Of a stretch of 34,104 nucleotides of DNA, positions 1-34,104 are shown piece by piece (the stretch's first letter is position 1; the number at the start of each line of letters is the position of its first letter). Origin of the DNA: a virus; the IMG/VR virus record IMGVR_UViG_3300037587_001035, positions 1-34,104 of that record. One strand, written 5' to 3'. The notes beneath the pieces are model-generated. The model was not told where the DNA came from. It made no database searches and worked only from the letters and a program-made list of their open reading frames with translations. The translations under genes were made by a program, and so were the position numbers.

Positions 1-357
1 ATGAGTTACGCTCCTCCTCAAGGTTTTCTAGGGCAACCTCCGACTAGTGAACAGATCATAGCCGAAGTTTTATCTGTGGCCTATTCAGCAAACGACAGCA
101 TTTTTGGAGCTTCATTAACTCCAGATATTCCGGCCGGATCTACTGTCGAATGGACTGTTTATTTTTCCTTCGATGGAAGTCAAGCTGTCATAGAGTATTC
201 GCTTGACGGAGGCACGACTTGGACTATCGTGCAAGAAGATATCACGCCTTCTGTCAGTTATGCTCCGAAGGTTGTCGTAGCTTCTGGAGATCAAGTTCAA
301 TTTAGATTCAGCAAAAATGGGACGATAATTTACTGTCGAGTAGGACAGCCAGTATGA
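1..357 (+). CDS. Beta-rich virion protein (118 aa), possible neck or decoration protein
   Basis: I do not recognise a named family. The translation is rich in alternating hydrophobic/polar beta segments and has an SLDGGTTW-like turn and a C-terminal YCRV strand. It resembles the protein at 28319-28639 in layout: a short variable N-terminus, then strand, DGG or DGT turn, strand, a D-x-V-x-R strand, and a final C-R strand. The ATG is the very first base of the window, so an upstream start or promoter cannot be excluded. It lies just ahead of the connector and tail genes and is followed after 1 nt by the class I promoter box. A small Ig-like or jelly-roll virion protein is inferred from composition and context only. 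Confidence 0.7.
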   Translation: MSYAPPQGFLGQPPTSEQIIAEVLSVAYSANDSIFGASLTPDIPAGSTVEWTVYFSFDGSQAVIEYSLDGGTTWTIVQEDITPSVSYAPKVVVASGDQVQFRFSKNGTIIYCRVGQPV

Positions 358-358
358 T

Positions 359-370
359 AACACTTGTATA
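359..370 (+). promoter_or_regulatory. Class I promoter box (BRE/TATA-like) for the 395-757 gene
   Basis: AACACTTGTATA begins 1 nt after the TGA of the first gene and ends 25 nt before the ATG at 395. The same 12-mer occurs before 22386, 28319, 31005 and 31988 at almost the same distance. That spacing fits an archaeal TATA box driving a leaderless or very short-leader transcript. Here a possible Shine-Dalgarno (AAGGAG) also lies in the spacer. Confidence 0.75.
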
Positions 371-394
371 ATTTAAGGAGAGAGAAAATCAAGC

Positions 395-757
395 ATGACT
401 GTAAATCCTTCTCCGTTCATTTCTAAAAAGATCACACTAACATTAGGTGAGGATGAGTTCACGTTAGAGCTTCCAGTTGAGAATCGCAATACCGGAGGAA
501 ACTTTGATCTCACTCCTTATAATGACATTAAGCTTTTTCAAAAATCGACTAACTTCTCTAGTAATTTTCCCACTGGAGGAATTGTAGTAACTCGAAAATC
601 TCCGTTCTCTGACGGAATACTCCTATGGCCTATTACTTCGGGTAATATTCCAACTCCGGCCGGGCAATATTACGGCAAGGTTGATTTTTCTGACGGCACG
701 GAAATAGTCAAGTCTAATCGTTTTGACATTACAGTCGAGAGGAGCTTAACATCTTGA
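395..757 (+). CDS. Immunoglobulin-like virion protein resembling baseplate BppU N-terminal domains
   Basis: A 120-residue all-beta protein. The order is an N-terminal KKITLTL strand, LELPVENR, a PYNDIKLF strand, a GGIVVTRK strand, then PAGQYYGKVDFSDGTEIV and a final F-x-I-T-V strand. A 'G-x-Y-x-G-x-V' strand followed by 'S-D-G-T' and 'R-F-x-I-T-V' is typical of Ig-fold domains at the N-terminus of phage BppU-type baseplate proteins and of some head/neck decoration proteins; that resemblance is from memory. It is the first gene after a promoter box and overlaps the next gene by 4 nt (TTGA), so it probably heads the connector and tail transcript. Virion component likely; exact location unknown. 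Confidence 0.6.
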   Translation: MTVNPSPFISKKITLTLGEDEFTLELPVENRNTGGNFDLTPYNDIKLFQKSTNFSSNFPTGGIVVTRKSPFSDGILLWPITSGNIPTPAGQYYGKVDFSDGTEIVKSNRFDITVERSLTS

Positions 758-1152
758 GCGTTGTCACTGGCTTTGCAGACTTGAAAAGGGTAAAACAATT
801 ACTCAATATTCCAGACTCTAATCAAGTCTCAGACGAAAAAATAAAAACTCACATGAGAGACGCTGACTCGTTTATCAACGTTCAAGTCGGAGTCCATCGA
901 GACAGACCTTTGACTAATCCAGATGATCAATTAATCGCTCTAGCTTCTGGACTTTCAGCTTCATTATTCAATTACTGGCAAACTCCGGCAAAGAATCAAA
1001 CACTCGATGGAATTAAACAATGGGAGAAAAGAATCGGTGATCATGTGAGAGCCTTTTATGGTCAAGAAGATATTACCGGACATACCGGATCAACTTTCAC
1101 AACTACAAGAGGAGTGACCGGAACGGAAACCGGAACTGGCACGTCACCTTAA
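754..1152 (+). CDS. Head-tail connector (gp6-like adaptor), 132 aa
   Basis: A largely helical N-terminal part (residues 1-105) starts with DLKRVKQLLNIPD and is followed by DEKIKTHMRDADSFINVQVG. This pattern of helices, in which a short loop follows 'LLNI' and 'I-x-x-x-x-x-D-A-x-x-x-I' follows, is typical of small phage adaptor (Ad1, gp6-like) proteins that bind beneath the portal. The C-terminal 30 residues are a Thr/Gly-rich tail. The start is TTG at 754, overlapping the preceding TGA (TTGA). GAGGAG at 739-744 is well spaced (9 nt) for ribosome binding and decides this start. Position between the capsid genes (across the window ends) and the tail genes supports the role. Confidence 0.6.
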   Translation: MSVVTGFADLKRVKQLLNIPDSNQVSDEKIKTHMRDADSFINVQVGVHRDRPLTNPDDQLIALASGLSASLFNYWQTPAKNQTLDGIKQWEKRIGDHVRAFYGQEDITGHTGSTFTTTRGVTGTETGTGTSP

Positions 1153-2091
1153 ATGGCGTTTAGTGCAGACGATCTTCGAGACATTATCGAAGCTCAATGG
1201 AATTTAACTGGAGAGATTTCTAAAACTACAAGCGACAATATGAAGGAGCCAGTGCAATTTTTCGCTTATCCACAAATCCCAGGCAACGAAGTGACAAAGG
1301 CCGTCACCGTGCAAAAGATCCAATCAGAAGGCAACGAAAACAATATTGAACATCCAACTTTCACAGAAGTCCAAGACATATACGAAATTACAATCTTTTA
1401 CCGAACTATTGATGTGCAAATATTCTCAAGAGATGAATCTTATTCTAACCTTGAGGACATGGGAGACGAAGTTGTTAGAATACTAAGGACAGAATACAAT
1501 CCTTCGAGTGGCATTGGAGTTTATTATCAAGCTCAAAGAGCATGGACCAGGGAGGACGATTACGACACAGCTCAGCCAGACTTGAGGAGACGCTTGCGTT
1601 TTGTTTTAATAACAATCGAGTCAGAAAATGACGAAGTTTTCACCGGAGTTAATGGACTGTTAATCTATGATCGATTACAAGGAACTGGCGTTCAACCAGG
1701 GGCAAATTACATTTACACCGAAGTTAATGACGTGACGAGTGCCGGAGGCTATAATCTCATTACAAAGCTAACGAGAGACAGTCCTCTTGGAATTGCCAAG
1801 CGAGCGACTGGCCTCTACAAAGGCACATTTACGTTTGAAACTATGGTAAAAGACTCTGATATTGAGGGCTCTACAACTAATTTCATAGAAAACATTGGAG
1901 AAATTCTCGCTAACGGAGAATTGCCGGAGGTATTTCTCATTAAACAAACTAAGAACAAACAAGGAGACACTTTCAATCACACGACACGGATGCAAATTGT
2001 CAATACAGAATGTCTTTACGAGCGAGAAGATTTGGCAAGATTCAAAATAACTGGAGAAGTAATTGCTCCTCCAGTAATGGACGTGGTATAA
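1153..2091 (+). CDS. Tail completion / head-tail joining protein, 312 aa
   Basis: The N-terminal half (about residues 1-165) begins DDLRDIIEAQWNLTG and contains a strand-rich core (DIYEITIFYRTID) followed by an amphipathic helix (NLEDMGDEVVRILRTEY) and an R-R-x-L-R-F-V-L-I-T-I strand. This helix-strand arrangement matches what is usually seen in tail-completion or neck proteins that cap the tail tube. The C-terminal half is a second beta-rich domain ending in KITGEVIAP. The ATG directly follows the previous stop (TAAATG). It is twice the usual length of a tail completion protein, so it may be a two-domain fusion. The assignment is from fold pattern and order, not from a signature motif. Confidence 0.5.
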   Translation: MAFSADDLRDIIEAQWNLTGEISKTTSDNMKEPVQFFAYPQIPGNEVTKAVTVQKIQSEGNENNIEHPTFTEVQDIYEITIFYRTIDVQIFSRDESYSNLEDMGDEVVRILRTEYNPSSGIGVYYQAQRAWTREDDYDTAQPDLRRRLRFVLITIESENDEVFTGVNGLLIYDRLQGTGVQPGANYIYTEVNDVTSAGGYNLITKLTRDSPLGIAKRATGLYKGTFTFETMVKDSDIEGSTTNFIENIGEILANGELPEVFLIKQTKNKQGDTFNHTTRMQIVNTECLYEREDLARFKITGEVIAPPVMDVV

Positions 2092-2092
2092 C

Positions 2093-2527
2093 ATGGTTGA
2101 TCTCGGACCTGATAATTTACTTGTTAATGCTCAGAGAGTTAGATTATTTCTCGGCACTGGAGTTTTAAAAGATGAGTATGTGCAACTCATTAACATTAAA
2201 CCACACATCGGACGGCCAGAGTTTAGAGAGACATTAACTGACGGTAATGTGAGATATTTTTACGGCTCCGGTGATCATTGGTTCGAGGCAACAATGCTCG
2301 CAACGACTGATATTTACTCAACACTTAACGATAAGACTGAGCTTGATTCACTAGGAAATACTCCAAGCGAGCTCTTTACTATTGAGGCAACTAGTAAAGA
2401 CGGCTCTGTGGCAAAGATTGAAGTCAACGCTTTTCTCCGTGACTTTAATCAAGAGGCCGGAGAGGAAGGATTTTTTGAATATAAGTGCTTTTTCCGAATA
2501 ACGACTAATAATATAACGGTGAGCTAA
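2093..2527 (+). CDS. Probable tail tube protein, 144 aa
   Basis: A compact beta protein: NAQRVRLFLGTG near the N-terminus, YVQLINIKPHIG, a Y-F-Y-G-S-G-D-H-W-F-E-A-T-M strand, a LFTIEATSKDGS region, and a final E-Y-K-C-F-F-R-I-T strand. Tail tube monomers commonly show this pattern, with a long central strand pair and a closing strand describing the deviation from a constant value. It sits between the tail completion candidate and a small membrane-segment protein, where the major tail protein normally lies. It starts 1 nt after the upstream stop. A second candidate for a tube or tail-tip subunit is the gene at 3241-3762. Confidence 0.55.
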   Translation: MVDLGPDNLLVNAQRVRLFLGTGVLKDEYVQLINIKPHIGRPEFRETLTDGNVRYFYGSGDHWFEATMLATTDIYSTLNDKTELDSLGNTPSELFTIEATSKDGSVAKIEVNAFLRDFNQEAGEEGFFEYKCFFRITTNNITVS

Positions 2528-3241
2528 ATGGGATCTTTTACCGATGTTCTAAGGGCTTTTGTAGAAAAAGCACTGTATAGTCAAGCTATTTCATCGGCTA
2601 ACCCTACTCATGTGAACAAAACTGATTCAGTCGATATCAATCCAGGCGACTTTGACAGAATACTAGAAACTGAAATTGACAAAGCAATTAGTCAATCTCC
2701 TCAAGCAAAAGCAACTAACGAAAAAATGACTGAATATGAGGGAGGCAACGTTGAAAAAATACAAGCTCTCTCAAGTAAATCATTCAGCAACGTTCAGCAA
2801 CTCGCACATGGACCATTTACTTTTATTTCTTCAATATTGACACGACAGCTAGCTAAGGCTGTCACTGGAGTCGGTATTGCACTAATCATAATGCAGTTTA
2901 TTAATTTTGCAATAGACGAAGCTATGAAACCCGGACGTTTCTTGGACCGAAGATTTAAGAGAATAGCCAAGGATGAAATTCTCCAATTCATAACTCATCA
3001 AGAACAAGAGAAGCTTAGACGTGGATTTACAGAGGTTAGAGTAACAACTCAGGGAGGACTCCGAGGAGGAGCTTCTCAAGTCTCCGGAAATTTGTTTCAA
3101 CATCAATCAGTCAGTGGCACACTTGGATCTCCGACAGAATACAAACAAGACGCAGTAATCGAAGAAAAAGGAGGGCCAGTTCATCCATACAGCAACGTGG
3201 ACGCTGACGGCAATCCAGTAATGCCGAGGAGAATTAGATAA
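2528..3241 (+). CDS. Tail protein with central hydrophobic helix; candidate minimal tape measure
   Basis: The 237-residue product has a polar N-terminus with two predicted helices (VLRAFVEKALYS; FDRILETEIDKAISQ) and a strongly hydrophobic stretch at about residues 108-133 (including GVGIALIIMQFINFAI). After that comes a charged helix with DRRFKRIAKDEILQF and a Gly/Gln-rich region. It lies between the tail tube candidate and the hub, the normal tape-measure slot. Tape-measure proteins usually have such a hydrophobic segment but are two to five times longer. If this is the tape measure, the tail would be very short (roughly 35 nm at 0.15 nm per residue, a family rule of thumb). Otherwise it is a tail chaperone or tip protein and the tape measure is missing. 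Confidence 0.45.
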   Translation: MGSFTDVLRAFVEKALYSQAISSANPTHVNKTDSVDINPGDFDRILETEIDKAISQSPQAKATNEKMTEYEGGNVEKIQALSSKSFSNVQQLAHGPFTFISSILTRQLAKAVTGVGIALIIMQFINFAIDEAMKPGRFLDRRFKRIAKDEILQFITHQEQEKLRRGFTEVRVTTQGGLRGGASQVSGNLFQHQSVSGTLGSPTEYKQDAVIEEKGGPVHPYSNVDADGNPVMPRRIR

Positions 3242-3762
3242 TGGCCGGAGAAAATTCGGCACTGTTCAGAGTGACAAACACCGGAGATAATGAAGGCAAC
3301 GTCCCGGCTGACGAGAAAATCCTCTTTAATCCAGACTCCGAGGGAGGCAACGACTCTCTCATGTTTGCGACAGAAGTTTTTTACAGAAACTCTATTCCAG
3401 AGAATCCAAAAGTAGCCGGACCAATTAACGAAGTGCAAGACATGGGACTCGATGGAATCGATGTTCAGCTTACAACAAAACAGCTTAACTCATCTAATGC
3501 TACGGCCGGATCTGTCATGGATATTTTAAGAAAATGGTTGGTTGAGGAAAAAACACTCCCGGACTTTGCTAAGGGCCGATTTGGATTACGTCTCGATGAT
3601 ATTCCGATTTTTAATGTAACTCCTCAAGGTTCACCTAACACTCCAGAGTTCGGCTATGTTTTTGCTAATGCAAGATTCACTCGGCCTCAAGATATGAAAA
3701 ACAAAGCCGATCTAATTCTAACATTTCGCTTTTCAGGCGATCCCACTGGATTAGGAACGTAA
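3241..3762 (+). CDS. Tail structural protein, 173 aa, possible second tube or distal-tail subunit
   Basis: I do not recognise the family. The product has an acidic, Asn-rich N-terminus, a central GIDVQLTTKQLN strand, a helix SVMDILRKWLVEE, a FGLRLDDIPIFNV strand pair, and a closing LILTFRFSGD strand. A strand, helix, strand-pair and final amphipathic strand arrangement recalls distal tail or tube proteins. The ATG overlaps the previous TAA (TAATG), and its own TAA overlaps the next ATG in the same way. It is therefore translationally coupled to the tape-measure candidate and the hub, which implies needed stoichiometry at the tail tip. Confidence 0.5.
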   Translation: MAGENSALFRVTNTGDNEGNVPADEKILFNPDSEGGNDSLMFATEVFYRNSIPENPKVAGPINEVQDMGLDGIDVQLTTKQLNSSNATAGSVMDILRKWLVEEKTLPDFAKGRFGLRLDDIPIFNVTPQGSPNTPEFGYVFANARFTRPQDMKNKADLILTFRFSGDPTGLGT

Positions 3763-6641
3763 TGCCAAGTAATTTCACTAATCTCGTTGTCACTTGGTTT
3801 AAAGAAGATTTCAACTACGCAACAAGTAAAGACATTACAAATTTCGTTCAATCAATCCCTCTTTTCACAGATGCCGGAGGAGGAGAAGTCAACGAAGCTC
3901 AGATTGTTTTGTCTGGAGCTTTTGGACAGTTTATCTCAGATGAAATCTCCTCGGAGACAGTAATTGAAGAATTTGACAGATTTAGAATTGAAGTCACAGA
4001 CTTGGCCGGAAATATTTATGACCGATTCTTTGAACTAAAACCGAGTTTTTTACCTACGCAAACAAAGGCCGAAGGCACTCTCTTAACACTGGATCTTATT
4101 GGCACTGAATATCATACTCAAGAGATTCACTTTAACCGAGCGTTTTGGTTCGCTGACGCTTTTGAAGTAGCTAGAGAAATAGGAGAAGGATATCAAACAA
4201 ATCGAGGAGCAAGACAGCCAAACTTAATCGGTCACGACATAGGATATAGTCAAGTCTCAAAGTTTGGCAACGGATTACCCAAGAGCACAGTCAATCATTA
4301 CGAATACGGATTACATCCGGACTATGTTTTTAATTATTGGACTGACATTGGCGACAAACTCGGAGGCTCCGTTGACACTGGAGGAATCTTAGATTTCTTT
4401 GACACTTCGTTTGACACTCCAAGCATTGACGAAATTAACATAGCAATTTTTTCGCAAGGCTCTCGAACTAATGATTTTCTCGATGATTCTAGCTTGCCAA
4501 CTCTTGACAAAGACGACACTGACAACGTTAATGTCGGTGAACAAGAGGGAGGAATCAATCCTCCAACTGGCTCGTTAATTTGTAGTTGGGGCTCTCCTAA
4601 GAGAGGGAGCTTACCGACTGGCCACTCAATCTATGAGTCTGGCATTTTCCAATTTGTTTTTCGTCCACTATTTGACACAAACGTCACCTATCTAACGGAC
4701 GCTAAAGTCATTGACAATGAAAAACATTTCATCTCAATACAAGACAACAATCAAGGCAATACTCCCGATGTGAGTCCTCTATTCTGGACTCAAATCGACA
4801 TGGCTGACGAATTTGGTAATACCACTCAATACTCAGAATGGACAGACGGCAAAACTCAAGCTTGGATTAACTGTGGCTCAAATCATACTGATAAACCCTC
4901 GGTAACTGACGGAATTACAACTTATCTAAGAGGAACGTTTGCTCCCGATCCGGGTAATCCTCCGGCCGGAACTTTTGAGTTTGCACTTGCTCCAGGTATG
5001 TTCGATTGTAACGTAGTAATCAATGACAATAACACGACTGACGGAGAAGGATTTTTCCGAACGTGGGTTGACGCAAGGGCAACTGACGACACGGAGCTAG
5101 GGTTAGTGGCCGATATTTACGCATACTCTGGACAAATTAACCTATTTCCAAGAGGATTCAGAATTTTAGTGGACGGCACTGGCTCAGACACATTTTCTGG
5201 CACTGATCCGATAGGAGTTGTTTATACAAATAATATTGCAGAGTTTGACGGTGACGGTAATTGGTTCGTAAAGTATCGTCCGGCCAACTTCGGCTCTGAC
5301 CTTAACAATATGCAAGTCGCTGTGATCGATGATGGCGTTGTTTGGTTTTGGGACAGCTCAGCCGTTCAATGGAAAATACAAACTGGCGACATGGCTCACG
5401 AATGTTTCCATGTCTACGACTCATTAACAAACACAGCTTCGTTTGATCCCAAGCCAACTGAGACAGACTTTGCCGAATTTCCAGACGTAACAAAGGCCGG
5501 AGGGACATTCGGAGAAAATATTGACAGTGCAATCACTGTCAACGTGGACACTGATTCTCTTATCATAAAGAACAGAATTACAGAGGGAGGCAACGTATTA
5601 CCAAATTCGAGTTACAATCAATTCGGAAACTGGCTTTGTTTAAGATTCCCATTCTCTCCGGCAAACACTGGCTCAGCTAGTGTCGGTGACATTTATGGAA
5701 CGGCCTCTCCGTCAGCAAACTTTCCAGGACTAGAGCCATCTACATTAACGACACAAAACATGGACTTTACTTCAAGAGGAAATTTCGGCTATACTCATCC
5801 GGAGTCTATTGACTACGGACAATTACAATCACTAGCTGGCGTTATGAAAATCGAAGCTTTCAGAGGAACGATTGACTTTGACGGAGTTAAAGAAGTGCGA
5901 GTCTGTTTATTTGATATTGTCGATAATGTCGTCTTTGCTGACTTTGAGGTCCCATTCGTTAATACATTTTTTCCTTTTGACTTACCAATCTCAAGCTTTT
6001 CAATTTACAGAGGACGCAAGCCAGTTTATTTCAGTCTTAGTGGCAACGATATAGTTGATCTAAAATTACCAAAAGAGCTCTCTCTCCAGAATCAGTTTGA
6101 ATGGCGAAACATTAAGCTTATGACAATGCACTTGACACTCGGTTACGACAGATTCCAGAGATACTCTCCAGAAGCTAAAGGACTCACAGAAAATCCAGAC
6201 TTTGACGATACGAGTTTGATTAAAATGACTGGAGCCAATCTCTCAATGTCAGTCGATGATCTACACTTTACAAAGCCACTCCTAGCAATAGCCGGATTTG
6301 ATACTGTAATCCGTGTCCTTACGCCTGAGTTTCTCGAACGCACACACATCTCACTCTTTGACCAATTACTCAATGACGCAAGGGCCGAGCTTGAAAAACA
6401 ACAATTTGAGCACACACAATATGATATTAGAACAAGTGGGAGCCGAATTTTTGATTTCAGATACGGTGACGGATTTTTCTTCAAATCAAACGTCCTTACA
6501 GACAGAGAGGATGATTCGGATCAACCAGGATCAAAAAATGTCAAACTTGTAGTTGAGAGACTTGAGTTTGCAATCACATCTCCCGGCACTGGCGTAGGAG
6601 GCTTGAGTCGTAGGATTGTCGGTTCAAGGAGGTTCGTCTAA
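3762..6641 (+). CDS. Tail hub / tail-tip protein with inserted beta domains, 959 aa
   Basis: The longest gene in the window. Residues 1-120 are beta rich and include DRFRIEVTDLAGNIYDRF and LLTLDLIGTE, resembling the first barrel of tail hub (gp27/Tal-like) proteins. Residues about 250-600 are long Asp/Asn/Gly-rich beta segments, probably one or two carbohydrate-binding domains inserted into the hub. The C-terminus (about 850-959) has a helix FDQLLNDARAELEKQ followed by barrel strands and a Gly-rich end, like the last hub domain. No peptidase or lysozyme motif is seen. It is coupled to 3241-3762 by TAATG and followed immediately by the receptor-binding genes. The hub call is inferred from size, position and strand pattern. 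Confidence 0.6.
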   Translation: MPSNFTNLVVTWFKEDFNYATSKDITNFVQSIPLFTDAGGGEVNEAQIVLSGAFGQFISDEISSETVIEEFDRFRIEVTDLAGNIYDRFFELKPSFLPTQTKAEGTLLTLDLIGTEYHTQEIHFNRAFWFADAFEVAREIGEGYQTNRGARQPNLIGHDIGYSQVSKFGNGLPKSTVNHYEYGLHPDYVFNYWTDIGDKLGGSVDTGGILDFFDTSFDTPSIDEINIAIFSQGSRTNDFLDDSSLPTLDKDDTDNVNVGEQEGGINPPTGSLICSWGSPKRGSLPTGHSIYESGIFQFVFRPLFDTNVTYLTDAKVIDNEKHFISIQDNNQGNTPDVSPLFWTQIDMADEFGNTTQYSEWTDGKTQAWINCGSNHTDKPSVTDGITTYLRGTFAPDPGNPPAGTFEFALAPGMFDCNVVINDNNTTDGEGFFRTWVDARATDDTELGLVADIYAYSGQINLFPRGFRILVDGTGSDTFSGTDPIGVVYTNNIAEFDGDGNWFVKYRPANFGSDLNNMQVAVIDDGVVWFWDSSAVQWKIQTGDMAHECFHVYDSLTNTASFDPKPTETDFAEFPDVTKAGGTFGENIDSAITVNVDTDSLIIKNRITEGGNVLPNSSYNQFGNWLCLRFPFSPANTGSASVGDIYGTASPSANFPGLEPSTLTTQNMDFTSRGNFGYTHPESIDYGQLQSLAGVMKIEAFRGTIDFDGVKEVRVCLFDIVDNVVFADFEVPFVNTFFPFDLPISSFSIYRGRKPVYFSLSGNDIVDLKLPKELSLQNQFEWRNIKLMTMHLTLGYDRFQRYSPEAKGLTENPDFDDTSLIKMTGANLSMSVDDLHFTKPLLAIAGFDTVIRVLTPEFLERTHISLFDQLLNDARAELEKQQFEHTQYDIRTSGSRIFDFRYGDGFFFKSNVLTDREDDSDQPGSKNVKLVVERLEFAITSPGTGVGGLSRRIVGSRRFV

Positions 6642-8504
6642 ATGGTAGCTGGCAAGGCTCGAAGATTAGGTAAAGACACCGGATTGAGTCAAAAGAGAAA
6701 TAAGTTTTCACTCTATGCACTCGGCCGACAGAATGACTCTCAAGTTGGAGCCGAGCAATTTTCCAGTCAAGAAGGATTCACTCCAATTAATCAAACTGGC
6801 CTACAAGACACATCTAAAGCTCTAGGAGATGGAAGTCAATTCGGAGGAGCAATCGGTTTTAAATTTAGATTATGTGAATTAGATTCCGACACTAGCACAG
6901 TGGACATTACTAAAGCCGTAGCAAGTGGCGATGTTTTTGACACAGCTCCAGGAGATTGTAGTGCGTTGATCACTGGCTCCGGAGGAGGGGCCATGATTTC
7001 TGATTTAGAATTTATTAATTTCCCAAAATGGCAAGGACATAGATTATCTATTTATCTTAATGACGGTCAAACAGTTACCGTCAAGCATACAGTCGGAGCA
7101 ACTATTTACGCAATCAAAACTCCCACTGAGGCTGACGTTGTTTTCACTACGGCCGAACAAGTAATTAGTTTCGCTTGGAGTGTTACACTCGGTCAATGGC
7201 TCCTCCTAACAAGTGCCGGAGGAGGAGGAGGAGCACAATGTCCGTTAATTTGCACAGAGAATGATCTTGGAAATATATCGGGAGTCGTTGATGTGGATTG
7301 GAGTATAGCCAATTTTCATAGAGGCGTGTTGACTGGCGATGTTACATTTAATTTGATTAATACACCTGGAGACGGAGACTGGCAAGATATCTGTCTCGAA
7401 GTTCAACAAGACGCTGTGGGAGGACACACCGTTTCATTTCAGCAACCTATGGCTAACGGCTTTATTCCTCAAACATTTCTCGGAGCTTTGCGATATACCT
7501 CATGGCAAATTTACGTTTATGAGGAGCCTGGAGGCACGGATATTTTTCATGGATTCGATAAGTCTGGATCAACTGGACCGGACGTTCCTGGCTCTGGAGG
7601 AGTATTTCAGGGATTCTCAGGTTATATCCAAGCAATACTTTCAAGTGATCAGCTAGCAGTAGCTCCCGGCCTACACATTGAATTTGATACTATTGTTAAA
7701 GCCGACACTCTGACCGTCTCTGCAAGTCCCGGTCAAGGTAGTGGGATCTTTAGTGGCTTTAGAGTTGGCCATGTCTACGAGTGTAATGTTTATGTAGCAA
7801 GCTTTGGATTAGCTGGCGTTCCTCCGGCTGAAATATCGGCAAAGTGGTTCGACATACAAGGAGGAGTTTTTATCGGCACTCATGCAAAAACGATCTCAAT
7901 GGATGATCCCAAGACGACAAACTTTCAGCATATCGGCACAGCTTATTTTGAGCCCACAATGTTAGGATCTTCTTTACTTTGTGAAATTATTTCTAACATC
8001 GGAGCTATTGGAATACATGACGGAGGATCAGCTTCTGATCCTCTTACGTTTGCAACTATCAAAGATTGTGGCGTGACCGAAGCTGTAATTAATCAACCGA
8101 TTCCGGCTCCAGAAGATATCATACTCGACATTAGAGAAATGACTTACCTTAATGTCTCACCGAATAGTAGTGCATTTAGATTTAGTAATTGGCAAGGAAA
8201 TCTTAATAATTCAACTGTCGATATATCTCAAAGAGTGTCACAGTCCGGAGTAATCAAGTCACTTATTATCAACGTTGATCAAAAAGGAGCTGGAGATATT
8301 AATTTTAACATGATGAAGAATGGTTCACCGTTCGGACCTACGTTTGTCTTGACAGCCGGAGCCGGGACGGGAGTTGTAGAATTTCCTGGCACTAATTTAT
8401 TTTGGGAGGTCGGAGATACTTTAGGATGGCGAACTACTGGAGGAGTCGGAGGACAACCGGGAGGCGACCAATGGAATATGACAATGGTAGTGTGGTGGAC
8501 GTGA
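6642..8504 (+). CDS. Tail fibre / receptor-binding protein, multidomain, 620 aa
   Basis: At least four beta modules can be seen. Residues about 60-195 end in a Gly run (GGGGG) after WLLLTSA. Residues about 205-310 hold a GDVTFNLIN module of the type common in tail fibres. Residues about 320-480 resemble a C1q/TNF-like jelly roll (GYIQAIL..., HIEFDTIV, a Tyr-rich strand, an AYFEPT strand). The last module (510-620) resembles the whole of the next protein. The basic N-terminus (KARRLGKDTG) may be the tail-attachment segment. The ATG directly follows the hub stop (TAAATG). Such an array after the hub normally determines host binding. Confidence 0.6.
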   Translation: MVAGKARRLGKDTGLSQKRNKFSLYALGRQNDSQVGAEQFSSQEGFTPINQTGLQDTSKALGDGSQFGGAIGFKFRLCELDSDTSTVDITKAVASGDVFDTAPGDCSALITGSGGGAMISDLEFINFPKWQGHRLSIYLNDGQTVTVKHTVGATIYAIKTPTEADVVFTTAEQVISFAWSVTLGQWLLLTSAGGGGGAQCPLICTENDLGNISGVVDVDWSIANFHRGVLTGDVTFNLINTPGDGDWQDICLEVQQDAVGGHTVSFQQPMANGFIPQTFLGALRYTSWQIYVYEEPGGTDIFHGFDKSGSTGPDVPGSGGVFQGFSGYIQAILSSDQLAVAPGLHIEFDTIVKADTLTVSASPGQGSGIFSGFRVGHVYECNVYVASFGLAGVPPAEISAKWFDIQGGVFIGTHAKTISMDDPKTTNFQHIGTAYFEPTMLGSSLLCEIISNIGAIGIHDGGSASDPLTFATIKDCGVTEAVINQPIPAPEDIILDIREMTYLNVSPNSSAFRFSNWQGNLNNSTVDISQRVSQSGVIKSLIINVDQKGAGDINFNMMKNGSPFGPTFVLTAGAGTGVVEFPGTNLFWEVGDTLGWRTTGGVGGQPGGDQWNMTMVVWWT

Positions 8505-8509
8505 CGTAA

Positions 8510-8941
8510 ATGGTTCAGTTTGCTTGTTGGACAGATTCTTGGACACTTTCAACCAATCCAAATAACATTAATGTATTTCCTAATCCTCGTTGGGCTGTTA
8601 ATTTAACTTCTGATGAGGGAGAAGCTGGATTTGTTTGGCCGATTGATTCTGCTGACTGGAAGGGATTTAGAATTGTAATGTGGACTCAAAATTTCAACGG
8701 CACGATAAATATAACAAGAAGGCTTAACGGAGTTGATGTGGGACAACTCTTGAGTTTAACTTCTCCTCCGGCCGAGCCTCCTTTTGTGCCAACTATTTTC
8801 ACTGATGTAACTGTCTCAATTCCGGTCGTAAAAGGCGATGTTATGAGTTACCGATGGCGAGATTCCAATCGTGCCGGAGGAGATATGTTTGCTACTTGTT
8901 GGAGTTTTATGGAATTTGCAGATGGGTTGTGGGGTTTTTGA
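8510..8941 (+). CDS. Single-domain receptor-binding-type beta protein, 143 aa
   Basis: The product resembles the last domain of the upstream 620-residue protein. Both have a W-x-G core strand, a repeated polar NITRR/DISQR strand, an M-N-G/L-N-G turn, a GD-x-(M/L)-x-(Y/W)-R strand and a Trp-rich C-terminal strand. This suggests a stand-alone copy of a jelly-roll knob, either a trimeric fibre tip or a decoration. The ATG lies 5 nt after the upstream TGA. Its own TGA overlaps a TTG start. Function in host recognition is inferred from context. Confidence 0.55.
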   Translation: MVQFACWTDSWTLSTNPNNINVFPNPRWAVNLTSDEGEAGFVWPIDSADWKGFRIVMWTQNFNGTINITRRLNGVDVGQLLSLTSPPAEPPFVPTIFTDVTVSIPVVKGDVMSYRWRDSNRAGGDMFATCWSFMEFADGLWGF

Positions 8942-9351
8942 CTGGACTAACATCTAGGGCAAGTTGGGCCGTTCACTCAACTAATACAGTCTTAAGTGGG
9001 GCTCCTAAAGTTGGCGTTACTGGAGATTCGGATATCGCTATTTTCCCACACAGAGTATCGCCACTTGGAGGATTCGGTTATGTTAATTTCTATGATCCAT
9101 TAGAGGGTAATGTCCTATACATGATGTGTGATGTAAGATCAAATTCCGATAATGTAGGATTTGAAATTCAGTTAAGACGAAACGGATCTTCGACAGTGGC
9201 TACCATCGCCTATGCTCCGTTAGAGACTGGCCGTAAGGCATTGATCCTCAATCAACCGTATCTATTTCAAGACTTTATGCAAGTGAGATTTGTAAAACCA
9301 CAAAACTTTTCTATCGTAAGTTTCTTTTATTTTTTTGCCGGAAAGCTATGA
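8938..9351 (+). CDS. Small beta virion protein (137 aa) started at TTG
   Basis: The best start is TTG at 8938, which forms a TTGA overlap with the previous stop. An in-frame ATG at 8854 would overlap the upstream gene by 88 nt and add Cys/Arg-rich residues unlike a virion protein. From the TTG the protein is beta rich: RASWAVHSTNTVL, a GGFGYVNFYD strand, a GFEIQLRRNG strand, and a final FSIVSFFYFFAG strand. It is probably a third member of the receptor-binding/fibre set, with the same general size and strand order as the gene before it, although sequence identity is low by eye. Confidence 0.5.
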   Translation: MTGLTSRASWAVHSTNTVLSGAPKVGVTGDSDIAIFPHRVSPLGGFGYVNFYDPLEGNVLYMMCDVRSNSDNVGFEIQLRRNGSSTVATIAYAPLETGRKALILNQPYLFQDFMQVRFVKPQNFSIVSFFYFFAGKL

Positions 9352-9575
9352 CCGAGCCAATCAGAGTCTATGGTTGTCTTATTTGCGATATAGAATACAA
9401 AGACGATAAAGAAGCTCTAAAACATTGGACAGAATTTAATAACAAAGGTGATCCTAGCCATGTCGCTAGATTGGTAAAACTGATAGGAGTCGCTCAAAAA
9501 CCAAGAAAAATACCCAAGAGTTACAAAAACAAATCAACGAAAATGGACATTAAGAAATTGGAGCTAAATAAGTAA
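9348..9575 (+). CDS. Small basic protein with a CxxC knuckle, 75 aa
   Basis: The N-terminus contains YGCLICDIEYKD followed by a helix (KEALKHWTEF) with a His. C-x2-C plus later His residues suggests a half zinc finger of C2H2 type, but the second His is not well placed. The C-terminal 30 residues are Lys rich, as in nucleic-acid-binding tails. The ATG overlaps the upstream TGA (ATGA), so it is co-transcribed with tail genes. I do not recognise it. Confidence 0.55.
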   Translation: MTEPIRVYGCLICDIEYKDDKEALKHWTEFNNKGDPSHVARLVKLIGVAQKPRKIPKSYKNKSTKMDIKKLELNK

Positions 9576-9733
9576 TGGTCATTAAAACGTGGTATTGCAT
9601 GATGGAACGAGGAGTCTCTTGGACTGGCGAGGAAATAGTTATTGATCCAGATTGTGACGCTCATATTGTGGCCAATCCAACTCACATTCTAACACAAAAC
9701 GAATTGCAAGAATCAGAAAATGAGTGGACTTAA
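9575..9733 (+). CDS. Small acidic hypothetical protein, 52 aa
   Basis: An open frame of 52 codons whose ATG overlaps the preceding TAA (TAATG) and which ends in TAA at 9731-9733. The product starts MVIKTWYCMMERGVSW and is acidic towards the end (QESENEW). No family is recognised. The support is the coupled start, codon use like that of its neighbours, and the lack of any other reading of this stretch. Confidence 0.5.
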   Translation: MVIKTWYCMMERGVSWTGEEIVIDPDCDAHIVANPTHILTQNELQESENEWT

Positions 9734-9740
9734 TATCTAG
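9730..9740 (+). promoter_or_regulatory. Possible TATA element for the 9758 gene
   Basis: TTAATATCTAG overlaps the TAA of the previous gene and places an AATATC core 21-26 nt before the ATG at 9758, with the GCATG context seen at other promoter-proximal starts. It does not match the AACACTTGTATA box, so it is a weaker call. Confidence 0.35.
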
Positions 9741-9757
9741 TCTTATAGTAATCTAGC

Positions 9758-10087
9758 ATGAGTCAACCGAGAAAAGTCACATTGAATCCTAGTCAACCTC
9801 AAGAGCTGAGTAGGGACGCTTTTAGACAAGCTTTGTCCAATGCTAAACGAAGAATCTCCCAAACAAAAGGAGAAGTTTTTGACGCTATGAATGACAGAAT
9901 TAACTCTGAACTTCAAGGCATGGATCAAGCTAGTATGCAAGTTTTTGACAAACTCGAACTGGCTCAACACGAAAACAAACAGTTCATAACCAAAATCAAA
10001 GAGCTTGAATCAAAACTAGAAAAATACGAGCCAAAACAAAAACAAATCCAAAAGACTGAGACAGAAACGAAACAGCCTCCAAAATAA
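9758..10087 (+). CDS. Coiled-coil protein, 109 aa
   Basis: A Gln/Lys-rich helical protein. Residues 20-55 and 60-95 carry hydrophobic residues at heptad spacing (DKLELAQHENKQF; IKELESKLEKYE), and the C-terminus is Lys/Thr/Gln/Pro. It has its own short upstream spacer rather than overlapping the previous gene and is the last + gene before a convergent pair. No catalytic motif. It could be a tail-tip accessory, a chaperone or a regulator. Confidence 0.6.
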   Translation: MSQPRKVTLNPSQPQELSRDAFRQALSNAKRRISQTKGEVFDAMNDRINSELQGMDQASMQVFDKLELAQHENKQFITKIKELESKLEKYEPKQKQIQKTETETKQPPK

Positions 10088-10099
10088 CCCCTTTTCTCT
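10088..10099 (+). terminator. T-rich 3' end of the tail operon
   Basis: CCCCTTTTCTCT directly follows the TAA at 10085-10087. Similar C-run plus T-rich strings directly follow the stops at 31926-31928 and 33897-33899, where the T tracts are longer. Archaeal RNA polymerase terminates at T-rich tracts. This copy is short, so confidence is limited. Confidence 0.4.
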
Positions 10100-10128
10100 G
10101 AAAATTTCCACTCCAGGCACAATCTTAC

Positions 10129-10290
10129 TAAAACAATACCTCGTTTTAGGCACAGCAACCCACACACCTTAGCTTCCACTCTATTGTCTTATGAAAATAA
10201 ATTATTTGAGTTAGTTATGAGATAACTCAATAGTGTATTTCCTCCCTTGGCATGGACTGGAAGTATAGGTGTGTGGGTATGCTTGTTTTA
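10129..10290. repeat. Nested inverted repeats between convergent genes
   Basis: The outer arms are TAAAACAA (10129-10136) and TTGTTTTA (10283-10290). The middle arms are ACCCACACACCT (10158-10169) and AGGTGTGTGGGT (10267-10278), which continue across a symmetric 3 x 3 mismatch into CTTCCA (10173-10178) and TGGAAG (10258-10263). The inner arms are TTGAGTTA (10206-10213) and TAACTCAA (10223-10230). The right outer arm covers the stop codon of the - strand gene at 10288-10401. It also carries CAATACCTC (10134-10142), the core of the repeats at 19357-19682. It may be a bidirectional terminator, an untranslated structured RNA, or a protein-binding site. No gene of useful length is seen between 10088 and 10287. 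Confidence 0.65.
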
Positions 10291-10401
10291 ATCTAAACTC
10301 TCATGCCAGGGGCAATTTGAGCATAATTTCTCTCTATTATACCATTTTTCGTCAAAGGTATTTTTGAGACAATTTGGACATTTTGCCGTTTGATTTCTCA
10401 T
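10288..10401 (-). CDS. Zinc-ribbon microprotein, 37 aa
   Basis: Read on the - strand, a 37-codon frame starts with ATG at 10401 and ends in TAA at 10288-10290. The product has AKCPNCLKNTF and, 16 residues after that Cys pair, LCSNCPW. This is two CxxC knuckles spaced as in a zinc ribbon. Its ATG overlaps the TGA of the upstream - strand zinc protein (ATGA), so the two form an operon. The coupling and the clean four-Cys pattern make a real gene likely despite its length. Nucleic-acid or protein binding is inferred. Confidence 0.6.
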   Translation of the reverse strand: MRNQTAKCPNCLKNTFDEKWYNREKLCSNCPWHESLD

Positions 10402-10631
10402 TTTCTGCAAGTCCTCTTAAAATAATGTCTATTTCTATTGTGGTTATTACGAAAAATTTTACCACATCGAGAGCACGTTTTGTATTCCATGCTTAATTTT
10501 GTGACGGAGGATTTCTCCCATAATTCGTCACAGATAACACATTGGCAAGTGCCAAAACACGTCTGATGAACGCCTTTTTGACAACTTGAACATCTCACAC
10601 CGGAGGCGATTTCACATTCGTTTTGATTCAT
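10398..10631 (-). CDS. Zinc-finger regulator candidate, 77 aa
   Basis: The product has two metal sites. One is a ribbon with C14/C17 and C31/C34 (plus C25 and C29). The other is a C-terminal C2HC finger with C53, C56, H69 and C75 (C-x2-C-x12-H-x5-C), surrounded by Arg, Asn and Lys (NNHNRNRH). That is a plausible DNA-binding surface. Its start is 1 nt from a perfect inverted repeat that contains its TATA box. It is divergent from the ribbon-helix-helix gene at 10721 across only 89 bp. These features suggest a regulatory, possibly autoregulated protein governing early genes. The family is not recognised. Confidence 0.75.
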   Translation of the reverse strand: MNQNECEIASGVRCSSCQKGVHQTCFGTCQCVICDELWEKSSVTKLSMEYKTCSRCGKIFRNNHNRNRHYFKRTCRK

Positions 10632-10636
10632 ACACT

Positions 10637-10660
10637 ATAATACTAGTTTTATAGTATTAT
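10637..10660 (-). promoter_or_regulatory. Inverted repeat over the - strand promoter (candidate operator)
   Basis: ATAATACTA (10637-10645) and TAGTATTAT (10652-10660) form a perfect 9-bp inverted repeat with a 6-bp centre. On the - strand the centre reads as CTATAAAAC, a TATA box about 20-25 nt before the ATG at 10631. A palindrome over a TATA box is a natural binding site for a dimeric repressor such as the neighbouring ribbon-helix-helix protein. Confidence 0.55.
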
Positions 10661-10689
10661 CCTTTTGTTTGTTTTTTTGCACAAACACG

Positions 10690-10698
10690 ACTATATAC
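10690..10698 (+). promoter_or_regulatory. TATA element for the ribbon-helix-helix gene
   Basis: ACTATATAC lies 24-29 nt upstream of the ATG at 10721, with an A-rich stretch (ACAAACACGA) before it as a possible BRE. The geometry matches a leaderless archaeal transcript. It faces away from the promoter at 10637-10660. Confidence 0.55.
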
Positions 10699-10720
10699 CT
10701 AGCAAACTAGTAATATAGGC

Positions 10721-10888
10721 ATGAATAATAAAGAAGAATTGGTCCAAATCAATGTCAAGCTTGATCCAATAGATAAGCAAAAGTTGGACATTTTTGTCGC
10801 TATGATGAAAACCGATATCACTAAAGTCATTCGTGAGAAGGTCCATGAGACAGTCAAAGAGGTTGTTATTCCTGAGCAAGCCAGGTAA
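10721..10888 (+). CDS. Ribbon-helix-helix (CopG/Arc-type) DNA-binding protein, 55 aa
   Basis: The N-terminal strand LVQINVKLDP is followed by helix A (IDKQKLDIFVAMMK), a turn (TDIT), and helix B (KVIREKVHETVKEVV). This is the complete ribbon-helix-helix layout at the usual length. Such proteins dimerise and insert the paired beta strands into the DNA major groove, mostly as repressors. It is divergent from the zinc-finger gene on the - strand and has its own TATA box. The 9-bp palindrome in the shared control region is a likely target. It would be the switch protein between the two sides. The downstream gene starts inside its 3' end. Confidence 0.75.
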   Translation: MNNKEELVQINVKLDPIDKQKLDIFVAMMKTDITKVIREKVHETVKEVVIPEQAR

Positions 10889-11342
10889 GAAATATTATTG
10901 TTTTAATGAGACTTGCAAATTAGAGATAGCTTTCGATCAATCCATGAAAGCTGAATCTGGAAAGCTTATTCCTTTACAGCCAGGAACGAGAAATCCTCAT
11001 AAATGCGTTGAACAAAAAAAAATAGAAACTCCTCCAACTCCTCCAAAAATTCCGGATAATCCTCCAGGCTATTATGAACATCAACAAGTCGAAGGCCAAG
11101 AGCTTGAATATCCCAAATTTAACGACAAAGTAATCGAGGCCGAAGTTAAGAGAGTCTCTGTTTGGGCTCGACACGAAGCTAATTCGATTAATTTTCCAGA
11201 GAACTTTGACAAAAATTCAGCGACACATGACGAGCTAAGAGCTAGGCAAATTGACAGAAATGTAGATAAAAAGGACATGATGCGATACTTTTTTGAGGTA
11301 AAGTATGGTAAGAAAAAAAACTCAGTGGATAAGCTTCCATGA
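10845..11342 (+). CDS. Protein with N-terminal C-x4-C...H-x-C zinc site, about 165 aa
   Basis: The N-terminal domain contains YYCFNETCKLEIAFD, then SGKLIPLQPGT and NPHKC: two Cys, a 'SGK-x-IPL' loop, and a closing His/Cys. From memory, similar small zinc domains are frequent in Nitrososphaeria (thaumarchaeal) proteins; this is a weak host hint. A Pro-rich linker (about 65-85) precedes a charged C-terminal part. The start is uncertain. ATG at 10845 is given, but TTG 10863 or CTG 10872 (the latter giving a short N-terminus reading SKPGKKYYC after GAGG 9 nt upstream) are alternatives. It overlaps the ribbon-helix-helix gene by tens of bases. Function unknown. Confidence 0.6.
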   Translation: MRQSKRLLFLSKPGKKYYCFNETCKLEIAFDQSMKAESGKLIPLQPGTRNPHKCVEQKKIETPPTPPKIPDNPPGYYEHQQVEGQELEYPKFNDKVIEAEVKRVSVWARHEANSINFPENFDKNSATHDELRARQIDRNVDKKDMMRYFFEVKYGKKKNSVDKLP

Positions 11343-11802
11343 CGATACAAACGAGAAGTCGATTGTTCGTAATGTCCTCTCTCGTAGATTTGGCCTTCAT
11401 GCTCTCCAGGATGAGGTTTTATATTTTGACAAAGCAACTGGCCACTGTGTCGCAATTACAGAGGGCTATTGTTCTGGAGAGGAGATACTCAGAAAATATT
11501 TTGTTCACTATCCCGATCTTTTTTGTCCTCAAGTGGTCCCTCAGCTTGTTTGCGAGATTGACGGTGATGTGCATTGGCAAAACACAAAGGCTGTGCATAG
11601 AACTAATGCTCGAAATATTCACTATGAAAATGCGAAGTTACAATTTTTATGGCTCACCAGGGACGAGGTTTTCAAATTAGATGAACGAGAGCTCGTTAAG
11701 ATCATTACAAGTCGGACGGAAATTTTGCCCCGATTGCTCACTACAAAATCTAAAATCCTCAATAAGAATCGTAAAACAAAACAAAGTCAACACAAAGGCT
11801 GA
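11305..11802 (+). CDS. PD-(D/E)XK nuclease resembling DUF559/Vsr-type enzymes, 165 aa
   Basis: The core reads P70-D71 (YPDLFCP), then a strand with VCEIDGDVHW (E84, D86, H90), then an Arg/Asn-rich helix with R99, N101 and R103, and then FLWLTRDEV. This is the DUF559-like order: a Pro-Asp, then 'E-x-D-G-x-x-H', then 'R...N/R...' and a strand ending in an acidic turn. The lysine of a classical ExK is replaced by the D-G-D-V-H set, as is common in this family. It may act on viral DNA (resolution, packaging or repair) or on host DNA. The start is ATG, overlapping the upstream gene by 38 nt. The Lys-rich C-terminal tail would bind DNA. Confidence 0.65.
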   Translation: MVRKKTQWISFHDDTNEKSIVRNVLSRRFGLHALQDEVLYFDKATGHCVAITEGYCSGEEILRKYFVHYPDLFCPQVVPQLVCEIDGDVHWQNTKAVHRTNARNIHYENAKLQFLWLTRDEVFKLDERELVKIITSRTEILPRLLTTKSKILNKNRKTKQSQHKG

Positions 11803-11833
11803 TATCTATTGGGATGAGGAGGGACGAAAACAC

Positions 11834-11953
11834 TTGCACAATAATTCTATGAATATGCAATTTTATCGATGCTCCCTGGGCCATGAATGGAATCAGACGT
11901 TTTGGGGCTCATGTCCAATTACTGAGTGTGCCTGGAGAGCGTGGACCGAATGA
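11834..11953 (+). CDS. Zinc-finger microprotein, about 39 aa
   Basis: In this frame the product has FYRCSLGHEWNQ and then SCPITECAW: Cys, His, Cys, Cys, a candidate metal site. TTG at 11834 is chosen because GAGGAGGG at 11816-11823 lies 10 nt upstream. ATG at 11849 is an alternative, and the frame stays open upstream to 11681, inside the nuclease gene. Its TGA overlaps the ATG of the next small gene (ATGA). The true N-terminus is uncertain. Confidence 0.45.
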   Translation: MHNNSMNMQFYRCSLGHEWNQTFWGSCPITECAWRAWTE

Positions 11954-12021
11954 CAACAAAAAGATGGATCTATCTTGCTTTTGGAGTGTCTTTGATTGCT
12001 TTAGTGGGATTGATAACTTAA
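11950..12021 (+). CDS. Single-pass membrane microprotein, 23 aa
   Basis: A 23-codon frame starts at ATG 11950, overlapping the previous TGA (ATGA), and ends in TAA overlapping the next ATG (TAATG). The product is a short basic N-terminus (MTTKRW) followed by IYLAFGVSLIALVGLIT, a clean membrane helix. The two-sided coupling and the ideal composition argue that this short frame is used. A role in membrane perturbation or signalling is only a guess. Confidence 0.45.
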   Translation: MTTKRWIYLAFGVSLIALVGLIT

Positions 12022-12320
12022 TGATCTGGCAAGACGTTCCTCTCAGAGCGATTAATTTCTCCTCTTTTTGGCTAACTAACTTCGCTGATGCAAAATTAAC
12101 CCTTAACGAATTACTCTATCTTACAGTCAAAAACAAGTTTAACATCGAAAAAGAGAATCTTTTAAAGATTGTTGAAGAAATGGTAAGCTCTGGCATAGTT
12201 GATTGTCAGCCTAGACGTGAGCCAGATTTTCCGGCCAGAGTCAGTATGATTTTTTTCCTAGTCAAGGACAAAACTGAGGCACTTATCGCTGACTTTAAGA
12301 AGGATAATGCCACTCTATAA
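12021..12320 (+). CDS. Hypothetical protein with winged-helix-like region, 99 aa
   Basis: The start at ATG 12021 (TAATG overlap) is preferred over ATG 11883, which would run through the two preceding small genes in another frame. The product contains KLTLNELLYLTVKN, NIEKENLLKIVEEMVSSG and a strand-like RVSMIFFLVKD. Helix, helix-turn-helix and beta hairpin is the order of a winged helix. The match is by eye only. It could be a transcription regulator of the early region. Confidence 0.5.
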   Translation: MIWQDVPLRAINFSSFWLTNFADAKLTLNELLYLTVKNKFNIEKENLLKIVEEMVSSGIVDCQPRREPDFPARVSMIFFLVKDKTEALIADFKKDNATL

Positions 12321-12333
12321 TATGCCTGAGAGA

Positions 12334-12451
12334 GAGGACGCTCTCTTAATCTAGTGTTTCGGGGCTATTGGCAATAATGGCTTTCAGGATAAACTGTATC
12401 TCAGGCTCCTCTTTAGGGGACGTTTTGAATCGGACTAGGGAGGACGCTCTC
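12334..12451 (+). repeat. Direct repeat GAGGACGCTCTC (two copies) in the 12321-12511 spacer
   Basis: GAGGACGCTCTC occurs at 12334-12345 and 12440-12451. The first copy lies in a hairpin, AGAGAG (12331-12336), GACG loop, CTCTCT (12341-12346), directly after the TAA of the previous gene. In translation both copies can read R-E-D-A-L: the first in a 10-codon frame from ATG 12322 to TAG, the second in the frame open upstream of the 12512 gene. Possible meanings are a terminator plus relic, a regulatory repeat, or a duplicated peptide segment. Confidence 0.5.
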
Positions 12452-12481
12452 AAATTGTTTGTAAAAAATAACAAACAAGAA

Positions 12482-12489
12482 TATAATAC
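12482..12489 (+). promoter_or_regulatory. TATA element for the 12512 gene
   Basis: TATAATAC lies 23-30 nt upstream of ATG 12512 and is preceded by an A-rich stretch (AAAAAATAACAAACAAGAA). The spacing matches the other promoter-proximal genes here, and it decides the start at 12512. Confidence 0.5.
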
Positions 12490-12511
12490 TATTAAACTAG
12501 ATAACTATTCT

Positions 12512-13093
12512 ATGAATCAAACTTCAAAACCAATGGATAACGGCCTCAACGTTAATTATGAAAATCTCTCAGCCGAGGAGTTACAAGTCAGAGAGGAATA
12601 TATGCAAGAATTAATCAAAGCCAGAAAAGCACTCAATCCTAACGATTACGCACTAACTGACGAAGAAATGCAAAAAAGAAACGAACTTCATTTTTTTAAG
12701 AAATTGAGAGACAATGAGGACGACTCTGCAAAAGTCGGAGACATATTTCACACATCATGGGGATATGACCAAACAAACATCGAGCACTTCCAAATCAAAG
12801 AAATCTCCAAAACTGGAAAAACTTGCAAAGTAATCCAAATCGGATCAAGCACAGCTCCAGAGTCAGAAATGCCAATGGCTGACCAAGTATATCCAGATCC
12901 AAAAGTGATCATCAATGGAACGCCTTGCCAAGTAAAAATCGAGAGATCAACTGAATGGAATCCAGTCGAGAAAAAAAGGCAAGAAATCGGAGAAATCCAG
13001 TTGAGAGGCTCTGTCTATTATTCCGGAGAAGAAAAACATCTCCAGACTCTCTTTAGAGTCTCAGGCAAAAGTTTCCGGAGCTGGTATCATTGA
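12512..13093 (+). CDS. Conserved phage-type protein with SWGYDQTN motif, 193 aa
   Basis: Residues about 25-75 are an acidic helical region (ENLSAEELQVREEYMQEL). A beta domain follows with VGDIFHTSWGYDQTNIEHF and QIKEISKTGKTCKVIQI. 'SWGYDQTN' followed by an aromatic and a 'Q-I/V' strand is a recurrent signature of an uncharacterised domain in phage genomes; this is recalled from memory and the function is unknown. ATG 12512 is chosen from the TATA geometry. The frame is open back to 12368 with ATG 12377, which would add 45 residues. The last codon overlaps a TTG start (TTGA). It leads the long run of overlapping microgenes. Confidence 0.65.
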   Translation: MNQTSKPMDNGLNVNYENLSAEELQVREEYMQELIKARKALNPNDYALTDEEMQKRNELHFFKKLRDNEDDSAKVGDIFHTSWGYDQTNIEHFQIKEISKTGKTCKVIQIGSSTAPESEMPMADQVYPDPKVIINGTPCQVKIERSTEWNPVEKKRQEIGEIQLRGSVYYSGEEKHLQTLFRVSGKSFRSWYH

Positions 13094-13254
13094 GCCGATA
13101 CGACAAAGACTGTCAAGAGGTTAGTAGGATTCAATTCCATACTGACTTTGATAGAAAAACAAAAAACGCTATGATAGCAAAAATCGAAAAACGAATGGGA
13201 ATCGAAGAACAAAAAGAGCTAGACGGCCACGGAGACGGATATTATAATGACTGA
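13090..13254 (+). CDS. Small charged helical protein, 54 aa, TTG start
   Basis: TTG at 13090 overlaps the upstream TGA (TTGA). The 54-residue product is highly charged: SRYDKDCQEVSRIQFHTDFD, then a basic helix (AMIAKIEKRMG), then an acidic/Gly tail. No family is recognised. The coupled start and continuous overlap with the following ATG support it. Confidence 0.45.
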   Translation: MSRYDKDCQEVSRIQFHTDFDRKTKNAMIAKIEKRMGIEEQKELDGHGDGYYND

Positions 13255-13378
13255 ACGACTCCGAATCCTAACAATCGGTAAAGTCAAGTATGAATTTACC
13301 GAAGAAAACTTCAAGCAATTACAGCGTCAAGCCTTGAAACTTTGCCTTGGTCATATAGGCGAGGAGGACAATCTCTAA
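13247..13378 (+). CDS. Small hypothetical protein, 43 aa
   Basis: ATG 13247 lies 8 nt inside the previous gene. The TAA overlaps the next ATG (TAATG). The product has a strand pair (LRILTIGKVKYEF) followed by a helix (ENFKQLQRQALKLCLGHI). A strand-strand-helix microprotein could be a small DNA-binding or toxin/antitoxin-like fold, but nothing specific is seen. Confidence 0.45.
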   Translation: MTERLRILTIGKVKYEFTEENFKQLQRQALKLCLGHIGEEDNL

Positions 13379-13524
13379 TGAAGGGAGGGAGATGCTTGGC
13401 GTGTGGGGCTTATGCTCCGGACGCTAAGTCATGGTATGATGAGTATGGTTACGCTGTCAACTTTTGCTCTCAAAAATGTGCCGAGGCAAAAGTGCAATCT
13501 TGGGATGAGGAGGGAGACAACTAA
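13378..13524 (+). CDS. Zinc-finger microprotein (TRASH/MYM-like), 48 aa
   Basis: The product has CLACGAYAPD and, about 20 residues later, NFCSQKCAEA. C-x2-C followed by an aromatic segment and 'F-C-S-x-x-C' is the pattern of small treble-clef fingers of the TRASH/MYM type. The start at ATG 13378 (TAATG) is preferred over an upstream in-frame TTG. It is coupled on both sides. Confidence 0.65.
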   Translation: MKGGRCLACGAYAPDAKSWYDEYGYAVNFCSQKCAEAKVQSWDEEGDN

Positions 13525-13790
13525 TGACTAAGCCATATCTCCTCAATATTGTCGGCCGTGACGACTCAGTGGACGGAATCCAAAAAGACGGTTCTAATCG
13601 AATGAGAATTTTTCCTCGATATCTTGGTCACTACTCACTGAAAAATGTTGAGGGAAAATGGACTTTGCACAAAGTCGGCAAGAATGACTCTCACTGGATT
13701 TTTGTAAATCCTAACTACATGAAAAGACTCTTGGCCGGAGGAAAAATTTTAGTGGATGAGCATATCCTGGAGATGCAAAAAATTGAGTGA
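13524..13790 (+). CDS. Hypothetical protein, 88 aa
   Basis: ATG 13524 overlaps the previous TAA. The product is mixed alpha/beta: KPYLLNIVGRDD, a GNxMRIFPRYLGHYSL-like middle, KWTLHKVGKNDSHWIFV, and a C-terminal helix (KILVDEHILEMQKIE). No metal ligands. It is one of the few mid-sized, non-zinc genes of this run. Family not recognised. Confidence 0.55.
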   Translation: MTKPYLLNIVGRDDSVDGIQKDGSNRMRIFPRYLGHYSLKNVEGKWTLHKVGKNDSHWIFVNPNYMKRLLAGGKILVDEHILEMQKIE

Positions 13791-13887
13791 CGAAGCTGAC
13801 GGCCGACACTCCGGAGTTTGCCGAGGTTGTAAAAAATTTAGTAACTCTGTTAGTAATGATAACGGCTACTGTGGGGACTGTGATTAA
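13783..13887 (+). CDS. Zinc-ribbon microprotein, 34 aa, TTG start
   Basis: TTG 13783 begins a 34-codon frame with GVCRGCKK and, 12 residues after that Cys pair, GYCGDCD: a four-Cys zinc ribbon (C-x2-C-x13-C-x2-C). GGAG at 13769-13772 lies about 10 nt upstream. A longer frame starting GTG 13787 covers the same bases and would encode a membrane-like segment, but the ribbon pattern and the clean ATG of the following gene make this reading better. Confidence 0.55.
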   Translation: MSDEADGRHSGVCRGCKKFSNSVSNDNGYCGDCD

Positions 13888-13888
13888 A

Positions 13889-13996
13889 ATGAGAACAATA
13901 GATGAACGGATAATTAATTGCAAGAAATGTCAAGAGGGAGATGAAGGAATGTTTGTTTATTTTTGTGACAAACACTTTAGGGAGTTGTTAAAATGA
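13889..13996 (+). CDS. Zinc-knuckle microprotein, 35 aa
   Basis: ATG 13889 follows the previous TAA by 1 nt, and its TGA overlaps the next ATG (ATGA). The product has NCKKCQEGDEG and VYFCDKHF, giving C-x2-C...C-x2-H. This is a complete C3H metal site in 35 residues. Confidence 0.6.
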   Translation: MRTIDERIINCKKCQEGDEGMFVYFCDKHFRELLK

Positions 13997-14226
13997 CCGT
14001 AATATGTCCAAAATGCAAAACAGAATACAGCGACAGAATCTCCAATAACTGTTTTAACTGTTTGACTGAATTACCTCAAGAAAAAGAGTCGGTCACACCG
14101 ATTGATTCCTCTATTTTCGAGCAATTACATAGTGAGATAAACAACTCTTTTCTCACTAAAGACAGAATGAAATCTCGCAAAAAAATTCTGACTCGTAAAT
14201 TCAAAGCCGGAGATTTTGATAAATGA
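13993..14226 (+). CDS. Zinc-ribbon protein, 77 aa
   Basis: The N-terminal 30 residues are a classic zinc ribbon: VICPKCKTEY, then NNCFNCLTEL (C-x2-C-x11-C-x2-C). The rest is a helical tail with a Ser/Lys-rich segment (KDRMKSRKKILTRKF) suited to nucleic-acid binding. ATGA couples it to the genes on both sides. It may mimic or bind transcription or replication factors that use ribbons. Function inferred only. Confidence 0.65.
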   Translation: MTVICPKCKTEYSDRISNNCFNCLTELPQEKESVTPIDSSIFEQLHSEINNSFLTKDRMKSRKKILTRKFKAGDFDK

Positions 14227-14363
14227 ATACTAAAAAAGTCGTTGAGACAGTCGCTCAAGCTTACATGAAAGTTCACAAAAAAACTTGCCCTTACTGTTCA
14301 GACTTGGAGGCCAAAATTATTCAGCACGTTTTTGAAACTTTGAGGAGGAGTAAAGCTAAATGA
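14223..14363 (+). CDS. Helical microprotein with CxxC, 46 aa
   Basis: The start at ATG 14223 overlaps the upstream TGA. The product is a helix (KKVVETVAQAYMKVHK), a TCPYCSDLE knuckle and a second helix with His (KIIQHVFETLRR). H-x4-C-x2-C...H could form one zinc site, and CPYC alone could be a redox pair. The 3' end carries GAGGAGGAG, the ribosome-binding site for the next gene. Confidence 0.55.
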   Translation: MNTKKVVETVAQAYMKVHKKTCPYCSDLEAKIIQHVFETLRRSKAK

Positions 14364-14467
14364 TTCCTTGGTATTGTCCGACTTGCAAAATAAAGCACAG
14401 AAAAAAGCCAGTTTGTTTTTTCCTTGATCAAGAAAAATATTTCGAGTGGGTTAGGAGGAGAAAATGA
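14360..14467 (+). CDS. Zinc-knuckle microprotein, 35 aa
   Basis: ATG 14360 (ATGA). The product starts WYCPTCKIKHRKKPVC: C-x2-C-x3-H-x5-C, a compact knuckle. A helix with basic residues (EWVRRRK) follows. A strong ribosome-binding sequence (GAGGAGTAAAGCTAA before ATG) precedes it, and AGGAGGAG near its end serves the next gene. Confidence 0.6.
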   Translation: MIPWYCPTCKIKHRKKPVCFFLDQEKYFEWVRRRK

Positions 14468-14553
14468 TTAACGATAACGATTACAACGAGGCAATAGCTA
14501 GATGGAATAAAATCCTCAAAGCACTATTCAAAAAATGGGAGGAGGAGACTTGA
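14464..14553 (+). CDS. Helical microprotein, 29 aa
   Basis: ATG 14464 overlaps the previous TGA and has AGGAGGAG 4-11 nt upstream. The 29-residue product is one amphipathic helix (YNEAIARWNKILKALFKKW) with an acidic end. No metal ligands. Coupling on both sides is the main support. Confidence 0.45.
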   Translation: MINDNDYNEAIARWNKILKALFKKWEEET

Positions 14554-14657
14554 AACTTTGCTATGAGTGCGTTAATTACAATCATGTCGATTGTAGAGAA
14601 GGCAAGTTTGATCGATACAAGAATATTCAACACTGTGGATGCAAGCATAAAAAATGA
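14550..14657 (+). CDS. Zinc-finger microprotein, 35 aa, TTG start
   Basis: TTG 14550 overlaps the upstream TGA (TTGA) and follows GGAGGAGG by a few bases. The product has LCYECVNYNHVDC and, 16 residues later, HCGCKHKK. Cys and His are dense (five Cys, three His), enough for one or two zinc sites. It ends in the ATGA overlap of the next gene. Confidence 0.55.
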   Translation: MKLCYECVNYNHVDCREGKFDRYKNIQHCGCKHKK

Positions 14658-14833
14658 AACATATCTGTCCTAAATGTGGCAACGGTTGGAATTGTATTCA
14701 TCCAGAATTTTGTGACGTTGATAGTGTGGGCTTGACGTGTCCAATTTGCAACGCTGAGGAGCACGACTACAATCCTGATACGCATATCAAATCTCCTGGA
14801 GCTTTCAAAAGATGGAAGGAAAAAAATGTCTGA
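14654..14833 (+). CDS. Zinc-ribbon protein, 59 aa
   Basis: ATG 14654 (ATGA). The product has HICPKCGNGWNC, then EFCDVD, then LTCPICNAEEHD. Two CxxC knuckles with 20 residues between, plus extra Cys and His, give a ribbon that may bind two metals. The C-terminus is basic (FKRWKEK). Confidence 0.65.
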   Translation: MKHICPKCGNGWNCIHPEFCDVDSVGLTCPICNAEEHDYNPDTHIKSPGAFKRWKEKNV

Positions 14834-14972
14834 ATGGCATACAACAAAGCCACTGACAAAATTTGTAGAGTGTCCTCACTGTCAAGAGCTCGTTTTGGTC
14901 CATTGGGGCTCATTCTTAGGTTGTGGGAAAAAATGTCCAAATTGCAAAAAAGTTTTTCATAACTCCGATTAG
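14826..14972 (+). CDS. Zinc-ribbon protein, 48 aa
   Basis: ATG 14826 lies 8 nt inside the preceding gene. The product has VECPHCQELVLVHWG and KKCPNCKKVFH, a textbook ribbon with strands between the knuckles (C-x2-C-x16-C-x2-C). It ends in TAG, unlike most neighbours. Confidence 0.65.
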   Translation: MSEWHTTKPLTKFVECPHCQELVLVHWGSFLGCGKKCPNCKKVFHNSD

Positions 14973-14974
14973 AA

Positions 14975-15091
14975 ATGAAGGCATTTCCATTATTAGAAAA
15001 TAGGCTCTGTCAGTCTTGTTGTCCCTTTGAAGTCATGGGATTCCTCAGAGACAATCAAATAGTCTGTGATTACTGTCATGCCAAAAATTAA
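14975..15091 (+). CDS. Zinc-ribbon microprotein, 38 aa
   Basis: ATG 14975 starts 3 nt after the previous TAG. The product has RLCQSCCPFEV and, about 16 residues later, IVCDYCHAKN: two CxxC pairs with an extra Cys. It overlaps the methyltransferase start by 14 nt. Confidence 0.6.
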   Translation: MKAFPLLENRLCQSCCPFEVMGFLRDNQIVCDYCHAKN

Positions 15092-15746
15092 TAACCGTCC
15101 TGGAAATTCTAATTTTGTGGATTGGCCAGACAAAAAATACAAAATCATCTATGCAGATCCTCCGTGGCTCTACGGCAAATTTTCAAACACTGAGGGCTCC
15201 AGGCTCTACAACTACGATCCTAAATTCAAAATAACTCCTTATGATGGCATGAAGCTAAAAGATATCGTAGCTTTGCCAGTCAAGTCCATCGCTGAAAAAG
15301 ATTCAGTCCTTTGTTTGTGGGTAACTATGCCAATGCTCAAAGAGGTTATTGACGCAAAACTCATGGAAGCTTGGGGTTTTAGCTACAAAGTTGTCCTATT
15401 TACCTGGGTTAAACTGAATAGAAACAAGGGAGGTTACTTTACCGGGCTCGGAGGTTACACACGATCAAACGCTGAGCTTGTTCTAGTTGGAACGAGAGGC
15501 AAAGGAATCAAGGTTAAGAACAAAAAAATTTCTCAAATAATTGCCTCTCCCTTTACATCACACTCCAAAAAGCCTGATAGTGTGAGAGTCAAGATCGTTA
15601 AATTATTTGGAGACTTGCCAAGGATCGAGCTGTTCGCACGCACTCAGATCCATAATTGGGACACATGGGGCAACGACCAAAAGCTTAATTTGCAACCCCT
15701 TGAGAATTATTCCTTGGAGGATGCGAGTGATTCCAGAAGGAAATAA
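15078..15746 (+). CDS. MT-A70 family DNA adenine N6-methyltransferase, 222 aa
   Basis: The catalytic motif DPPW is at residues 27-30, preceded by the strand YKIIYA. Downstream, LWVTMPML, a YTRSNAELVLVGTRG strand-turn, and the HSKKPDSVR...IELFAR segment complete the MT-A70 fold. The family transfers a methyl group from S-adenosylmethionine to adenine N6. Phage and archaeal-virus copies modify genomic DNA, usually to evade host restriction. ATG 15078 is preferred to GTG 15066 because DPPW then sits at the usual distance from the N-terminus. No cognate restriction nuclease lies next to it. It is embedded in the microgene array, so probably early expressed. Confidence 0.85.
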   Translation: MPKINNRPGNSNFVDWPDKKYKIIYADPPWLYGKFSNTEGSRLYNYDPKFKITPYDGMKLKDIVALPVKSIAEKDSVLCLWVTMPMLKEVIDAKLMEAWGFSYKVVLFTWVKLNRNKGGYFTGLGGYTRSNAELVLVGTRGKGIKVKNKKISQIIASPFTSHSKKPDSVRVKIVKLFGDLPRIELFARTQIHNWDTWGNDQKLNLQPLENYSLEDASDSRRK

Positions 15747-16170
15747 CTACAAAGGCACGACTGTCGATGGACCACACTCACGAGCTGACGTTGAGGCTAT
15801 GCTTGAGAAACAAGGCGTTCATAATTTCGCCTGGAAAAGAGAAGATCCTGAGAATACCTATCTAATGTTTGAAAAAAAATTTAGAGCTATGACAAAATCT
15901 TTGTTCTACAAGGTCCAAGTGCCATTCGTTGAGAAATACAGTCCACAAAAACAACCAATCTATGACGAAAAAAGATCCTATCGATTCTTTTTCCATATCT
16001 TTAAGTCAATGCTACTCAATGAACAAATCGGCATGGACTTTGAAATGATTTTCACTAATTATCTAGTGATTGGCAAGCTACCGGACGGCTCTCCAATGAC
16101 AATTCAAGATAAAGTTTCTCTTGCACTAATGGATAACAAAAATCCGGCACTGGAGTTTAACGAGAAATGA
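15721..16170 (+). CDS. Conserved-looking phage hypothetical protein, 149 aa
   Basis: The product has a helix with DVEAMLEKQGVHNFAW, a charged strand region (TYLMFEKKFRAM), and a helical C-terminal part with YRFFFHIFKSMLLNEQIG and TNYLVIGKLPDGSPM. The pattern 'helix ending in a G, aromatic strand, then R-x-x-F/W helix, then a loop with L-P-D-G' resembles an uncharacterised phage family I recall. I cannot name it. ATG 15721 is chosen because an upstream ATG at 15607 would overlap the methyltransferase extensively. GGAGG lies immediately upstream. ATGA couples it to the next gene. Confidence 0.6.
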   Translation: MRVIPEGNNYKGTTVDGPHSRADVEAMLEKQGVHNFAWKREDPENTYLMFEKKFRAMTKSLFYKVQVPFVEKYSPQKQPIYDEKRSYRFFFHIFKSMLLNEQIGMDFEMIFTNYLVIGKLPDGSPMTIQDKVSLALMDNKNPALEFNEK

Positions 16171-16397
16171 AGTTAATCACTAGAACATCACACCTAATCC
16201 AGTTATCCGATAAAGTAATGAATCTCGCTATGAAAGCTTACATCACTTCTGGCAATCAAAAGACTGTCCTCAAAGTCCGTCAGATGCAAGACATTTTTCT
16301 CGACAACTTAAAGAAAATGACAGATCCTAAAACAGTAGCTAAGTTGGATCAAGAGGCTATGTTTAATTTTTACAAGGCAAAGGCGTTAAAGAAATGA
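16167..16397 (+). CDS. Helical protein, 76 aa
   Basis: ATGA start. An all-helical, basic product: LIQLSDKVMNLAMKAYITSG, KTVLKVRQMQDIFLDNLKKM, then a C-terminal helix. No metal ligands or catalytic motif. It is probably a small adaptor or regulator. Confidence 0.55.
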   Translation: MKLITRTSHLIQLSDKVMNLAMKAYITSGNQKTVLKVRQMQDIFLDNLKKMTDPKTVAKLDQEAMFNFYKAKALKK

Positions 16398-16564
16398 TAC
16401 ATCTCGATATCAATCTCAAAATAGCTAATCTAATCAAAGAACGTCATAAAGCACTCCTCAATGATATTTTAGAATATAATAAAATTGAGCTAGATGCAAC
16501 GGACATGATTTCTGAAAAGGATTTTCTCGAAGGGCTCGCTAAATTATTGGAGGTCCAACTTTGA
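16394..16564 (+). CDS. Helical protein, 56 aa
   Basis: ATG 16394 overlaps the previous TGA. The product is a two-helix protein (NLKIANLIKERHKALLNDIL; EKDFLEGLAKLLEVQL). Near its 3' end GGAGG supplies the ribosome-binding site for the TTG start of the next gene, with which its stop overlaps (TTGA). Family unknown. Confidence 0.5.
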   Translation: MIHLDINLKIANLIKERHKALLNDILEYNKIELDATDMISEKDFLEGLAKLLEVQL

Positions 16565-16857
16565 TTCTCACTAAACTAATTTATCCCAAATATTACAGAG
16601 TTTATCGCATACCACAAACGTCAGAAATAGATTTTGAAACAATGAAAAAAAAGAACTATACCGAAGAAGCTATCGAATTTTTTGAGATACACAATAACAA
16701 TTACGCCTCTGGATTCACAGAAACAATCGACATAACACTCAATCGATGGCTTGAGGAGAACGAGGAGAAAATATCTATCGTTGATATCAAATATCAAGGA
16801 TATGCTGACGACAACTGCAATATGTCGGCCTTGATAATGTATAGGAAATTGGCATGA
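16561..16857 (+). CDS. Hypothetical protein, 98 aa, TTG start
   Basis: TTG 16561 overlaps the upstream TGA and has GGAGG about 9 nt before it, which decides the start. The product begins with LTKLIYPKYYRVYRIP, has a helix (EEAIEFFEIHNNN), and ends with a strand (ISIVDIKYQGY) and an MSALIMYRK strand. Mixed alpha/beta. No recognisable motif. Confidence 0.55.
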   Translation: MILTKLIYPKYYRVYRIPQTSEIDFETMKKKNYTEEAIEFFEIHNNNYASGFTETIDITLNRWLEENEEKISIVDIKYQGYADDNCNMSALIMYRKLA

Positions 16858-16958
16858 CTCCTAAGTATTGCATTAATTGTAATTGTAAAAACAAAAAGAC
16901 GGCCATGACGTGCTCTCAGTGTGGCTCTAACGCCTTCGCCTGGAAGAAAATGAAATGA
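16854..16958 (+). CDS. Zinc-ribbon microprotein, 34 aa
   Basis: ATG 16854 (ATGA). The product has KYCINCNCKNKK and, 8 residues on, MTCSQCGSNAFAW. This is a perfect short ribbon like those of ribosomal and Rpb9-type ribbons. Basic residues flank both knuckles. Coupled to the next gene by ATGA. Confidence 0.65.
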   Translation: MTPKYCINCNCKNKKTAMTCSQCGSNAFAWKKMK

Positions 16959-17158
16959 AAAGATTTTGGGCCGACTATACAAGAGTTACAAAAAAACCAA
17001 TTAGAGGCATGAGAGCATTAAGCAAAAACGGCAACGTGTTAGAGTTTAACGGAAAAAAATGGGAGCGTTTTATTATCGCTCGGTATGCTCAAGTGGCCGT
17101 CCTTAGCACTGGAAAACTTTACAAGTATAACGGCACACGATGGAAGATAATGAAATGA
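16955..17158 (+). CDS. Small basic beta protein, 67 aa
   Basis: ATG 16955 (ATGA). The product has two similar halves: NVLEFNGKKWERF and KLYKYNGTRWKIM, each a strand, an N-G turn and a K/R-W strand. This internal repeat is of the kind seen in small beta-propeller- or SH3-like repeats. No metal site. Nucleic-acid binding is possible given the charge. Confidence 0.55.
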   Translation: MKRFWADYTRVTKKPIRGMRALSKNGNVLEFNGKKWERFIIARYAQVAVLSTGKLYKYNGTRWKIMK

Positions 17159-17313
17159 CTCCTAAAATGCAAAGTAGATTAGAGAGATTCAAGTTAAAGA
17201 TGAGTAACCCCATGTATTATCTCAGACAGTCAAATTGTGCAAGCACGCAAGATTGTCCCTTTTGTGGAGGCACAGCCGGAGATCACGATGAGGATTGCGA
17301 GCTTGACAATTAA
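17155..17313 (+). CDS. Small zinc-binding protein, 52 aa
   Basis: ATG 17155 (ATGA). The N-terminal half is a basic helix (QSRLERFKLKM). The C-terminal half has SNCASTQDCPFCGG and, with H and C further on, DHDEDCELD: four to five Cys plus a His, probably one zinc. The last bases overlap the start of the next gene. Confidence 0.5.
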   Translation: MTPKMQSRLERFKLKMSNPMYYLRQSNCASTQDCPFCGGTAGDHDEDCELDN

Positions 17314-17713
17314 ACTCCTGAATCTAAGAGAGGCCGTTCATTACTTTACTGAAAAATACGGAGGAGCTCTCATTGACACTATTGAGACGGATAACTCTCC
17401 TATCTGTCATGTCGTAGAGCGAGAAGGAACGAAATACTATATCACCTTCAAACGAAAATGGTTTATCACGTTTGGCAAAAGATTCCTTGGCCATCACGAA
17501 CTCGGCTGTGGTATGGATGCCTCACTCATGGAACGAGCTTTCAAGGACAAAGCTACAATAGTTTTCATCTTTGACACTAAAGCTGAATATCGAATACACT
17601 CAGAAGATTACAAACAATTTGTCGAAGTCAATAAGACATACCATTACTTAGAGACTGGAGACAAAGCACAAAAGGCAAGCGTCCCTGAAAGTATCTTGGC
17701 GAAAATGATATGA
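17288..17713 (+). CDS. Hypothetical protein, 141 aa
   Basis: The product begins with a helix (LTIKLLNLREAVHYF), continues with a beta meander (CHVVEREGTKYYITFKRKWFITF), then a helix after GCGMDASLMERAF and a strand with FIFDTKAEYRI. The E...K/F-x-R strand pair followed by 'F-D-T-K' could be an endonuclease-like core but no convincing catalytic set is visible. ATG 17288 is chosen; TTG 17303 is an alternative. It is the last gene before the ParB-like gene and is not tightly coupled to it. Confidence 0.5.
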   Translation: MRIASLTIKLLNLREAVHYFTEKYGGALIDTIETDNSPICHVVEREGTKYYITFKRKWFITFGKRFLGHHELGCGMDASLMERAFKDKATIVFIFDTKAEYRIHSEDYKQFVEVNKTYHYLETGDKAQKASVPESILAKMI

Positions 17714-17731
17714 CTAAACTCATACGATCGC

Positions 17732-17738
17732 TTTTATA
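17732..17738 (+). promoter_or_regulatory. Possible TATA element for the ParB-like gene
   Basis: TTTTATA sits 23-29 nt before TTG 17761, in a 47-nt spacer between genes, matching the geometry of other promoters here. The spacer has no Shine-Dalgarno at proper distance, so a leaderless TTG-started transcript is possible. Confidence 0.35.
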
Positions 17739-17760
17739 GAGCCGATGTAAAAATCGAATA

Positions 17761-18537
17761 TTGGAGATATTGCAAAAGGGAGCACTTCCTCAGACGGAGA
17801 CTCACGTTAAACGCTCAAAACAATTATTCGATACTGGAGAAATCAAGCTCTCTCTGAAATGGGTTGAGGTTGTCCCAAGGCCGACACTCGAAGAAATGGA
17901 TCACATGACGCAATCCATTAAAAAATACGGACTAAAGAATCCGGTGACAGTTGATCAAAATTTAATGTTAATTGACGGCTACTCTCGTTATAAAATTTGT
18001 AAAAGAACTAACACTCCTCTTGAATATGAAGTCAGATACTTTGCTGACGATAAAGCTCGGAGAGACTTTGTTTTAATTTCAAACGTTGACAGACGGCACT
18101 TGAAGGCTTTTGACAGAGTGAGATTATTTCGCTATATCCTAATTGAGGAGCAAGCCGAAGCTAAAAAGAGGCAAGCACACAATATCGAAATTGGCCGAGC
18201 ACGTCCGAGGCCAACTGGCGACAGAGTAACAAAGCACGAAAATTTATCAATGCACAGATTCGCTAAAAAGATTGGAGTTGGAGAAGGGACAGCAAAGAGA
18301 GCTCTTGTTATTTTAGACGAAGGCTCTCCAAAAGAGCTCACTATGGTCAAGAAGGGCATTATCTCAATTACAACGATGTATCAAACAATTCAATCCAGAA
18401 AACGAAGAATGGATGAGAGACTCATGCCTTGCAAGATTACAATCTATAACAAATACACTGAGAAAACAACTGTTATCGAAAAAAAATTCACTAGGGATTT
18501 ATTGGATCAAACTCTGGCCTACTTGAGAAGAACATGA
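17761..18537 (+). CDS. ParB-like DNA-binding protein, 258 aa
   Basis: Residues 30-110 form a ParB/Sulfiredoxin-type domain: a strand KLSLKWVEVV, the helix MTQSIKKYGL, a strand NPVTV, and IDGYSRYKI with the DGYSRY signature (72-77). Residues about 165-215 are a helix-turn-helix (FAKKIGVGEGTAKRALVIL), then KGIISITTMYQTI, the standard ParB order. In plasmids and phages ParB binds centromere-like repeats; many stand-alone virus copies act as regulators. No ParA ATPase is visible. The repeats 1 kb downstream (19357-19682) are an obvious candidate site. The start is TTG and thus uncertain. ATGA couples it to the next gene. Confidence 0.8.
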   Translation: MEILQKGALPQTETHVKRSKQLFDTGEIKLSLKWVEVVPRPTLEEMDHMTQSIKKYGLKNPVTVDQNLMLIDGYSRYKICKRTNTPLEYEVRYFADDKARRDFVLISNVDRRHLKAFDRVRLFRYILIEEQAEAKKRQAHNIEIGRARPRPTGDRVTKHENLSMHRFAKKIGVGEGTAKRALVILDEGSPKELTMVKKGIISITTMYQTIQSRKRRMDERLMPCKITIYNKYTEKTTVIEKKFTRDLLDQTLAYLRRT

Positions 18538-18953
18538 GCTTACCAAGAGGATTCGGTTATAGTGAGGATGAATTTCAAAAATGGAAAAAAGAGAGAGAAT
18601 TTAACGAGAGAGATCCTCCTCGAAAAAAATGTATTTTAGGAAAAGTCTGTGACGATTCTTACAAAAGTGAGAGATGCACAGTTCATAAGTGGACTTGGAA
18701 ACATGACGAGGCTTGGATGCTAATTAGAATATTTCTCTTTGTAGTAATCGGAGGCACAATCTTACTTGCGTGTATTGCTATTGGCCTCTATTTTGTAGAT
18801 ATGGAAGCTGAGCCCTATATGAAAAACATTGACGGTTATAATTGCAAACAGCTAGCCGAATATGTAGCTAATCTCAATCCTCAGTATAGATACGCTGAAC
18901 ATCGATACGAATGGCTTTGTGTGAATGAGCAAGTCAAAGAGTTTCAAGGATGA
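18534..18953 (+). CDS. Single-pass membrane protein with Cys-rich N-terminus, 139 aa
   Basis: The N-terminal 60 residues are charged and contain CILGKVCDD and SERCTVHKW, a possible zinc site (three Cys, one His). Residues about 62-91 are a long membrane helix (LIRIFLFVVIGGTILLACIA and beyond). The C-terminal 45 residues are polar with two Cys. With a cytosolic zinc site and an outside tail it could be a receptor-exclusion or anchoring protein; this is inference. ATGA coupling to the ParB-like gene. Confidence 0.6.
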   Translation: MSLPRGFGYSEDEFQKWKKEREFNERDPPRKKCILGKVCDDSYKSERCTVHKWTWKHDEAWMLIRIFLFVVIGGTILLACIAIGLYFVDMEAEPYMKNIDGYNCKQLAEYVANLNPQYRYAEHRYEWLCVNEQVKEFQG

Positions 18954-19168
18954 TTACAGAAGAACATCTCAAGCACTGGCTCAAAGAGATTGATTGGCAA
19001 CTCACCGGACTCAGAAAAGAACTAGCGAGAGCCGATGGAATTATCACCGGAGTCCAAATTACTGACAAATTATTCTTCTCCTTTAGTTACGCAAACGAAA
19101 AATCAGGCACTATCGAACATCTTATCAAGATGATAAGAGACGATATGAAGAACGATCTTAACACTTAA
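18950..19168 (+). CDS. Hypothetical helical protein, 72 aa
   Basis: ATG 18950 overlaps the previous TGA. The product is mostly helical: EEHLKHWLKEIDWQLTGLRK, then a beta strand (DKLFFSFSYA), then a helix with IEHLIKMIRDDM. Family unknown. It is the last gene of the coupled array. Confidence 0.55.
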   Translation: MITEEHLKHWLKEIDWQLTGLRKELARADGIITGVQITDKLFFSFSYANEKSGTIEHLIKMIRDDMKNDLNT

Positions 19169-19192
19169 TTCAAAACACTAGAATACTAGCCT

Positions 19193-19285
19193 ATGTATGG
19201 CTGTCCCTTCTGCAAAGAGCCCTTCAATACTATCTTAGAGACTAAAAAGCACTGTGAGGCTAAGCATAAGCTTTGGCTCAAATAA
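19193..19285 (+). CDS. C2H2 zinc-finger microprotein, 30 aa
   Basis: ATG 19193 to TAA 19285 encodes a complete classical C2H2 finger in 30 residues: C4-x2-C7-x12-H-x4-H (GCPFCKEPFNTIL, then KKHCEAKH). It stands alone, 24 nt after the array, with no strong TATA element visible (ACTTAATT at 19162-19169 is 24-31 nt upstream). A free-standing single finger can bind DNA weakly or a protein partner. It lies directly before the noncoding repeat region, so it could act there. Confidence 0.6.
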   Translation: MYGCPFCKEPFNTILETKKHCEAKHKLWLK

Positions 19286-19356
19286 CACTGACTCAATCAT
19301 CTTAAATCCATATTCTCTCATTTACAGCAATCAGAGGAGTCATTTTCGATTCACAT

Positions 19357-19682
19357 CGCAATACCTCCTTATTGTAATAATTGGCTCCTCTGCATATTAC
19401 TCTTAAATAAAACTAATAATCATTATAGCCTGGAGGTATTGCTCTGTCGAGGAGTCTGATTATTGGTCATGCTTTGATTAGTCTGAATGTATCTGAGAAT
19501 TGGGGCAATCCCTCCAATCTATACTCTTTATTTCACAATCTTTTAACAAGAGACTAGTAATCTAATCACGGAGGTATTGTGTTACGAGCCGTGAATGGGT
19601 TAGTAAGTAATCTCCTATTCAGACAACTCGGCTCAGTATATGCCCCAATTTGTCATTAGAGCATTAGAATCACAATACCTCC
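19357..19682. repeat. Five CAATACCTCC-type repeats in alternating orientation (candidate packaging site or origin)
   Basis: GCAATACCTCC occurs on + at 19358-19368. Its complement GGAGGTATTGC is at 19432-19442. A variant GCAATCCCTCC is at 19505-19515 (+). GGAGGTATTGTG is at 19570-19581 (complement of CACAATACCTCC), and CACAATACCTCC is at 19671-19682 (+). Orientations alternate and steps are about 75, 73, 65 and 101 bp. GAGGAGTC-type words (19334-19341, 19449-19456; complement CTCCTCTG at 19385-19392) form a second set. The 476-nt interval 19286-19761 holds no gene on either strand that I could support. Being directly upstream of the small terminase it may be the packaging recognition region, or a ParB-bound origin. 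Confidence 0.75.
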
Positions 19683-19712
19683 AATTTACGTCCAAATTAG
19701 GTCCAAATTAGA
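19680..19712 (+). repeat. Triple 11-bp repeat beside the terminase promoter
   Basis: TCCAATTTACG (19680-19690), TCCAAATTAGG (19691-19701) and TCCAAATTAGA (19702-19712) follow one another without gap. The period of 11 bp is one helical turn, so a protein could bind three times on one DNA face. The first copy overlaps the last CACAATACCTCC repeat. The array ends just before the class II promoter box. Confidence 0.65.
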
Positions 19713-19713
19713 C

Positions 19714-19727
19714 TAGAAAACTATACG
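19714..19727 (+). promoter_or_regulatory. Class II promoter box for the terminase operon
   Basis: TAGAAAACTATACG is identical to 22103-22116 before the 22135 gene. The CTATAC core is 36-41 nt before the ATG at 19762, longer than in the other copy (20-25 nt), implying a short leader or a second TATA element (TAAATACG at 19730-19737). Confidence 0.55.
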
Positions 19728-19761
19728 GCTAAATACGAATAGAGCGTTATTCTATATCTGC

Positions 19762-20211
19762 ATGACCACGCAATATGAGACGAAGCTTAGACGTGATAAA
19801 GTCTCTGAATGTTTATCCAAGGGCCTTCATAGTCCGGCATTAATAGTTAAAAAATTAGAAAAAGATTTCAAGATTCCTCCAGGGGACCATCAAAAATTTT
19901 ACAAAAGAATTGACAACGATCTCAGATGGATGCGTAAAGATTCTATCCAGTGGCTCCAAGGCCACACGCTAGACGGCTATGTTTATGAGACACGCATGGC
20001 CATCTCGCAATTACGAGACATTGAATCTGAGTTACAAGAGATGAGAGAAAAACAAAAAGAGGGAGGAGAAATACCTGATCGATTAAAAATTATGGCCGAG
20101 CTTAAAGATACAATCAATCTTCGATGGGTAATGCAAGGAGACGGACCTACACTAATGAATCTTAATTTGAAACATGGCAAGGACACACAAAACTCCAAAC
20201 AAACTAAATGA
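19762..20211 (+). CDS. Probable terminase small subunit, 149 aa
   Basis: The N-terminus has a helix-turn-helix-like region (KVSECLSKGLHSPALIVKKL), followed by a long coiled-coil region (ISQLRDIESELQEMREKQKE) and a C-terminal Lys/Asn-rich segment. DNA-binding N-terminus plus oligomerising middle is the arrangement of small terminases. The gene precedes and overlaps the large terminase by 38 nt. It lies just downstream of the repeat region that it may bind. There is no diagnostic signature, so the call rests on layout and position. Confidence 0.7.
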   Translation: MTTQYETKLRRDKVSECLSKGLHSPALIVKKLEKDFKIPPGDHQKFYKRIDNDLRWMRKDSIQWLQGHTLDGYVYETRMAISQLRDIESELQEMREKQKEGGEIPDRLKIMAELKDTINLRWVMQGDGPTLMNLNLKHGKDTQNSKQTK

Positions 20212-21955
20212 CAAACTAGCTGAGAGAGTGGACCTTGAGCCACTTCCGGATCTCCCTATCAATACATTAGATTGGGTTGAATTAGCTAGGCCAACGGTCG
20301 GTTTTACTGTTAGAAATTGGGAGCTTACACCGTTTTGGATTCCAATCTACGAGGACAATCATCCAAACATTATGATAGTAGCTGGCCGTCAAACGTTTAA
20401 GACAACGTTTTGCACTGACTTAGTGGCTAACTATGCGACAACGAGAAATCGATGCGAAGTTTGTTATGTTACAGACAACGAACCTCACCTTTCAGCTTTC
20501 AGCAAACAAAGGCTCCGTATCGAAACATTCTTACAAAATGACGTATTGCGAGATTATTTACGACACGACAGAGCTAACATTGGAGAATTTTCATTACGAA
20601 ACGACTCAGCTATTTATCTCGTAACTGACGAAGGACAATACAAAAAAGTCGAAGGTAAATCTTTGCAACTCTTAATGTTAGATGAGGCACAGTATCAAGA
20701 TGTTCAATTCCTCTCGAAGGCCATGTATGCACTATTTCAAACTCATGGCCGTTTCTATATGCTTGGCATTGGAGGAGAGGCCGGATCAGAATATCATAAG
20801 AAATGGGAAAAGACTGATCAAAGAGAGTGGATTTACACGGATAAATTTTGGTATGATAAGATTGAGCGAGATGCTCAAGGCCGAGTAATTAATGATGAGG
20901 ATGAACTCAAAGTTATTTTAAATGGTAAGTGGATATCACAAAAGCCAGAAAATACTCAGTTCAGAGGCTATCATTTACCTCAAACAATTTTCCCAATGAT
21001 TCCAAGAACTATTGAGGACGCACAGCTTCATAACATTAATCCAGAGTTTTCGATTGAATGGCAAGAGAGACATTCGCCATTGAGTGTTTATACTTCTCAC
21101 TGTATTGGAGAATTTTACCAAGCCGAACGAAGGCCAATTAGTCCGGCTATGGTCAGTGCGTGCTATAACAATTACATGACACTTTTAACTCCTGACGAAG
21201 TTGTTTGGTTGAAGGCAATCTTTGGCAACCAAATCCGAGTTACAATGGGAGTTGATTTTGGTAGTGGACCAACTGCAAGCAAAACCGTTATTACAATTCT
21301 CGTTCACTGGAGAAAATCTGGACGTTATCAAATTGTGTGGATCGAGCCACGACCTCAAGAACATCAACTTGATCAAGCACGGTATATCGCAGAACTTGGA
21401 GCGTCTTACCATGTGGATTATGCAGTTGGAGACTTGGGCTACGGAGCAATCCAAGTTAAGGTGATTCAAGACGGAGGACGTGACAGCCATGATCATAAAT
21501 TTATTGGACTTGGCAAACGAATCTTTGTCGGTTGTAGAACGATTGGCGATGAAACAAAACCCGAAATGGAATACCGACAAGAGACAGATGAGCACGGCAC
21601 TGAGCTCGGAAGATTACAAATTGATAAGACGACAACTATTCAAAATTTTATCGACTTCATTGGCACTTACGTTTCTCATCCCACACGGCCCGAAGTTGAG
21701 GAGCTTAAACGAACTAAACTAATCATACCTCACAAACTAGACTATGAATGTGATTTCTTAATGGATGATCTTTGTTCAACGACACGCAAAGACATTGAGG
21801 AGGAGATCGATAAGACTGTCGAAGATCCAAGACAAAAAGCAAGAAAAGAATTTAATCATCCGAAGGATTCCATGATGAGTCTTATCTATGCTTTAATAGC
21901 TGACTGGAATTATGACAGTGGGAGGTTTGTGTTACATGGACGAAAAGGACGATAA
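20174..21955 (+). CDS. terL: Terminase large subunit (packaging ATPase and nuclease), 593 aa
   Basis: Walker A is GRQTFKTT at residues 71-78 and Walker B is LLMLDEAQ at 166-173 (D170, E171). The coupling segment is GIGGEAGSE (about 198-206). The C-terminal RNase H-like nuclease has GVDFGSG (D361), AVGDLGYG (D420) and HPKDSMM (D565), the three metal-binding acids. All essential parts are present and in order. The protein cuts concatemers and drives DNA into the prohead through the portal. The N-terminal ~45 residues are variable. The start at ATG 20174 overlaps the small subunit gene. This is one of the surest calls in the window. Confidence 0.93.
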   Translation: MARTHKTPNKLNDKLAERVDLEPLPDLPINTLDWVELARPTVGFTVRNWELTPFWIPIYEDNHPNIMIVAGRQTFKTTFCTDLVANYATTRNRCEVCYVTDNEPHLSAFSKQRLRIETFLQNDVLRDYLRHDRANIGEFSLRNDSAIYLVTDEGQYKKVEGKSLQLLMLDEAQYQDVQFLSKAMYALFQTHGRFYMLGIGGEAGSEYHKKWEKTDQREWIYTDKFWYDKIERDAQGRVINDEDELKVILNGKWISQKPENTQFRGYHLPQTIFPMIPRTIEDAQLHNINPEFSIEWQERHSPLSVYTSHCIGEFYQAERRPISPAMVSACYNNYMTLLTPDEVVWLKAIFGNQIRVTMGVDFGSGPTASKTVITILVHWRKSGRYQIVWIEPRPQEHQLDQARYIAELGASYHVDYAVGDLGYGAIQVKVIQDGGRDSHDHKFIGLGKRIFVGCRTIGDETKPEMEYRQETDEHGTELGRLQIDKTTTIQNFIDFIGTYVSHPTRPEVEELKRTKLIIPHKLDYECDFLMDDLCSTTRKDIEEEIDKTVEDPRQKARKEFNHPKDSMMSLIYALIADWNYDSGRFVLHGRKGR

Positions 21956-22088
21956 AGATTGGCACACTATTATTTCTGATAGGCCGATCAAAGTTGTAGC
22001 TGTCACTCCTCATTATTTACAAATCAAAATGGATTTTGTCAAGATGTGCAACGATCTAAAAATTCAACCATTGGATGATTTAATTTGA
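21936..22088 (+). CDS. Small hypothetical protein, 50 aa
   Basis: ATG 21936 overlaps the large terminase by 20 nt and is preceded by GGGAGG at 21919-21924. The product has an acidic N-terminus (DEKDDKDW), a strand (KVVAVTPHYLQIKM) and a helix. Family unknown. It fills the gap up to the next promoter. Confidence 0.45.
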   Translation: MDEKDDKDWHTIISDRPIKVVAVTPHYLQIKMDFVKMCNDLKIQPLDDLI

Positions 22089-22102
22089 TTTTCATAGTTT
22101 AA

Positions 22103-22116
22103 TAGAAAACTATACG
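22103..22116 (+). promoter_or_regulatory. Class II promoter box for the 22135 gene
   Basis: TAGAAAACTATACG, identical to 19714-19727. The TATA core is 21-24 nt before ATG 22135, and a partial second copy (CTACTATACGG, 22120-22130) lies closer. No Shine-Dalgarno is visible, consistent with a leaderless mRNA. Confidence 0.6.
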
Positions 22117-22134
22117 TCACTACTATACGGTTAC

Positions 22135-22350
22135 ATGAAATGCCTCAATCGTGATTGTGGGAAATCGTGCCGGACTCCAAAAGCTCCGAATTGGAAGCTG
22201 TGGCAATTTTGTTATCTCTGTGCAATTAAACTCTCTAAAACCCCAGGCACGCCTCAAGCCGAATATTACGCTGATAAACACAGACACGGCACTGGAGGGA
22301 CTTGGATGGAAGAAACTAAATGTGTGCCTATGGCTTGGATTCAAGTCTAA
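22135..22350 (+). CDS. Zinc-ribbon protein, 71 aa
   Basis: The product has KCLNRDCGKSC (C-x4-C-x3-C), and LWQFCYLCAIKL with the second knuckle, giving a four-Cys ribbon of about 30 residues; a C-terminal Cys is further on. It has its own class II promoter and lies between the terminase and portal operons. Its TAA is immediately followed by the class I promoter box of the portal gene. Role unknown; the isolated position with a private promoter suggests regulation. Confidence 0.65.
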   Translation: MKCLNRDCGKSCRTPKAPNWKLWQFCYLCAIKLSKTPGTPQAEYYADKHRHGTGGTWMEETKCVPMAWIQV

Positions 22351-22361
22351 ACACTTGTATA
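22350..22361 (+). promoter_or_regulatory. Class I promoter box for the portal gene
   Basis: AACACTTGTATA begins on the last base of the upstream TAA and ends 25 nt before the portal ATG at 22386, the same spacing as at 359-370. The start codon context is GCATG. Confidence 0.75.
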
Positions 22362-22385
22362 TTTTAACGAGAGATAATTTTTAGC

Positions 22386-24089
22386 ATGGCCTGGACAACT
22401 CGTTTAAGGAACGGTATAATCAAAATGCTCGCTCCAGAAAATCGATTGGAATCAGTGCCAAGATCCTCGATGAATACTCTTGACGTTAATTCAATGAAAA
22501 TGAGTTTTGAAGAAGCTATCATGTCTAACGCTCCTCCAGGATTATCTCAGCCAGTGTGGGGACCGGAGATATCAACTGTCGGAAGATACTCAAGAGAAGG
22601 TTATACAAGTAAAACTTTTGATAAACCAATTATTCCATTTTCAACTTTAGCTAATGCACTCGCAAGAGATGAGGACGTGCAACTTGCAATCAATCATTTA
22701 TCATCACAAATTACTGGAGGCGAACATTTTTGGAAGGGAGCTAATGATCAGATTACAGAATACATCGAAGATTTTTCGACAGCAATAGACTTCGATGAGC
22801 TTGACACTAAAATTGTAAAAGAGTTATTGTGGTATGGAAATTGTTTTTTCAAGCCACGAATGGGAATTGGAGCTGTAAGATCCAAACATGATTTAATGCA
22901 CATACCAATTTCATCGGCTGTTCGTATATGGTGGGATCGTCAAAGGATTCCATACAAGTATGAATTTAGAGGAGCCGAATACCAAGGCTATCATAATCCA
23001 GATGAGATAATTCACTTGCACTGGAATCCAGTTAATGCAAGTGCTTACGGAATTGGATTCGGAGTGGCCATGACAACCCCACACGCCTTTTCACAAATCA
23101 CAGCTAACGGTCCAGAAGATAATATTTTGCCGTCACTACTTGATCGTAAATATTCTAATCAGCTTACAATGCACATCACTGAGAGACGTTACACTCCGAG
23201 AAATGTTTGGGTAGCTGACGATGCCGATGAGGATGAACGTGCAACACTAAACAATAGAATCCAGGACTTGAGACTTGGCGAGGACTTGGTAGCTGGATCA
23301 AAAGTTGTAGTGCAAGAGCTCGGTAGTTCGCAACGTGCATTTAATCCAACTCAATTCACGGACACTGTTCTAGGTCCTATAATGAAAGCTATGAATGACT
23401 TTAGAGGCAAACAAGGCACAGAGAGCTCACATCAATTCGCAAACGCTAGCACGTCAGCAATCTTAGATCAAATCGGATTATCTTCGTTCCCTCTTACAGT
23501 TACTCGAATGTTAATTGACCAATTATTCAAGCCGTGGTATGAACAGAATCCAATCTATGATCCATCATACGGAGGAGGCTATGTGGCCTTACCGTGGGAG
23601 GATTGTGATTATGATCTAAACTTCGGTAGAGTCCAAAAGAAGGACATTGAATTAACCGAACAAATTAAACTCATTGAGGTAGCTATTCAAACTGGAGCTG
23701 TGCAAGATCCATTAGAGATTCGTGAGTTGTTAGAGGATGCCGGACTCGGACTAAGAAAAGAGTATAGCGAACAGATGCAAAATGAATATCAAGATTACAA
23801 TGCTATGCCTCCAGACTTTCAAAATCCAATGGAAGAACCTTTAGCAACTGACTCACAGCTTGGAGGAGGTCCAGTTAATTTCTCAAATCAAGGCATGGGA
23901 TTACCTCCTAATGATATGCCAATTTACAACGACATGATTCAAGATGTGCGAGGAGATAATCCGGCCACTGATATTCCTCATGGTCGATATCCGTTTGTCC
24001 CTGAGCCCTGGAGTGGACAACCTAGTGATCCAAGATTAAATTTTACAGAAACACAAAAGAGAAAATTATACAGACGGAAAAGACGATAA
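22386..24089 (+). CDS. Portal protein, 567 aa
   Basis: Typical portal size and order. The N-terminal wing starts with a basic helix (TTRLRNGIIKMLA). Then come FSTLANALARDEDVQLAINHLSS, a DELDTKIVKELLWYGNCFFKP segment (the usual 'W-x-G-N-C/A-F/Y' of portals), and PISSAVRIWWDRQ. YNPDEIIHLHWNP-like HNPDEIIHLHW is the clip/wing portion, followed by the long crown helix. The C-terminal ~90 residues are Pro/Asn/Gly/Met rich with a basic end. It forms the dodecameric ring through which DNA enters and to which the connector binds. It is expressed from its own promoter and lies directly before a set of small genes and the head-morphogenesis gene. Confidence 0.85.
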   Translation: MAWTTRLRNGIIKMLAPENRLESVPRSSMNTLDVNSMKMSFEEAIMSNAPPGLSQPVWGPEISTVGRYSREGYTSKTFDKPIIPFSTLANALARDEDVQLAINHLSSQITGGEHFWKGANDQITEYIEDFSTAIDFDELDTKIVKELLWYGNCFFKPRMGIGAVRSKHDLMHIPISSAVRIWWDRQRIPYKYEFRGAEYQGYHNPDEIIHLHWNPVNASAYGIGFGVAMTTPHAFSQITANGPEDNILPSLLDRKYSNQLTMHITERRYTPRNVWVADDADEDERATLNNRIQDLRLGEDLVAGSKVVVQELGSSQRAFNPTQFTDTVLGPIMKAMNDFRGKQGTESSHQFANASTSAILDQIGLSSFPLTVTRMLIDQLFKPWYEQNPIYDPSYGGGYVALPWEDCDYDLNFGRVQKKDIELTEQIKLIEVAIQTGAVQDPLEIRELLEDAGLGLRKEYSEQMQNEYQDYNAMPPDFQNPMEEPLATDSQLGGGPVNFSNQGMGLPPNDMPIYNDMIQDVRGDNPATDIPHGRYPFVPEPWSGQPSDPRLNFTETQKRKLYRRKRR

Positions 24090-24092
24090 AGA

Positions 24093-24218
24093 TTGACTCA
24101 CTTTGACGTTGTAACAACTAACGGAGGACTGATTGCTACGGAAGTCCAAGACGCTAATCCTAACGATCAAACTAAAGTTTATGACTTTGTAACTCCTAAT
24201 TGGATTGAACAACCTTGA
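24093..24218 (+). CDS. Small hypothetical protein, 41 aa, TTG start
   Basis: TTG 24093 starts 3 nt after the portal stop and runs to TGA 24218. The product is THFDVVTTNGGLIATEVQD then NDQTKVYDFVTPNWIEQ, a short beta-like polypeptide. No Shine-Dalgarno of note. Frame, lack of alternatives and the similar C-terminal QP of the next gene are the only support. Confidence 0.4.
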   Translation: MTHFDVVTTNGGLIATEVQDANPNDQTKVYDFVTPNWIEQP

Positions 24219-24220
24219 AA

Positions 24221-24319
24221 ATGAGTTTTAAACTAAAAGGAACGCTTAAAGATAAAAACGGTAACATTTTCCATTTTACAGAAAAAGACGTAAAAGCTTT
24301 GGAGATTGTTCAACCTTGA
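24221..24319 (+). CDS. Small hypothetical protein, 32 aa
   Basis: ATG 24221 to TGA 24319. The product is basic and beta-like (FKLKGTLKDKNGNIFHF) and ends EIVQP. Its stop overlaps the TTG of the next gene (TTGA), and both this and the previous gene end in CAACCTTGA. No family. Confidence 0.4.
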   Translation: MSFKLKGTLKDKNGNIFHFTEKDVKALEIVQP

Positions 24320-24426
24320 AATGTCCGGAGTGTGGCCACGAATTTGAAGCTGACGAAGGCGAGAAATTATCTGAAATGGCTAAAGAAGAATTTGTAAAAA
24401 GTATAGTGAGTGATATCAATGCCTGA
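24316..24426 (+). CDS. Zinc-knuckle microprotein, 36 aa, TTG start
   Basis: TTG 24316 overlaps the upstream TGA. The product starts KCPECGHEFEAD (C-x2-C-x-H) and continues as an acidic helix (KLSEMAKEEFVKSIV). Only one CxxC, so either a half-site that dimerises or a redox pair. TTTGGAG lies about 20 nt upstream. Confidence 0.5.
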   Translation: MKCPECGHEFEADEGEKLSEMAKEEFVKSIVSDINA

Positions 24427-24520
24427 CGTTTATCTTAAAACCGATTGGAAACAAGGACTAGGAGTTTTAATTGTTATATGTTGTTTAGTTGTAGGATATT
24501 TGGTGATTACTAATGCCTGA
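24419..24520 (+). CDS. Single-pass membrane microprotein, 33 aa
   Basis: ATG 24419 overlaps the previous gene by 8 nt (ATGCCTGA), and its own end overlaps the next gene in exactly the same 8-nt string. The product has a charged N-terminus (PDVYLKTDWKQ) and one membrane helix (GLGVLIVICCLVVGYLVI). A holin-like or membrane anchor role is possible but unproven. Confidence 0.5.
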   Translation: MPDVYLKTDWKQGLGVLIVICCLVVGYLVITNA

Positions 24521-25787
24521 GAAATTAGAACGATGTGTCAGTGACGTTAAGGGGCAAAAAGGAGTCGATTCAGCATGGGCTATTTGCACAGATGCACTCA
24601 AAGAATTACAAGAAGCTGATCATCCTTACGAAGCTCCCTACAAAGAATCTCTTAATCCTCAAGACAGACTCGACAAAACAAACTATCAACCGACAACTCC
24701 TCCAGATCCATTCGACAAACTTGACGAAGTTCAGAATGAGTTTGGAACTTTAGATCCTAGTCCTAGCGATATCGGACACCGAGATCCTACGAAAACTTTA
24801 GATCCAGAGCCAAAACATGACGGACACCGAGATCCTACGAAAACTTTAGATCCTAATCCACTAGATAAAATTGAACAAGAGGCCGTCTCAATCGGAGGAG
24901 GATTGTCAGCTCAATCAGTTGGAGGCAAGAAACATCAAGAGGGAGGACCAGGCTCAGGCCAGAAAAAAGGTCCGGCATTACCACAATCAGCCGTGACTCC
25001 AATGGGCCGAGGTAAAACATCAAGCTCAGCAACAAGAGTTAATGAAACAATGTGCGAGTGTGACTCATTTAACATATTACATGAGGCACTAATGCAAGAG
25101 GCTAGTGAGGGTAAGGACGATACTGAGTGGATTACTGTTAAAGGCCGTCACATACCAATCAAGAAGGGAGAATCTAAAGACGAAGTTGTTAAGAGTTTTC
25201 TAGCTGGCAAAGGCAAAGGAGGAGGAGAAAAGAAAACTACTGGCTCCGGAGTGTCGGCTCAATCTGAAAAAGAATTAATCTCATCAATTAAAGGAGGAAG
25301 TAAAGACTGGCACGATTGGTATAGAAAAGAATCCAATGAAAAAGAATATGCAGAGATTGAAAAAAGAAATCAAGCAATCCCAAAACCAAAAAGGCCAGAG
25401 GGAGCCGGAGGGACAATATTCCAAGATGATCCAAACGCTATTTCAAAGTATGAGACTAAAATAAAATATTTGGAGGACGTAGGAGATTACTGGAAAAAGG
25501 TTACTAAATTCCCGGCAAGAGATCATAAAACTCCTGGACAATTAGGCGATGCAAAATGGTATGAGATGAGCAATAACAGTCAAAATTTAAACACTGTAAG
25601 AAAAAAACTTGCAAAGGTAAAAGAGAGAAAAGAATCTGGCACGACACTTGAGAGAAAAGTAACTTACAAGCACGGCAAGCCGAGGTTTTACTATAAAGAA
25701 AATCCTAAAGAAGGAACGAGCGAAACAATAAGCTCAGACAGAATTTTTGATAATGTCCTTAACGCACTTAGAAAAGAAACAAAATAG
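24513..25787 (+). CDS. Phage-type head protein with CV...SAWAIC motif, 424 aa
   Basis: The N-terminus, EKLERCVSDVKGQKGVDSAW followed by AIC, is a small helical Cys module often seen at the start of phage portal-associated proteins (recalled pattern 'C-V-x-x-V-x...S-A-x-A-I-C'). Next comes a 16-residue tandem repeat, then a low-complexity GGPGSG linker after KKHQE. A segment EWITVKGRHIPIKKGESKDE resembles the 'W-x-T-x-x-G-x-H-x-x-I' module of phage minor head proteins. The C-terminal ~150 residues are charged helix (KYETKIKYLEDVGDYWKKV). The role is probably a minor capsid or internal protein. The start ATG overlaps the upstream membrane gene. Its 3' end overlaps the next gene by 35 nt. Confidence 0.6.
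   Translation: MPEKLERCVSDVKGQKGVDSAWAICTDALKELQEADHPYEAPYKESLNPQDRLDKTNYQPTTPPDPFDKLDEVQNEFGTLDPSPSDIGHRDPTKTLDPEPKHDGHRDPTKTLDPNPLDKIEQEAVSIGGGLSAQSVGGKKHQEGGPGSGQKKGPALPQSAVTPMGRGKTSSSATRVNETMCECDSFNILHEALMQEASEGKDDTEWITVKGRHIPIKKGESKDEVVKSFLAGKGKGGGEKKTTGSGVSAQSEKELISSIKGGSKDWHDWYRKESNEKEYAEIEKRNQAIPKPKRPEGAGGTIFQDDPNAISKYETKIKYLEDVGDYWKKVTKFPARDHKTPGQLGDAKWYEMSNNSQNLNTVRKKLAKVKERKESGTTLERKVTYKHGKPRFYYKENPKEGTSETISSDRIFDNVLNALRKETK
24774..24853 (+). repeat. Tandem repeat within the 24513 gene
   Basis: A 32-bp string (starting GGACACCGAGATCC) occurs identically at 24774-24805 and 24822-24853, with a period of 48 bp. In the protein it encodes GHRDPTKTLDP twice in a 16-residue repeat. Recent duplication is likely because the codons are identical. 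Confidence 0.85.
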
Positions 25788-27927
25788 TGCGAGCTGTGGC
25801 AACTGTGCTCACTTCGTAGCCGGAGGTAAATGCTCGCTAGTTCAAGGCCGAATAGAGGCTGAGGACGTTTGTGATTTATTTCAACCAGGGACCGTTTTAC
25901 CAATGGTCACAGAAGTCGATCCGGCTTGGACCAAACATGAAGCTAATTATCGTCCAATGACAATTCAAGAAGCTATCGGCAACGTCAATCAATTAACGCC
26001 AGAGTATAAATCCGAACCAATGGCCTCCTTAGTTGATTCAGTAATCGAGCGTTATTATTTTCTATTAAACCAAGGGATTCCTCCTATGGAATCAAAACGC
26101 ACAGTCATAGCAGAATATTCAAGCTTCCTTAATGTTACTGACGATTGGCGATGGAACGCTGATCCAGAAGTGGGAGGTAAGACGAATCCAACTGGAGAAC
26201 TAACTGACAAAATTTTTGACAGTGGTTATCCTCCTATTCTCCCTTTGCCAGTCTTTGCAGTTACATCACCGTTTGATAATGACGGCACAGTTGATCACAC
26301 TAATCCAGATATTGTTCAACGAGAAATGTTTGAGGACCAAGAAGGCTATGCCGGAGGACGTGACGTTACGAATCTTTATCAATACCAAACGACAGAGCCA
26401 GAGATTCAAGTAATCAAGTCTCAGTTTATTCCTACTGACACAAATCAAAATACTAAAAATTATGTGGATGCTCCGTTCCAAGTCCCGGCTGAGCCATCAA
26501 TGCACAATGAGAACGCCTTTGTTAGTTTCAAATCAATACCTGAATGGCAATACGATATCGAACAAAGTCAAGGAGGAGCCCCTCCCAATCTTCGAGAGTT
26601 AATCATTGAACGTGACAAAAAGACTGGCCAATGGGTTAAGCATGGCATAACAAAAGGCGAATACAATACGGACCATTCACTAGCTCCAATCCTGGATCAT
26701 GCAAGAGTTGATTACTTACACGGCAACAAAAACAAAGAGGACGATCCAATCGAAATGCCTCACATGGTAGTTAGCACTCCAGAATTTCCAGACGATCCAC
26801 ACATGACAGTCGGAGGCGTTGACGACAAACTAAAAGAAGCTCACACTCAAATTCATAGAGACTTATCATTAGTCGATATCCCTGGAGACACGACAAAGGA
26901 GAAAAAAGAAGAAAAGAAAAACCGTCTAGCAATTCTCGCTCCTTGGCTTGTATTACTTGGAGGATTGGCCGGAGCTGGCTATTTCTTGGCTCAAGATAAG
27001 ATGCAACTCCTAGCTAAATTCACCTATCATGGACACGAATATCCAGAAATCTGTCAAGGCTTTGACGGACGCACGTTTGATTTACTAAATAAGAATAATC
27101 GTCCAGTGCCTCCAAGCGAGGGACTTGGTTATACTAACACTCATCCAAATTGTAAATGCACATGGGAGTTTAAGAGAGGTATTGGAGACAAAGCCACTTC
27201 ATTGAAAAAGACTGAAAAGAAACACATTAAGTTTGTCAATAAAGAAATCAACAAGGCAAGCAAGAAGGGAGAATTACACAAAGTCGCAAAGGACGGCCAT
27301 CTCTCTAAGAAAACTTACAAGACAAACTTTAGAAAAATTCAAGAGGCCATCGAGAATATTCGTCAAGACTTTACATGGCTCAGTGATGATTATCTTGCCA
27401 GAGTAAAACAAGTTAATGCTCCAGGCCGAATGTTTTTGATTCGTGCAAGTAGTGAGGCAATAACAGATCATAGGAGAGACGGTGAACGTTTGAGGAGATG
27501 GCTAAAGCCGGACGAGCTACACGCTATGGCACGCACAGCCGTAGGAGATTCAATGGACATTAATCATCATTTAGAAAACAGAACTAACTCTCATATCCTG
27601 GATTCTGAATTTGACAAAGAGCGAAACGAGATTCAGATGATTGTCCACGAAGAAAATCCCGAAGTGCTCCAGGCAATAGATAACGGAACTATAACAGCCG
27701 TTTCAATTAACGGAGGAGCTCCGAGGAGTGAAAATGTCGAGTGTCCGGACTGTGAGGACGGCATGAGCTGTGAGTGTTTTCTAGTGCCAGAAGGCGTGAT
27801 ACTCGGTGAGCTTGACGGAATAGCTTTGACTTGGGTTGTAACAAATCCAAGAGGTATGATGTTTAAAGGTAATTGGATAGCTCCGGCAACTCCAGGAGTT
27901 AAGATAACAGCTATTGAACCATTATAG
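25753..27927 (+). CDS. Head morphogenesis (Mu gpF-like) protein fused to a prohead-protease-like domain, 724 aa
   Basis: Three parts. Residues 12-42 are a Cys module: C15, C18, C27, C40 (CGNCAHF, then KCSLV and DVCDLF), a motif seen in phage head proteins. Around 420-470, after a hydrophobic stretch (about 393-415), FTYHGHEYPEICQGFDGRTF and HPNCKCTW (H464-W471) match the C-terminal signature of Mu F/SPP1 gp7 minor head proteins. From about 560 on, SMDINHH (H605, H606) and TITAVSING (S651) with a closing GIALTWVVTNP strand resemble the His/Ser core of HK97/S21-type prohead proteases. ATG 25753 is chosen over TTG 25747. A Cys-rich patch (NVECPDCEDGMSCECF) lies near the end. Proposed role: minor head protein and maturation protease in one chain. 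Confidence 0.7.
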   Translation: MSLTHLEKKQNSASCGNCAHFVAGGKCSLVQGRIEAEDVCDLFQPGTVLPMVTEVDPAWTKHEANYRPMTIQEAIGNVNQLTPEYKSEPMASLVDSVIERYYFLLNQGIPPMESKRTVIAEYSSFLNVTDDWRWNADPEVGGKTNPTGELTDKIFDSGYPPILPLPVFAVTSPFDNDGTVDHTNPDIVQREMFEDQEGYAGGRDVTNLYQYQTTEPEIQVIKSQFIPTDTNQNTKNYVDAPFQVPAEPSMHNENAFVSFKSIPEWQYDIEQSQGGAPPNLRELIIERDKKTGQWVKHGITKGEYNTDHSLAPILDHARVDYLHGNKNKEDDPIEMPHMVVSTPEFPDDPHMTVGGVDDKLKEAHTQIHRDLSLVDIPGDTTKEKKEEKKNRLAILAPWLVLLGGLAGAGYFLAQDKMQLLAKFTYHGHEYPEICQGFDGRTFDLLNKNNRPVPPSEGLGYTNTHPNCKCTWEFKRGIGDKATSLKKTEKKHIKFVNKEINKASKKGELHKVAKDGHLSKKTYKTNFRKIQEAIENIRQDFTWLSDDYLARVKQVNAPGRMFLIRASSEAITDHRRDGERLRRWLKPDELHAMARTAVGDSMDINHHLENRTNSHILDSEFDKERNEIQMIVHEENPEVLQAIDNGTITAVSINGGAPRSENVECPDCEDGMSCECFLVPEGVILGELDGIALTWVVTNPRGMMFKGNWIAPATPGVKITAIEPL

Positions 27928-28030
27928 TTATTGAGGACTAGAGCTCTGAATACCCAATACCCATGTCCAATAGGAGCCGGGTTTGCAGTTTGCGAAAGTG
28001 ATGCTTTACCCCATTTCAGTCCTCAATAAC
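27927..28030 (+). ncRNA. Structured RNA element with three predicted stems (candidate cis-regulatory or noncoding RNA)
   Basis: GTTATTGAGGACT (27927-27939) and AGTCCTCAATAAC (28018-28030) form a perfect 13-bp outer stem. Inside, GCTCT (27942-27946) pairs with GGAGC (27973-27977), enclosing a tandem AATACCC repeat. A third stem runs from GGGT (27979-27982) to ACCC (28008-28011), with GCA/TGC (27985-27987 / 28002-28004) and TTGC/GTGA (27990-27993 / 27998-28001, with G.U pairs) closed by a GAAA tetraloop (27994-27997). It fills the interval between the protease stop and the TTG start of the next gene exactly. Possible roles: attenuator, riboswitch-like element, or packaged RNA. No known ribozyme core was found. 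Confidence 0.6.
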
Positions 28031-28031
28031 A

Positions 28032-28298
28032 TTGACTTACTTAGATTTCTGTCTCAAGTTCTTTAACAAAATTTACGCAATACAGCAACGAGGGCTCTAT
28101 ACTCATGCAGAAGTTTCTGACTTAATGAGAGAGATCGAATCTGTCTTACCTCAGATTAAAGAAAAAATTAGCACTCAAGAATTACTCGATTGGTATTATC
28201 AAGAGTTTAATCCCGAATATCAGCTTACATGGCTACGCTATATTTTTCATCAACCCTTGAAAAGAGCTGACAAAGATCCACTCAAAACACTTGTATAG
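28032..28298 (+). CDS. Helical protein (88 aa), paralogue of the 30660-30983 product
   Basis: The 88-residue product is helical: CLKFFNKIYAIQQRGLYTH, EVSDLMREIESVL, and LTWLRYIFHQPLKR. It aligns by eye with the protein at 30660-30983 ('C-L-x-x-x-x-x-I-Y-x-I-x-x-R-G-x-Y', 'I-F-H-x-x-L-K', and an identical KTLV end). The start is TTG 28032, 2 nt after the structured element, so its translation could be controlled by that element. Its last codons contain the promoter box of the next gene. Each copy precedes a virion gene set, so an assembly chaperone or regulator is possible. No known family. Confidence 0.6.
   Translation: MTYLDFCLKFFNKIYAIQQRGLYTHAEVSDLMREIESVLPQIKEKISTQELLDWYYQEFNPEYQLTWLRYIFHQPLKRADKDPLKTLV
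28286..28297 (+). promoter_or_regulatory. Class I promoter box inside the end of the 28032 gene
   Basis: AACACTTGTATA lies within the final codons (AAA ACA CTT GTA TAG), which encode K-T-L-V-stop. It ends 22 nt before ATG 28319. Confidence 0.75.
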
Positions 28299-28318
28299 TT
28301 TTAGAATAAAATGAATCC

Positions 28319-28639
28319 ATGAGTCAGTTATACGAGCGAGCCAAGTCGGTCGGAACCTTTGCTCAAAATGTGGTATGGTTTTCTCCGGATTATACGCCTT
28401 TAGCTCAAACTGCAAGATCCTCTAATCTAATTATACAAATACAAAGTCCTACGTCTGTGATTGTCGAACTGACAACTGACGGAACTAATTTTTTCGTAAT
28501 AAACTCAGGTAATCCTATTCCAGTTGGCTTTTCTCAATTCGATATTTTTGTAACAAAAGATGATAGGGTTAATCTAAGGACTACGGACGGAGCCGGAATA
28601 TCAGTCGATTGCAGATTGGTCAATGATCTAACTGGATAA
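28319..28639 (+). CDS. Beta-rich virion protein, 106 aa
   Basis: The product has NLIIQIQSPTSVIVELTTDG, a FDIFVTKDDRVNLRTTDGAG segment and a VDCRLVND end. It resembles the protein at 1-357 in strand order and in the DG turn, D-x-V-x-x-R strand and C-R strand. First gene after a class I promoter box and upstream of two lectin-like paralogues. Probably a decoration or fibre-base subunit. No family named. Confidence 0.6.
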   Translation: MSQLYERAKSVGTFAQNVVWFSPDYTPLAQTARSSNLIIQIQSPTSVIVELTTDGTNFFVINSGNPIPVGFSQFDIFVTKDDRVNLRTTDGAGISVDCRLVNDLTG

Positions 28640-28644
28640 CTCTA

Positions 28645-29400
28645 ATGGCTAGATTTCCAATTCAAGGATCTGGAACTGGAGGAGCTGGTCCCACGCCTCC
28701 TCCGTTTGCCGGATTCCCAAGCAATACGCTAAACAGTTTTTTCTTGTTTGACGATTTCTTCTATTCAAATCCTCCGACAACAATTTCCGAAATCTATAAT
28801 GTCTATGGAACTGGAGAGGTCGGTGATGCAAGCGACACTAATGATAACGGACAGTTTAACCTCAGAACATCTGAATTACTTGGATCAGTAGTCGGTGTAA
28901 CAACCACACTCGATAATGCAGTAATTCTAGGAAATCGTAGCTGGGAGGTTAATCTTATTTTGAAATTTGACGGTGAAACTAATACGATAGGCATAGCCGG
29001 ACTCACTTCGGGAGAAACAAGAGAAGGGACAACGATAGCCTCACTTATAGCGTCCTTCGGACACGGAGCATGGTTTGACTTTGATTCAGCTTCTAGTGCT
29101 AACTGGCGAGCCGTGACAAAAAGTAACAGTAGTGGATTAACAACTACTACGGACACCGGAGTCGTTGTTTTTGGAGCTTCGTTTTACAGATTAAGAATAA
29201 TTAATACAAGAGGAGTCGATACTAAATTCTTTATTGGAAGTCCTGGACTTGAGCCGATTAACTTAGTGGCAACGCACACAACCAATTTACCGGATGATGA
29301 AATGATAATGAATATTTCGTATAACAATAAGCAAGCACTTCAAAATCAGAATGGCGATATTGATATGTGGCAATGGGTAGGAGAGAGGCGAGCGTTCTAA
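28645..29400 (+). CDS. Lectin-like virion protein A, 251 aa
   Basis: After a Gly/Pro-rich N-terminus the product has FFLFDDFFYSN, a typical start of phage concanavalin-like beta-sandwich modules. Then follow WEVNLILKFDG, GAWFDFDSASSANWRAVT, TTTDTGV, a FYRLRIINTRGVDTKFFI strand, and DMWQWVGERRAF at the end. The next gene encodes a clear relative: the F-D-D/E-F start, S-x-N-W-x-A-x-T, D-T-G-V, T-R-G-x-D-T and D-M-W-x-x motifs recur in order. Likely capsid or tail fibres that bind surface glycans. TAATG couples the two. Confidence 0.6.
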   Translation: MARFPIQGSGTGGAGPTPPPFAGFPSNTLNSFFLFDDFFYSNPPTTISEIYNVYGTGEVGDASDTNDNGQFNLRTSELLGSVVGVTTTLDNAVILGNRSWEVNLILKFDGETNTIGIAGLTSGETREGTTIASLIASFGHGAWFDFDSASSANWRAVTKSNSSGLTTTTDTGVVVFGASFYRLRIINTRGVDTKFFIGSPGLEPINLVATHTTNLPDDEMIMNISYNNKQALQNQNGDIDMWQWVGERRAF

Positions 29401-30125
29401 TGGGACGTGATTTTGCTTTTCCAGTTCGAGGCGATGAGGTCAGAGGAGTCCCTCCAAGAGGAGCAATTCCTTTTGTAGCAACTGATCAAACAGCTTGGCT
29501 CTTTGACGAGTTTAGATATATTTCACCGAATCAATCAACTGGAGTTTTTTCAGATATGTATGAAACTGCTAACGGAATCGTAGCCGGAGGAGGAGGACTC
29601 GGAAATATTCAACTCGATTCAAATAGTGTTGTAGCCGGAGAGAGTGGGACGTTTGCAACTGAGGGAGGATTTGAATGGTCAACTCCGACAGAATTTTGGA
29701 TGAAACAAAGAGTCAATCTCCAAGCTCTAACAGCTAATCAGATGATTGCACTTGGAGCTATGACCAATCAACCGTCTGGCCAAACAACAAGAGCTTCATT
29801 ATTGACAGCATTAAACAATTCAATCGGATTTATCTTTAATTCAACGGATAGTCCAAATTGGCACGCTTATACTGTAAGTGCCGGAACTTCGACATTAGTT
29901 GACACCGGAGTAGCTGGCTCAACTAGTAAAATCAATTTAGAAATGATAATGAAAACAAGAGGCTTGGACACAATAATCTATTACATAAATAACGAGGTCG
30001 TAGCTCAGATCACGACAAATATTCCGGCAACTGCATTTTTCATGTTAGCTGGCACTTGGAATAAAACTATTGCCTCAAGTATCTTAACAGTCGATATGTG
30101 GGAGTTTCAAGTAAATAGGTTTTAG
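29400..30125 (+). CDS. Lectin-like virion protein B, 241 aa
   Basis: ATG 29400 (TAATG overlap) is used; an ATG at 29367 would overlap the upstream paralogue. Motifs shared with protein A: LFDEFRY, SPNWHAYTVSAG, LVDTGV, KTRGLDTIIYYI and VDMWEFQV. Residues 60-70 hold a Gly run (AGGGGLG). The two genes arose by tandem duplication followed by divergence. Shared role as concanavalin-type surface proteins is inferred from the F-D-x-F start and the beta-sandwich pattern. Confidence 0.6.
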   Translation: MGRDFAFPVRGDEVRGVPPRGAIPFVATDQTAWLFDEFRYISPNQSTGVFSDMYETANGIVAGGGGLGNIQLDSNSVVAGESGTFATEGGFEWSTPTEFWMKQRVNLQALTANQMIALGAMTNQPSGQTTRASLLTALNNSIGFIFNSTDSPNWHAYTVSAGTSTLVDTGVAGSTSKINLEMIMKTRGLDTIIYYINNEVVAQITTNIPATAFFMLAGTWNKTIASSILTVDMWEFQVNRF

Positions 30126-30127
30126 AT

Positions 30128-30676
30128 ATGACTAGATTTAGCAGAATACGTTATGAAACTATTGGAGGAGGAGCCGGAGGAGCCACTGAAAAGATAGGAG
30201 AGTTTGACGTAACTGTCGCTCAAGCTACAATGCCAGTTACTTTCACGTTACCCATAACTCCGGCCAGTATTGCAGAAGTAACGATCATAGCCGAGTTTCA
30301 AACATCAGTCGTCTCATTAATCAAAATGTCGTTTGCCGGATTAGCCGGAGTGAGTCTTAGAGCGATTGGTATGAAGGTCACTGGACTCGGAGTCGGAGTC
30401 GGCTTTGTAAATAATGAAGTTAATTTGTTAGGGACTGGATTTAACTTTGAACTGTTCGGATCTCAATTTATGAAAGCTACTTTAAAACTTCCAGTTGACG
30501 GAACGCCTCAAGGGACAATAGATGAATCGGCAAACGTGGGCTCGGCTGATCGTGGCAGACGAGGCACTTGGACTGGCGATACTAATTCTACCTTAATTAC
30601 CGGAGTTACTTTGAATAATGTAAGTGGACTTTTTGCAATAGGCTCATCCGTCAGAGTTTATGCACTCAAAAGATAA
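30128..30676 (+). CDS. Beta-rich virion protein, 182 aa
   Basis: The product has a Gly-rich N-terminus (IGGGAGGA), then many hydrophobic strands (MPVTFTLPITP; VTIIAEFQ; VVSLIKMSF; GVGVGFVNNEVNLLG) and a C-terminal GSSVRVYALKR. No Cys, no catalytic motif. It lies in the cassette of lectin-like genes and its end overlaps the start of the helical paralogue by 17 nt. Probably a fibre or decoration subunit. Confidence 0.55.
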   Translation: MTRFSRIRYETIGGGAGGATEKIGEFDVTVAQATMPVTFTLPITPASIAEVTIIAEFQTSVVSLIKMSFAGLAGVSLRAIGMKVTGLGVGVGFVNNEVNLLGTGFNFELFGSQFMKATLKLPVDGTPQGTIDESANVGSADRGRRGTWTGDTNSTLITGVTLNNVSGLFAIGSSVRVYALKR

Positions 30677-30983
30677 AATCTGTCTTAGATACTGGCATAG
30701 AATATATCATATCGAGAGGAGAGGATTCTACTCTTTTTATGAGATAAAAAAACTTGTAAAAGATATTGAAAAAATAAAAAACGACTGTCCTGAAAGTGAG
30801 AGACTCGTTGAGATTATCGATCAGTGTTATAACGACATGGACTCGGCTGACGTATTCAAACGATTATCACTTCTTACTCAACTCAGAACTATTTTTCATA
30901 GAAGATTAAAGGAAATTGGCTGTAATCCTCTAACTTTTGATAAAACAAACAAGCTAGCCAAGACTGTGAAAACACTTGTATAG
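30660..30983 (+). CDS. Helical protein (107 aa), paralogue of the 28032-28298 product
   Basis: The N-terminal helix CLRYWHRIYHIERRGFYS matches the same position in the paralogue; IKKLVKDIEKIKN and LLTQLRTIFHRRLKEIG match its second and third helices. A 20-residue C-terminal extension precedes the shared KTLV end, in which the next promoter box is embedded. ATG 30660 lies within the previous gene. Possible role: assembly chaperone or regulator of the scaffold/capsid transcript it precedes. Confidence 0.6.
   Translation: MHSKDKICLRYWHRIYHIERRGFYSFYEIKKLVKDIEKIKNDCPESERLVEIIDQCYNDMDSADVFKRLSLLTQLRTIFHRRLKEIGCNPLTFDKTNKLAKTVKTLV
30971..30982 (+). promoter_or_regulatory. Class I promoter box inside the end of the 30660 gene
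   Basis: AACACTTGTATA is again part of the final codons K-T-L-V-stop (30969-30983) and ends 23 nt before ATG 31005. Confidence 0.75.
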
Positions 30984-31004
30984 TTTAACACTAGAAGAAT
31001 TTTA

Positions 31005-31928
31005 ATGGATTATAAAAAGAAACTACGAGAATGTCGATCATGTGCCGAAGCTAGGCCAGTAATGGAAGCTCTACACATGGGACCAAGTTCTCAACAATTA
31101 ATGGACTACTACTATCAATTACGAGCTAGTAAAGATCCACGACAACAAGCTCATGGCGAAAACGCCTTTGCGACAGCAATCCAAGAAACTGACGAAGAAA
31201 ACGATAAGAAACATCAAGAAGCTAACGGAGGACTTCATAGAGATCAAGGAGGAGAAGCTGATATTGCCGGAATCATTGGTAAAGAAAAACATCAAGAGGC
31301 CGATGAAATTACCGGAGCATTAGATTCTCATCAATCATCCGATATCGATATGCCTTATCAAAAAGAAGGTAAAGACACTCCAGAGTCAGCGATTGAATCA
31401 ATGCAAGGAGGAGCCGGAGCCGGAACTAGTCAAATGGGAGCCGGAGTATCTGACGGACTAAAAGAAAATATGCCCGGTATGATGCCCCAATTACCTCAGA
31501 ATGGTATGCCTCCAATGGCTCCAGAAGTTCAACAAGCTATGCAACCTCAGATGCCTAAGATGCCTCAGATGAATACTCCAATGGCTATGAGACAGATGCA
31601 ATACACTGTCGAGCAAAACAACAAGAGTCTCTTTAATCGTGTGATTAATCCTCTCATTAGAGAAGTTAAGAAACTTCGAGAAGCTAACATAGCACTTGAT
31701 AAAAAAATTCAAGAGACACAATCTAATGCCGGATCAATGAAACTCGACTTGGATAAAGTTAGAGAAAATTCAGTTGTTAGAGAACATTCAATCAGAGAGA
31801 CAATTCCAGGAACGAGCATTGAAGTCCCAAGTATGACTCATCCAAGAGCCGAACTTGAAAACAAACGCTTTGAGATCGCACAACTCGACAAAGAATTACA
31901 AAAAGCAAAACCTAGCATATACACTTAA
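31005..31928 (+). CDS. Scaffold-like protein, 307 aa
   Basis: Gene order (protease upstream, decoration and major capsid downstream) and composition support a capsid scaffold. The N-terminal helical region has DYKKKLRECRSCAEARPV. There are two KKHQEA/KEKHQEA segments, a Met/Pro/Gln-rich middle (QPQMPKMPQMNTPMAMRQ), and a C-terminal coiled coil (VIRE/IKKL-type heptads around residues 215-300, ENKRFEIAQLDKELQKAK). Scaffolds are helical, polar and removed by the prohead protease. The HQE-A sites would suit that. Driven from a class I promoter and followed by a T-rich terminator. Confidence 0.65.
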   Translation: MDYKKKLRECRSCAEARPVMEALHMGPSSQQLMDYYYQLRASKDPRQQAHGENAFATAIQETDEENDKKHQEANGGLHRDQGGEADIAGIIGKEKHQEADEITGALDSHQSSDIDMPYQKEGKDTPESAIESMQGGAGAGTSQMGAGVSDGLKENMPGMMPQLPQNGMPPMAPEVQQAMQPQMPKMPQMNTPMAMRQMQYTVEQNNKSLFNRVINPLIREVKKLREANIALDKKIQETQSNAGSMKLDLDKVRENSVVREHSIRETIPGTSIEVPSMTHPRAELENKRFEIAQLDKELQKAKPSIYT

Positions 31929-31933
31929 TCCCA

Positions 31934-31947
31934 CTTTTCTTTTTTTT
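31934..31947 (+). terminator. T-rich terminator after the scaffold gene
   Basis: CTTTTCTTTTTTTT follows the TAA at 31926-31928 with CCCA between. Long T tract without hairpin, as for archaeal intrinsic termination. The next promoter box begins 3 nt later, so the decoration/capsid mRNA is separated from the scaffold mRNA. Confidence 0.6.
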
Positions 31948-31950
31948 AAT

Positions 31951-31962
31951 AACACTTGTATA
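31951..31962 (+). promoter_or_regulatory. Class I promoter box for the decoration and major capsid genes
   Basis: AACACTTGTATA ends 25 nt before ATG 31988, after a T-rich terminator, giving the capsid genes a dedicated promoter. The start context is AGCATG. Confidence 0.8.
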
Positions 31963-31987
31963 GTAATACGAGAATGAAATTTTAAGC

Positions 31988-32449
31988 ATGACTGATAAAT
32001 ACGCAGGACTTTTTGACGGAGCCATCGATGAGCGAGCTTATGTAGTGAACGCCATCGCTGATGAGTCAATTACAATAGGATCTCCAGTCATTATCGTAGC
32101 CCCGGCAACTGGCGAACTCTTACCAAGAGTCGAGCCAACTGATTCCCAAGGTATCTATATCTATGGAATTTGTGTCGGAGGGGACGCTAATGGCATTTAC
32201 GGAGGAGCTAGCGAAGTAGCTGGCTTAGCCGGAGATTCTGTTAAAGTTTGTGTCAATGGTCGTTGTAAAGCAAGAGTTGACGGAGTTATTGGAGCAATCG
32301 CAATAGGTGATCCATTAACAAGCTCTGGCACTGACGGTGTAGCTGAGATTAGTGTTGTAGCCGATGTAACATTCGGTAGAGCACTACAACCAAGCACAGC
32401 GTCAACCGATTTCATAGCTGTCCATGTGGACCAAGAGGGAGTGTTGTAG
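31988..32449 (+). CDS. Capsid decoration / stabilisation protein, 153 aa
   Basis: Compact beta protein: NAIADESITIGSPVIIVAPA, GIYIYGICVGGDANGIYGG, GDSVKVCVNGRCKARVDG and GDPLTSSGTDGVAEI. The series 'V-x-A-x-G-x-V-x-V', then 'V-x-G-x-C-x-x-x-V-D' and 'G-D-P-L-x-x-S' is the familiar order of small phage head decoration proteins (DUF2190-like). It precedes the major capsid gene by 1 nt and is driven by a strong box, so it should be abundant. Trimers at capsid three-fold sites are expected by family analogy. Confidence 0.75.
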   Translation: MTDKYAGLFDGAIDERAYVVNAIADESITIGSPVIIVAPATGELLPRVEPTDSQGIYIYGICVGGDANGIYGGASEVAGLAGDSVKVCVNGRCKARVDGVIGAIAIGDPLTSSGTDGVAEISVVADVTFGRALQPSTASTDFIAVHVDQEGVL

Positions 32450-32450
32450 A

Positions 32451-33656
32451 ATGGTAAAATACAATTCTGAAAAAGTAACACGACAATCCTTAATGGACTT
32501 GCCAGAGATGGCCCACATTAGAGAAGCTTTGACAATCGGAGCCGAAGCTAATCGTCAGATTGGCCGTCCTATGGACACATGGAAGCCAATCAGAGAAACT
32601 CCACTTTCAGCCTTTTTCGACAAATCTCAAGGCTCATTAGAGAATATGAGATTAAATCCAAATCTCAACGAAATTTGGTATAGACAGTATGGAATAAGAA
32701 TCGGTGACATGGCAAAGACTAACCCCTACATAGGAGGCCGAGCTTTGCAAGAAACTGTTTCCGTTCCAAACACTTTGTCAATATTAAAAATCGCTGACGA
32801 AATAATCGAAGGGGCCGAGCCTTGGAGTGACTGGAAACAATACGACAGACTAATTGATATGGACACTCCAAAAGTCAACGTCCCACGAACGCAATACACA
32901 GATACAGTCGGAGGATCTAAAACAGATAATCCTACGATAAACATTTTCGCTGAGTCCGGAGGAAAACCTCCAGTAATCGGAGGAAAAGTTGAACCAATAG
33001 AACTTGATTGTAGCAATACAAAAAATAGTTTTAGAGGAACTATCCAAGTAGAGCGTAACGATGTAAAAGACAATAACTTCCTTGCAGTTGAACAACCACT
33101 CAAAAATGCTGGAAACATGATTTACTTCCTTGTTGGAAAACGTCAAATCGACAACCTTGTCGCAACGACAACAACTAACACGGACACAAAAGCAAATCTT
33201 GATCTAGCTACTCCAGTTCAGAGCGAGTTTGAAGCTTTGTCAAGAGTTATCAGATCATTATTCCCTGGAACTCAGAGGAATAGAGCAGATACAATGTTCA
33301 TTAATCCGGCTGATGCGTTTCTAGCAGTAGCAACCTCAACCGGAGCAAGTGGATCTTATCCGTTCTTATCTCGATTCATTCTAGGTCCAACGGACAACAA
33401 AGACGTAGTGAATAACTCCGGCCTTGCCAGTTCATTAGGATTGAAAAATGTTTGGGAGACTCCTCAGATTGCAGAAGGAACTGTGATGATAACAAAACGT
33501 GACGTGGCTCAAGTAACTGGACTCCGAGAGGATCTAACACTTGAAAACTTTGACTTAACAGTTGGAGGACTCTATAACACTGACCTCGTTATCCGATTCG
33601 ATGTGCAACAAGCCTTCGAGGACGGAGCTTTCAAGATCACGGCATTTAATGTATAG
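32451..33656 (+). CDS. Major capsid protein (HK97-like), 401 aa
   Basis: A 401-residue product of typical capsid size. The N-terminal ~90 residues are polar and helical (LPEMAHIREALTIGAEANRQ). A central long-helix region with NIFAESGGKPPVIGG and LDCSNTKNSFRGTIQVERND fits the extended loop and P domain. IYFLVGKRQIDNLVATTTTN, FEALSRVIRSLFPG, TMFINPADAFLAVAT and a C-terminal beta region (DLVIRFDVQQAFEDGAFKI) complete the A domain pattern. ATG 32451 is used; an in-frame TTG/CTG upstream would overlap the decoration gene. Whether the first segment is removed by the encoded protease cannot be told. Confidence 0.8.
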   Translation: MVKYNSEKVTRQSLMDLPEMAHIREALTIGAEANRQIGRPMDTWKPIRETPLSAFFDKSQGSLENMRLNPNLNEIWYRQYGIRIGDMAKTNPYIGGRALQETVSVPNTLSILKIADEIIEGAEPWSDWKQYDRLIDMDTPKVNVPRTQYTDTVGGSKTDNPTINIFAESGGKPPVIGGKVEPIELDCSNTKNSFRGTIQVERNDVKDNNFLAVEQPLKNAGNMIYFLVGKRQIDNLVATTTTNTDTKANLDLATPVQSEFEALSRVIRSLFPGTQRNRADTMFINPADAFLAVATSTGASGSYPFLSRFILGPTDNKDVVNNSGLASSLGLKNVWETPQIAEGTVMITKRDVAQVTGLREDLTLENFDLTVGGLYNTDLVIRFDVQQAFEDGAFKITAFNV

Positions 33657-33665
33657 GTGATTTGA

Positions 33666-33899
33666 ATGGGAAAACTAACTTGTCAACACTGTGGGGCCGT
33701 AGCAAAAGCAGATACTCGCAAAGACGCTGATGATCTAATTGACCACGCAAGAGGTAAAATGATCGGCCGTCCTTGTTCGGGCTTAGAGTCCGACTTGAGA
33801 TGGACTGGAGCTAACGACTCTCCAAGAGTTGAGAAGGTAGAAACAGACACAGAAGTCAAAAGTCCAAAGAAAACAAACAAAAAATCCAAAAGGGGTTAA
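33666..33899 (+). CDS. Zinc-finger protein, 77 aa
   Basis: The N-terminal part has LTCQHCGAVAKA (C6, C9), a His at 27 and a Cys at 37: a C2HC site. The C-terminal third is Lys/Thr rich (SPKKTNKKSKRG), a probable nucleic-acid-binding tail. It follows the major capsid gene by 9 nt in the same transcript and ends before a T-rich terminator. Among structural genes a zinc protein is unusual; it may bind packaged DNA or act in late control. Confidence 0.65.
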   Translation: MGKLTCQHCGAVAKADTRKDADDLIDHARGKMIGRPCSGLESDLRWTGANDSPRVEKVETDTEVKSPKKTNKKSKRG

Positions 33900-33905
33900 A
33901 CCCTA

Positions 33906-33918
33906 TTTTCTCTTTTTT
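33906..33918 (+). terminator. T-rich terminator after the capsid operon
   Basis: TTTTCTCTTTTTT lies just after the TAA at 33897-33899 with ACCCTA between, matching the C-run plus T-rich pattern after the scaffold gene (31929-31947) and the 9758 gene. Confidence 0.6.
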
Positions 33919-33921
33919 ATC

Positions 33922-34104
33922 ATGGACGATTTAATATTCGGAATTGAGCCAGCTCATGTGCTAGTCGTGCTCGTAGGCGTGGGAGGCTCTATTATCGCAT
34001 ATCTCTATAAAATTAACAGATGCCTTGGAAAACAAGAAGGCCGATTGGATTCCCTGGAGAAATCTTTTGGCCGAATAGCCGAGTCACTTTTATCACATCT
34101 TGAC
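33922..34104 (+). CDS. Membrane protein, cut by the window end (61 codons visible)
   Basis: ATG 33922 opens a frame with no stop before the window end. The visible product has an acidic N-terminus (DDLIFGIEPA), one membrane helix (HVLVVLVGVGGSIIAYLY), and a charged helix (KQEGRLDSLEKSFGRIAESL). It resembles one-pass membrane proteins with a cytosolic coiled coil (holin- or hemolysin-XhlA-like in layout), but no signature is seen. If the two window ends were directly joined it would run in frame into the first gene of the window. Confidence 0.55.
   Translation, partial: MDDLIFGIEPAHVLVVLVGVGGSIIAYLYKINRCLGKQEGRLDSLEKSFGRIAESLLSHLD

Follow-up and report, generated by a model that had tools for sequence, protein, structure and literature searches.

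A run of coupled zinc-knuckle microgenes in a head-tailed virus that probably infects ammonia-oxidising archaea

The closest known kind to the genes described here is the set of ‘CxxC motif’ microproteins of haloarchaeal tailed viruses (HF1/HF2, Serpecor1, Hardycor2 and Hardycor1), which likewise encode small CxxC proteins; because CxxC microproteins are a descriptive class and not one family, only likeness is claimed. In Serpecor1 and Hardycor2, 23 and 21 genes encode CxxC proteins, mostly shorter than 100 aa, and the terL-to-Rnr assembly region is free of them (PMC7230728), and HF2 has tandem overlapping examples at 7316–7781. These viruses differ from ours in host phylum, and Pfam, PHROGs and NCBIfam give no common family. 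Archaeal cells, too, have tiny proteins in which two CxxC-type motifs are predicted to form one zinc domain: Haloferax volcanii has its one-domain zinc finger microproteins (PMC6562870, PMC10716476) and Halobacterium has Brz (PMC2253796). Regulatory or phenotypic roles have been demonstrated for such proteins (Brz, PMC2253796; Haloferax, PMC6562870), but they are cellular genes with no demonstrated sequence relation to our array. Among mobile elements, AFV1p06 of an archaeal filamentous virus is a small zinc finger protein shown to bind DNA (PMC3541406); it has a classical C2H2-like fold, whereas the array proteins are for the most part ribbons or knuckles of the C4 or C3H type. TraR and phage lambda Orf73, small C4 zinc proteins that directly reprogramme host transcription (PMC9239242), offer a model for a possible mode of action, although they belong to the DksA family, bind the secondary channel of bacterial RNA polymerase and have no detected relation to the array. 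Putative spindle-shaped viruses of ammonia-oxidising archaea appear to share the host group but are an unrelated virus type, and the searched text of that source reports no array (PMC10866085).

The window analysed here, the 34,104-nt stretch of IMG/VR record IMGVR_UViG_3300037587_001035, comes from a head-tailed virus whose hosts are probably ammonia-oxidising archaea. All ten genomic relatives of its terminase in cellular genomes are from Thaumarchaeota, and terminase and capsid are akin to those of Thaumarchaeota viruses or to genome-borne terminases. Judged by its capsid protein, G036 is the closest relative, but only a fragment of it is available and the array region is not included.

A first-pass annotation had described positions 13378–17313 as a dense set of small frames carrying Cys/His knuckles, and this is confirmed (Table 1). 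The region holds ten plus-strand ORFs (28–90 aa) with at least two knuckles and six with two CxxC, far above the 0.88 ± 0.87 (maximum 5) and 0.034 ± 0.18 (maximum 1) obtained from 500 dinucleotide shuffles of the region with ORFs counted over both strands. The list itself changes in places: 14360 combines a single CxxC with an isolated Cys/His, 17155 and 13889 are C2HC/C3H-like and not double CxxC, the gene given a start at 14550 also has an ATG upstream at 14535, and 14223, which carries one CxxC, is an additional gene that had been missed. At least one CxxC occurs in each of nine consecutive genes from 13783 to 15091 (P = 0.001 against shuffled gene order), a run that sets the window apart from the haloarchaeal tailed viruses. 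The count of adjacent CxxC pairs, a less specific measure, was not significant against shuffled gene order (P = 0.12), and neither was the gene-order clustering of strict, two-knuckle zinc genes within the accessory region (P 0.26). Cysteine accounts for 7.3% of residues in 13378–15091 compared with 0.75% in structural genes, a tenfold rise. These microproteins stay below 100 aa and have at least one CxxC, and the array lies mainly outside the structural module; the zinc genes coded within the virion assembly module are 22135, which sits between terminase and portal, and 33666, the neighbour of the capsid gene. Among the outlying examples proposed earlier, the minus strand encodes 10288 and 10398, and just one CxxC is present in each of 24316 and 33666.

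Table 1. Coordinates of the array genes, their neighbours and the outlying zinc genes in the window
Feature	Position	Strand	Remarks
Outlying zinc ORF, 40 aa	10288..10410	-	sequence only
Outlying zinc gene, 77 aa, C2H2-like finger	10398..10631	-	weak relative L055:14922-15014; sub-threshold zf-C2H2
Outlying zinc gene, 90 aa	11681..11953	+	homologues in L006, L055
Zinc microgene, 48 aa, CxxC...FCSxxC	13378..13524	+	codon usage without Cys 99th percentile; SD-like GGAGG upstream
Zinc microgene, 34 aa, CxxC...CxxC	13783..13887	+	TTG start; ORF opens 13756
Zinc microgene, 35 aa, CxxC...CxxH	13889..13996	+	codon usage without Cys 98th percentile
Zinc microgene, 77 aa, C4 ribbon at N-terminus, basic tail	13993..14226	+	sub-threshold zinc-ribbon matches
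Microgene, 46 aa, one CPYC	14223..14363	+	4-nt overlap; 98th percentile for codon usage with Cys excluded
Microgene, 35 aa, one CPTC and single Cys/His	14360..14467	+	SD-like GGAGGAG upstream
Zinc microgene, 40 aa, CxxC...C...CxC	14535..14657	+	codon usage without Cys 99th percentile
Zinc microgene, 59 aa with 6 Cys; ribbon and conserved EEHDYNPDTHIKSPGAF tail	14654..14833	+	G038 homologue; 4-nt overlap
Zinc microgene, 48 aa, C4 ribbon	14826..14972	+	sub-threshold Pfam zinc-ribbon, PHROG and RpoP matches
Zinc microgene, 38 aa, CxxCC...CxxCH	14975..15091	+	homologues in L006 and G038/L098
MT-A70 type DNA adenine methyltransferase	15078..15746	+	PF05063 E 5e-24; PADLOC MTase_II E 7e-59; adjoins array
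Zinc microgene, 34 aa, C4 ribbon	16854..16958	+	Zn_Ribbon_1 2e-4 and L40e 0.0015, each below cut-off
Zinc microgene, 52 aa, CPxCGGxxGDHDxDC	17155..17313	+	4-nt overlap
ParB-like gene, downstream of array	17761..18537	+	phrog_12047 E 4e-13
Outlying C2H2-like microgene, 30 aa	19193..19285	+	sub-threshold C2H2 matches
Large terminase	20174..21955	+	phrog_675 E 9e-30; served to place virus
Terminase-adjacent zinc protein family, CxxC...NWxxWQxCYxCA...HGTGG	22135..22350	+	49-member cluster
Conserved single-CxxC gene after major capsid gene	33666..33899	+	homologues beside capsid gene in many relatives

Coupling had been claimed for most of these genes, and it holds as overlap with the preceding gene for eight of the 11 listed: by exactly 4 nt for five (13993, 14360, 14654, 16854 and 17155), by 8 nt for 13783 and 14826, and by 1 nt for 13378. 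The other three follow gaps of 1 nt (13889), 2 nt (14975) and 67 nt (14535). Across the whole array, exact 4-nt overlaps make up 11 of 22 junctions, and SD-like sites precede 59% of array starts compared with 25% of other ATGs. With Cys codons set aside, codon usage agrees with that of the virus’s large genes and puts the array genes at the 92nd–100th percentile of shadow ORFs, 14826 scoring lowest. Seven genes (13378, 13889, 13993, 14223, 14360, 14535 and 14826) have homologues in none of the fetched loci, so it is codon usage and context that speak for them.

For other members, relatives provide a direct test. The product of 14654 is 85% identical over 54 codons to that of its homologue in the related virus G038 (L098:674–835; pN 0.084, pS 0.81), with six of six Cys kept, and that of 14975 is 84% identical in L006 and 75% in G038/L098, again with the window Cys kept. 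Across the two families pN is 0.08–0.16 against a pS of 0.65–0.86, counts that are noisy, coming from alignments of 30–60 codons with saturated synonymous sites. At 75–85% amino acid identity, compared with 57–65% for terminase, both evolve more slowly than terminase. With related viruses carrying their own versions of the microgenes, and selection keeping two of these nearly constant, we take the microgenes to be real. Absence of Cys conservation and a dN/dS near 1 had been named in advance as grounds for rejecting the array; the testable families instead are under strong purifying selection. Homologues of 13783 occur in L013, L014, L047, L048 and L078/L100 (53–65% amino acid identity, four window Cys kept), and 17155 has a C-terminal motif in common with G003 (L045) and G019 (L053).

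Synteny of the array in relatives was another check proposed in the first pass: similar arrays lie upstream of terminase in G038 and L006, and coupled zinc microgene runs occur in other thaumarchaeal viruses, mostly on the terminase strand, which carries 81 of 100 double-CxxC ORFs (17 records, window included). With evident antisense shadows set aside, about 40 zinc microgene families recur. All fragments but one have 1.1–5.9 double-CxxC ORFs per 10 kb (window 2.4, G027 5.9), compared with 0.8 in HF2 (49 kb tested) and 0.4 in a Bacillus phage; 40 kb of T4 contained none. Related viruses conserve the array at the level of the class, and some of its genes also individually. Searching through the neighbouring genes, with the ParB-like and methyltransferase proteins as queries, yielded no relatives of the array. 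Six array proteins concatenated into one query likewise gave none, and the 14654 and 14975 families recovered no contigs beyond those already known. Outside the array, the 22135 cluster comprises 49 members over 40 loci, diverged CxxC relatives included; the family keeps six of six Cys and has a dN/dS of 0.13–0.30 where dS is unsaturated. The related virus L076 has tandem copies of this family. Recent tandem duplication as the origin of the array is ruled out for the window, in which the best pair of zinc proteins matches only at E 0.16.

Similarity searches gave the array proteins no ready identity. None reached cut-off against Pfam, PHROG or NCBIfam, and a sequence search against solved structures returned generic zinc matches only. 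Structure prediction had been suggested as a further check. For 14654 it gave a model of low quality (pLDDT 52); for 22135 the model (pLDDT 82) matched no fold significantly in either PDB or BFVD.

On balance we lean towards the array being an accessory operon with rapid gene turnover, whose zinc-stabilised products serve as binding modules in host takeover and regulation. The genes, real and accessory, would be co-transcribed and probably translated early, each giving one small protein that, judging from the Cys/His spacing, folds around a structural zinc ion. After infection these microproteins would most likely dock independently on host nucleic acids or on the machines of transcription, translation, replication or defence, and so redirect or block them. 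The set would be built by gain, loss and shuffling, with single members under strong purifying selection.

An anti-defence island, in which most of the microproteins would inhibit host restriction, CRISPR or other defence and the methyltransferase would be self-protecting, is in our judgement unlikely. Small, fast-turnover accessory genes in a row with an MT-A70 methyltransferase directly downstream would suit it, and anti-defence genes of archaeal viruses do cluster under early promoters (PMC11065993). The one anti-defence lead besides the methyltransferase is a weak Lar-like restriction alleviation match (best E 3.5e-6) in a zinc microgene family of the relatives L008, L009 and L098, but this is a generic ribbon match, rivalled by anti-TRAP and other ribbons, and it is absent from the window’s array proteins, none of which shows known anti-defence homology above threshold. 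Two array families show stronger conservation than terminase, which would be atypical of genes in an arms race.

Similarly doubtful is the idea that the microproteins mimic host zinc ribbons (TFB, TFS, RpoP, ribosomal L40e and others) and compete for their docking sites. L40e is the best NCBIfam match of 16854 and RpoP is among those of 14826, but both are weak, at 18 bits against cut-offs of 54 and 84. The 14654 family, the sole array family searched in seven thaumarchaeal genomes, has no convincing homologue there (best E 0.14, none better than E 0.1). What keeps the mimic idea alive is A6, a viral zinc microgene family with a clear homologue in seven of seven of these genomes, where the host protein is near-invariant in each genome’s best copy and often multicopy; A6, however, is absent from the window.

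The microproteins could instead be DNA- or RNA-binding regulators of the virus’s own genes, a reading to which we give a low probability. In phage Mu, the zinc protein Com activates translation of a DNA modification gene, and 14826 resembles this arrangement: it ends 105 nt ahead of the methyltransferase start, with one gene between, and matches phrog_6417 (‘translational regulator’), which we take to be Com. An E of 0.0015, however, falls short of any safe threshold, and many ribbons score about as poorly. That the array consists of chance or shadow reading frames without function, as their shortness and the lack of homologues for most in the fetched loci might suggest, is highly improbable given their occurrence above shuffled expectation, coding signal in codon usage, coupling, recurrence and, in testable families, purifying selection, and it is already contradicted for 13783, 14654, 14975 and 17155.

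Beyond the accessory host-takeover operon that we favour for this window, tailed viruses of ammonia-oxidising archaea might keep a dedicated and modular ‘zinc microprotein cassette’ as a general host-takeover toolkit: runs of coupled genes for zinc ribbons of 30–80 aa, from dozens of virus-specific families, each directed at a different conserved host component and left unannotated by standard gene calling. Taken as a whole, we put this proposal forward only tentatively. Nitrification is driven by ammonia-oxidising archaea and, to our knowledge, the means by which their viruses seize control of the cell have hardly been described. Much of the accessory gene repertoire in this group of viruses would escape annotation that filters by length, and the roughly 40 recurring families, at least two of them under stronger constraint than terminase, make up a short list of small, easily made candidates to set against a known host group.

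Ten plus-strand ORFs (28–90 aa) in window 13378–17313 carry at least two Cys/His knuckles, compared with 0.88 ± 0.87 in 500 dinucleotide shuffles, confirming the dense microgene set described by the first-pass annotation; six carry two CxxC motifs, compared with 0.034 (n = 500). CxxC occurs in nine consecutive genes, 13783 to 15091 (genes are named by start; P = 0.001 against shuffled gene order in a hand-made model of 36 genes), and Cys accounts for 7.3% of residues across 13378–15091 versus 0.75% in structural genes. Of the 22 array junctions, 11 are exact 4-nt overlaps, the kind of coupling that had been proposed. An SD-like site precedes 59% of array starts compared with 25% of other ATGs and, in codon usage computed without Cys codons, all tested microgenes reach at least the 92nd percentile of 144 shadow ORFs, most exceeding the 96th. 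On these combined grounds the array frames are very probably genes, 14826 being the weakest case.

The array occupies the accessory region of the window, a 34,104-base IMG/VR virus record. Terminase relatives numbered 33 in viral contigs and ten in cellular genomes of a one-per-species set. Because all ten of the latter are Thaumarchaeota (Nitrosopumilus, Nitrosarchaeum, Marine Group I and a lineage labelled Thaumarchaeota archaeon 13_1_20CM), the window most likely represents a head-tailed virus of ammonia-oxidising archaea. The nearest relative by capsid (G036; 97% protein identity) is a fragment whose aligned portion ends within the terminase, short of the array. The accessory proteins scanned included no recognisable replication or transcription enzyme; a virus without recognised machinery of its own would depend on host machines, and a set of small binding proteins would therefore fit.

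Named features of the window and notable zinc families (plain coordinates, window; L-numbers, loci fetched from related virus records or host genomes)
Feature	Location	Remarks
MT-A70 DNA methyltransferase	inside array	
ParB-like gene	after array	
Large terminase	window	phrog_675, E 9e-30
Putative portal	window	
Head-protease candidate	window	weak match to phrog_595, E 2e-4
Capsid protein	window	identified from conservation and position
Tail-like genes	window	
165-aa protein, small endonuclease-like by eye	11305–11802	EIDGDVHW... plus charged motif downstream; relatives in L045 and L100; without Pfam, PHROG or PADLOC match
Gap of ~476 nt before small terminase gene	19285–19762	contains repeats of CAATACCTCC / GGAGGTATTG, oriented both ways; may serve regulation or packaging
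22135 family, virus-specific	22135–22350	CxxC...NWxxWQxCYxCA...HGTGG; most of these viruses have it between terminase and portal
Four 22135-family members or relatives in tandem	L076:2275–2889	
Conserved single-CxxC protein and relatives	33666–33899	CxxCGAxAEA...IDHARGxxIGRPC; in most relatives lies directly 3′ of major capsid gene; may function in the virion or in assembly
One zinc microgene family, upstream of terminase	L008:858–1031; L009:388–564; L098:850–1017	weakly similar to Lar-like restriction alleviation proteins (best E 3.5e-6) and to anti-TRAP
A6 zinc family, viral members	L061:15583–15786; L062:2414–2644; L062:7788–8024; L105:12583–13152	
A6 zinc family, host loci	L112–L117	

The array is a class rather than a single case. 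In the related record G038, CxxC is found in all but one of the seven genes that precede the small terminase, and five of the six junctions there are overlaps of 1 or 4 nt; locus L006 is arranged similarly, and short coupled runs occur in five more records (G014, G039, G040, G041 and G043). Across 17 records, the window included, 81 of 100 short frames with two CxxC motifs (double-CxxC ORFs) are encoded on the same strand as the terminase. Clustering gave 49 multi-locus families, about 40 once obvious antisense shadows were removed by eye. Related virus records hold 1.1–5.9 double-CxxC ORFs per 10 kb, the lowest value (G019) not being clearly above shuffled expectation; the exception is G036, a record largely confined to the structural part, with none. 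Densities were 0.8 in halovirus HF2, 0.4 in Bacillus phage Andromeda and 0.5–0.8 in two host contigs, and no such ORF was found in the 40 kb of T4 examined, an indicative contrast drawn from three control viruses. The highest density observed was in a 57-kb related virus contig (G027; L060–L062), with 34 double-CxxC ORFs.

For most array genes no homologue was found in the fetched loci; four have them. Relatives of 13783 occur in five records, several downstream of the terminase, and the 17155 C-terminal motif CPxCGGxxGDHDxDC recurs in G003 and G019. Relatives of 14975 were found in L006 and G038, and one of 14654 in G038. Over 54 residues, 14654 and its G038 counterpart share 85% of positions (pN 0.084, pS 0.81), including all six Cys, with 56.5% identity between the two terminases; 14975 reaches 84% identity in L006 (terminases 65%) and 75% in G038 (terminases 56.5%). 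Synonymous sites are saturated in these pairs, so the ratios were not relied on. Both families are nevertheless clearly under strong purifying selection, and these families thus withstand the check on Cys conservation and dN/dS that had been set for the array.

No array protein attains a cut-off in Pfam, PHROG or NCBIfam; the best named matches, all sub-cut-off, are to generic ribbons: 16854 hits L40e, and 14826 hits RpoP as well as a phage translational regulator. No convincing homologue of the 14654 family was found in seven thaumarchaeal genomes. The family with the widest distribution is 22135, whose cluster has 49 members at 40 loci; it matches no known family, and its structure model, of moderate confidence (pLDDT 82), gave no significant fold match. 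Related viruses, though not the window, encode the A6 family. It recurs in every one of the seven host genomes, with a maximum of 15 matches in any one genome, so at least one such zinc family is shared between host and virus. Its best host copy is near-invariant between genomes (MTCKGIC...GQRRCQIC...WCPCCGYRLRTKPR) and, in three of the loci checked, lies near a nascent polypeptide-associated complex-like gene (named by eye). No Pfam, PHROG or NCBIfam match to A6 was found.

Many small CxxC proteins are known from haloarchaeal tailed viruses, where most are encoded away from the assembly module (PMC7230728, PMC7911831); in HF2 a trio of CxxC genes is arranged in tandem with overlaps. The array belongs to this kind but differs in host group, families, density and its long coupled run, which are new. 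Zinc goes unmentioned in the main texts of PMC8651126 and PMC11849493, which deal with tailed viruses of archaea and with viruses of soil nitrifiers; the marine Thaumarchaeota virus literature may hold an earlier mention.

Small zinc proteins that affect gene expression or phenotype have precedents in Halobacterium Brz (PMC2253796) and Haloferax microproteins (PMC6562870); AFV1p06, from an archaeal filamentous virus, binds DNA (PMC3541406), and the bacterial TraR and lambda Orf73 bind RNA polymerase (PMC9239242). The array proteins could act as anti-defence factors, as ribbon mimics or as autoregulators, three roles that sequence does not separate. The best-supported reading is that the array is a fast-turnover accessory operon whose products, predicted to be small zinc-stabilised binding modules, would serve host takeover and regulation.
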